This document shows, one piece after another, positions 1-64,000 of a stretch of DNA of 64,000 nucleotides (its first letter is position 1; each line of letters starts with the position of its first letter). The notes beneath the pieces were generated by a model. The model was given only the letters and a program-made list of their open reading frames with translations, searched no databases and had not been told where the DNA came from. A program made the position numbers and the translations under genes. Source of the DNA: Candidatus Bathyarchaeota archaeon (GTDB lineage Archaea > Thermoproteota > Bathyarchaeia > TCS64); the NCBI GenBank assembly GCA_018396865.1, contig JAGTRB010000011.1:1-64000 (forward strand). Reading direction: 5' to 3'.

Positions 1-1
1 A

Positions 2-1378
2 AGGGAGCTCGGAGGCCTCATAAGGGAGGGCAGGATCACCCCGGTGGAGCTGACGGAACTATTTCTAGAGCGACTAGAGGAATTGGGGCCTAGGTATAAC
101 GCGGTGGTCACAATCACCCGTGATAGGGCTCTGGAGGAGGCGGGTAGGGCTGAAAGGGAGATCGAAGCTGGAAAATATAGGGGTCCCCTCCACGGGATCC
201 CATACGGGGTTAAGGACCTCCTGGCAACCGCTGGTATACCCACCACATGGGGGGCTTCACCCTTCAGGGATCAGGTCTTCGACTATGACGCGGCCGTTGT
301 CGAGAGGCTGAGAGGTGCTGGTGCGGTTCTAGCCGCTAAGCTGGCTATGATAGAGCTGGCCGGTGGGATGGGCTACCGCCAGCCCAACGCATCCTTCACA
401 GGTCCACCCAGGAACCCCTGGAGGCCCGATCGCTGGACCGGGGGCTCATCAAGCGGATCAGCAGCAGCTGTCTGCGCGGGCCTCGTCCCCTTCTCCATAG
501 GCTCTGAGACCTGGGGATCCATCCTAAGCCCAGCCAACAACTGCGGGGTCTCGGGGCTCAGGCCCACATATGGAAGGGTGAGCAGGTATGGCGCCATGAC
601 ATTGAGCTGGACCTTGGACAAGCTGGGCCCCCTCTGCCTCACAGCCGACGACTGCGGATTAGTCCTAGAGGCCATAGCGGGTTTCGACCCCAGAGATCCA
701 TCAACCATAGACAAACCCTTCAAATACGATGAGAGGCCTCCTAAGAGGAGGTTCAAGCTGGCCTACATAAAGGGGGTGACAGAAGGAGTAGACGAGGCCG
801 TCCTAACCAACTTCGAGAGGAGTCTAAGGGAGCTGGAGAGGGTGGCAGTCATCGATGAGATAATGCTCCCAGACCTACCCTACGAGGCCGTGACTAGGAT
901 CATATTAAACGCCGAGTCGGCGAGCGCCTTCGAGGAGCTCATAGAGAGTGGGAGAACCATGGAGTTAACAGCCCCAGAGGACAGGTATGGAGCCTACGCC
1001 CGAACAGTCGTGCTCGCTAAGGATTATCTGAGGGCTATGCGGATCAGGGTGATGATCTCCAGGGCTGTTGATGAGGCCATGGCCCCCTACGACGCCATTG
1101 TAGCCCCCTCTAGACCTTATCCAGCCACTCCCATAGATAGGGAGTTCAGGAGTGCTGTCTCCGGAGCCGTGAGGGACCTTATGGGGGCTATAGGTAACTG
1201 TGTTGGCCTCCCTTCCATCTCAGTACCCAATGGCTTCACCGATGAGGGGCTGCCAACCGGGATCCAGTTCATGGGACGAGCATACGAGGAGAATAAAATC
1301 CTAGCGGCTGCCCGTGCCTATCAATCACTGACCGACTGGCATAAACGCCACCCACCCGGCCTCGATCCTGACGATTAA
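2..1378 (+). CDS. Amidase signature family protein (5' end outside window)
   Basis: Amidase signature hydrolase, related to GatA and aliphatic amidases, that would cleave a C-N amide bond. The reading frame is open from base 2, and the codons before the internal GTG at 44 encode an amidase-like N-terminus (ELGGLIREGRITPVELTE), so the true start lies left of the window. Catalytic Lys is in GIPYGVKDL, the cis-Ser in GGSSSGSAAA, and the nucleophile Ser in GSETWGSILSPANNCG. The family usually has GG before that Ser; here it is WG, an unusual bulky residue next to the active site. The specific substrate cannot be told. It is unlikely to be GatA of a GatCAB complex, because the archaeal GatD/GatE pair is present in this window. 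Confidence 0.85.
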   Translation, partial: RELGGLIREGRITPVELTELFLERLEELGPRYNAVVTITRDRALEEAGRAEREIEAGKYRGPLHGIPYGVKDLLATAGIPTTWGASPFRDQVFDYDAAVVERLRGAGAVLAAKLAMIELAGGMGYRQPNASFTGPPRNPWRPDRWTGGSSSGSAAAVCAGLVPFSIGSETWGSILSPANNCGVSGLRPTYGRVSRYGAMTLSWTLDKLGPLCLTADDCGLVLEAIAGFDPRDPSTIDKPFKYDERPPKRRFKLAYIKGVTEGVDEAVLTNFERSLRELERVAVIDEIMLPDLPYEAVTRIILNAESASAFEELIESGRTMELTAPEDRYGAYARTVVLAKDYLRAMRIRVMISRAVDEAMAPYDAIVAPSRPYPATPIDREFRSAVSGAVRDLMGAIGNCVGLPSISVPNGFTDEGLPTGIQFMGRAYEENKILAAARAYQSLTDWHKRHPPGLDPDD

Positions 1379-1411
1379 GGTATTACCAGAATCCCGTTGA
1401 GGTGAGAGTTT

Positions 1412-2014
1412 TCAGTGCGATACATATGAATTGCCCTTCACGAAGAATCTAAGCTCTCTCTCCAGATCCCTTCTGACTCCAATCCTATGTGAGGTTCCAA
1501 CCTCAACTCTCATAGAGTTGTCCAGTATTATGACCCCGCTCTCCTCCTCCGTGAGATATGCTCCATCAAGCCTTTTATCTATAGCTAGAGCTTTTGTCAG
1601 CCTTCCGGGACCGCTCGTCAGCTCTCGGATGCTCCTCACAGGCCTATTCCTCATCATAATATCAACCCCAAATAGGGGCTCTATGGCCCTCACCAGGATG
1701 GCCCCCACCCCTCCGGGCTCATGGGCTACGACGTTGAACATCCAGTACCTGTGGACATTGTAGATGAAGGCCCTCCCAGGCTCCATCCACATCATCCTGT
1801 TAAACCTCTTCAAACCCTTGAATGCCCTGGAGGCGGGGTCTTCAGCCCCGTAATAGGCCTCCACCTCAACGATCAACCCACCGAGGAGGTCCTCACCGAG
1901 CCTCCTAACCAGCTGCTTACCTAGGAGCTCTCGGGCGACCTGTGAGGGGTCTCTACAATAAAACCTTTCATCGAGAATCCTTCCAATGATTTGTAGGCCA
2001 TCTCGGGTGGACAT
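1412..2014 (-). CDS. Alkyladenine (3-methyladenine) DNA glycosylase, MPG/AAG family
   Basis: Base-excision repair glycosylase that flips out and removes alkylated purines. About 200 residues, the family's usual length. It shows the N-terminal ARELLGK segment, the core GGLIVEVEAYYG (catalytic Glu and the loop around it), the strongly conserved YNVHRYWMFNVVA block, the AILVRAIEP strand, and the SGPGRLTKALAI motif with a C-terminal basic segment. ATG start. It is convergent with the amidase and separated by about 30 bases. The family is common in bacteria and eukaryotes and patchy in archaea. An Ogt alkyltransferase elsewhere in the window (34.6 kb) completes a picture of alkylation-damage repair. 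Confidence 0.93.
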   Translation of the reverse strand: MSTRDGLQIIGRILDERFYCRDPSQVARELLGKQLVRRLGEDLLGGLIVEVEAYYGAEDPASRAFKGLKRFNRMMWMEPGRAFIYNVHRYWMFNVVAHEPGGVGAILVRAIEPLFGVDIMMRNRPVRSIRELTSGPGRLTKALAIDKRLDGAYLTEEESGVIILDNSMRVEVGTSHRIGVRRDLERELRFFVKGNSYVSH

Positions 2015-2130
2015 GACCCTGAGGATAAACTAAAAAAGAAGAACTAATACATTTATTGATCCATAAGCCTACACTCATTGCACTAGGTCTCATTAGTAGG
2101 GGAAATGTCTAAAGTTTTTATACAGTTATC

Positions 2131-2868
2131 CTAAGGCCTAAGAATTGTCTGAACTGGCCCCCTATACAGTTTGGGGAGAGGTAGTCTGAAGTGAATTATG
2201 GAGTCTAGATTTGCCTCAAACTCGCTTAGGAAGCTCGGAAGTTCGAGGATAGAGATGAGCGGAACATTTTCATAGGCCTTGATTGTGGAGGTGAGGGATA
2301 TCGCGGCCGGAATGATGATGGCCTGACTCCAACCTACGAGGGCGAGCCTCTTCATAAATTGGACGAGGTTTTCCCCTAAGCTTCTCACCTTATTCACATG
2401 TACCTCTATGGTCCTCCTCGCCGAGGAGCCATCTAGACCCCTTGACCATCTTTTACACTCGGCACATATTATGTAGGGGCGGCGGCATGCGACTATGTCA
2501 ACCTCCATCCTTCTACCCTGAGCTTTGAACCTGAACCTGCGCCGAACCGAGAAGTCGTTCTCCTCGAAGATGTGAGCAGAGATATCCTCAAACTCCATCC
2601 ATCCTAGGGCTCTGCTCACCCTCTCCACCCCCGCACCAGCATTCACGGCCCTAACGGCAATCCTCAGCCTCTGCTCATGCGAGGCCCTAATAACGCCATC
2701 CTCCTCCGAGATCAACCCCTCATTGGACAGACACTCCAGAACGCGGTTCAAAACCTCATTAGTCAAGCGACAAAACTCCATTATTCTATCTCTGGAGGAT
2801 GGTTGACCCCTTGTAGCCTTGAGGATGGCCAAGAGAACCTCTCTTTCCGCCGGAGAGGCTTTGAACAT
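2131..2868 (-). CDS. Winged-helix plus PD-(D/E)xK restriction-endonuclease-like protein
   Basis: Two-part protein of 245 residues. Residues 1-85 look like a winged helix (AILKATRGQ... LECLSNEGLISEEDGVIRAS). Residues 90-200 resemble the Mrr/restriction endonuclease-like fold: an alpha helix FEDISAHIFEEN, then the catalytic pattern with Asp in MEVDIVACRRPYII and Glu-x-Lys in CAECKRW. Such stand-alone archaeal proteins are known but their role is not settled; DNA cleavage or DNA binding in repair or defence are possible. No methyltransferase partner is adjacent. ATG start; roughly 115 bases separate its end from the glycosylase start, with AT-rich sequence that could hold the glycosylase promoter. 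Confidence 0.7.
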   Translation of the reverse strand: MFKASPAEREVLLAILKATRGQPSSRDRIMEFCRLTNEVLNRVLECLSNEGLISEEDGVIRASHEQRLRIAVRAVNAGAGVERVSRALGWMEFEDISAHIFEENDFSVRRRFRFKAQGRRMEVDIVACRRPYIICAECKRWSRGLDGSSARRTIEVHVNKVRSLGENLVQFMKRLALVGWSQAIIIPAAISLTSTIKAYENVPLISILELPSFLSEFEANLDSIIHFRLPLPKLYRGPVQTILRP

Positions 2869-2981
2869 CTAAATCTTATCAGATCCATCCAGATTAAAAC
2901 CTTGAAGTTGATTTGAATATTACTGGTTAAGATCCTAAAACCCGAAAGGCATAAGCCCTTCCCGTAATAAAACGTTCATTG

Positions 2982-3185
2982 ATGTATCCGAACCCATCAG
3001 TCTTCAGGGTTGAGGAGGAGGCCATAACCCTCAGGGAGTTTTTAGACAGGCTTGGAAGAGAATACTTATACGCCTTCGAGAGGAGGGGCCTCGGTGTCCT
3101 TGTAAATGGTAGGCGCCTACACCCCTCAGCCAAGTTAAGGCGAGGGGATGAGATATTCATATTCCCGATTATATCAGGCGGTTGA
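2982..3185 (+). CDS. ThiS/MoaD-like sulfur carrier protein
   Basis: Small beta-grasp (ubiquitin-like) protein of 67 residues ending in the di-glycine tail SGG, which in this family is adenylated and thiocarboxylated to carry sulfur. Features are the LREFLDRLG helix, GVLVNGRRL and the GDEIFIFPIISGG C-terminus. I chose ATG at 2982 over the TTG three bases upstream. No ThiF/MoeB E1-like gene or sulfurtransferase is next to it. It may serve thiamine thiazole, molybdopterin/tungstopterin or tRNA thiolation; a second MoaD-type protein lies at 58.5 kb beside an aldehyde oxidoreductase, so this copy probably has another role. Confidence 0.8.
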   Translation: MYPNPSVFRVEEEAITLREFLDRLGREYLYAFERRGLGVLVNGRRLHPSAKLRRGDEIFIFPIISGG

Positions 3186-3216
3186 CCATCCCTAAATGGG
3201 ACAATTAGACCATGAT

Positions 3217-3510
3217 CTAAGTGGATTGTTGGGGCCCTTCAGTCAGCTTCTCGGGCCTCGGCTTATAAGTCAGGCTTGAGAGGCAGAGGCCGCACGCCCT
3301 CCCTCTGATGGCCTTGGCATTCAGCCATTCTAAAGCCTCTTTAATAGTTGGTGCGTAGTATACGCCTTCCCCCTTATCTGGGTTCATGGATCCAACGAGG
3401 GGGCAGCTTACCCTGTGGAGAAGGGCCTCGGTTCTGGTGAGCCTGAGGATGTAGCCCCTTCTTCCACGCAGCTTTACAATCTCAGCTCTATTCAGGCGGC
3501 GTATATCCAT
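3217..3510 (-). CDS. Small Cys/His protein resembling an Ada-type metal-binding module
   Basis: Unassigned 97-residue protein. The pattern LLHRVSCPLVG, then GVYYAPTIKEALEWLNAKAIRG and RACGLC resembles the compact zinc module seen at the N-terminus of Ada: a His/Cys pair near the start, a short 'eeAl.wG' helix, then C-x2-C. Three Cys (C-P-L and C-G-L-C) and a His could bind one metal ion. The N-terminus is basic (MDIRRLNRAEIVKLRGRRG), consistent with nucleic-acid contact. No alkyltransferase domain is fused to it. The assignment rests on pattern similarity only; function is unknown. Confidence 0.5.
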   Translation of the reverse strand: MDIRRLNRAEIVKLRGRRGYILRLTRTEALLHRVSCPLVGSMNPDKGEGVYYAPTIKEALEWLNAKAIRGRACGLCLSSLTYKPRPEKLTEGPQQST

Positions 3511-3554
3511 CCATGATTATTATATGAAGGGGGATTATTCAGCCTTCCTCTCCT

Positions 3555-3917
3555 TCATCCATCTACATCCCTTATAAAAAGCCTTGAAGAGAACCTATCG
3601 AGGGGGAGGCTGCTTTTTAGATATCTCAATACAGCATCCCCGTCGAAGGGCTTGCATGAGTATACATCTATGGATATGAGGCCGTTGTAGTCGAATGTAT
3701 GAATGGCTATGTGAGACTTGTCGATTATTACCACTCCAGTCCAACCGGGATTCTCGGGATTCCCCTCCACTATATAAGGCCCTGATAGAACCTTCATCCC
3801 TATCTCAGATGGAAGTTCTGAGAGAACCTTGGCTATGCACTCCCCATCTATTCTAACCTTAATAACCCCATCGATTATGAGATGCATTCCAATCATGTGA
3901 ACTCCAAGGGGGATCAA
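3555..3917 (-). CDS. SpeD-like pyruvoyl-dependent decarboxylase proenzyme
   Basis: About 120 residues, the size of archaeal class S-adenosylmethionine decarboxylase. It retains the self-processing region in VVIIDKSHIAIHTF, where the Ser would become the pyruvoyl group, followed by SIDVYSCKPFD with the conserved Cys. Two deviations stand out. The residue before the Ser is Lys where AdoMet decarboxylases usually have Glu (SESH), and the usual HTWPE is HTFDY. It could therefore be an AdoMet decarboxylase of a divergent group or a paralog acting on another amino acid such as arginine or ornithine. No spermidine synthase gene is nearby. Starts at Met1, Met8 or Met11 are all possible; the last lies just before HLIIDG. 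Confidence 0.7.
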   Translation of the reverse strand: MIPLGVHMIGMHLIIDGVIKVRIDGECIAKVLSELPSEIGMKVLSGPYIVEGNPENPGWTGVVIIDKSHIAIHTFDYNGLISIDVYSCKPFDGDAVLRYLKSSLPLDRFSSRLFIRDVDG

Positions 3918-3986
3918 TTTGAGAGATAAAAATCATTCTACCCTTTAGGGAAAGGGTTTTCCATACCCATCCCTTACAATAACACT

Positions 3987-4682
3987 GTGGATTCGCCTTC
4001 CAGAGGTATAGACATCATAGAATTGGTTCAAGAGGCCTTGGGTGGTCTTGGGCTCGATCCCAGCCCCATCCCCCCGGGCAGAATGGATGAGCTTAGGGGA
4101 GGGGTCTCATCCTTTGATCTCAAGGCTGGAGGAGGCGTAGACGCCGCGGTCGTGCTAACTAGATGGAACTACGGGTCCTATAGAAGCGAAGGGGGAAAGA
4201 ACCTATTCAGGGTTGACTACGCCGTCAGGGGCTCAATAAAAGGGGTTTTACCCGGAAGGATCTTGGCTAGAACCTCCACTAAGACGAGAGGTCTTCTGAG
4301 GAGGGAAATAGTGGATCTTAGTTGGGAGGTGCCTCAGGAGGTAAAGGGAGAGGTGGGATTCTATGCCCCTGAGGAGGCCATATCCCCCGGTCCAGGGGAG
4401 CTCTGGGATGGATGTCCTCATGAGGCGCTGGCCGAGAGCTTGAACGGAGACGGGGGGCTTAAGGAATCTATAAAATCCATAATCCAGGGGAGAAAGGGCT
4501 CTCTAACCCTCACGGTCTTCAGCGATAGGTGGGGTGAATCTATAAGGATTGCCGGGAGCTTATGGCTTGAGGCTCAGACCCTACCAGACCTATACCTTGG
4601 ATCCTCATATGTAATGGCTGCAGACCGCATCGGGATGCATATAAAGGAGGTTAGGAGGAGATTCGGAGGCCTAGCCTTCTAG
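3987..4682 (+). CDS. Protein of unknown function
   Basis: No family recognised for this 231-residue protein. It starts with GTG. There is no signal peptide or membrane segment. The sequence alternates short predicted strands with basic stretches (GRILARTSTKTRGLLRREIVDLSWEV) and contains a Gly-rich stretch DLKAGGGVDAAVVLTRWNYG. The C-terminal part (SSYVMAADRIGMHIKEVRRRFGG) looks helical. Codon use matches its neighbours, so it appears to be a real native gene. It lies upstream of the chelatase pair with only about 70 bases between, but a separate promoter-like element (see 4721) argues against a simple operon. Confidence 0.6.
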   Translation: MDSPSRGIDIIELVQEALGGLGLDPSPIPPGRMDELRGGVSSFDLKAGGGVDAAVVLTRWNYGSYRSEGGKNLFRVDYAVRGSIKGVLPGRILARTSTKTRGLLRREIVDLSWEVPQEVKGEVGFYAPEEAISPGPGELWDGCPHEALAESLNGDGGLKESIKSIIQGRKGSLTLTVFSDRWGESIRIAGSLWLEAQTLPDLYLGSSYVMAADRIGMHIKEVRRRFGGLAF

Positions 4683-4720
4683 AGTTTAAAGGAACTGCTT
4701 GAAATATATCTGGATTCCAG

Positions 4721-4737
4721 AAAGGTTTTTTCAGTGG
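4721..4737 (+). promoter_or_regulatory. Weak BRE/TATA-like promoter of the ChlI gene
   Basis: The bases AGAAAGGTTTTTT match the BRE half of the promoter pattern repeated in this window (GAAAGGTTTATAAA) but the TATA half is degenerate. It lies about 20 bases before the TTG start at 4754, so a nearly leaderless transcript would result. Confidence 0.35.
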
Positions 4738-4753
4738 TTTAACCTAGCCTTCA

Positions 4754-5833
4754 TTGGTTTTGGCCTACACACGTCCGGTCTATCCCTTCTCCGCCCTGGT
4801 GGGGCAGCCGGAGCTGAAGCTAGCCCTCCTCCTCAACGCCGTAAACCCAATGATAGGGGGGCTCCTCATAAGGGGGCAGAAGGGAACGGGGAAGAGCACC
4901 GCTGTGAGGGCCCTGGTGGACATACTTCCGGAGATATCAGTTGTGAGGGGTTGTCCATTCAACTGCAACCCCTTCGACCCCACCAATATGTGCCCCACAT
5001 GTCTTGATAAATATCTCAGAGGCAGCCCACTCGACGCTGAGACCAGGAGGATGAAGGTTGTAACCCTACCTATAGGGGCAACAGAGGACAGGGTTGTCGG
5101 AAGCCTAGATATAGAGAAGGCCATAAGCGAGGGTATTAGGGCCCTTCAGCCTGGATTGCTGGCTGAGGCTAACCAGAACATCCTCTACATAGATGAGGTT
5201 AACCTCCTACCGGACCACATAACCGACAGCATCCTGGACGCAGCTGCATCGGGCTGGAACGTGGTTGAGAGGGAGGGCATCAGCGTACAGCACCCCTCAA
5301 GGTTCATCCTGATAGGGACGATGAACCCAGAAGAAGGAGAGCTGAGACCACAGCTGGCCGACAGATTCGCCCTCCACATCTCCGTCGAGGGGATCTACGA
5401 CGAGGAGCAGAGGGTGGAGATAATAAGGAGAAACCTTGAGTTCGGAGAGGACCCCATAAGCTTCCATAAAAGGTGGTTCAGTGAGCAGGAGGAGCTGAGG
5501 AAGAGGATCATAAGGGCGAAGGAACTCCTAGGCGTTATAGAGGTCCCAGACTTCCTAGTTAGAGGGGTCGCATCGGCTTGCATCAGGCTCCACATAGACG
5601 GCCACAGGCCAGACATCTCGACCATCAGGGCAGCCAAGACCCTCGCATCCCTAGAGGGCAGAAAGACGGTCACAGAGGAGGATATACTCAGGGTCGCCGT
5701 TATGGCTGTTGGGCAGAGGACGAGGGGTGGAGGCTTCGAGGAGCCCGCTAAACCGGAGCAGGTGAGGGAGGCATTCGCGGAGGCTATAAGGATGGCGAAG
5801 GCCAAGTCAACCGAGCAGAGGGCGAAGCCCTAG
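4754..5833 (+). CDS. ChlI/BchI-type AAA+ ATPase (magnesium/cobalt chelatase family)
   Basis: AAA+ motor subunit of the class that powers metal insertion into tetrapyrroles. 359 residues: Walker [10 protein letters not shown] (41-49), Walker [11 protein letters not shown] (143-152), sensor-1 Asn in [12 protein letters not shown], and the arginine finger after it (ADRF). A four-Cys insert CPFNC...MCPTC (Cys67, 71, 80, 83) is typical of this family. It overlaps the following ChlI-ChlD fusion by one base (TAGTG), so the two should form a two-subunit motor. The large chelatase subunit (CobN/ChlH/BchH) is not in the window. In a non-photosynthetic archaeon the likely metal target is cobalt for B12, but this is inference. 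TTG start assumed; a second TTG lies six bases on. Confidence 0.88.
5129..5353 (+). repeat. Near-identical 225-bp tract, copy 1 (shared with 6211-6435)
   Basis: This segment, inside the ChlI gene, matches 6211-6435 in the ChlI-ChlD gene at 224 of 225 bases by eye; the only difference I see is T at 5146 versus C at 6228. It covers Walker B to sensor 1. Flanking sequence of the two genes diverges sharply, including at synonymous sites. The best explanation is recent gene conversion. Confidence 0.92.
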
Positions 5834-8199
5834 TGTCCCAGACCGAGAAGCATGAGGTAGTGTATCCCTTCACCGCCATAGTCGACCAAGAGCCCGTCAA
5901 GAGGGCCCTCATCCTGAACGCCATAGACCCATCCATAGGTGGGGTGCTCATATCAGGCCCGAAGGGGACGGGCAAGTCGCTGATCGTCAGGGCCTTCTCC
6001 CAGGTGCTGCCGGAGATAGAGGTGGTCGCCGATTGCCCATTCCGCTGCAGCCCCTCCGACCCAACAAACATGTGCCCATCCTGCCTCTCCAAGCTGAGTG
6101 CTGGAGAGGAGCTGGCAGCGAAGAGGGAGCCGATGAGGATTGTCCAAGTGCCCCTCAGCATAACCGACGACATGCTCGTAGGGAGCCTAGACATGGATAA
6201 GGCGTTAGAGGAGGGTATTAGGGCCCTCCAGCCTGGATTGCTGGCTGAGGCTAACCAGAACATCCTCTACATAGATGAGGTTAACCTCCTACCGGACCAC
6301 ATAACCGACAGCATCCTGGACGCAGCTGCATCGGGCTGGAACGTGGTTGAGAGGGAGGGCATCAGCGTACAGCACCCCTCAAGGTTCATCCTGATAGGGA
6401 CGATGAACCCAGAAGAAGGAGAGCTGAGACCACAGATCCTAGACAGATTTGGCCTCTATGCGGAGACCAGAAATGTGGAAGACCCCGAACAAAGAGCCCA
6501 GATCCTCAACCGGAACGAGGAGTTCGCGAGGGATCCCTTTACCTTCATCTCGAGGTATAAGAAAGAACTTGAGGAGCTCCGCTCCAGGGTTGAGAGAGCT
6601 AGGTTTCTTCTCCCTAAGGTTGAGATCCCGAAGGAGGTCTATTGGAAGGTTGCTGATACCTGCTCGAGGTTGAAGGTCGACGGCTTTAGGCCCGATATAG
6701 TGGCATTGAAGGCCGCAAGGGCCCTCGCGGCCTTCAATGAGAGGGGGGCTGTTCTGGAGGAGGATATGGTTCAAGCCTTAGAGCTGACTTTAGGGCATAG
6801 AACCAGGAGGTCAGGGTTGATACCCCCACCATCAAAGGGGGAGATAAGGAGGGCCTTAGGAAGAAGCCTCAAGCCCAGAGCTGTAAGGGGCTTCACTGAG
6901 AAGCTCGGTGGGATCCTCCTGCTCCCAGGGGAGATGGTTGAGGGGATGAGGAGGAGGGCCCTCTTGGGTGTCATCACGAGCATCACGGTCTTCATACTCG
7001 CAGTAGCCTCCTCCACCCTCCTTATAGAGACTGCGAGGAGCCTCCTCATCCCAACCCCCCCATCGCCGCCGGTTCTGTTAATTGAGATCGCTGGAGGCCT
7101 GTTACTCGCGCTCTTGATATCCCTAATCGCTGGGAGGAGCCGGAGTAGAAGAGAGAGGGCTGTTGGAGTTGTTGATCTATCAAAGATAACGTTAGAGGCC
7201 AGGGGGAGACTCCTACCCACTGGTAGGGAGGCGGGGCTGGGATCGGGCTCTGGCTCGGCAAAGGTAACTTATGGGATAGGCCCATCATCCAATCCCGAGT
7301 ACGGAGCCAAGATCCTGAGCTCCATGGAGGCTCCCAGGAAGGTGCCATCAGGGGTTAAACCATGGAGGAGCAAGACCCCTGGGGGAGCCGCATCATCTGG
7401 GGGAAGGAGGTCTAGGGCTGTTTCATCCCTCCTACGGGGAAGATATGCCTGGTATGCCATACCGAAGGGGAGGCCTAGGGATATCGCCCTGATCCCGACG
7501 ATTATCTCCGCGGCTCAGCATCAGCAGCTCGGCCAGGCGAGGGCTAAAGGGATCTCCATAAGGCCAGAGGATCTGAGGGTCAAGGTGAGGGAGTATCATG
7601 CCCCCTACTCCATAGTCCTCCTCGTAGACATGAGCCTCTCGATGATAGATTCTATGGAGGGGCTTGTCCAGGCCATCTACAGCTTCCACAGGGAGGTCTA
7701 CAGGAGGAGGGACAGGGTGGGACTCGTGGTCTTCAAGGGTTCAAGGGCCTATACGCTTCAGCATCCGACCTCAAACCTAGAGCTTGTGGTGAAGAAGCTG
7801 AGGGAGGTCGGGGCGAGCGACTTCACCCCCATGGCCGCAGGCCTCCTAGAGGCATGGAAGGTGTTGAAGAGGGAGAAGCTGAGGAACAGGGATGCCATTC
7901 CCACCCTCATAGTCGTCTCCGACGGCATCGTCAATGTCCCCCTCGATCCACCTATCTCCCCTCTAACAAGGAGGAGGTACACGAGCGAGGCCCAGGCCGA
8001 CTGCTTCGACGTGGCCAAGTTACTGGTGAAGGAGGGGTTCAAGGTCCACATCGTCAACACGAAGCACACAGAGGGGGAGCAGCCCCCATCACTGGATGAG
8101 AGGTGGAGGCTCAGGCTAACCCCAACCCAGTTCCTTATGGAGCTAGCCAGAGCCGCAAAGGGGGAGTATCATAACATGACCCTAACCCCGAGGCCTTGA
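5833..8199 (+). CDS. ChlI-ChlD fusion: AAA+ ATPase, transmembrane linker and VWA domain
   Basis: 788-residue protein combining three parts. Residues 1-345 are an AAA+ ChlI-like module with Walker A GPKGTGKSL (42-50), the Cys insert CPFRC...MCPSC, and Walker [11 protein letters not shown]. Residues roughly 375-435 hold two hydrophobic segments separated by a Pro-rich turn (PTPPSPPV), predicted to anchor it in the membrane. A low-complexity Ser/Gly/Arg linker follows. The C-terminus is a von Willebrand A domain with the MIDAS motif DMSLSM (about residue 599) and a later VVSDG. In Mg-chelatase the D subunit has a degenerate ATPase; here the Walker motifs look intact. Membrane anchoring is unusual for the family. 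GTG start overlaps the upstream stop by one base. Confidence 0.87.
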   Translation: MSQTEKHEVVYPFTAIVDQEPVKRALILNAIDPSIGGVLISGPKGTGKSLIVRAFSQVLPEIEVVADCPFRCSPSDPTNMCPSCLSKLSAGEELAAKREPMRIVQVPLSITDDMLVGSLDMDKALEEGIRALQPGLLAEANQNILYIDEVNLLPDHITDSILDAAASGWNVVEREGISVQHPSRFILIGTMNPEEGELRPQILDRFGLYAETRNVEDPEQRAQILNRNEEFARDPFTFISRYKKELEELRSRVERARFLLPKVEIPKEVYWKVADTCSRLKVDGFRPDIVALKAARALAAFNERGAVLEEDMVQALELTLGHRTRRSGLIPPPSKGEIRRALGRSLKPRAVRGFTEKLGGILLLPGEMVEGMRRRALLGVITSITVFILAVASSTLLIETARSLLIPTPPSPPVLLIEIAGGLLLALLISLIAGRSRSRRERAVGVVDLSKITLEARGRLLPTGREAGLGSGSGSAKVTYGIGPSSNPEYGAKILSSMEAPRKVPSGVKPWRSKTPGGAASSGGRRSRAVSSLLRGRYAWYAIPKGRPRDIALIPTIISAAQHQQLGQARAKGISIRPEDLRVKVREYHAPYSIVLLVDMSLSMIDSMEGLVQAIYSFHREVYRRRDRVGLVVFKGSRAYTLQHPTSNLELVVKKLREVGASDFTPMAAGLLEAWKVLKREKLRNRDAIPTLIVVSDGIVNVPLDPPISPLTRRRYTSEAQADCFDVAKLLVKEGFKVHIVNTKHTEGEQPPSLDERWRLRLTPTQFLMELARAAKGEYHNMTLTPRP
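6211..6435 (+). repeat. Near-identical 225-bp tract, copy 2 (shared with 5129-5353)
   Basis: Second copy of the tract described at 5129, offset by 1082 bases and in the same orientation and reading frame of the fused ChlI-ChlD gene. Its ends fall at GAGGGTATTAGGG and GCTGAGACCACAG. Confidence 0.92.
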
Positions 8200-8314
8200 A
8201 CGGAAAGGCTGAAGATACCGTGAAGATGATGAAAACTAACATGATCATTTAATTATGAAGTCAGGAGATGCATTTTACTGTCCATCGACCCCTTCAAAGA
8301 GGGCGAACTGATGG

Positions 8315-8327
8315 CAAGGTTTAAATT
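8315..8327 (+). promoter_or_regulatory. BRE/TATA promoter of the TPP riboswitch transcript
   Basis: CAAGGTTTAAATT fits the BRE/TATA pattern used across this window. A start point about 26 bases downstream of the TATA centre would fall near 8349, just before the first helix of the riboswitch at 8352, so the aptamer would form the very 5' end of the mRNA. Confidence 0.6.
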
Positions 8328-8351
8328 GAGATCAGTGTGTATTAATTGAAG

Positions 8352-8446
8352 GCGCCGGGGGAGCTGGGGAAACCTGGCTGAGAGGACGGCTGGTGTGCCG
8401 TCGACCCCTAGAACCTGATCCGGGTAATGCCGGCGGAGGAAGGCGC
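8352..8446 (+). promoter_or_regulatory. TPP riboswitch (THI element)
   Basis: The sequence carries the conserved thiamine pyrophosphate aptamer. GCGCC (8352-8356) pairs with GGCGC (8442-8446) as helix P1; GGGG near 8357 pairs with CCCC near 8405 as P2. The invariant GGCTGAGAGG box is at 8376-8385, and a hairpin GACGGC/GCCGTC (8385-8402) forms the optional P3a stem. The second half holds ACCTGATCCGGGTAATGCCGG followed by CGGAGGAAGG. It sits before a thiD-thiN gene, the expected target. TPP riboswitches are rare in archaea. The downstream CTCCTC (8471-8476) could pair with the GAGGAG ribosome-binding site (8519-8524), suggesting control of translation. Confidence 0.95.
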
Positions 8447-8530
8447 ACCACCCATAAGGCTCCTGAAGGCCTCCTCAACCCCTGTCTCCTCAGTTCTCCC
8501 GGAAGCTCATAGGGAATAGAGGAGAGAAGG

Positions 8531-9910
8531 ATGAGTTTGGAAGGGATAAGGGGTCTAGAAAGGGTGCCTGTAGCGATTACCATAGCCGGGAGCGACTCAG
8601 GAGGTGGAGCAGGTATCCAAGCCGACCTCAAGACCTTCGCAGCCTTAGGGGTCCATGGAACCGTTGCTATAACCTCGGTCACAGCCCAGAACACATACTC
8701 GGTGAAGGGCGTCCAGGACCTCGACCCGGAGATGGTGAGGCTGCAGATAAGGGCCGTGGCTGAGGATATAGGTATAGACGCGGGTAAGACGGGGATGCTC
8801 CACACGGAGGAGATAATAAAAGCGGTCTCAGATGAGGCCTCTGGACAGGGCTTCCCCCTCGTCGTCGATCCGGTGATGGTGGCGAAGTCTGGGGCTCCCC
8901 TACTGAGGCCTGAGGCAGTCGAGGCGTTGAAGAGGTATCTCCTCCCTAGGGCCGCAGTGGTCACACCAAACAGGTTCGAGGCTGAGAGGTTGGCCGAGAT
9001 GGAGATCAGGAATATTGAGGAGGCAAAGAAGGCCGCCTTAAAGATCTCAGGCCTCGGACCCGAGTCCGTCGTGGTGAAAGGAGGCCACCTCGAGGAGGGG
9101 GAGGCCGTCGACATCATATTCTATGAGGGGAAGTTCACACTCCTAAAAGCCCCGAGGCATGATGTTAAGACGACCCACGGTACAGGCTGCTGCTTCTCTG
9201 CAGCGATAGCCGCAGGTCTAGCGAAGGGACTGAAGATACCCAATGCCGTAGAGGAGGCAAAGAGACTGGTCACCCTAGCCATAAAGTACGGCCTCGATAT
9301 AGGAAAAGGTCATGGGCCTGTCAACCCCATGGCCCACCTCTACCGGGAAGCCTCGAGGCACAGGGTTTTATCATTCGTGGACGAGGCTAGAGCCCTCCTT
9401 GAAGCCTCCCCAAACGTCTCTAGGTTGGTGCCCGAGGTTGGGATGAATGTCGCCATGGCGATCCCATACCCCGAGGGTCCCGAGGATGTGGCAGCCTTGC
9501 CTGGGAGGGTAGTCAGGGTTCTAAACGGTGTTAGGGCAGTCATGCCCCCGAGGTTCGGAGCATCCTCCCATCTTGCGAGATACATCCTGGAGATCTCCAG
9601 ATACGACCCCTCAAAGCTGGCGGCCCTAAACATGAGATTCTCAGAGGAGGCGTTAAGGAGATTGGAGGAGAGAGATCTAAAGGCATCCTGCTATGAGAGG
9701 GAGAAGGAGCCCGAGGACATCAAGAGGAGGGAGGGGATGACCATACCCTGGGGGGTGAGGGAGGCGGTTAAGAGGCTGGGAAAGGTACCGGACATCATCT
9801 ATCACAGGGGGGATATTGGAAAGGAGCCAATGATAGTCCTCCTTGGTAGGGATGCCAGGGAACTAGCCAGAATAGTGGTAGAGGTGGCTGGGGAGGTCTC
9901 CTCAGGTTGA
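8531..9910 (+). CDS. thiDN: Bifunctional HMP kinase / HMP-phosphate kinase ThiD fused to thiamine-phosphate synthase ThiN
   Basis: Makes HMP-pyrophosphate and joins it to thiazole phosphate to give thiamine phosphate. Residues 12-270 form the ThiD ribokinase-like domain: AGSDSGGGAGIQADL near the N-terminus, DPVMVAKSG, NRFEAERLA and the C-terminal THGTGCCFSAAIAAGL with catalytic region. Residues about 285-455 are ThiN, the archaeal replacement for ThiE, with MNVAMAIPYP, PPRFGASSHLARYI and the segment before VPDIIYHRGDIGKEPM. ThiD-ThiN fusions are common in archaea. The ATG follows a GAGGAG site that may be masked by the leader. It overlaps thiW by four bases. Confidence 0.95.
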   Translation: MSLEGIRGLERVPVAITIAGSDSGGGAGIQADLKTFAALGVHGTVAITSVTAQNTYSVKGVQDLDPEMVRLQIRAVAEDIGIDAGKTGMLHTEEIIKAVSDEASGQGFPLVVDPVMVAKSGAPLLRPEAVEALKRYLLPRAAVVTPNRFEAERLAEMEIRNIEEAKKAALKISGLGPESVVVKGGHLEEGEAVDIIFYEGKFTLLKAPRHDVKTTHGTGCCFSAAIAAGLAKGLKIPNAVEEAKRLVTLAIKYGLDIGKGHGPVNPMAHLYREASRHRVLSFVDEARALLEASPNVSRLVPEVGMNVAMAIPYPEGPEDVAALPGRVVRVLNGVRAVMPPRFGASSHLARYILEISRYDPSKLAALNMRFSEEALRRLEERDLKASCYEREKEPEDIKRREGMTIPWGVREAVKRLGKVPDIIYHRGDIGKEPMIVLLGRDARELARIVVEVAGEVSSG

Positions 9911-10524
9911 ACTCCAGCTCCTTGAGGCTTAGGAAGATAGGGCTGGTCGCGGTATTCTCAGCCCTGGGGGTCGTCATAGCTCCATTCCTATGGTTCCCTT
10001 TCCTGGGGACAAAGGCCTACCCCGGGCAGCACATGATCAACTCTATACTTGGTGTACTACTTGGCCCCCTGTGGGCCGCTGCGGCAGCCATTATAATAGG
10101 CCTGATAAGGAATGCCCTAGGAATCGGAACTATCTACGCCTTTCCAGGGGGCATACCCGGAGGCTTGGTCGTGGGAGCTGTCTACTGGGCTCTAAGAAGG
10201 CTGAGGAAGGGGAGGCTCCCCCTCATCTCCGCCTTATTCGAGCCCGTGGGGACCGTTTTAATAGGGGCAACCCTCTCCCTCTTCCTAGTCGCACCCTGGA
10301 TAGCAGATCCTAGACTCCTCTCTCAGCTTGAGAAGGGACCCTTAACCGCCCTTATCCTCCTCTGGTCTGGCTGGGCTCTAAGCTCGGTATCGGGGAGCCT
10401 CATAGGACTCATAATCCTGCTGGCACTAGATAGGATAGGGATAAATAGGGAGGTCCTATTCAGGGAAACCCTTCCCTCCGAAAAACTAGAATCAAAGAAA
10501 AGGAATAGGCTTGAAGCTAGATAA
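9907..10524 (+). CDS. thiW: ThiW-type substrate-binding membrane protein (ECF transporter S component)
   Basis: Integral membrane protein of 205 residues with about five or six hydrophobic segments. The signature block is near the N-terminus: FSALGVVIAPFLWFPFLGTK, then YPGQHMINSILGVLLGPLWA and GTIYAFPGGIPGGL, all typical of ThiW, thought to import the thiazole precursor of thiamine. It starts with TTG overlapping the thiDN stop (TTGA), so it is under the same TPP riboswitch. The ECF ATPases and T component are not in the window and would have to be shared from elsewhere. The C-terminus is basic and cytoplasmic. Confidence 0.9.
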   Translation: MNSSSLRLRKIGLVAVFSALGVVIAPFLWFPFLGTKAYPGQHMINSILGVLLGPLWAAAAAIIIGLIRNALGIGTIYAFPGGIPGGLVVGAVYWALRRLRKGRLPLISALFEPVGTVLIGATLSLFLVAPWIADPRLLSQLEKGPLTALILLWSGWALSSVSGSLIGLIILLALDRIGINREVLFRETLPSEKLESKKRNRLEAR

Positions 10525-10585
10525 ATCTAGATGAAAACATCAAAAGTGAAGAAAAATGGGGAACTCGATTCTCTTTTAGATAGAG

Positions 10586-10909
10586 CTAAGCCGTCTCTAC
10601 TGTTATGTCCAGTACGTCGCCCTTCTTTATGTTCTCTGCAGCCTTGACCTTCTTCGAGAAGTCACCTATCTTGACGAGAAGCCAGAGGTTTGTCTTCTCC
10701 CCCTTCTTCTTAGTGGTGTCAGCCGTGGCTTCAAGGCTTCCAAGCTTTGACACCGAGACCTTTAGCTTCGTCTTGTCCCTCTCCACATCGGATTCTAGGG
10801 TGAACTCCTTCCTCCTCTCCGTGTATGTGAAGAGGTCGCTGAGGCTCGCCTCAGTCCCAGCGTTGACGTCCTTGTCCGATGTCAAGCTGACCTTTCCGAC
10901 CACGGGCAT
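10586..10909 (-). CDS. Small charged beta-rich protein of unknown function
   Basis: Not recognised. About 107 residues, rich in Lys, Asp, Glu, Ser and Thr, with alternating strand-like segments (VVGKVSLTSD, KEFTLESDVERDKTKLKVSVSK, TNLWLLVKIGDF, GDVLDITVETA). No Cys, no membrane segment. I chose the ATG at 10909, preceded by GGTGGTT, over a GTG nine bases upstream. A near-perfect promoter (see 10942) with a leader of about ten bases suggests strong, constitutive expression. A structural or nucleic-acid-associated role is imaginable but nothing in the sequence proves it. It is convergent with thiW. Confidence 0.65.
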   Translation of the reverse strand: MPVVGKVSLTSDKDVNAGTEASLSDLFTYTERRKEFTLESDVERDKTKLKVSVSKLGSLEATADTTKKKGEKTNLWLLVKIGDFSKKVKAAENIKKGDVLDITVETA

Positions 10910-10941
10910 TCTAACCACCAGAAGGTGGCAATAAATCCCAA

Positions 10942-10956
10942 TTTATAAACCTTTCG
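10942..10956 (-). promoter_or_regulatory. Strong BRE/TATA promoter of the small charged protein
   Basis: On the minus strand the sequence reads CGAAAGGTTTATAAA, the best match in the window to the archaeal BRE plus TATA box. The expected start point near 10918 leaves a leader of about ten bases before the ATG at 10909. Confidence 0.7.
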
Positions 10957-11106
10957 TGAGAAAGCCCCTTTTTTCTAGGTTAAAAGGCTGGCCTGAGCTC
11001 TATAATTGGTTTTTAAACCTTTCCGTCTTCTATAAAGAGTTTTTTACTTTCATTAAATAATTTATATCTAGAATTAAATGTTGTTTCACAAAATGTTATA
11101 AAATTT

Positions 11107-12462
11107 CTAGATGTTCAAATTTAGGATGTTTAATTCTACCCACAGGATGATCGATGCTGTTGTGACCTCAAGTATTGATAGAACTGATCCAACCTTGAGA
11201 TAGTCTCTAAGTCTTATTGTTAATCCTCTCCTTCTAATCGTCTCCATCCACATGAGGATTGCCAATGAGCCTAATGGGAAGAAGTGGGGACCGAGGTTGT
11301 TCCCTATTATGTTTGAGAAGATCAAGCCTGTATAGTCCCTGGGGCTCAAGTTGTTGTAGAGCTTAGCCTTTTTTATCGATATGAGCCCGAGCATTGTCAT
11401 AGGCCAGTTGTTCATGGCACTGGCGCTTACGGTGACTATGAGGCTAGGTACTAGTATTCCAAGGACAGAGGGTAGAGTTAATCCAAATGTGAATAGATAC
11501 GCGAAGAATTCATCTATTTTTGCATGTTTTAGTCCCTGAACTACTAGAAAGACGCTCATCATGAATATTAAGATATCCCAGTTTACTTCCCTTAAAATTT
11601 GCAAAATATCCTTTTTCTCTTCTTTTATAAACCGGCTATTCTTTAAAGAGAAGAAGTATAATGATAATAGGAATAATGCTCCAGAGCATATGACTATCGA
11701 TACTGGGGTTCCGTTGAGAGATGCGATTACATATCCAACATCTATTGAAATCAATAAAAAGAATATGAGTTTTAAATTTCTCTTTGAGATAAGCGAGCCA
11801 TCAATGTTAAGTATTTCGGCAACCTCTAATGAATAATATTTTGGAATCCTGTTTCTGAAGAACAAATAAACAGTGAGAATGCTTATGATTATGGTAACTA
11901 TAGCCACAGGCCCCATCAGGATGAGGTGATCGATGAAGTCATAGTTGAAGAAGTTCGCGCTGACTATATTTACGGGATTGCTCGTTATTAGGGGCATGGC
12001 TGCTGTATCAGCTACAAGTCCCGCTGCGAATAGGTAGGCCAGCCTAGCCTCCCCATCCATCTTCAGCTGACTGACCACCTCGAGGACGATAGGTGTCAAG
12101 ATCAGCACGGCGCTGTCATTCGCGAAGAGGACGCTCACAATCGTGGCTAAAGCCGATATCGCGAAGTAGAGCTTGACTCCATCACCCCCGGAGAACCCTA
12201 CAGCCTTCAATGCAGCCCACTTGAAGAACCCCATAGCATCCAAGGTTAGGGAGAGCATAACTATGCCCAGAAAGGTTAGGGCGGCATCCCAGATCTCCAT
12301 AAAGGCCTGGATGGCATCCTCTAGGCTCACGGTTCCCGATAAAAGGGATGCTAAGGCTCCAATTCCTGCGGCTAGGCCTAAATTTATTCTAAATGGCCTC
12401 CTTACCATTAGGTAGAGGGTTGAAAGAAAAATTATTAGAGAAAACATAAGCTTAGAATACAT
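11107..12462 (-). CDS. ArsB/NhaD-type anion or sodium/proton antiporter family permease
   Basis: Polytopic membrane protein of about 450 residues with roughly eleven hydrophobic segments, of the ion transporter superfamily that includes ArsB and NhaD. The diagnostic blocks are FANDSAVLILTPIVLEVVSQ, and the pseudo-symmetric repeat near SNIIGNNLGPHFFPLGSLA. I start it at ATG 12462, which follows GGGGTGAGGATA, rather than at an upstream GTG-like codon at 12513 that would add a Cys-rich stretch unlike the family and lies near the predicted transcript start. No ArsR or ArsA gene is adjacent, so arsenite export is only one option. Its base composition is AT-richer than neighbouring genes in the middle portion. 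Confidence 0.82.
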   Translation of the reverse strand: MYSKLMFSLIIFLSTLYLMVRRPFRINLGLAAGIGALASLLSGTVSLEDAIQAFMEIWDAALTFLGIVMLSLTLDAMGFFKWAALKAVGFSGGDGVKLYFAISALATIVSVLFANDSAVLILTPIVLEVVSQLKMDGEARLAYLFAAGLVADTAAMPLITSNPVNIVSANFFNYDFIDHLILMGPVAIVTIIISILTVYLFFRNRIPKYYSLEVAEILNIDGSLISKRNLKLIFFLLISIDVGYVIASLNGTPVSIVICSGALFLLSLYFFSLKNSRFIKEEKKDILQILREVNWDILIFMMSVFLVVQGLKHAKIDEFFAYLFTFGLTLPSVLGILVPSLIVTVSASAMNNWPMTMLGLISIKKAKLYNNLSPRDYTGLIFSNIIGNNLGPHFFPLGSLAILMWMETIRRRGLTIRLRDYLKVGSVLSILEVTTASIILWVELNILNLNI

Positions 12463-12524
12463 TATCCTCACCCCCTTCGAGCAAACACATTTTAACTTAA
12501 GTTCAAAGCACAAAATTGAACATG

Positions 12525-12538
12525 CTTATAAACCTTTC
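12525..12538 (-). promoter_or_regulatory. BRE/TATA promoter of the ArsB/NhaD permease gene
   Basis: The minus strand reads GAAAGGTTTATAAG. A start point near 12500 would give a leader of about 40 bases that includes the ribosome-binding site before ATG 12462. This supports the shorter start. Confidence 0.65.
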
Positions 12539-12724
12539 ATAAATAAGAGCTCACCTAAGAACTTATAATAATTATGTTAAAATCTTAATCAAATAATGGG
12601 AAGAGATTATAACATCATAGGGTTCACTTAAAGGTTCAGCTGATTTGTTATATGACCATTGAGTAAAGGATCTCCAGCCTAGATTGTCAACTGGATAGTG
12701 GAAAAGAAACTTTTTATGGCTTCT

Positions 12725-12802
12725 TGGTGCGGCCGCCGGGATTCGAACCCGGGACCTTCTGCGTGGCAGGCAGACATCTTAACCAGGCTAGACCACGGCC
12801 GC
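12725..12802 (-). tRNA. tRNA-Gly (anticodon GCC), CCA encoded
   Basis: Full cloverleaf on the minus strand. Acceptor arms GCGGCCG (5') and CGGCCGC (3'), D stem GUCU/AGAU with AGCCUGGUUA loop, anticodon stem UCUGC/GCAGA around loop CUGCCAC (anticodon GCC), and T arm CCGGG-UUCGAAU-CCCGG. Discriminator A is followed by an encoded CCA (12725-12727). No intron. It lies about 300 bases downstream of glycyl-tRNA synthetase on the same strand. A T-rich run follows the 3' end. Confidence 0.97.
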
Positions 12803-12931
12803 CCAGCTTTAAATGCCTCTAGGGATGATATTAATTTTGTTCTCTATCAACACCGGAACTAACATCTCCTTTGAATTGGGTTAAGGTTTACCATATATAG
12901 GTCTTCTATTTGAGATATTCTTGAGATTGAG

Positions 12932-13132
12932 ATGTGTGAGTTTAAGGTCTTTCTGGATGGAGAGAAGGTCATGGAGGATGTGATATTCGCCAGATCCGAG
13001 GGTGACAGAGTTGTGCTGAGGGACATCATAGGAGAGACCGCCACGTTCGAAGATGTGAAGATCCTTGAGGTCGATGTCACCACTACAAGTCTTATCCTTC
13101 AACGTCTCAAGCTGGGATGCCCAACTCGCTGA
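12932..13132 (+). CDS. CooT-like small nickel-binding protein
   Basis: 66-residue protein starting MCEFKVFLDGEKVMEDVIF, which matches the CooT family: a small beta-sheet protein whose N-terminal Cys2 helps bind Ni(II) and that is linked to nickel delivery to carbon monoxide dehydrogenase. The rest (EGDRVVLRDIIGE, EDVKILEVDV) fits the family's size and pattern. It is convergent with glycyl-tRNA synthetase and the coding regions overlap by 26 bases. No CODH gene is in the window. The presence of such a gene is consistent with a nickel-using anaerobe. Confidence 0.8.
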   Translation: MCEFKVFLDGEKVMEDVIFARSEGDRVVLRDIIGETATFEDVKILEVDVTTTSLILQRLKLGCPTR

Positions 13133-14618
13133 ATCCTATCTCGCCCTTCAGGTACCTGCATATTAAAGGAGGGAGGGCATCAATCCTCTGCCTGACCTGT
13201 CTCCAGCTATCCCTATCCCGAAGGGTCACGGTCCCATCCTCCAGGGTCTGGTAGTCGACGGTGAGGGCTAAGGGGGTTCCAGCCTCATCTGAGCGAGCAT
13301 ATCTCCTCCCGATGGAGCCCCTTTCGTCATACTCAACAATAAGACCGGAGTCAATTAACATTCTTTGAACCTCTCTGGCCTTCTCCGGAAGCCCATCCTT
13401 AGCCACTAGTGGAAGAACTGAGACGTTTATAGGGGCGATCGAGCCTGGGAAGGCCAGTATATTCCTCTCCTCCCTAGCTCTGAAGGATGCCTCTAAGACA
13501 ACATAGACTAGTCGGTCTAGTCCGAAGCTGGGCTCCACGACGTGAGGGATAAACCTCGATCCATCACTCCTAGGCAATGACATGTCGACACCTGAATACC
13601 TCTGGTGAGCGGATAGGTCATAATCTGTCCTGTAGGCGTGCCCAGCCACCTCAACCCAGCCCCAGCTTTCAAGGTGGATCTCATGGTCGAAGGTCTGGAC
13701 TGAGTAGTGAGCCCTTTCCTCTGGAAGGTGCCCCCTGAAACGCTGCCTCTCCTTCGGGATTCCCAGCATCTTGAGGAGCTCATTTGAGAGGCCCATGAAG
13801 TACGCCTGCCACTCTGCCTTGATCAGGCCCTTCGAGCTGGCCTCCCCCAAGGTGATCCTGACTGGTTCTCTCTCCCCCCTCTCCTGCATCTCCTCTGTCA
13901 GTAGCGCTACCTCCTCCTCCTTGACCCTGTCGAACCATGGGCATGAGGGGGTTTGAGGGTCGAAAAACAGCTCTACCTCCATTATGGTGAACTCCCTGAG
14001 CCTGAAAAGCCCTCGACGGGGGGCTATCTCGTTCCTGAGAACCTTACCCACCTGGGCTAGGCCGAGGGGAAGAACCCCTCTCGCCTGCTGGATGCATCGG
14101 CGGAAGTTCAAGAACATCCCCTGGGCCGCCTCGGGCCTCGCATACCCTACCTCCTCTCCCTTGGCCCCTATCCTCGTCTGGAACATTGTTAGGAAGGTCG
14201 CTGGCGCCTTCAGCTCAGCTTTGCAGTCGGGACATCTAACCTTCCCCTCCCCTACAAGCCTCTCGATCTCCCTTCCGTCGATGCTCTGGGCTGGGATTCC
14301 CAGCTGATCCTCGATGAGGTGGTCTGCTCTGCCGACCCTCCCACATCTGGTGCATTCTAAGACATACTCTCTGAAGTGTTGAAGGTGGCCCGAGGCCTCG
14401 AAAACCCTTGAGGGGTTAATTATGGGATCTTCGATCTCGTGGAATCCGTGGCGTCTGACGAAGATCTCCCTCCATAGCTCCTCTATATTTCTCTTGAGCC
14501 TCGTTCCCAGGTTTCCATAGGTGTAGAATCCCCCTATCCCGCCATATATCTCAAAAGAGGGCCAGAAGAAGCCCCTCCTAGAGGCTATCTCAAGGACCTT
14601 CTCGTGCACCTCTCCCAT
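13107..14618 (-). CDS. glyS: Glycyl-tRNA synthetase (dimeric archaeal/eukaryotic type)
   Basis: Class II synthetase that charges tRNA-Gly. About 503 residues from ATG 14618 (MGEVHEKVLEIASRRGFFWP); longer starts add 21 residues not typical of the family. Motif 1 region GFYTYGNLGTRLKRNI, a zinc-binding set (ECTRCGR... CPDCK), motif 2 with FRNE-like LRNEIAPRRGLFRLREF, and motif 3 PSFGLDRLVYVVLE are present. The C-terminal anticodon-binding domain runs from about FPGSIAPINVSVLPL to the end. The cognate tRNA-Gly lies about 300 bases downstream. Archaea carry this alpha2 form, so the assignment is secure. Confidence 0.96.
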   Translation of the reverse strand: MGEVHEKVLEIASRRGFFWPSFEIYGGIGGFYTYGNLGTRLKRNIEELWREIFVRRHGFHEIEDPIINPSRVFEASGHLQHFREYVLECTRCGRVGRADHLIEDQLGIPAQSIDGREIERLVGEGKVRCPDCKAELKAPATFLTMFQTRIGAKGEEVGYARPEAAQGMFLNFRRCIQQARGVLPLGLAQVGKVLRNEIAPRRGLFRLREFTIMEVELFFDPQTPSCPWFDRVKEEEVALLTEEMQERGEREPVRITLGEASSKGLIKAEWQAYFMGLSNELLKMLGIPKERQRFRGHLPEERAHYSVQTFDHEIHLESWGWVEVAGHAYRTDYDLSAHQRYSGVDMSLPRSDGSRFIPHVVEPSFGLDRLVYVVLEASFRAREERNILAFPGSIAPINVSVLPLVAKDGLPEKAREVQRMLIDSGLIVEYDERGSIGRRYARSDEAGTPLALTVDYQTLEDGTVTLRDRDSWRQVRQRIDALPPLICRYLKGEIGFSELGIPA

Positions 14619-14758
14619 ACCCCACAGCCTAGATGCTGATCGAGGTTGGAGATATAAAGATGTCAATTCAATAAGCATCAACCGAAAAGATGTAAGAAAG
14701 TTACGGGTAGGCCCATGAATCCGATTTTAAATTGGTGTCTAACTGTTGTGTTCGAGTG

Positions 14759-15172
14759 TTAACTCAAATCCTGTTTCGATTCTATCGGGGGCCTGAACTT
14801 GTAGCCGTACTCTATTATGCCGGAGGTCCCATCCTCCCTAATCTTACGGAATGTGGCCTCCACCCTCATCCCAGCTTTAACCTCCTCGGGCTCTACATCC
14901 ACGATCTGGGAGAGTATCTTGACCCCGTCTTCGAGTTCCACTAGGGCGACCACGTACGGCGCGAACCTCTCGTAGTCTTTGGGGGGATTCCTGATCACGG
15001 TCCAGGATACTATTCTGCCCCTGTCGCTGAGCTGGTACTCCTCAAGTTCTCTTGAGCCGCACCTAGGGCAGATCGCCCTCCTCGGGTAGTAGAGGCCCCC
15101 GCATCTCGTACACCTCTCCCCTATAAGCCTATATCTATACCTTATCTCCCTCCAATATCTCGGAACACTCAA
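14759..15172 (-). CDS. DUF35 zinc-ribbon/OB-fold protein of the HMG-CoA synthase-thiolase complex
   Basis: 137-residue protein with a rubredoxin-like zinc ribbon ERCTRCGGLYYPRRAICPRCGS (two CxxC pairs) followed by an OB-fold domain (GRIVSWTVIRNPP, YVVALVELEDGVKILSQI). In archaea this protein bridges acetoacetyl-CoA thiolase and HMG-CoA synthase, letting acyl-CoA pass between them through a shared pantetheine site. It is the third gene of the cluster; its TTG start follows the thiolase stop by one base and is preceded by GAGGAGG. A role in lipid (isoprenoid) precursor synthesis is well supported by context. Confidence 0.92.
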   Translation of the reverse strand: MSVPRYWREIRYRYRLIGERCTRCGGLYYPRRAICPRCGSRELEEYQLSDRGRIVSWTVIRNPPKDYERFAPYVVALVELEDGVKILSQIVDVEPEEVKAGMRVEATFRKIREDGTSGIIEYGYKFRPPIESKQDLS

Positions 15173-15173
15173 G

Positions 15174-16316
15174 CTAATGCCTCCTCAGGATGGTTATCGC
15201 ACATGTAGAGGCCAATCCCCCGATGCTCTGTGCTAGGCCGATCTCAGGCTTGTCCACCTGGCATCTTCCCGCCTCTCCCTTAAGCTGCATCACGATCTCA
15301 ACGATCTGGTAGAGGCCTGTCGCCCCAACCGGGTTGCCCCTAGCCTTAAGCCCCCCGAAGGTATTTACATGGAGCCTCCTTTCCTCCGCCAGCTTCTCGC
15401 CCGTAAATAGGGTAGCCCCCTTACCCTTCTCGGCGAATCCCATATCCTCTAGGGAGATTATCCCTGTTATCGTGGTCTCGTCGTGGAGCTCCACCACATC
15501 CACGTCTCCCCTAGAGATACCGGCCATCCTTAAGGCCTTATCAGAAGCCCTCCTCACGGCTTCGAAGGTCAATATGTCGGGCCTCTCGGTTATGTGGGTT
15601 AGATCCGTGGTGGTAGAGTACCCGGCTACCTCAACCTCACCACTGACACCCTTGGAGGGTTGGATTATGACCGCTGCGGCCCCATCTCCTATGCCTGAGC
15701 ACTCAAGGACATGGATGGGGTCAGCCTCCATGGGCGAGGATAATATTCTTTCAAGGCTCAGCTTGAAGGGGTACATGGCGTGGGGGCAACCCTCAGCGTG
15801 TTCATGGCATCTGACGGCGAGCATAGCTATATCCTCCTGCCTCACCCCAAACCTCTCCATGTAGTATCGGTAGATCAATGCGTTTAAGCCAAAGTTGGTT
15901 ATGCCCGTGTATGCAGTATACTCCTGATCCTCAGGCATTGACAGGAAAACCGCTATCTCCTCAGGGGTGGCATCGCTCACCTTCTCCACCCCACCCACCA
16001 AGACGCGGTCGTATAGGCCTGACGCCACCGCCTTAACGCCCTCCTGGAAGGCTACCGCTCCGCCAGCCGCCCCAGCCTCGATCGTGATGGCTGGAACTCC
16101 AGCCTCCCCTAGGCCGTCGGCCATCATCGCTCCCAGGTTAAGCTGCCTCTGGATGTAGGGGGCCCCTGAGTTGGAGATGTATATGGCTTCAAGATCCTCT
16201 ACGCCAGCGTCATCGACGGCTTTCACCGCAGCCTCCACGAAGAGTTCGGCTAAGGACCTCTCCCAGTGTTCCGAGACCTGGGTCAAGCCCACCCCGGCTA
16301 TGGAGACACCTCTCAC
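15174..16316 (-). CDS. Thiolase-fold protein of the HMG-CoA synthase cluster lacking canonical Cys and His
   Basis: 380-residue archaeal thiolase homolog that would normally condense two acetyl-CoA to acetoacetyl-CoA for the mevalonate pathway. The fold is clear ([32 protein letters not shown], ending in [12 protein letters not shown]). However, where the family has the nucleophile in EAACxSGG, this protein has EAGAAGG (position 83 Ala), and the GHPVGATG histidine is Asn328. The usual HDAFT near residue 275 is HDETT. The C-terminal Cys372 remains. It may be non-catalytic scaffolding or have another chemistry. It overlaps HMG-CoA synthase by four bases. I checked these codons directly in the DNA. 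Confidence 0.88.
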
Positions 16317-17347
16317 CTTAGGATCTTCCCCCTAAGCTTTATGTAGGTCGCGTAGTCGATGTACCTCTTCCTGCTTATGAACAAGGAAACTGGGGGGTCG
16401 TGGTTAAAGGCCTCGGCTCCACCCTCCACTACGAAGCTGAAAGCATCGCTCCCCGCTCCAGAACCATAGGAGACGACGAGAATCCTATCCCCGCACCGGG
16501 CCTGATCTAGGGTCGCTGCAAGGCCTAGGGGAGTTGAACCAGCATAAGTGTTGCCTACATATTGGACCACTAGGCCAGGCTTTATGGCATCCATTCCGAA
16601 ACCCAGCATTCTAGCAGCCCTAATTGGGAACTTGACGTTCGGCTGGTGGAAGACGGCGTACTTGAAGTCGTTGGGCCCGTAGCCAAGCTCGGCCATCAGC
16701 CCCCTAGCGGCCTCAATAATGTGTTTGAAGTATGCTGGCTCTCCCGTGAATCTACCGCCATGCCTGGGGTATATCTCACAGGCTCTCCTCCAGAAGTCGG
16801 GGGTATCAGTTACATAGGAGTAGGATCCCTCGAGGTAAGCTAAGGTCTTCTCGGACCTTGGGCCAAATATGAAGGCCGCGCCTCCACATGCAACGGTGTA
16901 CTCCAATGGGTCCGCGGGCCTGCCCTGGGCTGTGTCCGCCCCTACGGCCATGGCATACTTCACCATCCCGCTTGAGACGAGGGCTATGCATGTCTGGAAG
17001 GCCTCTGTTCCAGCCTTACAGGCGAACTCGTAGTCGGCTGCGGCCACCTGAGGCGCCGCCCCTATCGCCTCGGCCACGATGGTTCCGCAGGGCTTTACCG
17101 CGTAGGGCTTGGACTCGGTACCAACATAGATGGCTCCCAGCTCCCTCGGGTGTATGTTCGCCCTCCTCAATGCATACCTTGCACACTCAACAGCTATAGT
17201 CACTGCATCCTCATCCATAGCTGAGACGGCCTTCTCCTCTATCGGTGGCTCCCCACCCCAGACTCGGCATATCTCGATTGTTCTGAGCCTCCCCATCGGG
17301 ATGTAAGCCCCGTATCCAACGATGCCTACAGGTCTAGATGGCCTCAT
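16313..17347 (-). CDS. Hydroxymethylglutaryl-CoA synthase (archaeal type)
   Basis: Condenses acetoacetyl-CoA and acetyl-CoA to HMG-CoA in the mevalonate route to archaeal lipids. 344 residues, the archaeal length. Catalytic residues are visible: Glu in [14 protein letters not shown], Cys110 in [10 protein letters not shown], and His in [10 protein letters not shown]. It is the first gene of a three-gene unit with a thiolase homolog (four-base overlap) and DUF35. Unlike the thiolase homolog, its active site is complete. ATG start. The upstream 130 bases are AT-rich and probably hold the promoter. Confidence 0.95.
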
Positions 17348-17479
17348 ATAATACCCCTTTAGCCGAGATTATTGCGAGTATATCTCTCAAACCCTATTTA
17401 AGATGTTCGACAAAAGTTAAACTTTAATTCGACAATTGTTGATGTTAAGGGGAGATATGCCGGGGAATACTAGGCTGCT

Positions 17480-18376
17480 CTATGGGAGATATAATTTGCC
17501 TATGGACTTAAGGCATTTTATCGATGCCTTTAGGGTGTAGGGTCTCTCGAACGGCCTTATACCCTTCCAAGCGTCTCCTAAAACCTCTATCTTCTCCAGG
17601 CTCATCTCTCCAACCCCCATCCTATGAGCCCTCGCGATGTGATTCACATCATCGGGGTTAAAGCCCATCAAACTCGTAATAACTGAGTCAACTTCGACGG
17701 GGTTCCTCCCTAATACTATCAAGCCGAGCGGTCTGGGGGTTCCTATGACCGGACCGTTCCCCTCCATCGCCATAATTCCATCAACCACTATGAGGCTGTG
17801 GCGGATAATCTTAGCTAGGTATGGGAGGACCTCGTCCAAGAGCCCGTGGAGCCTGCTCTTCTTGGGTGTTGGAATCAACCCGAAGAGGTTCTTTATGGAT
17901 AATGTGACTAGGGTTGGGCCACAAGTCTTTATCTTAGGGATGTTCACAAAGTAGTCGGCCTCTAAAACCTTCCTAGGTATCTGGATCTCGGCTCCGGCAA
18001 CCTTGTGAACCTCGAAGTCATCCTCCCTGGTGAGGTTTATGAACTCCACATCTAGCTTCTCTAGCCTCTCCATCAGCCCGGAATCCCTGATCCTCTTCTC
18101 GGCTGGTCCGTCGATGTTGTCCGACTCTACGACGGTCACCCTCCTTGCAAGGGGCTTGAGCCTACTTATCACCTCCGTTATAAGCCCTATATCGGTCAGG
18201 ACCATGCCATAGGGGTTTTTTGAGTTGCATATATTGGGCTTTATCACGACCTCTCCTCCCTTGAGGTCTAGGCCACCTATGAGCTCTAAACCCCTATCTA
18301 GGGATTCTCCTAGGCCTCCCCCGACCCTGACCACTGCCACCTTTCCCACATCTAGCCCCTCCATCCTATAAGCCAC
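17480..18376 (-). CDS. DUF362 domain protein
   Basis: 298-residue protein of the DUF362 family, recognised by VVIKPNICN near residue 45, VNIPKIKTCGPTLVTLSIKNLFG in the middle and VVDGIMAMEGNGPVIGTPRP with the following AVD-like VEVDSVI. Family members often accompany ferredoxin-like domains; here no Fe-S motif is fused. Biochemical role is not established. It is on the minus strand, just after a Gfo/Idh/MocA oxidoreductase (7 bases apart), so the two are likely co-transcribed. A start at Met1 or Met5 is possible. Confidence 0.85.
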   Translation of the reverse strand: MAYRMEGLDVGKVAVVRVGGGLGESLDRGLELIGGLDLKGGEVVIKPNICNSKNPYGMVLTDIGLITEVISRLKPLARRVTVVESDNIDGPAEKRIRDSGLMERLEKLDVEFINLTREDDFEVHKVAGAEIQIPRKVLEADYFVNIPKIKTCGPTLVTLSIKNLFGLIPTPKKSRLHGLLDEVLPYLAKIIRHSLIVVDGIMAMEGNGPVIGTPRPLGLIVLGRNPVEVDSVITSLMGFNPDDVNHIARAHRMGVGEMSLEKIEVLGDAWKGIRPFERPYTLKASIKCLKSIGKLYLP

Positions 18377-18383
18377 TTGGAGA

Positions 18384-19382
18384 TTATAATTTATTCTCCT
18401 TGGAAATATTTTCGATCTTCTCCATAACCTTTATCATCTCTATCTCATCCTCAAGATCTATTCTCGGCTCTTCTTCTCCGATTATCACTTTATATAGATG
18501 AAGATACTGACCAACGAAGGATGGATGCTTCGCCCTTAGAAGATCGAGATACTGACCTAACCCCCTTCTCATGGAGATCTTCTTCTTGTTATTTTCGGAT
18601 TCTAATATAAGGTTATATGGTGCTCTAAACAGGTCTACCTTTATAACCCCCTCAGAGCCTACAACCTCCACCTTGAACTGGGGTATAAGCCTCGTCCAGC
18701 TCATAAAGCCCTCGACCTCAACCCCCCTATCCGTCCTAAAAGAAAGCCTCATGTTATCAACGACGTTATAAATTTCTCTCCAGCCATTGACATCCTCCAC
18801 CTCCTCAACCACTCCGGCGACCTCATGGACTAGGGGGAGGATGTGAGGGAGGAAATCCTCTATTATCCCATAGTCCTCCTCGAATCTGAACCCAGTTTTG
18901 GGACGATATAATCTCAGATTGTTCCCAAGCCTTATGAGGACCCTCTCCACATCGCCTATTACTCCATCATGAGACAGGTCCCTAGCCACCTCCCAGCAAG
19001 GGGTGAAGGAGTAGTTGTGAACTGGGAGGACGACTAGTCGAGTCTCATCTCTAACCGACTTTATATTTAGGGCTCCCTCTAAACTTGTGGCCAGGGGCTT
19101 CTCGCATAGGACGTGTTTCCCGGCTCTCAAGGCTTGGATGGCCATCTCCTCATGGCACCCCGGAGGGGTGTTGATCACCACAATGTCGACCTCGGGGTCT
19201 GAGAGGAACTCCATGTAGTCTACATATCCCCTCCAAGCCCTACAGCTCCTCAAGGTGCCTTCAAGCCTCTCCCTGTCTTTATCAACTAGGGCCGCTATGG
19301 CGAACTCTTTAACCTCCCCTATCGCCCTGAGATGGAACATCCTTGTGACTGTGCCGCAGCCCGCGATCCCTAGGCGAAGCAT
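18384..19382 (-). CDS. Gfo/Idh/MocA family NAD(P)-dependent oxidoreductase
   Basis: Predicted sugar- or cyclitol-type dehydrogenase of about 332 residues. The N-terminal Rossmann fold has LGIAGCGTVTRMFHLRAI and the motif CEKPLATSLEGA with the family's catalytic Lys in EKP. The second domain carries EDYGIIEDFLPHILPLVHEV, where a His acts in catalysis in the family. I start at ATG 19382 (MLRLGIAGCG) rather than the TTG 15 bases upstream. Substrate unknown. It is in an operon-like arrangement with the DUF362 gene. An inositol-phosphate synthase gene lies 2 kb away on the other strand, so a cyclitol substrate is conceivable but unproven. Confidence 0.88.
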   Translation of the reverse strand: MLRLGIAGCGTVTRMFHLRAIGEVKEFAIAALVDKDRERLEGTLRSCRAWRGYVDYMEFLSDPEVDIVVINTPPGCHEEMAIQALRAGKHVLCEKPLATSLEGALNIKSVRDETRLVVLPVHNYSFTPCWEVARDLSHDGVIGDVERVLIRLGNNLRLYRPKTGFRFEEDYGIIEDFLPHILPLVHEVAGVVEEVEDVNGWREIYNVVDNMRLSFRTDRGVEVEGFMSWTRLIPQFKVEVVGSEGVIKVDLFRAPYNLILESENNKKKISMRRGLGQYLDLLRAKHPSFVGQYLHLYKVIIGEEEPRIDLEDEIEMIKVMEKIENISKENKL

Positions 19383-19466
19383 ACTGAGATAAAACAATAA
19401 AAATCATAATGCTTTTATCATTTTCCATCCCTTAAAGGGCATCTCCTTTTTGAATAACCCTCCTAT

Positions 19467-20555
19467 TTAGCCGTAAGCGTTGGGAAGGTAATCCCTTAGG
19501 GCCTCTCTATATCCATAGTGGAAGCTGAAGAGGGAGGAGAGTAGGATCTCGAGCCAGTAGGTTACGAGCCTCGTCAGAAGGGATATAGCCGAGGCTACTT
19601 GTATTGGAGACCCAATTAGGACAAGGGCCCCCGTGAGGCCGGCGTCTATCACTCCCACCCCTCCAGGTATTATGATGTTAAGCTGCTGGATGAACTCGAC
19701 AACAGCGTAGACTAGGAAGACCTCCGCAACATCCAGCCTCTGCCCAAGTGAGAGGGCAACTAGGTATGTGGCGATAGAGCCTGAACTCCAATGCAGGGCG
19801 ACCATGGCAAGAGCCAGGATGTTTTGGACGATTCTGGACTTCAAGGAGCTAACAGCATCCTCGATCTCACCTATAAACCTTTGAATGCGATCCCCAACTT
19901 CTCCAATCCCTTTTGGGTCCACGGCGATTAGCCTCATTACCCCCTCTGGCATGTGGTCGTGAAGCCACCTTAGGAATCTTGGTGAGAGAAGGGCCATGAA
20001 TATGAGGCTTGAGGCAGCGGCATAGACAACGACGAAGAGGATGAGTAGGTTGTTCACTGGTATCTCCCTCTTATTAACTAATACGAGGATTGCCGAGGAG
20101 GCTATCAAGGCCCCGAAGGATATATTGTACATAGATTTGTGGATAACTACAGAGGCTACAGCCTTACCAAACTCAGGGTTCCCCTTCCTGCTGATTAGGT
20201 AGGCCCTTATTATCTCCGAGCCGTTGGGAATGGGGATCAGCCAGACGACAAAAAAGCTGACGAAGGTTACCCTTATTGCCTCCCATAGTTTGAGGTCGGT
20301 CTCCATGCTCCTGAGGATGATATACCAAGAGAAGGCGAAGAGCAGTAGGCCTAAGTTATTCACTGCCACAGCCATGATAAAGGGCTCTATGTGGAACTTG
20401 CCAACCTCTAAGAGGATGCTGAACGGGTTGGAAAGCGCTAGGTAGAAAGCGAAGAGGACCAATCCTGCAGCTAGGAAAATCAGGCGGGGCCTCTTACCCA
20501 GCACCTCATACCACTGCAAAAAAATATTAGTTCGATGAGATAAAAACCTGATCAT
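19467..20555 (-). CDS. Flippase-like / lysylphosphatidylglycerol synthase TM region family protein
   Basis: Integral membrane protein of about 362 residues with roughly eight hydrophobic segments. The family signature is seen in NGSEIIRAYLISRKGNPEFGKAVASVVIHK and, near the C-terminus, EFIQQLNIIIPGGVGVIDAG followed by SLLTRLVTYWLEILLS. Archaeal members include AglD, involved in protein glycosylation, and predicted lipid or glycan flippases. I start at ATG 20555 (MIRFLSHRTN); a GTG immediately before it and a TTG at 20585 are alternatives. The 250 bases upstream contain no gene. Confidence 0.85.
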   Translation of the reverse strand: MIRFLSHRTNIFLQWYEVLGKRPRLIFLAAGLVLFAFYLALSNPFSILLEVGKFHIEPFIMAVAVNNLGLLLFAFSWYIILRSMETDLKLWEAIRVTFVSFFVVWLIPIPNGSEIIRAYLISRKGNPEFGKAVASVVIHKSMYNISFGALIASSAILVLVNKREIPVNNLLILFVVVYAAASSLIFMALLSPRFLRWLHDHMPEGVMRLIAVDPKGIGEVGDRIQRFIGEIEDAVSSLKSRIVQNILALAMVALHWSSGSIATYLVALSLGQRLDVAEVFLVYAVVEFIQQLNIIIPGGVGVIDAGLTGALVLIGSPIQVASAISLLTRLVTYWLEILLSSLFSFHYGYREALRDYLPNAYG

Positions 20556-20833
20556 CACTAACGAGACATATCGAGGAAAACTCAAATCTGGAGCCCTTTG
20601 TCTATATCATTAAACTTCATCTCTAAGAAGAGTTATTCTCCCTATATAATGGGAAACCACTTAGCTCATTCATATCGATCTTCCATGGTTTATATACAAC
20701 CCTTGAAGATCCGAATGCCCCTTACCCTCTAAATATCCTAAATCCTTCTTCAAAAGTTGAAACACCAGCCCGAACCGGAGATAAACTAGGAGATTTTAAA
20801 GGGATGAAAGGGGATTATTATCGATGACTTAAC

Positions 20834-21298
20834 TTGGTGAAGATCAGGCCTTTCAGGGAGGATGACCTTGAAGGCATTATCAGAATCGAGAGGCTCTCAT
20901 TTAAGGATCCCTGGCCCTGGACCTTTTTCAGTTATATGTCGAGAAAGGCCCCAGACCTCTTCCTAGTGGCGGAGGAGGAGGGGGCTGTTCTCGGATATGT
21001 GATAGGTGAGCTGAGGGAGGTCATGCTCAGCGGTCTGCCACATAGGCTGAAGATGGGCCACATCGTGAACATAGCAGTTGCGCCTGAGAGGAGGAGGAGC
21101 GGAATAGGCTCTATGCTCATTGCAGAGGTTGAGAGGAGGTTTCTGGAGAGAAGTGCGACGAGGTCAACCCTTGAGGTCAGGGAATCAAACAGCACTGCAC
21201 GCTCATTCTATAAGAATCTAGGGTATGAGGAGACTGGTAGGGTTAGGGCCTACTACCTCGACGAGGATGCTATAATTATGACCAAGAACCTCGTTTGA
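20834..21298 (+). CDS. rimI: RimI/Ard1-type protein N-terminal acetyltransferase
   Basis: GNAT-family acetyltransferase of 154 residues. Acetyl-CoA binding motif A is VAPERRRSGIGSMLIAEVE and motif B region is LEVRESNSTARSFYKNLGYEETGRVRAYY, which is characteristic of RimI and the archaeal N-alpha-acetyltransferase Ard1. It likely acetylates protein N-termini. Start is TTG followed by GTG; either could be used. The 250-base region upstream is AT-rich with no other feature recognised beyond possible TATA sequences. Confidence 0.88.
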   Translation: MVKIRPFREDDLEGIIRIERLSFKDPWPWTFFSYMSRKAPDLFLVAEEEGAVLGYVIGELREVMLSGLPHRLKMGHIVNIAVAPERRRSGIGSMLIAEVERRFLERSATRSTLEVRESNSTARSFYKNLGYEETGRVRAYYLDEDAIIMTKNLV

Positions 21299-21405
21299 CC
21301 TTATTCTAGCTGGAGTTAGATGGCCGTTCAATCGAGAGGTGATGGTTGGGTTTATATCCTCCTTCTCTGAACTCGGAGTTATTAGAGGGCTCCAGAGGTA
21401 GAATC

Positions 21406-22461
21406 TTGATAAGGATAGCTATAGCGGGCGTCGGGAACTGCTGCTCGGCCCTAATCCAGGGCTTATATCACTACGGGAGGGTAGGGGACCCGTTAGGCCT
21501 TCTCCATGAGGCTATAGGGAGTTACAGAGCCTCAGATATCCAGGTCGTGGCAGCCTTTGACATCGACCGCAGAAAGGTTGGGAGAGACCTATCCGAGGCC
21601 GTGTTCGCAAGCCCAAACATCGTACCCCGCATGGTTGATCTTCCCTATATGGGAGTTACCGTGCTTAGGGGGCCAATCCTTGACGGCTGTGGCCCCCTCA
21701 CCAAGGACCTTGTAGAGGTTGATGAGCTTGAAGGATATTCAAACATACCTCAAGAGCTTAGGAGATGTGAGGCAGATATACTCATCAACCTGATCTCTGG
21801 GGGCGCTGAGCAGGCCTCGAGGTACTACGCAGAAGCTGCCTTAGAGGCTGGATGCGCCTTTATAAATGCAACCCCAGCCGAGATAGCCTGTGACGACTCT
21901 TGGGCCCAGAGGTTTAAAACGGCGGGCCTCCCGCTGGTAGGTGACGACCTACTAGACCAGGTTGGAGCGACCGTGGTTCACATGGGTATATTGGAGTTCC
22001 TGAACAGGAGAGGTGCCCATATAGATGAGAGCTATCAACTCGATGTAGGTGGGGGGTTGGAATCCCTTGATACACTCGGGAGAACCAGAGAATTAAAGAG
22101 GAGAGTTAAGACCGAGGCCGTATCCTCATCGATCTCCTACGAATTCCCGCTGGTCTCCGGCTCAACGGACTATGTTGACTTCTTAGAGGACAAGAGGGAG
22201 AGCTTCCTCTGGGTCAAGGGGAGATACTTCTCTGGGGCTGAGTTCACGATGGATATCAAGATGACTACAAGGGATGCTCCTAACGCAGGGGCTGTGCTTA
22301 TGGATGTGATAAGGGCGACGAAACTGGCCTTGGACAGAGGGGTCGGAGGGGTCGTCACGCCGATCAGCGCCTATGGATTTAAGAGGAGCCCGAGGAGATA
22401 TCCGCTATCTGAGGCTCACAGGCTCTTCGAGAGATTCATAGAGGAGCTGAGTGGTGACTAG
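21406..22461 (+). CDS. ino1: myo-Inositol-1-phosphate synthase
   Basis: Converts glucose 6-phosphate to inositol 1-phosphate with NAD, for archaeal inositol phospholipids or osmolytes. Motifs: N-terminal IAGVGNCCSALIQGL for NAD binding, FDIDRRKVG, the INATPAEIACDDSW segment, GDDLLDQVGATVVH with the catalytic Lys/Asp region, and later LDVGGGLESL. I favour TTG at 21406 (MIRIAIAGVGN), preceded by AGAGGT, over an earlier TTG at 21346 that adds 20 atypical residues. It ends one base before the next gene, so the two are co-transcribed. Confidence 0.92.
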   Translation: MIRIAIAGVGNCCSALIQGLYHYGRVGDPLGLLHEAIGSYRASDIQVVAAFDIDRRKVGRDLSEAVFASPNIVPRMVDLPYMGVTVLRGPILDGCGPLTKDLVEVDELEGYSNIPQELRRCEADILINLISGGAEQASRYYAEAALEAGCAFINATPAEIACDDSWAQRFKTAGLPLVGDDLLDQVGATVVHMGILEFLNRRGAHIDESYQLDVGGGLESLDTLGRTRELKRRVKTEAVSSSISYEFPLVSGSTDYVDFLEDKRESFLWVKGRYFSGAEFTMDIKMTTRDAPNAGAVLMDVIRATKLALDRGVGGVVTPISAYGFKRSPRRYPLSEAHRLFERFIEELSGD

Positions 22462-23223
22462 TTGAACATCATATTCATACTTGGAACCGCGGGCTCCGGT
22501 AAATCCGAACTCACGGGCTCCTTCACGAGCTGGCTTGAGCAGCAGGGGGAGGACGTCATCTCGGTTAACTTGGATCCGGGAGCCATCACCCTACCTTACT
22601 CTCCGAGCGTCAGCGTCAGGGACTATGTTAAGGTTGAGGAGGTTATGGAGGAGTACTCTTTAGGGCCTAACGGCGGATTAATGCTGGCCTGCGACATGGT
22701 TGTAGACGTTATCGATGAGATATACAGGGAGATCCAGGAGTTCGTGCCCGAGGTCGTCCTCATAGATACCCCTGGCCAGATGGAGCTCTTCGCCTTTAGG
22801 GATACCGGCGCGAGGATTGCTGAGAGGCTTGCTGAGGAATCTAAGGCCATAATATACCTCTTCGACTCAGTCTTCTGCCGAGACCCTCTGAACTACGTGA
22901 TGAACATGTTCATAGCCTCGGCAATCAACACCCGCTTCCTCCTACCCCAGGTCTCAGCCCTATCAAAGGCTGACCTCCTCTCCGAGGAGGAGATCGAAGG
23001 GATAACGGGGTGGGGGGAAGACCCCTTGCTCCTAGAGGCTGCCATAGACTCGAGGCTGGAGGGGGTTGACAGGATCCTAAGTCAGGATATGATGGATATA
23101 ATCAACAGGCTTGGCCTCGAGTTCAATCCTATTCCCATATCATCGAGAACTTATGAGGGGTTCAGCTGGCTATACTCTGAACTAGCGAGGATTCTAACTC
23201 GCGGGGAGAGGTTCACCCAGTGA
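22462..23223 (+). CDS. GPN-loop GTPase
   Basis: 253-residue SIMIBI-class GTPase, the archaeal counterpart of eukaryotic GPN proteins that assist RNA polymerase assembly. Walker A GTAGSGKS (8-15), the defining GPN loop SLGPNGG (67-72), G3 motif LIDTPGQMELF (100-110), and SKADLL for base recognition. TTG start directly follows the inositol-phosphate synthase stop without a gap. Archaeal homologs form homodimers. The physiological partner in archaea is not established. Confidence 0.93.
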   Translation: MNIIFILGTAGSGKSELTGSFTSWLEQQGEDVISVNLDPGAITLPYSPSVSVRDYVKVEEVMEEYSLGPNGGLMLACDMVVDVIDEIYREIQEFVPEVVLIDTPGQMELFAFRDTGARIAERLAEESKAIIYLFDSVFCRDPLNYVMNMFIASAINTRFLLPQVSALSKADLLSEEEIEGITGWGEDPLLLEAAIDSRLEGVDRILSQDMMDIINRLGLEFNPIPISSRTYEGFSWLYSELARILTRGERFTQ

Positions 23224-23403
23224 AGCTGTGTAGCTGAAATAACGATGATAATCCATGAAACCCCCAAGGCTTCTAATAGTTCTTCTTTGTTAGTTAGGCC
23301 TTTAAGGACCAGTTTTGAGGCCTTTTGAATGGTTCTGACCCCCTAGTAGATGATTCAACAATGTTTTAAGCTCCCTGAACAATTATTCATCGGGGATGTG
23401 AAT

Positions 23404-24381
23404 ATGACCTTATACCTAACCCAGGAAGAGGTTCGATCCCTCCTTGATATGAGGGGAGCGATTGATGCTGTGGAGTCAAGCTTCAGGGAGATGGGGCTTG
23501 GAAACATAGAGATGCCTCCTAGGGTATACCTCCACTTCGAGAAGTACAACGGAGTCATGATAGCCATGCCAGCCTACATAAAGACCCTCGACGCCGCTGG
23601 ACTGAAGGTAGTCACGGTTCACCCCGAGAATCCAACAAAGCACAAACTGCCAGCCGTTATAGCTAGGATAATCCTTAATGACCCATCCAAGGGTGAGCCC
23701 CTTGCCATAATGGATGGAACCTATATAACCGCTATGAGGACGGGCGCCGCCGGAGCCGTTGGGATAAAATATCTGGCTAGGAGAGACGCCAAAACCGCCG
23801 GGATAATAGGGCTGGGGGTTCAGGGCCGATCTCAGCTCCTCGGCCTGAAGGAGGTGAGAGATATAGAGCTTGTGAAGGTTTATGATATCATACCAGCAGC
23901 TAAGAGGGCCTTCGCGGACTTGATGTCCAAGGAGGTTGGAGTAGATATCCTGCCGGTGGACTCGGTTAGAGAGGCCGCGGAGGGCTCTGACATCATCATA
24001 ACCTGCACCCCCTCAACTAAACCCTTCCTGACGGGGGAGATGATCTCGGAGGGGGCCCATATCTCAGCCATAGGAGCAGACACCTCAGCTAAGAGGGAGC
24101 TCGACACGAGCGTCCTGAAGAAGGCCAATAAAATAGTCGTAGACTTCAGGGACCAGGCCTTCGTCGTGGGAGATTTCGCTGAGCCACTTAAGGAGGGCGC
24201 CATCAGGAAGGAGGATGTATACGCAGAGCTGGGGGAGATTGTGACCGGAAAGAAGCCGGGGAGAACTGGTGAGGAGGAGATCACCCTATTCAAGGCCACC
24301 GGCCTTGCCATACAGGATGTGGGAACAGCCTTCAGGGTATACAAGCTGGCCAAGGATAGGGGGATAGGGAGAGAGATCTAG
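23404..24381 (+). CDS. Ornithine cyclodeaminase / mu-crystallin family protein
   Basis: NAD(P)-binding enzyme of about 325 residues related to ornithine cyclodeaminase, archaeal alanine dehydrogenase and ketimine reductases. N-terminal LTQEEVRSLLDMRGAIDAVE, catalytic-site Arg region PPRVYLHFE, MPAYIKTLDAAGLKVV, the DGTYITAMRTGAAGAVG motif, and the Rossmann glycine pattern IIGLGVQGRSQ. ATG at 23404 follows GGGGATGTGA; an ATG 54 bases upstream is possible but atypical for the family. Specificity cannot be settled from sequence. Convergent with the carboxyltransferase gene. Confidence 0.85.
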   Translation: MTLYLTQEEVRSLLDMRGAIDAVESSFREMGLGNIEMPPRVYLHFEKYNGVMIAMPAYIKTLDAAGLKVVTVHPENPTKHKLPAVIARIILNDPSKGEPLAIMDGTYITAMRTGAAGAVGIKYLARRDAKTAGIIGLGVQGRSQLLGLKEVRDIELVKVYDIIPAAKRAFADLMSKEVGVDILPVDSVREAAEGSDIIITCTPSTKPFLTGEMISEGAHISAIGADTSAKRELDTSVLKKANKIVVDFRDQAFVVGDFAEPLKEGAIRKEDVYAELGEIVTGKKPGRTGEEEITLFKATGLAIQDVGTAFRVYKLAKDRGIGREI

Positions 24382-24401
24382 CAACGGAAGATTTCACCCC
24401 C

Positions 24402-25931
24402 TCACATCGGCATATTACCGTGCCTCTTACCTGGATGAGGTCTAACCCTCTTACCGCTAAGGAATGAGAGGCCCGAGATAAGCCTCTCCCTGATCTCATC
24501 CGGCTCTATGACATCATCGACATATCCAAGTCTAGCTGCCTGATAGGGGTTCAAGAACTCCCTCCTATACCTGTCTACAAGCTCCCCCCTCCTATTGGGA
24601 TCTTCTGCAAGCTCCCGCCTATAGAGGATCTCGACAGCGGCCTCAGCCCCTAAAACCGCTATCTCGGCGCTGGGCAGTGCGTAAACAATATCAGCGCCCA
24701 GATGTTTGCTCCCCAGGGCTATATACGCCCCGCCATAGGATTTTCGAAGGATTATGGTTATCTTAGGAACAGTAGCCTCCGCGTAAGCATATATGACCTT
24801 CGCCCCATGCCGGATTATTCCACCCCTCTCCTGGTCAAGCCCAGGGAGATATCCGGGCACATCCTGGAAGGTTATTATCGGTATGTTGAATGCGTCGCAG
24901 GTTGCCACGAATCTAGCCACCTTATCTGATGAGTCTATGCTCATACATCCGGCCATAACCCTCGGTTGGGAGGCGACCACACCAACACTCCTCCCCATTA
25001 GCCTCGCGAACCCGACGACCACGTTCTCGGCGTATGCTGGCTGGATCTCGAAGAAGCTGCCACCGTCGAAGACCCCAGAAATTAGAGTCCTCACATCGTA
25101 GGACCTCCTAGGATCCTCTGGGATGATACCCCCGAGGCTTGGAACCTCGGGCTCCAGGGCCTCGTAGATGGGTGGGTCCCCTAGGTTATTCTGAGGTAAA
25201 TATCCTAGGAGGCGGCGTATTGCGGTGAAGCAGTCCTCCTCCGAGTCCACTACGAGGGAGGCGACTCCGCTTAGGGTGGAGTGGACCTCGGCCCCTCCGA
25301 GGCCCTGCTCGTCGACCTCCTCTCCTGTGACCTCCTTGACAACCCTAGGGCCGGTCACGAACATCGTGCTTATCCCCCTGACCATTATTATGAAGTCCAT
25401 CAGGGCGGGGGAGTAAGTGGCGCCCCCGGCTGTGGGCCCAGCTATCACAGCTATCTGGGGGATAACGCCGGAGGCGGCAACATTCCTCCTGAATATCTCC
25501 CCATATCCCGCGAGTGAGGCGACACCCTCTTGGATCCTCGCTCCACCGGAGTCGTGGAAACCTATTACTGGGGCTCCCACCTCAAGGGCAAGGTCGAGGA
25601 CCTGGCAGATCTTCTTCGCATGCATCTCACCCAGGGAGCCGCCCATGAAGCTGAAGTCCTGGGAGTAGACGAATACCCTCCTTCCGTCGATGGAACCGAA
25701 GCCCGTCACCACACCATCCCCACTCCTCCTCCTGCCCTCCATGCCGAAGGATGTAACCCTATGCTCAACGAATCTATCCAGCTCGACGAAGCTCCCCGGA
25801 TCGAGGAGCCTCTCCACACGCTCCCACGCAGATAGTTTACCCCTCTTGTGCTGGCTCTCCGAGGCCTCTAAAGCGATCCTCCTCAGCTCCTCCCTCCTAT
25901 CTCTCAGCTCATCGAGAGTCTCATCGGCCAA
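24402..25931 (-). CDS. Acyl-CoA carboxylase carboxyltransferase subunit (propionyl/methylmalonyl-CoA type)
   Basis: 509-residue crotonase-fold carboxyltransferase of biotin-dependent enzymes such as propionyl-CoA carboxylase or the alpha subunit of methylmalonyl-CoA decarboxylase. Residues carry GDGVVTGFGSIDGR, the acyl-CoA oxyanion hole segments DSGGARIQEG and AGPTAGGATYSPAL, and the C-terminal half TFQDVPGYLPGLDQE and KSYGGAYIALGSKH. TTG start. No biotin carboxylase, biotin carrier protein or decarboxylase membrane subunit is adjacent, so whether it works in carboxylation or decarboxylation is open. It is alone on its strand here. Confidence 0.9.
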   Translation of the reverse strand: MADETLDELRDRREELRRIALEASESQHKRGKLSAWERVERLLDPGSFVELDRFVEHRVTSFGMEGRRRSGDGVVTGFGSIDGRRVFVYSQDFSFMGGSLGEMHAKKICQVLDLALEVGAPVIGFHDSGGARIQEGVASLAGYGEIFRRNVAASGVIPQIAVIAGPTAGGATYSPALMDFIIMVRGISTMFVTGPRVVKEVTGEEVDEQGLGGAEVHSTLSGVASLVVDSEEDCFTAIRRLLGYLPQNNLGDPPIYEALEPEVPSLGGIIPEDPRRSYDVRTLISGVFDGGSFFEIQPAYAENVVVGFARLMGRSVGVVASQPRVMAGCMSIDSSDKVARFVATCDAFNIPIITFQDVPGYLPGLDQERGGIIRHGAKVIYAYAEATVPKITIILRKSYGGAYIALGSKHLGADIVYALPSAEIAVLGAEAAVEILYRRELAEDPNRRGELVDRYRREFLNPYQAARLGYVDDVIEPDEIRERLISGLSFLSGKRVRPHPGKRHGNMPM

Positions 25932-26169
25932 ACTAGACCCCTAATACTACTATAGCTATTATCAAATATTAAATTTAGATCCCTCTTGATTGTAAGCCTT
26001 TAGATAACTCTTATATTAAATTTTTGTTTATGATATGTTGAACTTGATTGAGCTTTTTCTCAACTAAAATCTTATATTTTTTATTCTACAGTAAAAGTTA
26101 GCCCCGTCCTATGCACCCTTTCAGTTGCCTGGTCTGAGGCCATCTCCAGATTTTGGAGCCCAGGCGATC

Positions 26170-27381
26170 ATGATGAAGATATATAACCCTTTGAAACGAG
26201 GATATTTTTTAGATTCTATGGTGACCTTAAGAGAGCTGGCATCTTCTGAGATAAGGGGACTCATTCACCCCCATAAAACCGTCTTCTCCTCTAAAGATAC
26301 GGCCTCCAAGGTCCTCGGGGAATTGAAAGAGACGGGAAGATATGAGGCGGTAGTCAGGTCGGATGGAAAGATTGGGCTTGTTACTGTGAGAGATCTCCTC
26401 GGAGTCGACCAGCCCGAGCAGACCAGAATAGACAGGATATGGAGGATCACGGGGTCGATCTCGCCATCCATGGTGATGGTGGAGTTTGCCAGGTTGTTGA
26501 TAAGAAACAATATACGCGCCATGCCGGTTGCTGAGGATGGGGAGATTCTTGGATGCGTCTCCCAGGTAGATGTGATGGGCGCCCTTACCAACGCGGAGGA
26601 GCTTAGAGGGGTTCAGGTGAAGGGGCTGATGAGGAGGCCCGTCGACTCGCTGGATGTGAACGAGAGGATCTCCCTGGCACGGAGGATCATGCTGGAGAGG
26701 GGGTTTAGCCATATACCAATAGTCGAGTATGGTAGGCTGGTGGGCATTGTCACTGCCGAGACCATAGTGCACCACTTCATAACCCCAATCCCAAGGCCTA
26801 CAAGAGGGGAGAGGATAGGGGAGAGGGTTGAGAGGTTCCCAGGAGTTGTTGGGGGAATAATGGACATACACCCTCTTACCGCCGGGGCGGAGGCATCTGT
26901 CCTCGAGGTAATACGCGGCCTCATAAGCCAGAGGAAGAGTGCCTGCATCATCGTCGACGAGGAGAGAACGATTCTTGGGATTGTGACCCCTAGGGAGCTT
27001 CTGGCGCCACTGGCCGGAATGGTGAAGGAGGAGGATCCTCCAGTATACATCATAGGGGTCTCGGATGAGGATTTTTTCGAGAGGGAGATCGCAGAAGAGA
27101 AGGTTAGGAGGGTTGTTAAGAGAGGTATGAGGATGCACCCCCATATAAATGAGATCTCGATAAGGGTGAGAAGGTTTGAGGAGGAGGGGAGTAGAAGGAG
27201 GTATGAGTTAAAGGCTAGGATCCTGAGCCCCACAGAGCAGTACAATGCTGAGGCTGTGGACTGGAACCTTATGACCGCCTTCGACAAACTATGCGACAGG
27301 ATCGATAGATTACTCTCCGGCTTCAAACACGAACCCAGGAGGATAAGGGCGAGGAGGACCACCCCAAGTTTAAGGGGTTAA
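26170..27381 (+). CDS. Four CBS domains fused to an HPF/S30AE-like C-terminal domain
   Basis: About 403 residues. Four CBS units in two Bateman pairs: around TVFSSKDTASKVLGEL, SMVMVEFARLLIRNNIRAMPV, SLDVNERISLARRIMLERGFSHIPI and ASVLEVIRGLISQRKSACIIV. After residue 310 comes a different domain (INEISIRVRRFEEEGSR, YELKARILSP, then NLMTAFDKLCDRIDRLL) whose strand-strand-helix pattern resembles the ribosome hibernation factor HPF/YfiA. CBS domain proteins of this type have been linked to ribosome dimerisation in Pyrococcus. Adenylate sensing by the CBS units could gate ribosome binding; this is inference. ATG at 26170 or 26173; a TTG at 26125 is less likely. Confidence 0.8.
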   Translation: MMKIYNPLKRGYFLDSMVTLRELASSEIRGLIHPHKTVFSSKDTASKVLGELKETGRYEAVVRSDGKIGLVTVRDLLGVDQPEQTRIDRIWRITGSISPSMVMVEFARLLIRNNIRAMPVAEDGEILGCVSQVDVMGALTNAEELRGVQVKGLMRRPVDSLDVNERISLARRIMLERGFSHIPIVEYGRLVGIVTAETIVHHFITPIPRPTRGERIGERVERFPGVVGGIMDIHPLTAGAEASVLEVIRGLISQRKSACIIVDEERTILGIVTPRELLAPLAGMVKEEDPPVYIIGVSDEDFFEREIAEEKVRRVVKRGMRMHPHINEISIRVRRFEEEGSRRRYELKARILSPTEQYNAEAVDWNLMTAFDKLCDRIDRLLSGFKHEPRRIRARRTTPSLRG

Positions 27382-27428
27382 GCCCCACTTGAAATGAAAC
27401 ATTAAACTGAGAAAAATAGATTTAGACG

Positions 27429-28397
27429 GTGGAAACCTTGGATGAGTTCACCGTATTGGTGACGGAGCCGATACATCCAGACGGGATCAGGCTGATGGAG
27501 GGGCGGGGACTGAGGGTGATATCCCTCCAACCCGGCTTCGAAGAGAAGGACCTGTTTAGGGAGGTGGTTGAGGTAGACGCCTTGGTGACAAGGGGAGGGG
27601 TGAGGGTAACCAGGGAGGCCATGACGACCTCGAGGAGGCTTAGGGCCATAGGGGTGCACGGCGTGGGCGTAGACCACATAGACCTCCAGGCTGCAAGAGA
27701 GCTGGGTATAGTTGTTTTCAACACCCCAACAGCGTTGACTGACACCGTAGCTGAGATGACCATAGCCCTTATGCTGAGCTTGATGAGGAGGATCGTCCCA
27801 GCTGATAAGGCGGTCCGCTGTGGACAGTGGAACCGAAAGTATACCGACCTTATCGGAACAGAGCTCATGGGTAAAACGGTCGGAATAATCGGCCTTGGAA
27901 GAATAGGGGCTGCTGTGGCTCGAAGGCTAAGCCCCTTTGGGGTGAAGATACTATACTACGACCTCCAGTGTAGAAGGGACCTAGAATCCGAACTTGGGGT
28001 CTGCAAGGTCAGCCTCGATGAGCTTCTAAAGCATAGCGACATCATATCCATCCATCTCCCCTTAACCCCAGAGACCCGAGGCATCATCTCCAAGAGGGAG
28101 TTTGACCTGATGAAGGAGGGTGTGTACATTGTAAACACAGCGAGGGGGGGAATTATCGTGCAAAAAGACCTAATAGAAGCCTTGGGATCGGGCAAGGTCT
28201 CGGGCGCCGCCCTAGACGTATTTGAAGCAGAGCCCTTAGAGTTAGAGAGCCCGCTCATCCATATGGATAACGTTATACTCACACCACACCTGGGAGCCAG
28301 CAGCACAGAGGCCATGAGAAGAATGGCCCTTGAGGTAGCAGAGGGCATCATAAAGGTCTCAAGGGGAGAGAAACCCCCAAACATAGTAGTAACATAA
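27429..28397 (+). CDS. D-isomer 2-hydroxyacid dehydrogenase (phosphoglycerate dehydrogenase-like)
   Basis: 322-residue NAD-dependent dehydrogenase. NAD-binding GLGRIGAAVARRL in the Rossmann domain, catalytic Arg in NTARGGIIVQ, Glu in DVFEAEPLE, and His in LTPHLGASSTEA. It lacks the C-terminal ACT or regulatory domain of SerA, so it may be a short phosphoglycerate dehydrogenase, or a hydroxypyruvate, glyoxylate or lactate-type enzyme. Starts at GTG 27429 or TTG 27438. It lies alone between the CBS protein and a C_GCAxxG gene. Confidence 0.88.
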   Translation: METLDEFTVLVTEPIHPDGIRLMEGRGLRVISLQPGFEEKDLFREVVEVDALVTRGGVRVTREAMTTSRRLRAIGVHGVGVDHIDLQAARELGIVVFNTPTALTDTVAEMTIALMLSLMRRIVPADKAVRCGQWNRKYTDLIGTELMGKTVGIIGLGRIGAAVARRLSPFGVKILYYDLQCRRDLESELGVCKVSLDELLKHSDIISIHLPLTPETRGIISKREFDLMKEGVYIVNTARGGIIVQKDLIEALGSGKVSGAALDVFEAEPLELESPLIHMDNVILTPHLGASSTEAMRRMALEVAEGIIKVSRGEKPPNIVVT

Positions 28398-28498
28398 AAT
28401 TGAAGTCAAAGAATAGGGCTTGTCTAAGGATGAGCTCCTATTATTTGATATTTTAGAAACCTTAATTTTTTAAGCTTGAATGATAAAATTGAGAAACT

Positions 28499-29032
28499 AT
28501 GTCCATCGATTATGAGAGAGTGAGGGAGATCAGGCGTAAAGCCCATGAGAATGACCGCTACAGCGGGTGCTCCCAGAGCGTCCTCCTAGCCCTTCAGGAG
28601 GGCTTGGGGATAGGAGACCTCGAGTCCTTCAAGGCAGCCACCGTCCTCTCCGGAGGTGTTGCGAGGAGGGGGGAGACCTGCGGGGCCCTCATCGGGGGCC
28701 TGATGGCTCTGGGTCTGGTCTGTGGAAGGGAGAGGATGGAGGACACTGAAAGATACGTGAAGGCTGTGGAGCTGGCGGATGGGGTATGCAGGGAGTTCCA
28801 GCTGAGGCTTGAGAGGGAGTTCGGCTTCAAGGAGCCCTTGAGATCGACCCTCTGCGGGGAGATACAGAGCAAGATCTACGGCCGTTCCTTCAACTTAAGA
28901 GATAAGGCAGATAGAGAGGCCTTTCTAGCAGCTGGTGGACATGGAGATAATGGTTGCCTTAAGGTCTGTGGAATAGCGGCTGAAGTGGCGGCGGAGTCGC
29001 TTCTAAACCTTAAAGATGGGAAACCAAACTAG
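28499..29032 (+). CDS. C_GCAxxG_C_C family protein
   Basis: 177-residue member of the C_GCAxxG_C_C family, recognised by GCSQSVLLALQEG near residue 23, GGVARRGETCGALIGGLMALG (56-76), and further Cys in VCREF, TLCGEI, and the C-terminal GCLKVC. The conserved Cys are thought to hold a redox centre or metal, with function not established. Homologs often sit near redox enzymes; here an OFOR gene follows on the opposite strand. ATG start. Confidence 0.85.
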   Translation: MSIDYERVREIRRKAHENDRYSGCSQSVLLALQEGLGIGDLESFKAATVLSGGVARRGETCGALIGGLMALGLVCGRERMEDTERYVKAVELADGVCREFQLRLEREFGFKEPLRSTLCGEIQSKIYGRSFNLRDKADREAFLAAGGHGDNGCLKVCGIAAEVAAESLLNLKDGKPN

Positions 29033-29103
29033 TAGGTTAGGCTCACCAGATTTCTAGAGATGACTCGGGACTGTGTTTGGATCCTAAAATGGCTACTGAA
29101 GGG

Positions 29104-32003
<2,900 letters not shown>

Positions 32004-32011
<8 letters not shown>

Positions 32012-32135
32012 CCGTGGCTCTGTTATAGCCTATGCAGCACTCGCATCCAGCAGACTCGCCGCAGTAGGGGCATACACACCTACAGTCATCGATAGGGCAG
32101 AGGCACCTCTCACAAAACGGTATGTCTAATCTCAT
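32004..32135 (-). CDS. Cys-rich 43-residue miniprotein overlapping the oxidoreductase alpha gene
   Basis: A short reading frame on the minus strand encodes 43 residues with ten Cys: C8, C11, C13, C18, C20, C22, C25, C31, C33, C34. The pattern includes FCERCLC, CRCVCPYCGE and GCECC, resembling zinc-ribbon or metal-cluster ligands. It starts with ATG after GGGTGAGAG (a good ribosome-binding site) and its TGA overlaps the GTG start of the oxidoreductase alpha subunit by eight bases, so the genes look translationally coupled. It may be an Fe-S or zinc accessory subunit. I know no named family; it is easily missed because of its size. Confidence 0.72.
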
Positions 32136-32218
32136 CTCTCACCCAAAGATAAAGGATTTTTATGAATCTAATTATATTCTTTATCCAGAAGCTATAACCC
32201 TTGTATTTATAATAAATT

Positions 32219-32233
32219 GGAAAGGTTTAAGAG
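32219..32233 (+). promoter_or_regulatory. BRE/TATA promoter of the ferredoxin gene
   Basis: GGAAAGGTTTAAGAG fits the promoter pattern seen in this window. A start point around 32253 leaves a short leader before TTG 32275 and excludes a longer upstream start at 32122. Confidence 0.55.
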
Positions 32234-32274
32234 GGAAACGCTTAAGCTTAGTTGAGCTGAGAGAGGTGCTTGAG

Positions 32275-32478
32275 TTGCCTAATGTTACCGTCGACCTCGA
32301 TAAGTGCCAGGGATGTGGTACCTGCGTCGATGTTTGCCCGATGAACGTGTATGATCTTATAGAGATGCCTGAGTATGGTGGCGAGAAGAAGGCAAAGCCA
32401 ACTAGAATGGAAGACTGCATCGTGTGCCTCTCATGTGTGAATTCATGCCCCAACCAAGCGATAACAGTGGAAGAATAG
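32275..32478 (+). CDS. Ferredoxin, 2[4Fe-4S]
   Basis: 67-residue electron carrier. First cluster motif CQGCGTCVDVC followed by P (MNVYDL), second CIVCLSCVNSC followed by P, that is two CxxCxxCxxxCP sets. I start at TTG 32275 (MPNVTVDLDKCQGC), preceded by GAGAGGTG and downstream of a promoter match. The longer frame from 32122 would overlap the divergent Cys-rich gene and has a hydrophobic stretch unlike ferredoxins. It is divergent from the 2-oxoacid:ferredoxin oxidoreductase genes, so it is a likely electron acceptor for them. Confidence 0.92.
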   Translation: MPNVTVDLDKCQGCGTCVDVCPMNVYDLIEMPEYGGEKKAKPTRMEDCIVCLSCVNSCPNQAITVEE

Positions 32479-32517
32479 GCCCTAACCTTTTTCTAATTAA
32501 ATGAAGAACCACTTCTG

Positions 32518-33189
32518 CTACTTTATTCTTACAGCTATGGCTCTTACAATATCCGCGGTGTTTTCGCACCAGTCTGCAATGGTTTCGAGGGCGTCGAAGA
32601 ACATGTTCAGGAGGATGAGAGAGCCAGTCGTAAAACCTTCAAACTCCAGAGTAGCTATGTGGCTCCTAGCAACCCTATATAGCTCATCTATCTCCTCCTC
32701 GAGGACCTCGACCTCATTGGCTAGGTTTAGAGCCTCCTTAGAGCTCTTCATAAGGGTGTTTATGCAGCGGGAGAGGACCGATACGCAGTCGTTATCTGCC
32801 CTACACATATTCTGGGCGGCGATCTTCAAATCTCGAGGCGCCCTTGAGAAGGGTATCACGCTGAGGATCCTCCCAGCCTCCCTAGACCAGTCCGCCACCC
32901 AGTCCGCTGCTCTCACCAGCTCCATGAGATCCTCCCTCTCCTCTGGAAACATCTCACTCCTGCTCAGCTCCTCGACCATATCCCTCCTGAGGGAGTCCGC
33001 CTTCATCTCCATCTGGGATAGGCTCTCATAGAAGGCCTTGGCGTCCTCGGTTCTCCCCTGCGCTGCGGTCTCAACCATGTTATAGAGATCGCTCACAGCT
33101 CTTTTGGTGAGTTCTAGATGCTCCTCAACCATCGAGAGGACCTTCTCACCCCTTTTCGGGGCGAACCATCCAAACAGCCTCCTAGACAT
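32518..33189 (-). CDS. PhoU-like DUF47 family protein
   Basis: 223-residue all-helical protein of the DUF47/PhoU-like group. It has the N-terminal GWFAPKRGEKVLSMVEEHLE, a metal-ligand-like run around QMEMKADSLRRDMVEEL, and the matching second repeat VLEEEIDELYRVARSHIA. These proteins regulate or partner phosphate transporters of the Pit or Na/Pi type. The next gene downstream of its start on the same strand, 170 bases away, is a Na/Pi cotransporter, which supports such a role. ATG start after GCAGGT. Confidence 0.86.
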   Translation of the reverse strand: MSRRLFGWFAPKRGEKVLSMVEEHLELTKRAVSDLYNMVETAAQGRTEDAKAFYESLSQMEMKADSLRRDMVEELSRSEMFPEEREDLMELVRAADWVADWSREAGRILSVIPFSRAPRDLKIAAQNMCRADNDCVSVLSRCINTLMKSSKEALNLANEVEVLEEEIDELYRVARSHIATLEFEGFTTGSLILLNMFFDALETIADWCENTADIVRAIAVRIK

Positions 33190-33357
33190 ACCTGCCTGCT
33201 CGATGATGGTATCAGACTTAAATTAATGCTTTATCATCAATCTCCCGCCATAGAGGCCTTCTTCGAAGTAACAGGCTCCTTGATAACTTTTGCCCACGAC
33301 ATAATTTCATAGGGATACTCAGACCTAATTGACGAGGCGTTGAGCTTGAGCGGCCCC

Positions 33358-34437
33358 TCATCTTCGAAGGATATATGAAGAGATTATTAGGATCGGGATG
33401 AGGTGGTAGGTGCCTATGAATAGAAGGGATTTCCAAGCGGAGGATGAAACCTCACTCGAGACCTTTCTCACCAGCCTGCTGAAGGGCTTCATGAATGGAA
33501 GAAATATCAGGGCGCCTATCAAGTTGTTCGAGAGGTGGGCGAGCCAGACACTTAGGGCCGCTGGGTCTCCTGTTACTAGGGCGGCCATCATAACATCGAA
33601 AACCGTTCCTATGTTTGCTCCCAGAATATAGGGCAGGATATAATGCTCCGGCCCGATGACTCCACTGGCGGCTAACGGCACTAGGAGGGATACCATCACC
33701 GTAGTGCTTGGAACCAAGACTGTGAAGAGGAACCCTGCGATGAAGGCCCTTAAAGGCTTCATAAAGGTCGCCCTGATGAGGTTCCATGACCTAGGCATGC
33801 TGAAGGTTGCAGTCATATAGTGCTCAAAGGCCCATAGGGAGGCTAGGAGAATAAGGCACCCAAGAACGATCCCTAGCCATCCCGGAATGAAGCCCATTAA
33901 GAGGTCGACCCAGGGCGTGACCAATTCAAGAAGATCGGGTATGAGGCTGAGCCAGGAGGCTTTAACAAAGATTCCCCTTCCAAACTCAGCTATCCTTGTG
34001 AAAACTCCTAGGGAGAGTTCCAAGAAGTAGAATAGAAGGAGGGTCAGGAGGTTATAAAGGAAATGGGTCATGGAGACGTTAAAGCTGGCGGATAGCTGGC
34101 TCCTCCTCCTTATGTAGCCCAGTATGGATATAGTTAAGGGTGTAACTGTGGTCCCAACCTCAGCCCCTAGGATCGCTGCCACAGCCAACTTGAGGGGTAT
34201 CACCCCAGCGGATACGAAGGCCACTATTATGGAGTCAAATGCCCCACTGCTATGTAACAGAGCTGTTGACAACCAGCCCACGAAGACTCCGCTTGTTGTG
34301 TCCTTTACGAGGAAGAAGAGGGCCTCTGCGAGCGACCTGCCTAAAGCAACGGCTGAGGATTTGATGAGAACTATTGATGATATGAAAAAATATGCCGATA
34401 AGATGATGAATATTGATGTTTTATATCTCGCCTCCAA
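33358..34437 (-). CDS. Na/Pi-cotransporter family protein (NptA/PF02690)
   Basis: Membrane protein of about 359 residues with two inverted repeats, each with the QSSSA-like and G-A-N-I-G-T signatures: first LLHSSGAFDSIIVAFVSAG...ILGAEVGTTVTP, second VPSTTVMVSLLVPLAASG...ILGANIGTVFDV. This is the SLC34-like fold that imports phosphate with sodium. TTG start assumed. Its position upstream of a DUF47/PhoU-like gene on the same strand indicates a phosphate uptake pair. About 170 bases separate them. Confidence 0.9.
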   Translation of the reverse strand: MEARYKTSIFIILSAYFFISSIVLIKSSAVALGRSLAEALFFLVKDTTSGVFVGWLSTALLHSSGAFDSIIVAFVSAGVIPLKLAVAAILGAEVGTTVTPLTISILGYIRRRSQLSASFNVSMTHFLYNLLTLLLFYFLELSLGVFTRIAEFGRGIFVKASWLSLIPDLLELVTPWVDLLMGFIPGWLGIVLGCLILLASLWAFEHYMTATFSMPRSWNLIRATFMKPLRAFIAGFLFTVLVPSTTVMVSLLVPLAASGVIGPEHYILPYILGANIGTVFDVMMAALVTGDPAALSVWLAHLSNNLIGALIFLPFMKPFSRLVRKVSSEVSSSAWKSLLFIGTYHLIPILIISSYILRR

Positions 34438-34646
34438 AGTATTTCAACTTACATTGATGAAAGATTATTTAAATCTATTTTATAGAATATATATAATTTA
34501 TGATGACCTATATAGATTATTTTGAGGATATAGGGGAAGGCTGACACCTTCAAATGGAACACTTTAGGCAAGATAACTATAAAGATATCGATATTAAGAA
34601 AAATGTCAAGCGCCTCAAAATATACCAGCACAGTTAAAGACCAAGT

Positions 34647-35249
34647 TTGTTTATCTGGGATGAGGGGTTGAGGCCTATAGGGGAAGGAGTGGTTTACTAC
34701 GATGGGATGCTCTCCCCCATAGGGGAGATCTGGATCGCCGGGTCCGAGCAGGGCCTATTAAAGATAGATCTCCGCATATCAGAGGAGCACTTCCTCGCTG
34801 ACTTGCGGAAGATCACTCCATCTAAGCCCATCAGGGATGCCATGAAGTTCCCTAAGATAGAGGGGAGGCTTGAGGAGTATTTTAGAGGGAATAAGGTAAT
34901 CTTCGACATCCCACTGGATCTCAGAGGGACAGAATTTCAAAGGGATGTATGGAGGGCCATCTACAAGATCCCCTATGGAAGGCTCTCATCATACGGTAGA
35001 ATAGCCGAGGAGATCGGAAGACCTAGAGCGGTAAGGGCTGTTGGAAACGCGGTTGGAGCCAACCCATTACCCATAGTGATACCATGCCACAGGATAATCA
35101 GAGCCGATGGAGGGCTGGGGGGCTATGGAGGAGGCATTGATCTTAAACTCTATCTGCTGTCCATCGAAGGAATCATCGAGATGAGCCACGGGTGGTCAAA
35201 AATAAGGGCAAAGAACATTCTAAAAACATCGGATAATTTACATTTATAA
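34647..35249 (+). CDS. ogt: Methylated-DNA--protein-cysteine methyltransferase
   Basis: Suicide repair enzyme that removes O6-alkyl groups from guanine. The active site PIVIPCHRIIRADGGLGGYGGG holds the reactive Cys in PCHR. The preceding helix-turn-helix (SYGRIAEEIGRPRAVRAVGNAVGANP) with the Arg finger is complete. A C-terminal tail of about 25 residues (HGWSKIRAKNILK) is extra. Starts: TTG at 34647, TTG at 34668 (after GATGAGGGG) or GTG at 34689 (after GGGGAAGGA); the last two have better ribosome-binding sites. Confidence 0.93.
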   Translation: MFIWDEGLRPIGEGVVYYDGMLSPIGEIWIAGSEQGLLKIDLRISEEHFLADLRKITPSKPIRDAMKFPKIEGRLEEYFRGNKVIFDIPLDLRGTEFQRDVWRAIYKIPYGRLSSYGRIAEEIGRPRAVRAVGNAVGANPLPIVIPCHRIIRADGGLGGYGGGIDLKLYLLSIEGIIEMSHGWSKIRAKNILKTSDNLHL

Positions 35250-35328
35250 TTATATAACCTAACTATTTACAAAATATGACTAATGAACCATATTGGATTA
35301 TTTATAACAGGTGGTTTTGAGGGCGCGA

Positions 35329-35344
35329 TGGTTTTAATAAAACC
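35329..35344 (+). promoter_or_regulatory. TATA-like palindrome before the CoA-transferase gene
   Basis: ATGGTTTTAATAAAACC is a near-palindrome (GGTTTTAATAAAACC) about 25-39 bases before ATG 35368. It is the right distance to act as a TATA element for a short leader, but could equally bind a dimeric regulator. Confidence 0.4.
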
Positions 35345-35367
35345 ACGGTCTCCTAAAGGAGAATGAA

Positions 35368-36498
35368 ATGAAGCCATTAGAGGGGATTAGGGTTCTAGAT
35401 CTGACCCATGCACACGCAGGGCCCATATGCACCCTATACCTAGCGGCGATGGGGGCCGAGGTCTTGAAGATAGAGCCTCCTTGGGGGGAGATGACGAGGG
35501 CCTTCCCACCCCTTGTTAAGGGGGTGAGCCCCTACTTCTCTTTCCTAAATAGGAACAAGAAGGGGATAACCCTAAACCTGAAGACACCAAGGGGTTTGGA
35601 GATCTTCAAGGAATTGGTTAAGAAGGCCGATGTCGTCGTCGAGAACTTTTCCCCAGGAACGATGGAGGAGCTTGGGCTTGGATGGGAGACCCTTAGGACC
35701 CTGAACCCTAGGATAATATATGCCTCTATCTCCGGCTTCGGCCACACAGGGCCTTGGTCAAACAGGCGTAGCTTCGACGCGATAGCGCAGGCTGCGAGTG
35801 GCTATATGTGGCTGATGGGGGAGAGCATAAACCCCGATGGCCCTCCTCTCCTGGCTCCGGAGGCGATCGCTGACACCATTCCAGGCCTAACAGCGCTGGC
35901 TGGTATACTCTCCGCCCTCATAAAACGTTCAAAGACCGGTCGTGGGGATAGGATAGATGTGGCTCAGATGGACTCCATGATAGCCGTGCTTCAGAGCATA
36001 GGGTTCTGGACGATGGCTGGAGTAACCTTCAAGAAGGCCCTATCCATGTATGACATTCAGGTCTCCGGCTGTCATAGAACCAAAGATGGATATGTGATGA
36101 TAAGCATACCACCTGGTAGGATAGAGGAGAAACTCAAGGAGGTCATTGGACTTAATGAGTTGACATGGGAGGATGTCGAGGGATGGATGGCTGAGAGGAG
36201 CAGGGATGAAGTCGTGGAACTCCTCTCGAGGGCTGGGATACCGGTTGCGCCAGTCCTCAACCTCGAGGAAGTTTTAACCAATGAACAAGCCCTAGCTAGG
36301 GGGATGATTTTGAAGCTTCATAGCCCGAGCCTCGGAGATATAACCCTACCGGGATTCCCCATAAAATTCCTCGAGGCCGAGGGAGATCTGAAAGAGCCCG
36401 CACCAACACTAGGCCAGCATAACAAAGAGGTTTACAATGAGCTCCTCGGAATCTCCGAAGCCGAGCTCGAGGAGCTGAGGAGGGAGGGCATCATCTAG
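35368..36498 (+). CDS. Family III CoA-transferase (CaiB/BaiF/Frc type)
   Basis: 376-residue CoA-transferase that moves CoA between acids via a glutamyl or aspartyl anhydride. N-terminal GIRVLDLTHAHAGPICTLYLA with KIEPPWGEMTR, the NRNKKGITLNLKTPRG block, the catalytic Asp in SGFGHTGPWSNRRSFDAIAQA, and late GDITLPGFPIKF. Substrate not determinable; homologs act on carnitine, formyl/oxalyl or aromatic acids. ATG start preceded by AAAGGAGAATGAA. Monocistronic by spacing. Confidence 0.9.
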   Translation: MKPLEGIRVLDLTHAHAGPICTLYLAAMGAEVLKIEPPWGEMTRAFPPLVKGVSPYFSFLNRNKKGITLNLKTPRGLEIFKELVKKADVVVENFSPGTMEELGLGWETLRTLNPRIIYASISGFGHTGPWSNRRSFDAIAQAASGYMWLMGESINPDGPPLLAPEAIADTIPGLTALAGILSALIKRSKTGRGDRIDVAQMDSMIAVLQSIGFWTMAGVTFKKALSMYDIQVSGCHRTKDGYVMISIPPGRIEEKLKEVIGLNELTWEDVEGWMAERSRDEVVELLSRAGIPVAPVLNLEEVLTNEQALARGMILKLHSPSLGDITLPGFPIKFLEAEGDLKEPAPTLGQHNKEVYNELLGISEAELEELRREGII

Positions 36499-36561
36499 CG
36501 ACCCTGAACTCCCGAACTATTATCGGCTAGAATTACATGGAATTATTAAGAGCCCAAAGGT

Positions 36562-37104
36562 ATGAAGGATCGGAGGAGCTTGGATAAGAAGTACCTCCTT
36601 ACGGGCCTCCCTGGATCTGGTAAGTCAACGGTCATAATGAGATGTGTAGGTCTTTTACGTATGGAAGGTTTAAGGGTTGGGGGGATATCGACTCCCGAGC
36701 TCCGCGAGAAGGGGAGGAGAATCGGATTCAAGGTAGTCGACCTCGCCTCAGGTAGAGAGGCCCTCATGGCAGGGGTTAATATTCCATCCATCCATAGGGT
36801 TGGGAGGTACGGGGTAGATATCGCCGCCTTCGAGTCAGTAGCACTACCAGCCCTAGATGACGCAGAGAAGAGGTTCGACGTGGTCGTCATCGATGAGATA
36901 GGTAGAATGGAGTTTTATTCAACAATGTTCAGAAGGAGGATCATCGAACTCCTCAAAGGCCCGATCACCTTGATAGCTGCCGTCCACAGGGACTATGCAG
37001 ATCTCTACGGGAAATATGGGACCCTTCTCTGGATCTCCCAGGAGAATAGGGATGAGCTCCCCATGAGCCTGGCCTCGCAGGTTCTGCGATCCCCCCTTAG
37101 GTGA
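36562..37104 (+). CDS. THEP1-type nucleoside-triphosphatase
   Basis: 180-residue P-loop NTPase of the THEP1 family (KAP/NTPase_1). Walker A LLTGLPGSGKSTVIMR (about 12-27), PELREKGRRIGFKVVDL typical of the family, Walker B FDVVVIDEIGRMEFYS. Archaeal and human homologs hydrolyse several NTPs; biological role unclear. RNase HII begins four bases after its stop, so the two form an operon. Confidence 0.92.
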   Translation: MKDRRSLDKKYLLTGLPGSGKSTVIMRCVGLLRMEGLRVGGISTPELREKGRRIGFKVVDLASGREALMAGVNIPSIHRVGRYGVDIAAFESVALPALDDAEKRFDVVVIDEIGRMEFYSTMFRRRIIELLKGPITLIAAVHRDYADLYGKYGTLLWISQENRDELPMSLASQVLRSPLR

Positions 37105-37108
37105 AGGA

Positions 37109-37759
37109 GTGTTGGGAACTCTTGTGGCGGGGGTGGATGAGGCGGGAAGGGGCTGTGTAATAGGCCCCCTTATAGTGGCTGGGGTATTGATGGAGGAGGG
37201 AAAAGTCGAGAGTCTCAAGCTGCTGGGGGTCAGGGACTCCAAGCTTCTGTCGGCAAAGAGGCGTGAACACCTGGGGGAGGAGATCGAGGCCATCGCCTTG
37301 AGATGCGCATACTTCGATATACCCCCCCACGCCATAGACAAGGTTGTGGAGGGGGGAGTGAGGCTAAGGAGGCTTAACTATCTGGAGGCTCTGGCGATGG
37401 CGAGGGTGATAGATGAGCTCAGACCAGATCGGGTCTACGTCGACTCTTCGGATGTGGATCCATCAAGACTAGCCAACCAGATCCTCGCTGTCATAAGATG
37501 GAAGCCCCAAATACTCTGTGAGCATAACGCCGACAAGGTTCACCCCATCGTCTCGGCTGCCTCTATCCTCGCAAAGGTTAGAAGGGATAGAATTGTGGGG
37601 GATCTTAGGAGAGCCTATGGAGACTTCGGCTCTGGATATCCAAGCGACAGGAAGACCATAGAGTTTCTTAAGAAAACCCTAGCGGAGGATGAAGAGTTGC
37701 CCCCCTTTATCAGGAGATCCTGGAAGACGGTTAAGAGGCTCTTGATGTGCTCTACCTAG
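37109..37759 (+). CDS. rnhB: Ribonuclease HII
   Basis: Removes RNA from RNA-DNA hybrids and single ribonucleotides from DNA. 216 residues. Catalytic carboxylates: Asp and Glu in VAGVDEAGRG, Asp in RVYVDSSDVD (first Asp), and later HNADKVHPIVSAASILAKV with the conserved Lys/Asp. GTG start with GGTGAAGGA upstream. Its end overlaps the convergent fibrillarin gene by four bases. Confidence 0.96.
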   Translation: MLGTLVAGVDEAGRGCVIGPLIVAGVLMEEGKVESLKLLGVRDSKLLSAKRREHLGEEIEAIALRCAYFDIPPHAIDKVVEGGVRLRRLNYLEALAMARVIDELRPDRVYVDSSDVDPSRLANQILAVIRWKPQILCEHNADKVHPIVSAASILAKVRRDRIVGDLRRAYGDFGSGYPSDRKTIEFLKKTLAEDEELPPFIRRSWKTVKRLLMCST

Positions 37760-38445
37760 AGGTGGAATGTGGCCACAACCATGGCGTGATCCCTTTCATA
37801 GGGGTCTAATTCAATGAGCTCCAGTACATCGAAGCCCCCCCTTTCAAGCTCCTTCATCTCCGCTTTGTATACCTCTTCCGGGGGCCTGGTGACATCTATG
37901 CTCCTAGATTTGATGGCCAATAATGCCCACCCGTCTGGTTTAAGGTATAACTCCGCATTCCTAGAGAGGATTCTCGACTGGTCTGGCTGAGCCACATCGG
38001 CGTAGATCAAGTCGACGATGGGCACCAGAGGCGGGTAGGCCTCCGGTGCCCTCGCATCTCCTAGGATAGGTGAGATATTCCTCCTATAGGGGGCTAGTTT
38101 CTCTATGAGGTCTCTCAGAGGCCGGGGTGCGAAGTCGACCCCCCAGATGTGGCCTTCATCTCCCACGATGTCTGAGATGTGGGAACAGGTTGTTCCGGAT
38201 GCCACACCCAGATAGAGAACCTTCATCCCCTTGGAGATGGGCATATTCTTCAATCCCCTCAAAATGGCGGCGGCGAGCTTACTCCTAAAGGGGCTCCAAG
38301 CCCTGTACTCAACGTCTCCAACCCTTATGAGCTGCTCTCCATAGACATCGATCCCAGGGGTTAGATTGACAGTCGCCAGGATCCTCCTATCCTCCATAAG
38401 GATTTCAAATACACCTTGAAATAGTTCATGTATCTCTATTCCCAT
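37756..38445 (-). CDS. flpA: Fibrillarin-like rRNA/tRNA 2'-O-methyltransferase
   Basis: Catalytic subunit of the C/D box sRNP, which methylates ribose 2'-OH of rRNA and tRNA guided by sRNAs. 229 residues: N-terminal beta domain (RILATVNLTPGIDVYGEQ), SAM motif VLYLGVASGTTCSHISDIVG, and the KDKE tetrad lysine/acid positions including DLIYADVAQPDQSRI and ALLAIKSRSID. It is transcribed with a small Cys4 protein 30 bases upstream and is near Nop5 on the same strand, its usual partner. Confidence 0.97.
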   Translation of the reverse strand: MGIEIHELFQGVFEILMEDRRILATVNLTPGIDVYGEQLIRVGDVEYRAWSPFRSKLAAAILRGLKNMPISKGMKVLYLGVASGTTCSHISDIVGDEGHIWGVDFAPRPLRDLIEKLAPYRRNISPILGDARAPEAYPPLVPIVDLIYADVAQPDQSRILSRNAELYLKPDGWALLAIKSRSIDVTRPPEEVYKAEMKELERGGFDVLELIELDPYERDHAMVVATFHL

Positions 38446-38475
38446 CCGCTTCCTCCGTGGGTTGGTCCTCTGGGC

Positions 38476-38724
38476 TCACCTGACCTCAACATCGGATTCC
38501 ATTAGCCTCTCTTGCTCCACGGCCAGCTTCTGGAGCCAGGTCATGGGCCTCCTCAGCTCGCCCACCATCTTTGCGAAGTGCTGGCAGTTGACATAGCCCG
38601 GCGTATTACAGATCCTCATGAAATAATCCCTTGTAACCTGGTTCTCACAGCTGTAAAGATAGGGGCAGTCTGACCTCCTGAACATCTCATGCGAGGCCTC
38701 GGGATACGCCGCCACACCACTCAC
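38476..38724 (-). CDS. Small Cys4 protein between Nop5 and fibrillarin
   Basis: Unrecognised 82-residue protein. Four Cys in a spaced pattern: SDCPYLYSCENQVTRDYF then MRICNTPGYVNCQHFAK (about C20, C26, C39, C47), suggesting a bound zinc ion or Fe-S cluster. The C-terminal 35 residues look helical and charged. It starts with GTG (38724); an in-frame GTG nine bases on follows GAGGTGA, and an ATG at 38685 is also possible. A promoter match lies just upstream (38763). The position with fibrillarin suggests a link to RNA modification, but this is guilt by association only. Confidence 0.6.
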   Translation of the reverse strand: MSGVAAYPEASHEMFRRSDCPYLYSCENQVTRDYFMRICNTPGYVNCQHFAKMVGELRRPMTWLQKLAVEQERLMESDVEVR

Positions 38725-38762
38725 CTCGAGGTTTATCGTTAATGGGATTGATCATCTAGTAT

Positions 38763-38775
38763 GTAAACCTTTCAG
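38763..38775 (-). promoter_or_regulatory. BRE/TATA promoter of the Cys4 protein-fibrillarin unit
   Basis: The minus strand reads CTGAAAGGTTTAC, a match to the window's promoter pattern 39 bases before GTG 38724. The Cys4 gene and fibrillarin thus appear to have a promoter separate from Nop5. Confidence 0.6.
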
Positions 38776-38952
38776 TCCCCACCCAACAGAGAAAATCAGG
38801 GTCGAATAAACGGCTTATATAATATCTATATCACCGACCAATTCTCAAAAATTGCAATAATGAGTACGACCTTCGATATAATATTTCACTTCTGATTTAA
38901 ATGGACCTCCATCTTGAAATTCTAAAAATACATCCCCCTTTGATAGTCCTCG

Positions 38953-40119
38953 CTATTTACGGTGGATTTTTAACCTCTCTAATCTCGCCTCTAGCTTTCT
39001 CTTAAGCTCTTCCCCGATATACTTTCCAGTGAGGGCGTCCGCTCTGGCGGCGACTGCGAGTTGGGATGCCAGAATCCTCGCCAAGCTTCCCCTCTTCTTC
39101 TTTGGGGAGGTGTGCACCATTGGATGTTGAAATATGAGGCCGTGTTTAGGGGGCCTCGACCTGGTCTTCAACGCGCGGAACATTGCCTTCTCAGCTCCCA
39201 GAAGCTGGATCGTGCCTGAGGGCATCATCGAAAGCCTCCCGAGTCCCCCGGCCTTCTCTATAAGCCTCGCTGCGAGGATGGGGCCTGCAACCCCTGCAAG
39301 GTTAGGGGCTACCTCCGATGTCGTCTTAACTATGTACTTCTCAAGCTCCCTCCTATAGTCGTAGAGGCCTTTAAGGTGTAAGGCCAGTCTTCTTACGGGC
39401 TCAACATCCTCAGCCGACAGATGCGCCCCGATGGAAGCTGAGGAAGCTTTAGAGATCTCAATCCTGGTCCTCTCATCAAGATCTATACTCTTTGGCATTT
39501 CCGTCATAAGTGTTCTATCGCCTAATTCTCCTAGGATCGTGGAGTAGGTCTCATGATCCTCGATGATCCTGCCAAGCTCGGGGAAGTGGAGGCCGTACCA
39601 CTCCCTCAGCTTCCCTGAGAGGATGTTTAAGGCCCTGTCCAGCCCCTCCAACGTCTGGATTGCCTTGATTATGATGGCTTCCCTCTCAGATAAGGCCCTA
39701 CCGATATCCCTCCTCGCCAAGATAAGCGAGATCTCCCTGTTCATCCCATAGAGCTGTGAGGCGTCCTCCACTAGGCCACTCCCCAACGCTATACTCTCCA
39801 GGTTCAGGCGAAGATATCTGCATACCTTAGGGTTCCCGAGGAACTCCGTCTCAACCCTCATCTTCCCCCTTGCACCTTCCGCCAGGGCCCTGTTTGAGAA
39901 GATGAACCTCTCATACCCCTTCTCCAAAAGCCTTCTAATAACCTCCGCGGCCTCCGCCGTCAGCTCACCCCTCCTCTGCCGGTCTAGGGTGTCTGCGATC
40001 TCCTCCGGATCCCCCCTGTAGAGAACCTTCTCTACGATCTCATTATTCTCATTTACCCCGAATAGTCCAAGGATGGATTCAACTATGTAGACCTGGCGAG
40101 CTAGGTCTTCCTCCCTCAT
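38953..40119 (-). CDS. nop5: Nop5 (Nop56/58) C/D box RNP core protein
   Basis: 388-residue scaffold of the C/D sRNP, bridging L7Ae-bound RNA and fibrillarin. The coiled-coil centre and Nop domain are clear: NLAGVAGPILAARLIEKAGG, MPSGTIQLLGAEKAMFRAL, PKHGLIFQHPMVHTSPKKKRG, followed by the SLARILASQLAVAARADALTG helix. The N-terminal fibrillarin-binding domain precedes. Fibrillarin lies 500 bases downstream on the same strand with a small gene between. ATG start. Confidence 0.96.
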   Translation of the reverse strand: MREEDLARQVYIVESILGLFGVNENNEIVEKVLYRGDPEEIADTLDRQRRGELTAEAAEVIRRLLEKGYERFIFSNRALAEGARGKMRVETEFLGNPKVCRYLRLNLESIALGSGLVEDASQLYGMNREISLILARRDIGRALSEREAIIIKAIQTLEGLDRALNILSGKLREWYGLHFPELGRIIEDHETYSTILGELGDRTLMTEMPKSIDLDERTRIEISKASSASIGAHLSAEDVEPVRRLALHLKGLYDYRRELEKYIVKTTSEVAPNLAGVAGPILAARLIEKAGGLGRLSMMPSGTIQLLGAEKAMFRALKTRSRPPKHGLIFQHPMVHTSPKKKRGSLARILASQLAVAARADALTGKYIGEELKRKLEARLERLKIHRK

Positions 40120-40171
40120 ATCACATATCCCTGAAGGTTTATCCAGAGTCCTCTCCCAATATTTGGGGGCG

Positions 40172-41089
40172 ATGTCTCAATTAAACCTAGCAGTGGAGAT
40201 AGGGGGGCTTAAGTTAAGGAATCCTGTAATGAACGCCGCCGGGGTCTTAGGCCTATCTGCAAACCTTTTAAAGAGGGTCTATGAGGCTGGAGCCGGATGC
40301 GTCGTCACAAAGAGCCTCGGGCTCCATCCCAGGAGGGGCCACCCAAACCCAACCTTGGTGGCCGTCGAGGGGGGGATCCTGAACTCCATGGGCCTGCCAA
40401 ATCCAGGCGCCTCATACTTCGCTAACGAGGTGAAGAGGCTTAAGGGGATGGATATACCGGTGATAGCAAGCATATTCGGCTCGTCACCGGAGGAGTTCAT
40501 AGAGGTTGCGAGGATCCTAGCTGAGAGCGGGGCCGACGCCCTAGAACTCAACTACAGCTGCCCCACGGTTGGTAGGGAGAGGTGCCTCCTAGACGCCGAC
40601 CCCGAAAACATAGAGAGGGTCACCTCAGCCGTTAAGGATGCAGTCGATCTGCCCATCTTCGTAAAGCTATCCCCAAATGTTGGGGATATAGTCGAGTGCG
40701 CATGGGCATCTGAGAGGGGGGGAGCGGACGCGATAACGGCTGTAAACACCTTAAAGGGGTTGGCAATAGACGCTGAGCTGAGGAGGCCGATCCTCTCGAA
40801 CATTATGGGAGGCTTATCGGGACCCGCCCTAAAGCCAGTCGCCCTGAGGTGTATCTGGGAGATCACCGAGGAGGTTGAAATCCCCGTCATAGGATGCGGG
40901 GGCATCTCGACATGGAGGGACGCAGTCGAGTTCCTCCTATGCGGCGCCAATGCCATCCAGATAGGCACAGCGATAATGTATAGGGGGCTCGAGGTCTTCT
41001 GGGAGATCTTGGAAGGGGTGAAGGGATACCTCGAAGTTAATGGCTTCACGGATGTGAATGAGATTGTCGGGCTCGCCCATGAGACCTGA
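40172..41089 (+). CDS. pyrD: Dihydroorotate dehydrogenase, catalytic subunit
   Basis: FMN enzyme of pyrimidine synthesis (type 1B). About 305 residues: NPVMNAAGVLG near the N-terminus, GCVVTKSLGLHPRRGHPNP, NSMGLPNPG, the ELNYSCPTVG segment (active-site Cys in NYSCP), VKLSPNVGDIVE and ending GCGGISTWRDAVEFLLCGANAIQIGTA. I chose ATG 40172 over an upstream TTG. It overlaps PyrK by 11 bases. The PyrK partner lets it use NAD via FAD and a 2Fe-2S cluster. Confidence 0.95.
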   Translation: MSQLNLAVEIGGLKLRNPVMNAAGVLGLSANLLKRVYEAGAGCVVTKSLGLHPRRGHPNPTLVAVEGGILNSMGLPNPGASYFANEVKRLKGMDIPVIASIFGSSPEEFIEVARILAESGADALELNYSCPTVGRERCLLDADPENIERVTSAVKDAVDLPIFVKLSPNVGDIVECAWASERGGADAITAVNTLKGLAIDAELRRPILSNIMGGLSGPALKPVALRCIWEITEEVEIPVIGCGGISTWRDAVEFLLCGANAIQIGTAIMYRGLEVFWEILEGVKGYLEVNGFTDVNEIVGLAHET

Positions 41090-41885
41090 ACTCCTAAGGA
41101 TAGCCACCATATCGAGGGTAGAGGAGGAGTCAAGGGGGGTCAAGACCCTCTACTTCAGCGACAGGTTATGCTCTGAGGCTAGGCCAGGCCAGTTTCTCAT
41201 GATCTGGGCACCCGGGGTTGATGAGGTCCCAATGTCCCTCTCCACCATAAGCCGCGAGAGGGTCTCTGTGACGGTCAAGCTTGTGGGAGAGGGGACAAGA
41301 GCCATCCACAAAATGAGGGTGGGGGATAGGATGGGTGTGAGAGGCCCCTTCGGAAACGGCTTCACGATCTCAGGCTCCAGACCCCTTCTCGTCGGAGGGG
41401 GAACCGGGGTAGCGGCCCTGAAGCCTCTTCTAGAAGCCATGCTCGCTGATGGCGTGGAGCCCACATTCATCCTAGGGGCGAGGAGCCTCGACGATTTGCT
41501 ATTCAGAAGTCATCTTGAGAAGCTCTTGGGGAGGAGGCTCTTCTTCACCACGGATGATGGCTCCCTTGGCTTCAAAGGATTCGCGTCGGACCTGGCGATA
41601 AGGTTGATGGGGGAGAGAGATTTCGACAGCGTATACGTATGCGGCCCTGAACCGATGATATGTAAGGTCTTCGAAGAGGCTGAGAGGAGGGGGCTCCCAA
41701 TACAGGCGAGCCTTGAACGATATATAAAGTGCGCCGTGGGCCTCTGCGGAAGCTGCGCATTAGGCCCCTTCAGAGTCTGCAGGGACGGCCCTGTCTTCAA
41801 CTCCCAGCAGCTCAGGCTGGTTAGAGACGAGCTCGGCAGAACCCGAATGGACCCTTCAGGATTAATGATCTCTATAGAGCCTTAA
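41079..41885 (+). CDS. pyrK: Dihydroorotate dehydrogenase electron-transfer subunit
   Basis: About 268 residues. FAD-binding barrel (ARPGQFLMIWAPGVDEVPMS), ferredoxin reductase-like NAD domain (LVGGGTGVAALKPLL, VYVCGPEPMICKVF), and C-terminal 2Fe-2S site CAVGLCGSCALGPFRVC with four Cys. ATG 41079 lies inside the end of pyrD (11-base overlap); an ATG at 41058 is possible but adds atypical residues. Together with PyrD it forms the type 1B enzyme, and PyrB is at 53.7 kb. Confidence 0.94.
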   Translation: MRPELLRIATISRVEEESRGVKTLYFSDRLCSEARPGQFLMIWAPGVDEVPMSLSTISRERVSVTVKLVGEGTRAIHKMRVGDRMGVRGPFGNGFTISGSRPLLVGGGTGVAALKPLLEAMLADGVEPTFILGARSLDDLLFRSHLEKLLGRRLFFTTDDGSLGFKGFASDLAIRLMGERDFDSVYVCGPEPMICKVFEEAERRGLPIQASLERYIKCAVGLCGSCALGPFRVCRDGPVFNSQQLRLVRDELGRTRMDPSGLMISIEP

Positions 41886-41933
41886 CTCGAATAAGAGTTA
41901 TCTATCCTCGAAACCAGGCTTATTTGAGCTGCC

Positions 41934-42650
41934 TTGTCAGAGGTTGAGGTCCTGTTCCACTGCTTCTACATCCAGATGGGCCTAGTAAAGGGCCATCCAG
42001 TGCTAAGCATAAGGTGGCCTTTAACGCCCATGCCAGAGCGGGAGGTCGGTGAGGCATATGGAGGGAGGGTGTTCAACCTGGGATCCACGAACACCCTACT
42101 CATAAGGGATGGGGAGGTCAATATAGTGGTAGATCCCGGGATCATACAGCTCGGAAGATATGGGGCCTTCCAGTCGCGCCTCGCCGAGTTCGGGCTCAAG
42201 CCAGAGGATATAGACATGGTTGTGAATACTCACTGCCACTACGATCACGTTGAGTGCAACTACCTCTTCAGGGGTAGAAGGCTAATAATCCACGAGAGGG
42301 AGGCAGAGTACTGCAGGAGGCTCTACTGGCCCGAATATTATGAGGCCTACATGGGGATAATGGATGTGGAGGAGATATCAGGCCCTTACAAGATAAGCGA
42401 GAATGTCAGGGTCTTAGAGACCCCAGGACACACGCCGGGGAGCATATCGGTATTGGCTGAGACTAGGGGTGGATTAGTGGCATGTGTCGGCGACGCCGTA
42501 ATAGTCAAGGAGGACCTACAACAGATGAGGCCTCCCCAGGTCGTCACATTGAATGTATCACCAGAGATGGCTGTGGAGAGCTTGAAGAAGATAATCTCCC
42601 TGAAGCCCCGCACCGTCATCCCAGGCCACGACGCCCCCTTCCAACCCTAA
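41934..42650 (+). CDS. Metallo-beta-lactamase superfamily hydrolase
   Basis: 238-residue MBL-fold protein with the metal-binding motif VVNTHCHYDHVECNYLF (HxHxDH), ETPGHTPGSISVL holding the next His, CVGDAV with the bridging Asp, and VIPGHDAPF with the last His. The start region GRVFNLGSTNTLLIRDGE and NIVVDPG fit thiolesterase/glyoxalase II-like members. Substrate unknown. TTG start assumed. The ribosomal protein S30e gene with its own promoter follows directly. Confidence 0.9.
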   Translation: MSEVEVLFHCFYIQMGLVKGHPVLSIRWPLTPMPEREVGEAYGGRVFNLGSTNTLLIRDGEVNIVVDPGIIQLGRYGAFQSRLAEFGLKPEDIDMVVNTHCHYDHVECNYLFRGRRLIIHEREAEYCRRLYWPEYYEAYMGIMDVEEISGPYKISENVRVLETPGHTPGSISVLAETRGGLVACVGDAVIVKEDLQQMRPPQVVTLNVSPEMAVESLKKIISLKPRTVIPGHDAPFQP

Positions 42651-42652
42651 AC

Positions 42653-42668
42653 CAGAAAGGTTTATAGA
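42653..42668 (+). promoter_or_regulatory. BRE/TATA promoter of the S30e gene
   Basis: CAGAAAGGTTTATAGA is a near-perfect match to the archaeal BRE/TATA pattern, 34-49 bases before ATG 42702. A strong promoter suits a ribosomal protein gene. Confidence 0.7.
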
Positions 42669-42701
42669 CCTAGCCCAGTGTAAAATAAATCCGTGAAATA
42701 G

Positions 42702-42878
42702 ATGCCGACACATGGTTCCCTGACCAAGGCTGGGAAGGTGAGGTCTCAGACCCCGAAGATAGAGGCCAGGCCAAGGAGACAGCCCATCCCGAGGAGGAGG
42801 AACTGGGTCAACTTCCAGAAGAGGATCATATACGCCCCAGAGGAGTCTAAGGGCCCTGGGAGAGGCAGCCTCTTCTAG
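42702..42878 (+). CDS. rps30e: Small ribosomal subunit protein eS30 (S30e)
   Basis: 58-residue very basic protein starting MPTHGSLTKAGKVRSQTPKI, the signature of archaeal and eukaryotic S30e, then RRRNWVNFQKRIIYAP and a Gly-rich end GPGRGSLF. It binds the small subunit near the decoding region. Short genes like this are easily missed. S30e occurs in Crenarchaeota, Thaumarchaeota and other TACK groups but not Euryarchaeota, so it informs the host. A strong promoter precedes it and the elp3 gene begins 21 bases later, probably co-transcribed. Confidence 0.95.
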   Translation: MPTHGSLTKAGKVRSQTPKIEARPRRQPIPRRRNWVNFQKRIIYAPEESKGPGRGSLF

Positions 42879-42899
42879 GGAGTGAAAAGCCCGATATAG

Positions 42900-44483
42900 A
42901 TGATCGGAGGATTGGAAGCCGCAGTCAGGGTTATAGCCGAAAGGATTCTGGCTCAGCAACCTAAAACTCTAGAGGAGATCAACAGGATCAAGATAGAGGT
43001 CAGTAGGGAGTATCATCTACCCAGGATCCCCGGGAATGCGGAGATAATAGCCTCGCTGCCCGAGGGAGAGGCGGGGAGGCTCATCCCGATTCTAAGAAGG
43101 AAGAGGATCAGATCTGCGAGTGGGGTCATAGTCGTGGCCGTTATGACTGAGCCGAGGGAGTGCCCCCACGGAAGGTGCGCCTATTGTCCAGGTGGGCCTG
43201 AGGAGGGGGTTCCCCAGAGTTACACCGGACATGAGCCGGCGGCGATGAGGGGGATCCAGAACAAATACGACCCCTACCGCCAGGTGGCTAGCAGGATAAG
43301 TCAGCTTAGAAGAATAGGGCATGAGGTGGATAAGGTTGACCTCATCATCATGGGTGGCACATTTCCAGCATCCCCCATCGAGTATCAGGAATGGTTCGTT
43401 AAGAGGTGCCTGGACGCGATAACCGGGGTGGATTCGGAGGATCTACTCCAGGCCAAGGAGTTGGCTGAGGTTTCGAGGATCAGGAATGTCGGGATAACGG
43501 TTGAGACCAGGCCAGACACGATAACCATGAGGAGCATCGACCATATGTTAGGCTTGGGCGTCACTAGGGTGGAGCTCGGGGTTCAAAACATCTATGACGA
43601 CATTTACCAGCTGGTTGGTAGGGGGCACACTGTGAAGGACGTTATCGAGGCCACGGGTCTCCTCAGGGACTCGGGCCTCAAGGTTTGCTACCACATGATG
43701 CCCGGCCTACCAGGCTCGAGCTGGGATAGGGATATCGAGGCCTTCAAGAGGATCTTCACAGATCCGAGGTTCAGGCCCGATATGCTGAAGATCTATCCAA
43801 CCCTAGTTCTGAAGGGGACTAAGCTCCACGAGTGGTGGACTTCAGGAGATTATGATCCTATCTCCACCGAGGAGGCCGTTGAGCTGATCGCCAGGGTCAA
43901 ACAGATGGTGCCACCCTGGATTAGGATAATGAGGGTTCAGAGGGATATACCATCAAACCTGGTGGAGGCGGGAGTCAAAAGGAGCAATCTTAGGCAGCTG
44001 GTCCAGGAGAGGTTGAGAGAGCTCGGGGGACACTGCAGGTGTATAAGGTGCAGGGAAGTGGGTCATAAGAGCCTAAACAGCGAGGGAGGGGGAGGAAAGG
44101 TAAATTTACACTGCATCACATATGAGGCCTCAGAAGGCATAGAGAACTTCATCTCCGTAGAGGATGATGGAGAAGATGCACTGATAGGGTTCATCAGGCT
44201 GAGGATACCATCCGAGAATGCCCACAGGCCCGAGATAAGGGACTCCGCCGTTGTTAGGGAGCTCCATGTCTATGGGAGGATGGCCCCTGTTGGAAGAAGG
44301 ATTGAAGACGCCTGGCAGCATATGGGGTGGGGAAGAGTACTACTTTCAGAGGCTGAGAGGATCTCAAAGGAAAGGTACGACATGAAGAAGCTGGTCGTAC
44401 TTAGCGCCCTGGGGACTAAGGAGTACTACAGGAAACTCGGATATTACCCGGATGGGGTCTACATGTCCAAGAGGCTTGGGTAA
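42900..44483 (+). CDS. elp3: Elp3-family tRNA uridine(34) acetyl/carboxymethyl transferase
   Basis: 527-residue radical SAM plus GNAT enzyme that modifies wobble uridine at C5. The cluster motif is ECPHGRCAYCPGG (Cys88, 93, 96; CX4CX2C). The radical SAM domain then shows IMGGTFPASPIEYQEWFVK, VETRPDTIT and the KVCYHMMPGLPGSSW helix. A zinc/Cys region CRCIRCREVGHK separates it from the acetyltransferase domain, with FIRLRIPS and HMGWGRVLLSEAERIS near the C-terminus. Archaea have Elp3 without the other Elongator subunits. ATG start. Confidence 0.96.
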   Translation: MIGGLEAAVRVIAERILAQQPKTLEEINRIKIEVSREYHLPRIPGNAEIIASLPEGEAGRLIPILRRKRIRSASGVIVVAVMTEPRECPHGRCAYCPGGPEEGVPQSYTGHEPAAMRGIQNKYDPYRQVASRISQLRRIGHEVDKVDLIIMGGTFPASPIEYQEWFVKRCLDAITGVDSEDLLQAKELAEVSRIRNVGITVETRPDTITMRSIDHMLGLGVTRVELGVQNIYDDIYQLVGRGHTVKDVIEATGLLRDSGLKVCYHMMPGLPGSSWDRDIEAFKRIFTDPRFRPDMLKIYPTLVLKGTKLHEWWTSGDYDPISTEEAVELIARVKQMVPPWIRIMRVQRDIPSNLVEAGVKRSNLRQLVQERLRELGGHCRCIRCREVGHKSLNSEGGGGKVNLHCITYEASEGIENFISVEDDGEDALIGFIRLRIPSENAHRPEIRDSAVVRELHVYGRMAPVGRRIEDAWQHMGWGRVLLSEAERISKERYDMKKLVVLSALGTKEYYRKLGYYPDGVYMSKRLG

Positions 44484-44525
44484 CAGTTTTATTCTCCCCA
44501 ATCAGGCTTAACTAGTGGCCGGGCA

Positions 44526-44831
44526 TTGTTCATAGTGGTCTATAACCTGAAGATCCCTCCCGAGAGGGCTGCGAGATATATCCAAATAGAGAAGGAGATG
44601 GCCGGGATCTACAACGAACATGGCTGTCTAGGCGTTGAGATATACCGGGATGCGGTAGACCCCCAAAACTGGATGGAGGTCTACAGGTTCAGGGATAAAG
44701 AGCACTACGAGGAGGTCGTCCACTCCGTCGTAAAGGACCCTAGAATAGAGGGTTTGACAAAGGCCTTCACCTCCCTGTTGGATGGAGAGGAGAATAGGCC
44801 CAGAAAGGGAGTATACTTCAGGATGATATAG
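44526..44831 (+). CDS. Antibiotic biosynthesis monooxygenase (ABM)-like dimeric alpha/beta barrel protein
   Basis: 101-residue ferredoxin-like fold protein. Strand FIVVYNLKIPPERAARYIQIEKEM, then GCLGVEIYRDAVDPQNWMEVYRF and the helix DKEHYEEVVHSVV follow the ABM pattern. These domains act as small enzymes or lack a known activity. TTG start. It stands between elp3 and gatD with short gaps, but no functional tie to translation is evident. The C-terminal 20 residues are basic. Confidence 0.75.
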   Translation: MFIVVYNLKIPPERAARYIQIEKEMAGIYNEHGCLGVEIYRDAVDPQNWMEVYRFRDKEHYEEVVHSVVKDPRIEGLTKAFTSLLDGEENRPRKGVYFRMI

Positions 44832-44862
44832 TTGGATTTCTTGAGTCGAGTAAGTGGTTGGC

Positions 44863-46191
44863 ATGGATGAAGCTCTTCAGGGTTATAGGGGGCGCGTGAG
44901 GGAGGCCCTAGAGACCGCCGGGATTAAGGTGGGAGACCTGTTGAGGATCAACGGGAGAAGCGGAACCTATGAGGGCATACTGATGCCGAGGATAGAGACA
45001 GCCCACGACGCATACATCGTTCTGAAGCTCCGAAGCGGCTACAACATCGGTATAGCCTTCGAGGATTCCATGAGCATAGAACGCTTGAGAGAGGCTGAGA
45101 GGCCTCACTTCAGGCCCCCACCCATCCCTGAGACCAAGCCTAGCCTACCAAGGGTGAGCATAATAAGCACAGGAGGAACGATAGCGAGCAGGGTAGACTA
45201 TACCACTGGAGGAGTAAGAGCAGCCATAAGCTCCAGGGACCTCCTAAGCATAATACCCGAGCTCTCGGATATCGCTGTTATAGACGCCGATATACTCTTC
45301 TCGATATTCAGCGAGAACATGGAGCCAAGCCACTGGTCGGAGATGGCCAGGAGGACAGCCCAGAAGATAAGGGATGGGGCGGAAGGTGTTATCATAACCC
45401 ATGGTACTGATACAATGGGCTACTCATCAGCAGCCTTGAGCTTCGCCCTCCAGGGCCTCCCAGTTCCCGTCATCCTCGTTGGCTCCCAGAGGAGCTCTGA
45501 CAGGCCCAGCTCCGACGCCGCCACAAACCTAATAGGCTCGGTCAAGGCGGCTATCGAGGCCCCCTTCGCGGAGGTGGTCCTAGCCATGCACGAATCCACC
45601 TCCGACGACAGCATAGCCTTCCACAGGGGGACGAAGGTGAGAAAATGTCATACGAGCAGCAGGTATGCCTTCAGATCGATAAACTCACAGCCCTTGGCTA
45701 GGCTCAAAGATGGCCGATTAGAGATGCTTACAGACGAGTATAGGAGGAGGGGGGTGGACGAGCTTGTTGTAAGGGATAGGTTTGAGAGGAGGGTTGCCCT
45801 AATCAAGTTCTATCCCGGATTCGACCCTGGAATTCTAGAATGGCTCGCCGACAGGGGATACAAGGGGGTCGTGTTGGAGGGGACGGGGCTCGGGCACGTG
45901 GGCTCCAAGTGCTACCCCTCCATAGAGAGGCTGATCAAGGAGGGGGCGGCCGTCTGCATGACCTCCCAGTGCCTCTGGGGGAGAGTTAATATGAGGGTCT
46001 ACTCCACGGGGAGGGAACTCCTAAGGATGGGGGTTGAACCCTTAGGGGATATGCTGCCGGAGACGGCCATGGTGAAGCTCATGTGGGCTCTAGGGCAGGG
46101 GGAAGGGAGGGAGGAGGCGCTGAGGCTGATGAGGCTGAACATAGCCGGGGAATACTCAGAGCGGACTCTATATGAGGAGGGTGAAACCTAA
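44863..46191 (+). CDS. gatD: Glu-tRNA(Gln) amidotransferase subunit D
   Basis: Glutaminase subunit, related to L-asparaginases, that supplies ammonia to GatE. About 442 residues. A small N-terminal beta domain (GDLLRINGRSGTYEGILMPR) leads to the asparaginase domain with ISTGGTIASR (first catalytic Thr) and VIITHGTDTMGYSSAALSF (second Thr and Asp), and GHVGSKCYPSIERL. ATG at 44863 (MDEALQGYRG) is chosen over GTG 44854. It overlaps gatE by one base (TAATG). Archaea use GatDE to make Gln-tRNA. Confidence 0.95.
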   Translation: MDEALQGYRGRVREALETAGIKVGDLLRINGRSGTYEGILMPRIETAHDAYIVLKLRSGYNIGIAFEDSMSIERLREAERPHFRPPPIPETKPSLPRVSIISTGGTIASRVDYTTGGVRAAISSRDLLSIIPELSDIAVIDADILFSIFSENMEPSHWSEMARRTAQKIRDGAEGVIITHGTDTMGYSSAALSFALQGLPVPVILVGSQRSSDRPSSDAATNLIGSVKAAIEAPFAEVVLAMHESTSDDSIAFHRGTKVRKCHTSSRYAFRSINSQPLARLKDGRLEMLTDEYRRRGVDELVVRDRFERRVALIKFYPGFDPGILEWLADRGYKGVVLEGTGLGHVGSKCYPSIERLIKEGAAVCMTSQCLWGRVNMRVYSTGRELLRMGVEPLGDMLPETAMVKLMWALGQGEGREEALRLMRLNIAGEYSERTLYEEGET

Positions 46192-48086
46192 TGGACTATG
46201 GAGGCCTAGGACTTAAGGTCGGCCTAGAGATCCACCAGGAACTGGAGACCAGACATAAGCTGTTCTGCAGGTGTCCGCCGAGGCTCTTCAAGGGAGACCC
46301 CGAATATACCTTCAAAAGAAGGCTGAGGCCGAGCCAGAGTGAGCTGGGAGAGGTGGACCCGGCAGCCCTCTTCGAGTTCATCCAAGGAAAGACCATCATA
46401 TACGAGGCTAATAGGGAGACCTCATGCCTTGTCGAGATGGATGAGGAGCCTCCAGGCCCCCTCGACGAAGAGGCCCTAGACACCTGCCTCATCTTCGCCC
46501 TGATGACTGGGTCTAGACCCGTCGATGAGATCCAAGTGATGAGGAAGATTGTCGTAGACGGATCTAACACAACGGGATTCCAGAGAACCTGCGTGGTCTC
46601 CGTCGGGGGCTCAATAGAGGCAGGAGGAAGGACCTACGCCCTTGAGCAGATCTGCCTAGAGGAGGATGCCGCGAGGAAGATCGATGAGGATGATGAAACG
46701 ATAAGGTACAGGATAGACAGGCTTGGTATACCATTGATAGAGATCTCAACAGCTCCTGAACTCCATTCCCCCAAGGAGGCTGAGGAGGTGGCCCTGGCAA
46801 TAGGTCGCCTCCTAAGAGCCACTGGAAGGGTTCGGAGGGGCCTTGGAACTATAAGGCAGGACCTTAACATCTCCATCGAAGGCGGAGCCCAGATAGAGAT
46901 AAAGGGGCTCCAAGAGCTCGAACTCATATCCAAGGTCGTGGAGTACGAGGCACAAAGGCAACTGAGCCTTCTATCCATAGCATCCGAGCTAGGTGGCAGG
47001 GGGGTCAGCCCATCTGATTTGAAGGAGGAGTTCTTCGATCTCACCGACCTATTCGCCTCGATGGACTTTCCAACGATAAGGGAGGCTTTGAATGGAGGCC
47101 GTCGGGTTATGGCCCTCCGTCTCCCAGGGTTTGGAGGCCTACTCGATCGGGAACTCTGCCCAAACCTGACGCTGGGAAGGGAGATGGCAGATAGGGCGAG
47201 AGCCTGGGGTGGAGCAAGAATGGTCCTCCATATCGAGGAGCTCTCCAGGGATTTGAGCAGTGAAGAGATCTCATTGATCCTTTCGAAGACAATGACGAAG
47301 GAGGGGGAGGCACTCTTCATCGTGATCGATGAGGAGGAGAGGTGCAGGAGAAGCCTCCAAGCCCTCCTGGTAAGGGCTAGAGAGGCGATATTGGGGGTGC
47401 CGAGCGAGACTAGGGCGCCAAACCCGGATGGAACGACGCGATACACAAGGCCTAGGCCTGGGGCTGCCAGGATGTACCCCGAGACGGATGTCTTCCCCAT
47501 ACCCATAACACCTGAGAGGATAGAGAGGCTTAGGGCTGCTTTACCTGAGACCCCACAGGCGAAGCTTAGAAGACTGATGGAAGGCTATCGTCTGAACGAG
47601 AAACTAGCAAGGCAGGTTATAGACTCCGTCTACTGCGAGCTCTTCGAGGAGTTGGCTAAGGAGACCAAGGTATCTCCAACCGTTATAGCTGTTACCCTCA
47701 CAGAGACCATGAAGAGCCTCGAGAGGGAGGGGGTTAGGGTGGGAGGGGTTAAAGAGGAGGCGTTGAGGAGCCTATTCAAGCTCATGGGAGAGGGGGCGTT
47801 GACTAAGGAGGCCATACCTGAGATTCTGAGATGGATCTCGGCTAATCCTGAGGCTTCTCCCGAGCAGGCTCTGGAGGCTCTTGGGCTTAAACCCATATCC
47901 GGAGATGAGCTGAGGCTGCTCGTAGAGAGGCAGGTTAAGGAGAACATGGAGATGGTGGCAAGGATGGGAGAGAGGGCCTTTGGCCCCCTCATGGGGATGG
48001 TCATGTCAAGGGTTAGAGGGAGAGCAAGGCCCGAGGAGGTGCAACTCCTACTCAAGGAGACCTTAAAGTCTATATCCTCTCGATAG
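46191..48086 (+). CDS. gatE: Glu-tRNA(Gln) amidotransferase subunit E
   Basis: 631-residue archaeal-specific kinase/transamidase that phosphorylates Glu-tRNA(Gln) and aminates it. N-terminal GLEIHQELETRHKLFCRC, the VDGSNTTGFQRTC block, LIEISTAPELHSPKEAEE and GLGTIRQDLNISIEGG belong to the GatB-like cradle. The insert AspRS-like domain of GatE is present between about residues 290 and 420, then the C-terminal tail domains for tRNA binding (from PQAKLRRLMEGY). Together with gatD this gives the complete complex. Confidence 0.96.
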   Translation: MDYGGLGLKVGLEIHQELETRHKLFCRCPPRLFKGDPEYTFKRRLRPSQSELGEVDPAALFEFIQGKTIIYEANRETSCLVEMDEEPPGPLDEEALDTCLIFALMTGSRPVDEIQVMRKIVVDGSNTTGFQRTCVVSVGGSIEAGGRTYALEQICLEEDAARKIDEDDETIRYRIDRLGIPLIEISTAPELHSPKEAEEVALAIGRLLRATGRVRRGLGTIRQDLNISIEGGAQIEIKGLQELELISKVVEYEAQRQLSLLSIASELGGRGVSPSDLKEEFFDLTDLFASMDFPTIREALNGGRRVMALRLPGFGGLLDRELCPNLTLGREMADRARAWGGARMVLHIEELSRDLSSEEISLILSKTMTKEGEALFIVIDEEERCRRSLQALLVRAREAILGVPSETRAPNPDGTTRYTRPRPGAARMYPETDVFPIPITPERIERLRAALPETPQAKLRRLMEGYRLNEKLARQVIDSVYCELFEELAKETKVSPTVIAVTLTETMKSLEREGVRVGGVKEEALRSLFKLMGEGALTKEAIPEILRWISANPEASPEQALEALGLKPISGDELRLLVERQVKENMEMVARMGERAFGPLMGMVMSRVRGRARPEEVQLLLKETLKSISSR

Positions 48087-48244
48087 CTCTAACGTGTTTT
48101 CAATAAAAGCTCATTCCCTTAACTAAATACAGATTTATTTTACATTTATATTTTAAAAACGGATTCTATTCAAAAAGCGTATCCTCCAAAAAAGTTAATT
48201 ATGATTGACTTAAAACAATTCATTGCAAGCCCCCTGTGATAAAA

Positions 48245-48679
48245 ATGAGTCGCCCCCCCTTCCGAATAAGGGTAAGGATTGGACAGGTAGAGGTTGAGAT
48301 AGGGGGAGACAGGGCGGAGGTGATCTCCACCCTTGACGAGTTAGGTGGCATCGTCGAGAAGGTTCAAGACGCCTTTAAGCTTGAGGGGGAGGCAAATCTT
48401 AACCTTAAACCTGGGGCCGCCGCAGAGGATTTTCCCAAGATCCCAACGACAAACCAGTGCAGCGAGGCCGTGATCTCACTCCTCTCCACGGATTGGGGTA
48501 AAACCCCTCGAACCCTCTCGGAGATCAGGGAGGCGATGGAGGCGAATGCGATATTCTTCCCGAAGACGACTCTGTCAGGGGTTCTGGTATGGCTGGTCAA
48601 GAAGAACAAGATCAGGAGATGGAAGGATAAGAGGAGGGGGTATGTTTATACAATTCATGAGGTAGGAGAGGATGGCTAA
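48245..48679 (+). CDS. Winged-helix-like protein of unknown function, paralog A
   Basis: About 144 residues, not matched to a named family. N-terminus FRIRVRIGQVEVEIGGDRAEVI forms a predicted two-strand motif. The C-terminal part (SEIREAMEANAIFFPKTTLSGVLVWLVKKN then KRRGYVYTIHEVG) looks like a winged helix with the recognition helix followed by a beta wing. The start ATG at 48245 is used rather than GTG 48236. It overlaps the next gene by eight bases. The N-terminal motif is repeated in that next protein (ELEIGGESKSEVLEAL), so the two are paralogs in an operon. Confidence 0.65.
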   Translation: MSRPPFRIRVRIGQVEVEIGGDRAEVISTLDELGGIVEKVQDAFKLEGEANLNLKPGAAAEDFPKIPTTNQCSEAVISLLSTDWGKTPRTLSEIREAMEANAIFFPKTTLSGVLVWLVKKNKIRRWKDKRRGYVYTIHEVGEDG

Positions 48680-49136
48680 ACTCAAGCTGAATATAAAGAC
48701 ACAATTCTGCGAGCTTGAGATAGGAGGTGAGTCAAAATCGGAGGTTCTAGAGGCCCTGAGGGGAATAGATAGAGGATTTTTAGAAGAGGTAAAAGAGATC
48801 CTGTCATCGATTATGGAGACCTCGATAGATGAGGATCTCAGAGGTATAGTAGAGGCGAGGCACGATGGTCCCCTGATCGTGACTAAGAAAGATCTATCCC
48901 ATTATGAAGCCATAGGGGTTGTTCTTTACTGCTCCAAGGATTATCAGGCTACCTCTAGGCAGATTAAGGATAGGCTCACAGCGAGCGGTAAGAAGGTAAC
49001 CGTCCCAGCAAGGCTAAACGAGATGGTCAGGAAGGGGCTTGTCTTTAAGCCGGAGGAGAGGGGGTCTTTCTACAAGCTGTCAACGAAGGGGTTGAAGTGG
49101 ATGGAGGAGGAGGTCATACCTAGGCTCCGGAGGTAG
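48672..49136 (+). CDS. Winged-helix-like protein of unknown function, paralog B
   Basis: 154 residues with the same N-terminal strand motif (KTQFCELEIGGESKSEV) and a C-terminal winged helix: TSRQIKDRLTASGKKVTVPARLNEMVRKGLVFKPE then GSFYKLSTKG. It overlaps upstream paralog A by eight bases, implying coupled translation. Its end overlaps by 17 bases the convergent first gene of a five-gene minus-strand array of small winged-helix proteins. Role unknown; DNA binding is likely. Confidence 0.65.
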   Translation: MAKLKLNIKTQFCELEIGGESKSEVLEALRGIDRGFLEEVKEILSSIMETSIDEDLRGIVEARHDGPLIVTKKDLSHYEAIGVVLYCSKDYQATSRQIKDRLTASGKKVTVPARLNEMVRKGLVFKPEERGSFYKLSTKGLKWMEEEVIPRLRR

Positions 49137-49449
49137 CCTCCATCCTGCTGAGTTTTTCATAGATTTCGGATGTGGCGAGTAGGAGTGAGAGGAGGATTAT
49201 ATTACTGTCACAGGTGTACCCACCATCCCTGAAGGGGGTTCTCTGTATCAGGCCCTTCTCCAGGAGCTTGGCCATAGCCCTCTCGGCCGCCTTAGGGGTG
49301 AGGTTCAGCTCCGTCGAGAGCTCCTTTATCGTCATCGTCCTCCTGGTACTTAACAGATGAGACAGTATGGCGAACTGGCTGGGTGCCTTCTGAATTGTTA
49401 GGAGGGCGTTCATCTTTTCCCTTAGATCCTTCACAGCCTCCTGGGTCAA
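49120..49449 (-). CDS. Small winged-helix protein 5 of tandem array
   Basis: 109-residue helix-turn-helix protein, last gene of a five-gene minus-strand series. The core is FAILSHLLSTRRTMTIKELSTELNLTP, then KAAERAMAKLLEKGLIQRT and a wing. A longer C-terminal hydrophobic helix (IILLSLLLATSEIYEKL) could be a dimer interface. TTG start abuts the upstream gene's TAG. MarR/TrmB-like in pattern but no clear family. Whether it acts as a regulator or as a subunit is unknown. Confidence 0.68.
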   Translation of the reverse strand: MTQEAVKDLREKMNALLTIQKAPSQFAILSHLLSTRRTMTIKELSTELNLTPKAAERAMAKLLEKGLIQRTPFRDGGYTCDSNIILLSLLLATSEIYEKLSRMEATSGA

Positions 49450-49725
49450 CTATCCTTTCAACTCCTCTTTGATCTCCCTATACAGCTTCATAAGCATATC
49501 ATAAGGTGTTAGGTTAGAGACATAGCCTTCAGGGGTGGCTGAGATTAAACCCGCATCCTTAAGCTCGGTCAGCCTCGCCCTCACGGTTGAGGCCTTCTCC
49601 CAGACCTTCTCCGCTATCTCGGAGGGCTTCATGGCCCTATCCTTGAATGAGAGATAGCATAACACCTTGAAGGCCGACGTCTCAAGGCCCAGATCATCCA
49701 AAGCCTTTAACCTATCCTGGGACAA
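49450..49725 (-). CDS. Small winged-helix protein 4 of tandem array
   Basis: 91-residue protein with a winged helix (FKVLCYLSFKDRAMKPSEIAEKV, ASTVRARLTELKDAGLI, SATPEGYVSN) and a C-terminal helix LMKLYREIKEEL. It closely resembles protein 2 of the array (SFDTSPFKILTYLSFRG), so duplication is likely. TTG start after GTAGGAGGA, an excellent ribosome-binding site. Five bases separate it from gene 3 upstream; gene 5 begins directly at its stop. Confidence 0.68.
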   Translation of the reverse strand: MSQDRLKALDDLGLETSAFKVLCYLSFKDRAMKPSEIAEKVWEKASTVRARLTELKDAGLISATPEGYVSNLTPYDMLMKLYREIKEELKG

Positions 49726-49730
49726 TCCTC

Positions 49731-49988
49731 CTACCTCTCGAAGTAGTCTTTTAGTAGCATAACCAATATTGGCCCAAGCTTATACTTGTAGACCCCCCTC
49801 GAGACCCTGTCCACCAGCCCCTTGTTGTGGAGGTTGAAGAGGGCTATGTTGACCGCGTTCAGGGAGAGGGAGAGTTCCTTTGAAAGCTCTCTGGAGGACA
49901 TCTGCTCCCCCTTCTCCACAAGCCTTAAGAGGACCAGACGCTGTGTATCCGCCCTCTTCAGTCCCTCCAACTCCTCGGAACCCGTCAA
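49731..49988 (-). CDS. Small winged-helix protein 3 of tandem array
   Basis: 85-residue winged-helix protein: RLVLLRLVEKGEQMSSRELSKEL, SLNAVNIALFNLHNKGLVDRV, then a wing RGVYKYKLGP and the helix ILVMLLKDYFER. TTG start follows GGAGGGAGACCCC. Same size and layout as the other members of the array, with lower similarity. Operon spacing to its neighbours is 5-15 bases. Confidence 0.68.
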   Translation of the reverse strand: MTGSEELEGLKRADTQRLVLLRLVEKGEQMSSRELSKELSLSLNAVNIALFNLHNKGLVDRVSRGVYKYKLGPILVMLLKDYFER

Positions 49989-50003
49989 GGGGTCTCCCTC
50001 CGG

Positions 50004-50276
50004 CTACTGCTTCTTCACTGTACATCTCAAGTATAGATCCGATATTATATCCGTGAAGGCGATCTTAGACCTATAGGCCCCGTCATCCTGCTGTATCACA
50101 AATCCCTTCTCGAGCAGGGATCTCAAGGCGGGGCGCACGGTGCCAGGGGGGATCCCGGTCTCCTCGGCTATTTGCGAGGGCAGGCTCGCCCCCCTGAAAG
50201 AGAGATACGTCAGAATTTTAAACGGACTTGTATCAAAGGACAGCTCCCTTGTAACCCTATCTAACAGCTCCTCCAT
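50004..50276 (-). CDS. Small winged-helix protein 2 of tandem array
   Basis: 90-residue winged-helix protein: FKILTYLSFRGASLPSQIAEET, GIPPGTVRPALRSLLEKGFVIQQ, then DGAYRSKIAF and helix TDIISDLYLRC. Most similar to protein 4. ATG start with AGAGGCAG upstream. It follows gene 1 by 12 bases. No sensor domain is present, which is unusual for regulators of a single operon in such number. Confidence 0.68.
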   Translation of the reverse strand: MEELLDRVTRELSFDTSPFKILTYLSFRGASLPSQIAEETGIPPGTVRPALRSLLEKGFVIQQDDGAYRSKIAFTDIISDLYLRCTVKKQ

Positions 50277-50288
50277 TCCAATCTGCCT

Positions 50289-50534
50289 CTAAACAACGCC
50301 CTTCTCCAATGCCCTTATTCTATCCAGAAGGTGTAGAAGGATCCTAGGAACATTTGGCGTGTAGTTCCCTCTCCCCTCTCTAAGCAACAGTCCCTCACCG
50401 CAGAGCTGTGAGAATACAGCCTTAACGGAGTTGTAGTTGGCGTTAAGTTTAGCGGCGACCTCACTGGGCCCCAGTTTCGGATCCTCGAGGAAGGCCCTAA
50501 AAACTGATTCTTTTAGGGTGGGCTCCTCGTTCAT
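50289..50534 (-). CDS. Small winged-helix protein 1 of tandem array
   Basis: 81-residue winged-helix protein: LKESVFRAFLEDPKLGPSEVAAKL, NANYNSVKAVFSQLCGEGLLL, then REGRGNYTPN and helix RILLHLLDRIRALEKG. I start at ATG 50534 because a TATA box (TTATATAA, 50560-50567 on the minus strand) lies about 29 bases upstream, predicting a leaderless transcript beginning at this ATG. A longer frame from a TTG at 50609 would span that promoter. It is the first gene of five in the array and diverges from nurA-herA. Confidence 0.7.
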   Translation of the reverse strand: MNEEPTLKESVFRAFLEDPKLGPSEVAAKLNANYNSVKAVFSQLCGEGLLLREGRGNYTPNVPRILLHLLDRIRALEKGVV

Positions 50535-50559
50535 ATCATATAAAATTATTTCAGCCTCC

Positions 50560-50567
50560 TTATATAA
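50560..50567 (-). promoter_or_regulatory. TATA box of the five-gene winged-helix array
   Basis: TTATATAA on the minus strand, about 26-33 bases upstream of ATG 50534, the standard archaeal distance for a leaderless mRNA. Adjacent AAGGAGG is likely coincidental because it is too far from the ATG. Confidence 0.6.
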
Positions 50568-50616
50568 CTTTATATTTCTCTGAAAGACCTGTAAGGCCGA
50601 AGTCCTCAAATTTATC

Positions 50617-50695
50617 GAGCGTTGAAATTTTGAGATATATAAATAAATCTTAAAAATTCCGAAATGACGCTCTACTTTCCGCAGCGTTTAAATAT
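50617..50695. repeat. GCGTT-centred repeat motifs in the divergent promoter region
   Basis: Three related sites: GAGCGTTGAAAT at 50617-50628 (plus), its partial inverse TTTCNGANNTGACGCTC-type arm ending at 50672 (ACGCTC, 50667-50672), and CAGCGTTTAAATAT at 50682-50695 (plus). They lie between the winged-helix array and nurA and may be operator sites. The last one also resembles a BRE/TATA for nurA. Confidence 0.45.
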
Positions 50696-50727
50696 CCAAG
50701 AAAGGAATCGTTGTAAATGGGGTTTGG

Positions 50728-51798
50728 ATGAGGGGTGGGAGACGGCAGGTTGAGAGCGGCTTCGCCCAGAATCCACCCGAAACCATGAACCTTAGACTCT
50801 GCCTAGAGATAAGGAACCTGATCTTCAAAGAACTCACGAGCAGCGTTAGGGAAGAGGGATCAAGGGTTAGGGAGCTCGCCTCCAGGGTCAGGCGTGAACT
50901 GGAGATCTTTAAGATGAGGAAGCTTGAGCCCTACAGGGAGGTCTCAGGGGCGGACGCGGGCAGCCAGACTTTACCTCTAGCATCAAGGCGGTACGCCGTC
51001 GTCAGCGCCCTTGTATACACCCACCCCCATGGAGAGAGGTATTTTAGGGATCCTGAGCCATTGATCCTACCATACACAGTCCCAAATGATAGGTTTGAGG
51101 GTACTCTGAGCCTGAGGAGAGAATCCAAGCTCTTCGAGACCGCCTGCAGCTTCATAGACGATGGTTGGAGGCCCCAGCTCCTACTCGTCGACGGCCCTCT
51201 AGCATTCAGCGACCTCTGGAGCAGGTTTGGAAGGGGTAGAGAGATATCAAGGCTGGTTGAGGCAGTAAACGGTCTCATGGAAAGATGCGGGGAGAAGGGC
51301 ATAATACTGGCAGGGGTCGTTAAACGCCCATCTTCTCGGCATATAATCCACCTTCTTGGGCTCCAAGAGGAGACCGACTTATCCGACTCCTTCCTATTGC
51401 TACACGCCCTGAGACCGGGAGAGAGGACAGGCCTATTCTCCACAAGAGCCGAGAGGCCGCGAACCATAGGCTCCACCCTCCTACCCGAAGCGATTAGGCA
51501 TCCGATATACTCCTTTTATGGGAGGTTCTCAGGAGACTGGTCCATCCCACCATTGAGGCTAGATCTGCCTGACCTCTCCCTAAGCCATCTCGAAGATGTG
51601 GCCGGCTACTGCTACAGCTCAAGCTTCTGGAACGGTATCCCCTTCCCGATCCTAAAGGCCGATGAGGAGGTCCGCATCTCTAAGAGGTTTATGAGTGAGA
51701 TCTATGCCGAGGCCGTCGCCCGGATTGGGCGTCTAACGGGTGAGGTCTCCCTCCTAGCTCCATTCTGGGGTGAGGGTAGATGGATGGGGATATATTGA
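50728..51798 (+). CDS. nurA: NurA-domain 5'-3' nuclease
   Basis: 356-residue NurA-fold nuclease that usually resects DNA ends together with the HerA motor. First metal-ligand Asp76 in SGADAGSQTLPL, second Asp155 in LLLVDGPLAF, and the C-terminal FWNGIPFPILKAD region typical of the family. A long helical N-terminal part (residues 20-65) precedes. It overlaps herA by 19 bases, so the two are coupled. In many archaea nurA and herA flank mre11 and rad50; neither is present here. Divergent from five winged-helix genes. ATG start; Met20 is an alternative. Confidence 0.88.
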   Translation: MRGGRRQVESGFAQNPPETMNLRLCLEIRNLIFKELTSSVREEGSRVRELASRVRRELEIFKMRKLEPYREVSGADAGSQTLPLASRRYAVVSALVYTHPHGERYFRDPEPLILPYTVPNDRFEGTLSLRRESKLFETACSFIDDGWRPQLLLVDGPLAFSDLWSRFGRGREISRLVEAVNGLMERCGEKGIILAGVVKRPSSRHIIHLLGLQEETDLSDSFLLLHALRPGERTGLFSTRAERPRTIGSTLLPEAIRHPIYSFYGRFSGDWSIPPLRLDLPDLSLSHLEDVAGYCYSSSFWNGIPFPILKADEEVRISKRFMSEIYAEAVARIGRLTGEVSLLAPFWGEGRWMGIY

Positions 51799-53318
51799 TA
51801 GGATACACCTACAGCCTCACGGGGGAATATCCCGTAGAGGAGATAAACATCATACTGCTTAGGGATTCAGGGCTGGCTAAGGGCGACCTTGTTTATGTGA
51901 ACCACCCTAAGAACGGGTCTCCAGTGGTCTATCAGGTGACACAGGTCTATCCCAGAAAGAGGGTTAGGGAGTATGAGGCTGCGATGTTGACGGAGGGGAG
52001 ATTGGTCGATGACCCAGACTGGTCTCTACACGCCACGGCCTACCAATGGGGCTGGATGGATGAGAAGGGAGATCTAAGGCCCCTAAGGCATCATATACCC
52101 CCCCAGACCCCCGTCTACCTCGCTGGCAGAGACGTGATAGAGAGGTTTGTGAGGCCCGGTGGGGATTGGAAGCTTCTCCTCGGAGTGGACCCATCCAGCG
52201 AACTCGAAGTTGAACTCGACATGTATCACCTCATCAGGCAGTCATGCCTCATATGCGGATCCGTGGGCAGCGGAAAAACCACAACGGCCATATCGCTGAT
52301 CTACAGGGCATCCCTGCTGAATCCCCCAGTGAGGTTCTTCATAGTAGATAAGGATGGAGAATACGGCTGCCTAGTAGAAAGGTTGCCCCCAGAAACGGCC
52401 ATAAGGGTACCATGGAGGAGCTTCTTCCAGCCATCGGAGATCCCCTGGGAGGACTACCTCTCAGAGTTCGGATGGCAGAAGACATGGTGGAACTCGAAGA
52501 TCCTCTTCAGGGCCCTGAGGAGCCTCTACTCGGCTGGTAACCCTGTCACGAAGCCCAATCTCAGGCGGGCCCTAAAATCTGTGACCCCCGACTCAATAGG
52601 CTTCGGGAAGAAGGAGACCGAGTTCGAGAGCTACATCCAGCAGGTATTGAACTCAATTAACAGCTCGAGGCTTATCCCAGAGTCCGAGACGGCCCCGATC
52701 GATCCCATCGAGCTTCTGGGGAGTTATAGGATAGTGATAATGGATCTCTCCCATGGGAAGGACTCATGGTCCCAGAAACAGGTTGTCATAGCACAGGCCT
52801 TGAGGAGGATCTTCAATGAGGCCCTTGAGAACAAGCTCTTCGGATGTGTAATCGTCTTGGAGGAGGCGATGTATTACGCCCCGCAGCGAGGAGTCTTCGA
52901 GATAGGAACCAAAGAGAGCAGGTCCAGGCTTCTGAGCATCCTTAAGGAGATAGCTACTAACGGGGGGAGAAATGGGGTTGGGCTCTGGATCGTCACCCAG
53001 AGGCTAGCTACGGTTGACAAGACCGTTGTAACCCAATGCGCCAACAACATCATATGCCACTCCCTCGAGGACCTAGACAAGCAGAGGCTGGCGGAGATCG
53101 TGGGAGGGGAGTTCGTAAACCTCCTAGGTGACCTCCCGAGGGGAGAGGCCATAGTGAAGGGGACCGCCCTCAAATGTAGGTTTCCAGTATGGGTAAGGGT
53201 CCTACCAGAGGTATTCCCGAGCTCCTCGACCTCCAGCCCGATATCGAGATTCAAAAACATGGAGACTCAAACCCAAGAACTTGAGATCCCGCCTATAAGA
53301 CCAAGCCTTCGCACATAA
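51780..53318 (+). CDS. herA: HerA-family DNA translocase/helicase
   Basis: 512-residue FtsK/HerA-type ATPase. N-terminal HAS-like barrel (residues 1-130, LAKGDLVYVNHPKNG), Walker A GSVGSGKTT (160-168), Walker B VIVLEEAMYYAPQRG (about 357-371), a GGRNGVGLWIVTQRLATVDKTV segment with the conserved Gln/Arg of sensor motifs, and the C-terminal NNIICHSLEDLDKQ. It forms hexameric rings that drive NurA. ATG lies inside nurA. The AT-rich region beyond its end holds no gene for almost 400 bases. Confidence 0.92.
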   Translation: MDGDILIGYTYSLTGEYPVEEINIILLRDSGLAKGDLVYVNHPKNGSPVVYQVTQVYPRKRVREYEAAMLTEGRLVDDPDWSLHATAYQWGWMDEKGDLRPLRHHIPPQTPVYLAGRDVIERFVRPGGDWKLLLGVDPSSELEVELDMYHLIRQSCLICGSVGSGKTTTAISLIYRASLLNPPVRFFIVDKDGEYGCLVERLPPETAIRVPWRSFFQPSEIPWEDYLSEFGWQKTWWNSKILFRALRSLYSAGNPVTKPNLRRALKSVTPDSIGFGKKETEFESYIQQVLNSINSSRLIPESETAPIDPIELLGSYRIVIMDLSHGKDSWSQKQVVIAQALRRIFNEALENKLFGCVIVLEEAMYYAPQRGVFEIGTKESRSRLLSILKEIATNGGRNGVGLWIVTQRLATVDKTVVTQCANNIICHSLEDLDKQRLAEIVGGEFVNLLGDLPRGEAIVKGTALKCRFPVWVRVLPEVFPSSSTSSPISRFKNMETQTQELEIPPIRPSLRT

Positions 53319-54641
<1,323 letters not shown>

Positions 54642-54748
54642 AAAATTCTCCTCCCCAACAGCCTCATGGCCATCCCTCGCACATACTCCTCCTTATATAG
54701 AAGGGGGTTTCTTGGCTTGCCTATAGAGGCTCTTCACCGGCTCTTGAT

Positions 54749-55411
54749 CTAGCTCCTGGGAGCTCCCCGGAAGGCGTCCCTTATCCTGCTCCACCGGCCC
54801 CCATCTGACTCACCAGGCCCCCTCTGTTCCTCCCATTTGAAGGAGTCGGGGACTCTGTAGAGGTATATCCTGTGAGATCCTATATCGTTGTGGATGGCCT
54901 CATCTATTCTCATGCTCATCCATCCATTTATCGGGAAGTCATGGCTCACGATTCGAGTTCCATCTCTGAGCTCCTTCTCAAACTTTGGTTTCAGCTTCGT
55001 ATTTCCGGATGTGGTTAGATACAGGGTGATGAGGGTTGCTGAGGAGAGATCGGCTAGGAAGAAGTTCCCATTTATCACCTCGATCCTGTCCTCTAGGCTC
55101 TTATTCTTCACCTTCCTCATAACGGCCTCGCACATGGAGGCGTTGAGTTCATAGCCCACCGCCTTCTTCACGTTGAACTCCTCTATAGCTGTGAAGAGGA
55201 TCCTTCCATCGCCGCACCCGAGGTCATAGACTATATCGTCCGGCCCCGCCCCTCCCACCTCAAGCATCTTCTTAACGATGTTGATGGGTGTTGGAACATA
55301 TGGGGCCACACTGGCGGGGACCTCCCATTCAAAGGGATAGCTCCTTCCAGCCGATCTCAGGCGGTCCGCGAGGTGGGATATGAACCTTCTCGAATCCGAG
55401 GACATCTCCAC
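54749..55411 (-). CDS. SAM-dependent methyltransferase, aKMT/DOT1-like class
   Basis: 220-residue class I methyltransferase. The entry helix VAPYVPTPINIVKKMLEVG, SAM motif IVYDLGCGDGRILFTAIEEF (60-79), acidic VGYELNAS, and the ATLITLYLTTSGNTKLKPKF and GTRIVSHDFPINGWM segments match archaeal protein-lysine methyltransferases of the Sulfolobus aKMT type. Its target would be chromatin proteins or other lysine-rich proteins; unproven here. The C-terminal 35 residues are polar and probably disordered. ATG start. Confidence 0.85.
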   Translation of the reverse strand: MEMSSDSRRFISHLADRLRSAGRSYPFEWEVPASVAPYVPTPINIVKKMLEVGGAGPDDIVYDLGCGDGRILFTAIEEFNVKKAVGYELNASMCEAVMRKVKNKSLEDRIEVINGNFFLADLSSATLITLYLTTSGNTKLKPKFEKELRDGTRIVSHDFPINGWMSMRIDEAIHNDIGSHRIYLYRVPDSFKWEEQRGPGESDGGRWSRIRDAFRGAPRS

Positions 55412-55596
55412 CTAAAAAGCATAACAATCCCTAAATAACTTTAATCCCCGATTGAATAAGCCACCAGGAGTTCCACCCCATTAAATTTGATCGTTGGTCA
55501 TTAGTTTGTTCAAAAAATTATAATAAGTTAGAATAAAAAAATCGTTGATCATTCAGTATTCATTTTTTTATCAAATAAGCTTTTACTAAATAAGCT

Positions 55597-56091
55597 TTAT
55601 AGTTTGTATCCAATTTTTCTCAGGAACCTCTTCCTCTCCTCCATATCCGACTCGGCCTCGACCCCTTTGGTTCTATAGCCATCCACTACCCCAATTATTC
55701 CTCTACCCTGCTCCGTCTCCACCAATATAACCTGGATGGGGTTTGCTGTTGCGCAGTAGATCCCACAGACCTCTGGGACTTGCTTTATCGAGTTCAGAAC
55801 GTTTATCGGGTAGGCCTCCCTGATGAAGAGCAGGAAGCAGTGGCCTGCCCCTAACTCGAAGGCCTTCTCGTAGGCTAACCTCCTAAGCTCCTCATCGTTC
55901 CCCTCATGCCTGACGAGGCAGGGGCCTGAGGACTCGCAGAAGGCTAGGCCAAACCTGATCCTAGGGCTGCTGTTCATCAAGGCCTCGTAGATGTCCTCCA
56001 CCGTCTTTATGAAGTGGGATTGGCCGAGGATCAGGTTACAGCCCTCCGGGGCCCTTATCTCAACGATTTGGAACCTCAACTCGGCGCCCAT
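55597..56091 (-). CDS. Adenosine-specific kinase-like protein (PF04008)
   Basis: About 164 residues, the family's usual size, from ATG 56091 ([13 protein letters not shown]). Conserved blocks: [60 protein letters not shown] and [28 protein letters not shown]. The domain is called adenosine-specific kinase from structural work on an archaeal homolog; physiological role is not well established. An upstream extension to 56223 is possible in frame but atypical. The neighbouring adenylate kinase on the same strand suggests a link to adenine nucleotide metabolism. Confidence 0.88.
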
Positions 56092-56274
56092 CCCATCAGG
56101 GGATCGTTGTCCCTTATATTGAAGATTTCGCCTAAAACCAATGGATGGAGAGGAGATAGTTAAAACCGGATTTCCTTTGTTTTTGATGTTGCTGTAAAAG
56201 TTTTTGTCGAACATATTTTTCAAATAGTCTCATCAGGATTCTTCAAATATCTCCATCGGATCATCTAAAATTAT

Positions 56275-56937
56275 TTATTTATCTATTAATCCCCTCTCAT
56301 AGAGAATCTTCTTTAGCTCCTCCGGTATCTTATCCACCTTGAGCTCACCACTCATCTCAATAACCTTACCCCTTTTCATATACCAATCTAGAACAGGTTT
56401 AGTCTCCTTATAATATACCTTTATTCTATGCTTAATGACATCTTCTCTATCATCGTTTCGATGTATCAACCTTGATCCGCACTCATCGCATACTTCATCC
56501 TTTAGCGGGGGTTTATCCTTAAGGTGGTAGATCGCGCCGCAATGGGGGCAAGACCTTCTGAGGGACAACCTTTCCACGATGGCATCCTCCGTGGCTATGA
56601 CGTTCAGGACAAGGTCGATATCCACCCCTTCAGATCTTAATATCCGGTCAAGGGCTTCAGCCTGCTTAAGGTTCCTGGGGAAGCCGTCTAGGACAAAGCC
56701 GCCTCTAAAATTCAATCCCATAAGCCTCTCCTCCAACAGGCAGATTACCAGATCATCTGGAACTAGCTCCCCTCGTTCCATGTACGCCTTGGCCCTCCTC
56801 CCCGCCTCACTACACTTGGAGATGGCCTCTCTAAGGATGTCGCCCATCACAATGACTGGGATGTGGCATATCTGGCCGATCAGCCTGGCCCTCGTCCCCT
56901 TCCCAGATCCAGGGGGGCCTAAGACTACGACTATCAT
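56275..56937 (-). CDS. adk: Adenylate kinase, zinc-type
   Basis: 220 residues. P-loop GPPGSGKGTRARLI (7-20), AMP-binding helix and VLDGFPRNLKQAEAL (82-96), and a LID with four Cys (C130-P-H-C133 and C150-D-E-C153) for a structural zinc. Arg residues RNDDREDVIKHR complete the active site. It resembles the bacterial-type enzyme rather than the short archaeal trimeric AdkA. ATG start. It is followed by the adenosine-specific kinase-like gene after a 180-base gap. Confidence 0.95.
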   Translation of the reverse strand: MIVVVLGPPGSGKGTRARLIGQICHIPVIVMGDILREAISKCSEAGRRAKAYMERGELVPDDLVICLLEERLMGLNFRGGFVLDGFPRNLKQAEALDRILRSEGVDIDLVLNVIATEDAIVERLSLRRSCPHCGAIYHLKDKPPLKDEVCDECGSRLIHRNDDREDVIKHRIKVYYKETKPVLDWYMKRGKVIEMSGELKVDKIPEELKKILYERGLIDK

Positions 56938-57101
56938 TCCTCCAGTCCCTTTTAAGGATATTTCTATGATGATTACTCGGTACCATTTAAAACATTATAT
57001 ATGAGTGCTGTTTTTGTTCGATGATGATACAAGCTCAACCCTAAGTGGATTAGATGGAAAGGGTTTTAATCATCTGAAGCTATATAGCATCGGGTGATCT
57101 G

Positions 57102-58484
57102 TTGAACAAAGATTTCCAAGATCTCGAAGGTTTCATATTCTCGAAGATGTCTGAGACCAAGCTTCCAGGTCTCTCGATCTCGGCCATTAAGGATGGTGAG
57201 GTGGTCTACAGCAGGGGCTTCGGTTTTAGAGATCTCGCCACGGGCCGCCCGGCAACCCCTGAGACCCTCTACTGTATAGGTAGCGTGACGAAGTCATTCA
57301 CATGCATCTCCATTATGCAGCTCCAGGAGAAGGGACTTCTAGATGTGGAGGACCCCGTGGAGAAGTATCTACCCCTTAGTTTACGGAGCTGTGGGGAGCC
57401 CGTTAAGATCTGGCACCTCATGAGTCACACTAGCGGGATCCCAGCCCTCGCATATGCGGAGGCAGTCATAAGACATACCATGAGGGCCTCTGAGAGGTGG
57501 CTTCCCATATCAGGCTATAGGGATATGTTCACCTTCATGGGGGAGGCTGAGGGGTGGGCCTACACAAAGCCGGGGGAGAGGTGGTTCTACCTCAATGAGG
57601 GATATATTCTACTTGGATATGTTATTGAGAAGGTCTCGGGCGAGGGGTATGTCGACTACGTGAGAAGGCACATCCTGGAGCCTTTAGGGATGAGGAGGAG
57701 CTTCTTCTACAAGGATGAGGTGGAGGGGGATCCTGACGCGGCCACCCCTTACATAGTCACAAAGGAGGGGGAGAGGATCCCAAGCACATATCCATATGGG
57801 GCTATACTGAGCGATGGTGGCCTAATAAGCAACGCCCTGGACATGGCTGAATATATAAAGATGTACCTAAATTATGGGGAATATAAAGGATTTAGAGTTT
57901 TAGGTGAAGATTTGATTAGGGAGATGATGAAGCCAAGGGTGAAGACTCCAGATGAGCCATTCATAAGTAATTATGTCAGGTATTATGGGTATGGCCTCGG
58001 AATAAATAGAGACTTCTACGGATACGACCTTATAAGCCATGGAGGGAGCGTCTCAGTTGCCACGGCCTACATGGGGTTCGTACCGGAGAGGAAGGTCGGA
58101 GTTATGATTCTGGCAAACGGCAGCGGGTATCCCCTGAGCTATATGGGGGAGTACGCCTTAGCCCTTCTACTGGGGAGGGATCCGAAGGACCATCCAGTAT
58201 TCATCTACGAGAGGGTTCAGGAGGAGCTTGAGGGGGTGTATGAGACCTATAAGGCCACGATGAGGGCGAAGGTCGCAAGGAGGGGGAGCCTCCTCACCCT
58301 CGATATGGGAGACAGGTATAGGGAACTCATGGTTCCACTAATACCCTTAGAGTTCAAGGGCGATAGGGCCCTCTTTCAGGGTATATCAATGGACAGGAAG
58401 ATCCCAGTGGAGTTCATAAAGGATGGAGGGGAGACATATCTCCTTTACGAGAGGTATAAGCTGAGGAAGATCGGGAGGATCTGA
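57102..58484 (+). CDS. Serine beta-lactamase/penicillin-binding-protein-like hydrolase
   Basis: 460-residue class C-like serine hydrolase. Nucleophile Ser61 and Lys64 in IGSVTKSFTC, the YLNEGYILLGY motif (Tyr163-Leu-Asn165), and a third motif near SHGGSVSVATAY (about His312-Gly-Gly). A C-terminal beta-rich domain of about 85 residues (from PVFIYERVQEELEGVYETYK) is typical of the larger esterase/peptidase members. It has no signal peptide, so it acts in the cytoplasm, probably as a peptidase or esterase rather than on peptidoglycan, which archaea lack. TTG start. Confidence 0.92.
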   Translation: MNKDFQDLEGFIFSKMSETKLPGLSISAIKDGEVVYSRGFGFRDLATGRPATPETLYCIGSVTKSFTCISIMQLQEKGLLDVEDPVEKYLPLSLRSCGEPVKIWHLMSHTSGIPALAYAEAVIRHTMRASERWLPISGYRDMFTFMGEAEGWAYTKPGERWFYLNEGYILLGYVIEKVSGEGYVDYVRRHILEPLGMRRSFFYKDEVEGDPDAATPYIVTKEGERIPSTYPYGAILSDGGLISNALDMAEYIKMYLNYGEYKGFRVLGEDLIREMMKPRVKTPDEPFISNYVRYYGYGLGINRDFYGYDLISHGGSVSVATAYMGFVPERKVGVMILANGSGYPLSYMGEYALALLLGRDPKDHPVFIYERVQEELEGVYETYKATMRAKVARRGSLLTLDMGDRYRELMVPLIPLEFKGDRALFQGISMDRKIPVEFIKDGGETYLLYERYKLRKIGRI

Positions 58485-58526
58485 ACTCCACATGTGATCA
58501 TGGCGAATACTAAATTATGGTTGTAG

Positions 58527-58805
58527 CTATCCGCCGCTGACCGCTATGGACAGGATGAGGGAGTCGCCATCTCTTATCTTTTCATCTAACTTCCGTGCAA
58601 TCCTTCCATTGATCCCTATGATCACACCATTTTTTAAATCCATTTTTTCCCTGTCTAAAATAAGTTCATAAAAATTTTCTCCATGCCTTTCTCCTAGAAT
58701 CCTGATAAATTCGAACAGTTCTATTTCTCTTTCGATTTCAATTATCTCACTGTTGGTTCCAACCAGATCCCTTATATATGTTAAATATTTCACCTCAACC
58801 TTCAT
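58527..58805 (-). CDS. MoaD/ThiS-type sulfur carrier protein
   Basis: 92-residue ubiquitin-like protein ending in AVSGG with the C-terminal Gly-Gly needed for thiocarboxylation. Strand pattern VEVKYLTYIRDLVG, helix LFEFIRILGERHG, DGDSLILSIAVSGG. It overlaps the aldehyde ferredoxin oxidoreductase by 11 bases, so it probably supplies sulfur for the tungstopterin cofactor of that enzyme. ATG start. Confidence 0.9.
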   Translation of the reverse strand: MKVEVKYLTYIRDLVGTNSEIIEIEREIELFEFIRILGERHGENFYELILDREKMDLKNGVIIGINGRIARKLDEKIRDGDSLILSIAVSGG

Positions 58806-60681
58806 TCTTTATCGTCCATCCAAGATCCAATTCGTGTAGCTTCTCCTTTGTGGGACACCCCCTCTCATCCCACCCCGCCATTTTATAGTAGATGCCCCTA
58901 GCCCTAAGGAATTCATCCCTGCTGATCTTCTGTCCCTTTCTGCTCCCGAACTCAAGCTCCTGGAAGAACCTCTCTGGGAGGGTGTCCTCCTCGGGTTTAT
59001 GCCCCTCTCTGATATTGTATAATCTCGCTAGGTTGATGGCCCTCTCACTTGCCTTCATCAACTCCCAGAGGCTCGTGTTCCACCCGGTCACCGCGTTCAC
59101 TATCTCCACGAGGTGGTTGGGCGTGTAAACACCAGCTGGGTGTGGGGTGAAGGTGAACTTACAGACGCATAGAGAATCTAGGAGGCCCCACCAGAGGGTT
59201 GAGTAGTAGAAGACCCTGACCTTCTCAGCCCCAAGCTCTAACCTCCCTACCGCCTTGTTGATCCCCAGGGCTTTCAGGTGTTCAGCCTCCCTCTCGTATA
59301 CCGGGTCATGGGCGCACTGCATGTGGTCGGCCCCTGATGGCGATAGGGCGTATTGCAGCCCGACTCCAACCTTCCCTCGGGGCTCGTGCATGGGTATCTC
59401 CTTCCCCCTCACATGCATAGCATAGATTATCGATTTTTCGCCTATCTTTTCGGATGAGATTTTAACCCCCTCTGCTAGTATATCTCCAAACCCCTCCCTT
59501 TTAACCATCTTTTCCAAAATTTCCAACATTGATGAGGTATTACCAAAGTTCAATGATATGTTTCCTATCTCTTTTTCTCCTATCAATCCATTCTCGAAGC
59601 ACTCCATAGCGAAGGATATGACATTTCCGGCGCTTATGGTGTCAACCCCATAAGCATTACATATCTGGTTGGCGTAGGAGATTGCGCTTAGGTCGCTTAT
59701 GCCGCATAGGGATCCGAAGGAGGCGACGGTCTCGTACTCTGGCCCCCCATAGGAGGGGTCGGTCACGTAGGGGGGCTTGCCCTCAACCACCCTCTTACAG
59801 CGTATCGGGCAGGCGTAGCAGCCCTCCCTCCCCGTCAGTATGGTCTCGTTCATCGCCTCCCCGCTTATCTTCTCCAACCCCTCGAAGGAGCCCCCTCTGA
59901 AGTTGAGAGTTGGGAGGATCCCATCCATGTCGAGGCTCCTGATGCCGTCGAGGGTTCCATAGATATGCCGCGCGTTCGCCCCTGGGTATCTTCTCCAATT
60001 CTCAGCGAACCACTTGGCGAGCGTGCTTACCTTCTCGGGGTCATGGAGTTCCACACTTCCACGCCCCCTGACCGCCACCGCCTTGAGCCTCTTATAGCCC
60101 ATCACCGTCCCCAGGCCGCTCCTCCCGGCGGCGTATCTCTGGTCTACTATTATATTGGCGAACCTGACGAGCCTCTCACCCGAAGGGCCTATGCATGCAA
60201 CCCTTATGAGGGGATCCCCAAGCCTCCTCCTGATCTCCTCCACCGTCTCCTTGGTCTGCATGCCCCAGAGTTCTCCGGCTTCGAGGAGTTCGGCCCTCCC
60301 ATCCTCCACGCGTAAGTATACGGGTTTCTCCGCCCTCCCCTCCACGATTATGGCTTCCACGCCCGCCCTCCTGAGCTCTGGGCCGAAGAACCCACCAGCC
60401 TCAGCCTCCCCAAACCCATATGTCAGGGGGGATTTTGAGACTATGCTTATCCTGTTTACTCCTGGGACTGGGGCCCCTCCTATTATGCTTGAGGCGAAGA
60501 TGAGCCTGTTATCAGGTGAGAAGGGATCTACACCAGCTGGGTTCTCTTTATATAGGAATAGGATGCCGAAGCCCCTCCCACCCAAATAGGCCCTTCGGGT
60601 TCCCAAATCCAGCTCCTCGAACCTCACCTCCCCGGAGGATAGGTTAACCCTGAGAAGCCTGACTGCATCTGAGCTTGGCAT
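58795..60681 (-). CDS. Aldehyde:ferredoxin oxidoreductase, tungsten-containing family
   Basis: 628 residues. Oxidises aldehydes to acids with ferredoxin as acceptor, using a bis-tungstopterin and one 4Fe-4S cluster. N-terminal domain with LGGRGFGILFLYKENP, then NRISIVSKSPLTYGFGEAEAGG, cluster motif CYACPIRCKRV plus the late Cys in DSLCVCKF, HMQCAHD as pterin-binding segment, and GKEIPMHEPRG. It is upstream of a MoaD-type protein (11-base overlap). It is in the AOR/FOR family; specificity cannot be set. ATG start. Confidence 0.94.
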   Translation of the reverse strand: MPSSDAVRLLRVNLSSGEVRFEELDLGTRRAYLGGRGFGILFLYKENPAGVDPFSPDNRLIFASSIIGGAPVPGVNRISIVSKSPLTYGFGEAEAGGFFGPELRRAGVEAIIVEGRAEKPVYLRVEDGRAELLEAGELWGMQTKETVEEIRRRLGDPLIRVACIGPSGERLVRFANIIVDQRYAAGRSGLGTVMGYKRLKAVAVRGRGSVELHDPEKVSTLAKWFAENWRRYPGANARHIYGTLDGIRSLDMDGILPTLNFRGGSFEGLEKISGEAMNETILTGREGCYACPIRCKRVVEGKPPYVTDPSYGGPEYETVASFGSLCGISDLSAISYANQICNAYGVDTISAGNVISFAMECFENGLIGEKEIGNISLNFGNTSSMLEILEKMVKREGFGDILAEGVKISSEKIGEKSIIYAMHVRGKEIPMHEPRGKVGVGLQYALSPSGADHMQCAHDPVYEREAEHLKALGINKAVGRLELGAEKVRVFYYSTLWWGLLDSLCVCKFTFTPHPAGVYTPNHLVEIVNAVTGWNTSLWELMKASERAINLARLYNIREGHKPEEDTLPERFFQELEFGSRKGQKISRDEFLRARGIYYKMAGWDERGCPTKEKLHELDLGWTIKNEG

Positions 60682-60750
60682 ATAAATCGATTCGAATTTT
60701 GTTGGATTTGAAATAAATTTTTATGGTTCTGAGAGTGCTGATCTGGTGAA

Positions 60751-60981
60751 ATGGATGCCTATAGGCCACTCACCCTATTAGGGCTTATCTTCATAGTAAG
60801 CGGCATCATCCTCGTGGCTCTCCCATTCATCCTTAGGCACATGCCAAGCCTGGAGAGGCTTCCATGGATCTTAGTATTTATATATAGGAAAAATGGTTTC
60901 TACTTCGCTACATCTCCTCTACTAATAATGATCTCCATAGCCTCTTTAATCATATATCTAAGTAGTAGGTTTGGTGGTTAG
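60751..60981 (+). CDS. Small membrane protein, DUF2905-like
   Basis: 76 residues with two hydrophobic segments (LLGLIFIVSGIILVALPFI and PLLIMISIASLIIYLSS) joined by a polar loop around RLPWILVFIYRKNGFYF, which matches the small DUF2905 family of unknown function. ATG start. Divergent from the aldehyde oxidoreductase; the 70-base gap contains AT-rich promoter-like sequence. Confidence 0.8.
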   Translation: MDAYRPLTLLGLIFIVSGIILVALPFILRHMPSLERLPWILVFIYRKNGFYFATSPLLIMISIASLIIYLSSRFGG

Positions 60982-61113
60982 ATAGGGCTGGATGTTTTAA
61001 GAAGTGGATCCTCACCGGAGACTCACACATCTATCATAAATTGCGGCAGGCTCCTAACCAGATGAATGGGAAGGGATAAAAAGCTCTCAACCCCCAAAAA
61101 AGTGATAACCGAG

Positions 61114-61365
61114 ATGAAATTCGCCGCCAGAGTTCATGTCACCCTTAAGGAGGGCTACTCTGATCCGGAGGGAGAGACAACGGCGAGGGCCCTCAAGGGC
61201 CTGGGATACCGTGTTCTGGATGTGAGGGTTGGGAAGGTTTATGATCTCTCATTAGAGGCCGAAGATGAGGAAGACGCCAGAAGGCTCATTGAGGAGATCT
61301 GCCTTAGGCTCCTAGCTAATCCCACCAAGGACGACTACTCCTTCGAGTTGAGGGGTGTGGGTTGA
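61114..61365 (+). CDS. purS: Phosphoribosylformylglycinamidine synthase subunit PurS
   Basis: Small subunit of the FGAM synthase complex that connects PurQ and PurL. Start at ATG 61114 (MKFAARVHVTLKEGYSDPEG) gives 83 residues, the normal length, preceded by GTGATAACCGAG; an upstream ATG at 61066 would add 16 residues. Features: TTARALKGLGYRVLDVRVGKVYDL and EEICLRLLANPTKDDYSFEL. It overlaps purL by four bases (TTGA). Confidence 0.93.
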   Translation: MKFAARVHVTLKEGYSDPEGETTARALKGLGYRVLDVRVGKVYDLSLEAEDEEDARRLIEEICLRLLANPTKDDYSFELRGVG

Positions 61366-63734
61366 GTAGGGTAAAGAGAAGTCCCCTCCCCTTTCCACAT
61401 TATCTCATAGATTTGAGGGGGGCAGAAGACGAGGAGCTGATCGAGGTCGCTGGTCTTCTAGGCCTAGGGTTGAACCTTGAGGAGTTGAGGTCCATCAAAG
61501 ACTACTATGAAACCCGGGGGAAGGAGGCCTCCGATGTGGAGCTCCAGACATACGACCAGACATGGAGCGAGCACTGCTTCCACAAGACCTTCAAGGGCTT
61601 GATTGAGACCCCTGAAGGAGTGGTGGATGGCCTATTCAAGACCTATATCAAGAGGGTTGTGGAGGAGCTGAGGCCAGACTGGTGCCTGAGCGTGTTCGAG
61701 GATAACGCTGGGATCATAGAGTTCGATGAAGACCACGCGATAGCGGTGAAGGTTGAGACCCACAACCACCCATCAGCCATAGAGCCCTTCGGGGGGGCCG
61801 CAACCGGGATCGGGGGGGTTATAAGGGACATCTTGGGGGTCTGGGCGGAACCAATTGCCTGCACAGACGTCCTATGCTTCGGCCCCCTAGACTACAGATA
61901 CGAGCTTCTGCCCCAAGGGATAAAGCACCCATCATACCTCTTCAGGGGAGTCGTAAGTGGGATTGGATCCTATGGAAACAGCGTCGGCATTCCAACGGTC
62001 AATGGTGCGGTCTACTTCGATGAGGGATATGTCGGGAATGTCGTGGTATACGCAGGTTGCTTGGGGCTCCTAAGGAAGGACAGTTATGCGAGGTGTGTGA
62101 GGGCCGGGGATTGGATAGTGTTGGCAGGGGGCAGGACGGGCCTAGACGGGATCCACGGGGTCACCTTCGCCTCGTCGGAGCTGACCAGGGAGTCTGAGAT
62201 GGTCTCAAGACCGGCCGTTCAGATAGGGAACCCCATAGAGGAGGAGAAGCTAAAGAGGGCTATAAAGCTCATCGGGGAGGAGAGGCTGGGGTCTGGGATC
62301 ACAGATCTGGGCGGGGGAGGGCTGAGCTGCGCAGTCTGCGAGACCGCTAATAAATATGGATTGGGGGCTGAGGTCTGGCTTGATAGGGTGCTCCTCAAAT
62401 ATCCGGGAATGGCCCCATGGGAGATCTGGATCTCCGAGTCCCAGGAGAGGATGTGCCTAGCCATACCCCCCCAAAACCTGGAGAAGGCGTTAGAGATTTT
62501 CGAGGGGGAACAGGTGGAGGCAACCCCCATCGGTAGGTACACTGAGGGGGGATTGGTCAGGGTTTACTATGGAGGCCTTCAAGTGGGAGAGCTTGACCTC
62601 CGCCACCTCTTCAGCCCCCCCAGGATTAGGCGCTCAACCTCATGGAGGCCCCCGAGCCTTGAGGACCCAATCTTCCCTGAGCCAGAGGATCTAGGGGCCG
62701 TCCTGAAGAGGCTGCTCGCCTCCCCAAACATAGCCAGCAAGGAGGTGGTGATAAGGAGCTATGACCATGAGGTTAAAGGATGCACGGTGGTAAAGCCTCT
62801 CCATGGATGGAACGCGGGTCCAAGCGATGCGGCGGTTCTGAAACCCCTTGGAGCATCCTGGAAGGGGATATCTATCTCCTCGGGGTTGAAACCCCGATAT
62901 GGGAAGATAGACCCATACTGGATGGCGGCATCCTCAATAGACGAGGCCGTTAGGAACAACATCGCCGTTGGAGGAAGGAGAATAGCCCTATTAGATAACT
63001 TCACCTGGGGGAACCCTGAGAAAGAGGACCGCTTGGGCTCGCTTGTCCAAGCGTGCAGAGCCTGCTACGATGTCGCGAAGGCCTATGGAACACCCTTCGT
63101 CTCTGGTAAGGACAGCTTATATAATGAGTCTCCCCTCGGCCCAGTCACTCCCACTCTCCTAGTTACCGCTGTGGGGATAGTTCCGGATATCAGGAGGGTT
63201 GTGACCATGGAGCTGAAGGAGGAGGGAGACCTGATCTACCTCCTGGGTCTGACCAGGAGGGAGGTGGGGGGCTCGGAGTACCTTAGGCTTATGGGCTATA
63301 TAGGGGGCTCCGTCCCCAAGCTCAACGCGAGCAAGACGGCTGAGCTCTATAGGAGAGTGATCTCAGCTATGGATCTCGGCCTTGTTAGAGCCTGCCACGA
63401 CCTCTCTGAGGGGGGTTTAGGAGTAGCCGCGGCGGAGATGGCCTTCACAGGAGGCTTGGGGCTAACGCTCAACCTTGAGAGGGTGCTCGTTGACGAGGAG
63501 ATGCGCGATGACTATAAGCTCTTCTCGGAGTCGAACGGCCGGCTGCTGGTCGAGGTTAAACCAGAGCACAGATCATCGTTCGAGAGGCTTATGGTGGGCG
63601 TCGAGTTCTCCCCGCTGGGGGTGGTCACGGCTGAGGATAGATTTAAGGTTCTCGAGAGGAGGAGAACCATCCTAGATCTCTCCCTAGAGGAGCTGGTTGC
63701 CGCGTGGAAGACACCCTTAGGAGGGTCGACTTGA
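61362..63734 (+). CDS. purL: Phosphoribosylformylglycinamidine synthase subunit PurL
   Basis: 790-residue small-type PurL that makes FGAM from FGAR, ATP and ammonia. Contains DVELQTYDQTWSEHCFHKTFKG with catalytic His, VKVETHNHPSAIEPFGGAATGIGG (ATP site), DGIHGVTFASSELT, GIHGVTF-type repeats, and the second half GKDSLYNES and ARACHDLSEGGLGVAAAEMA-like stretch. TTG start in the purS stop (TTGA) and its own stop overlaps the purQ start the same way. Confidence 0.96.
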   Translation: MSRVKRSPLPFPHYLIDLRGAEDEELIEVAGLLGLGLNLEELRSIKDYYETRGKEASDVELQTYDQTWSEHCFHKTFKGLIETPEGVVDGLFKTYIKRVVEELRPDWCLSVFEDNAGIIEFDEDHAIAVKVETHNHPSAIEPFGGAATGIGGVIRDILGVWAEPIACTDVLCFGPLDYRYELLPQGIKHPSYLFRGVVSGIGSYGNSVGIPTVNGAVYFDEGYVGNVVVYAGCLGLLRKDSYARCVRAGDWIVLAGGRTGLDGIHGVTFASSELTRESEMVSRPAVQIGNPIEEEKLKRAIKLIGEERLGSGITDLGGGGLSCAVCETANKYGLGAEVWLDRVLLKYPGMAPWEIWISESQERMCLAIPPQNLEKALEIFEGEQVEATPIGRYTEGGLVRVYYGGLQVGELDLRHLFSPPRIRRSTSWRPPSLEDPIFPEPEDLGAVLKRLLASPNIASKEVVIRSYDHEVKGCTVVKPLHGWNAGPSDAAVLKPLGASWKGISISSGLKPRYGKIDPYWMAASSIDEAVRNNIAVGGRRIALLDNFTWGNPEKEDRLGSLVQACRACYDVAKAYGTPFVSGKDSLYNESPLGPVTPTLLVTAVGIVPDIRRVVTMELKEEGDLIYLLGLTRREVGGSEYLRLMGYIGGSVPKLNASKTAELYRRVISAMDLGLVRACHDLSEGGLGVAAAEMAFTGGLGLTLNLERVLVDEEMRDDYKLFSESNGRLLVEVKPEHRSSFERLMVGVEFSPLGVVTAEDRFKVLERRRTILDLSLEELVAAWKTPLGGST

Positions 63735-64000
63735 ACCGAGCCGAGATCAGGGTCCTAATCCCGAGGGCCCCAGGGACAAACTGCGACCTCGAGACGGCGA
63801 GAGCCTTCCTAGACCTAGGGGTGAGAGTCGAGGTTATCCACACCCAGAGGCTCTTCAGGGAGAAAAACCTGATGGAGTATGACATCATCGTCTTCCCAGG
63901 GGGCTTCAGCTACGGCGACTACGTGAGGAGCGGGGCCATCTGGGCTAAGGAGTGTGAGTATAGGATAGGCCGGGAGCTGGAGGAGTTCATCCTCGAGGGA
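63731..64000 (+). CDS. purQ: Phosphoribosylformylglycinamidine synthase glutaminase subunit PurQ (3' end outside window)
   Basis: Ninety codons of PurQ run to the end of the window: MNRAEIRVLIPRAPGTNCDL, then DIIVFPGGFSYGDYVRSGAIW, the class I glutaminase N-terminus. The catalytic Cys and His lie further downstream and cannot be seen. TTG start overlaps purL by four bases. With purS and purL it completes the three-subunit complex. Confidence 0.93.
   Translation, partial: MNRAEIRVLIPRAPGTNCDLETARAFLDLGVRVEVIHTQRLFREKNLMEYDIIVFPGGFSYGDYVRSGAIWAKECEYRIGRELEEFILEG

Follow-up and report, generated by a model that had tools for sequence, protein, structure and literature searches.

The locus upstream of thiDN-thiW raises the question of whether the RNA element in front of it is a genuine TPP riboswitch and, if so, by which rearrangement of the leader the operon would be controlled. 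We addressed it by covariance-model searches, RNA folding and comparison with related genomes; all coordinates refer to the window, i.e. the whole 64,000-nt stretch of DNA that was analysed.

The aptamer, its promoter and its target operon

A search with the Rfam TPP model, which the original prediction had proposed as a check, returned a full-length match to RF00059 at 8347-8458 (+), with 75.1 bits (E 5.7e-13, cut-off 54.3) and all 105 model positions covered (1-105). It was the single TPP match in the organism's own genome, and Rfam gave just one further match in the 64,000-nt window, a tRNA. The conserved THI parts claimed at the outset, GGCTGAGAGG at 8376-8385, CCTGATCCGGGTAATGCCGG at 8414-8433 and the P1 helix, were all found. 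The features of this part of the locus are as follows.

8320-8327 (+): TATA box TTTAAATT, read from the sequence and preceded by the purine-rich, BRE-like GGCAAGG
8352-8446 (+): TPP aptamer, from P1 to P1; RF00059 match, and the aptamer fold is obtained by unconstrained folding
8352-8356 with 8442-8446 (+): P1 helix, read from the sequence
8376-8385 (+): pyrimidine-sensing segment GGCUGAGAGG, in agreement with the Rfam consensus
8414-8433 (+): pyrophosphate-sensing arm CCUGAUCCGGGUAAUGCCGG, in agreement with the Rfam consensus
8435-8439 (+): GGAGG within the aptamer, not used as ribosome-binding site (RBS) here, with no start codon behind it
8531-9910 (+): thiDN, HMP/HMP-P kinase fused to ThiN thiamine-phosphate synthase, 459 aa (PF08543, PF10120, NF006346)
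9907-10524 (+): thiW, thiamine-precursor ECF S component with TTG start (PF09512, TIGR02359)

In the Rfam alignment, the conserved segments CUGAGA and CCUGAU...GGUAAU...CCGGCG are present, with one departure from the consensus (AGGAA for AGGGA at 8437-8441) that occurs in other family members too. Folding pairs the AGG of GGAGG with CCU at 8414-8416. The element sits in the leader of a thiamine gene on the same strand (thiDN-thiW, 8531-10524) and, judged by its sequence, is a genuine TPP riboswitch aptamer.

Profile matches confirmed both ORFs, and with them the expected thiamine synthesis/transport operon, in which the stop of thiDN is overlapped by thiW by four bases. ThiDN is 91% identical in the nearest named relatives, which are Candidatus Bathyarchaeota bins. 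ThiC and ThiT had no match in the own genome (1.83-Mb draft, 97% complete), and candidate matches to Thi4 were rejected, as they were 33-47-residue stretches of larger proteins. Given these absences in a draft of such completeness, TPP is probably made from salvaged precursors. It should be added that two neighbouring ORFs adjoining the operon (4754-8199) encode a ChlI/MoxR-like AAA protein and an AAA-VWA protein (PF01078, PF17863, PF13519), and that an ArsB/CitMHS-type transporter (11107-12513, -) and a class II tRNA synthetase, glycyl by sequence (13107-14681, -), are found elsewhere in the window.

Both sister species (genomes G001 and G002) have the same TATA box, whereas the sequence from there to P1 has diverged. 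In 148 leaders taken from the class, TATA-like hexamers are most frequent 26-33 nt upstream of the first P1 base, and the transcripts therefore very likely begin at about this base. This makes reasonable the start that had originally been placed there from the TATA position.

Alternative helices in the thiDN leader and their predicted exchange

The thiDN start codon stands 85 nt after P1; the leader of 84 nt carries an RBS of its own. Further features of the leader are listed below.

8355-8370 (+): 5' strand of the aptamer, CCGGGGGAGCUGGGGA, complementary to the antisequestor (8487-8502) over 16 contiguous pairs
8487-8502 (+): antisequestor (anti-aptamer) segment UCCUCAGUUCUCCCGG, overlapping the 5' arm of the RBS hairpin
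8485-8525 (+): RBS-sequestering hairpin, 8485-8491/8519-8525 plus 8493-8498/8512-8517, -16.4 kcal/mol alone
8519-8524 (+): Shine-Dalgarno (SD) site GAGGAG, 6 nt before ATG; the own 16S rRNA ends with GGATCACCTCCT

The anti-SD is present at this 3' end of the 16S rRNA of the own genome. SD enrichment before the genes of the window was not detected (15 of 44 genes vs 32% of controls, a comparison of low power). The ATG at 8531 reads ATA in both sister species, where the start would be an ATG one codon upstream (G001) and a TTG two codons downstream (G002). Between P1 and 8531, there is no ATG, GTG or TTG. Two candidate arrangements were rejected: an RBS inside the aptamer (direct translation attenuation), since no start codon lies within ~12 nt of the purine tract, and a leader peptide, since the window has no start codon in this interval and a possible 13-codon ORF in G001 is absent from G000.

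CTCCTC at 8471-8476, the pyrimidine tracts at 8485-8491 and 8494-8500 and GAGGAG at 8519-8524 are all present as originally described. The two pyrimidine tracts had been regarded as mere competitors for the RBS. The tract 8485-8491 is, however, the predicted favoured partner of the RBS: in the unconstrained fold of 8350-8560, which consists of aptamer and hairpin, 8485-8491/8519-8525 pairs with a probability of 0.98-1.0. By itself, this hairpin is within chance, its strength being matched by 199 of 2000 shuffled leaders; the genome-wide fold z-score of the leader is unremarkable (-1.4 for the 221-nt stretch). In G001, the lower stem carries mismatches and the pair probability of the RBS core is only ~0.6, and in G002 the anti-RBS/RBS pairing has one compensatory change, U-A to C-G. 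Covariation between the anti-RBS tract and the RBS is not demonstrable across archaea with three species sharing the leader.

The second predicted helix joins 8355-8370 to 8487-8502, with 16 uninterrupted pairs, a length reached by none of 2000 shuffles (mean 8.3); its duplex energy was reached by two of 2000, and both helices as strong together by a single one. The sister species, the only two further species found with this leader, retain 14 (G001) and 15 (G002) of these pairs. Their leader changes mostly preserve the antisequestor pairing, and conservation within the leader is highest in a block inside 8487-8502. Two-sided covariation was not seen for this helix, because the leader is shared by three species only, all with an identical aptamer strand.

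The antisequestor and RBS-hairpin folds exclude each other on sequence, as the leader segment is common to both. RNA ending at 8505-8530 folded into the antisequestor helix instead of the aptamer. According to the nearest-neighbour model, whose energies are without TPP or tertiary contacts, the antisequestor fold was ahead by 8-21 kcal/mol for RNA ends at 8507-8525 (21 at 8507), the two folds were level at ~8545-8550, and the aptamer with the hairpin was ahead by 3-10 kcal/mol in longer RNA. The same length-dependent crossover was computed for G001 and G002. At 75 °C, the ligand-free ensemble moved to the antisequestor fold. This helix is likely to be the second half of the switch, which the original prediction had missed.

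These computed results, i.e. the identity of the aptamer, the operon, the exclusivity of the helices and the energy crossover, are consistent with a translational two-fold model that we consider fairly probable: a TPP-sensing OFF switch on the initiation of thiDN-thiW. Transcription would begin at about the first P1 base. Without TPP, the segment 8487-8502, once emerged from the polymerase, would invade the aptamer 5' strand 8355-8370 over 16 pairs; the aptamer would be lost and the RBS at 8519-8524 left open (ON). If TPP were bound first, the aptamer would be held, 8485-8498 would pair with 8512-8525 and cover the RBS, and translation would be off (OFF). TPP binding, the direction of control and the co-transcriptional timing are what we infer within this model.

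The leader allows other readings. In the original prediction, the anti-RBS tract was CTCCTC at 8471-8476, with the other pyrimidine tracts competing. Despite its six-base complementarity to the RBS, this tract has a pair probability of ~0 with it and forcing the pairing costs about 11.5 kcal/mol; the region 8459-8476 folds locally in most structures (GGCUCC with the GGCCUCC region) and the tract itself reads CTCCAC and CCCCTC in the sister species, which makes this arrangement very improbable. We also regard as unlikely a switch like that of E. coli thiM, where GGAGG at 8435-8439 would hold the anti-RBS tract in the apo state and TPP would bury GGAGG, freeing the tract for the RBS. GGAGG is indeed complementary to several leader tracts, but the pairing was not populated at either 37 or 60 °C in folds of the aptamer 3' part with the leader, and across the class, no enrichment was seen for leaders pairing with the 3' side of the aptamer (3 of 38).

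Control through termination in the leader would be in keeping with the use of U-rich tracts as terminators by archaeal polymerases, and with the T runs of 5-6 found in some leaders of ThiC and ThiW within the class. The longest T run in the thiDN leader and in those of both sisters is, however, 2; there is therefore no U-tract terminator, attenuation of transcription is highly unlikely here, and the translational control originally held plausible is supported over control by a terminator. Lastly, the aptamer may have been kept while the platform decayed, with TPP binding without regulating or with mRNA stability as the output. The chance-level strength of the hairpin alone, its imperfection in G001 and the drifting start codon agree with such decay, but the anti-aptamer block is conserved and both helices co-occur in just 1/2000 shuffles, and we hold this reading, too, to be improbable.

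TPP riboswitches across Bathyarchaeia

TPP matches were found in 129 of 201 related genomes of the class, which makes the element a regular feature of Bathyarchaeia. The initial statement that TPP riboswitches are rare in archaea is wrong for this class, though in a sample of the phylum 64 of 349 genomes had a match (51 within the class and 13 outside). Their rarity among archaea in general is older knowledge, the archaeal TPP riboswitches listed earlier being only from euryarchaea (PMC2258182).

For 139 of the 148 TPP loci gathered, the next gene could be assigned, giving 93 direct-start and 46 longer-leader loci. In the former (93/139), fewer than 20 nt, and usually 0-5 nt, separate P1 from the first in-frame start codon, and the GGAGG of the aptamer, in most relatives the only candidate RBS, stands 6-11 nt before this codon. 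GGAGG occurs in 85 of the 93 direct-start loci vs 33 of the 46 longer leaders (p = 0.005; the sequences are related and not strictly independent). Direct-start loci mostly precede ThiT (PF09515), and the 46 longer leaders, including that of thiDN, precede ThiDN, ThiC, ThiW, NCS1 permease or ECF S components.

In 38 leaders of 40-160 nt, dinucleotide shuffles served as the reference for pairing of the leader with the 5' 40 bases of the aptamer. Anti-aptamer pairing reached p<=0.05 in 19 leaders and 0.01 in 8, related loci being counted more than once; in the controls, this was the case for 1/38 with the coding sequence behind the same aptamers, 3/38 with the aptamer 3' side against the leader and 5/93 with the coding sequence of direct-start loci. 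The 19 leaders span seven family-level groups (f1, f8, f12, f16, f17, f19 and f24). In about half of them, the anti-aptamer segment also covers the RBS region after the aptamer has formed; in others, among them several leaders of ThiC and ECF genes, it leaves that region uncovered, and the output may therefore differ there.

Tentatively, and with slightly more doubt than assurance, we propose that TPP riboswitches are class-wide and come in two translational designs: the aptamer serving as RBS, mostly at thiT, and the anti-aptamer segment with an RBS hairpin at thiDN, thiC, thiW and NCS1 permease genes, the second having arisen in parallel to the proteobacterial thiC design, with a few aptamers placed before genes without known thiamine role (ParA-like ATPase, MEDS sensor, DUF2284).

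As regards such genes, a direct-start riboswitch precedes a ParA/MinD-like ATPase (AAA_31, PF13614) at L114 (G132:C40:1980-2092) and another one at L103 (G199:C1:1326995-1327106), the latter read from the first codons only, the rest being masked; found behind aptamers in two family-level groups, this ATPase is a possible new regulon member. MEDS sensory-domain proteins (PF14417) follow TPP riboswitches at L147 (G179:C1:1813930-1814041), where the start codon is directly behind P1, and at L134 (G071:C9:6891-7001), and a DUF2284 predicted metal-binding protein directly follows one at L047 (G008:C71:31342-31444). Five TPP matches (L062-L066) occur in G021, a genome of the same family, and three in G003. 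Outside the class, at L159, L161, L163 and L165, the aptamer precedes a membrane-anchored or exported protein with a start 48-49 nt behind P1; the leader sequence GCUCCUUCUUCUACCGCC is there complementary to P1 5' GGCGGUAG, again an anti-P1 layout, with a pairing not significant in the shuffle test, which omitted part of P1.

Relation to known switches and significance

In E. coli thiC, an anti-P1 stem characterises the TPP-free ON state and excludes both P1 and the RBS-sequestering stem; this antisequestor is preferred for as long as the RBS remains held by the polymerase (PMC5234074). The helix predicted here, of the leader with the 5' strand of the aptamer, would likewise exclude P1 and the RBS stem, and it is kept in two sister species. 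Unlike E. coli thiC, the host is an archaeon, the element precedes thiDN-thiW, the 16-pair helix extends from P1 into the next helix, Rho is not involved and the arrangement is known from prediction. By this analogy, the thiDN-thiW leader would be a known kind of switch with the design of E. coli thiC.

Direct translation attenuation, with the RBS inside the TPP aptamer core, has been described in bacteria (PMC2258182). Most thiT-type loci of the class resemble it, with a start right after P1 and the aptamer GGAGG as RBS, whereas the thiDN locus differs by its 84-nt leader and separate RBS. The euryarchaeal TPP riboswitches (PMC2258182) belong to the same aptamer class and are also archaeal but of a different phylum, and the comparison made here is one of the aptamer. 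By 2021, only one natural riboswitch of archaea had been tested, the fluoride riboswitch of Thermococcus kodakarensis (PMC8241225); it, too, is presumed to act translationally, with another ligand and aptamer. Our literature search, outside which older subscription papers lay, found no paper on TPP riboswitches in Bathyarchaeia.

Archaeal riboswitches with a legible mechanism are scarce, and this locus and its relatives offer a two-fold model with predictions for single helices. Moreover, the 93 direct-start and 46 longer-leader loci form a natural series for learning how archaeal ribosomes and polymerase handle an RNA switch best known from bacteria.
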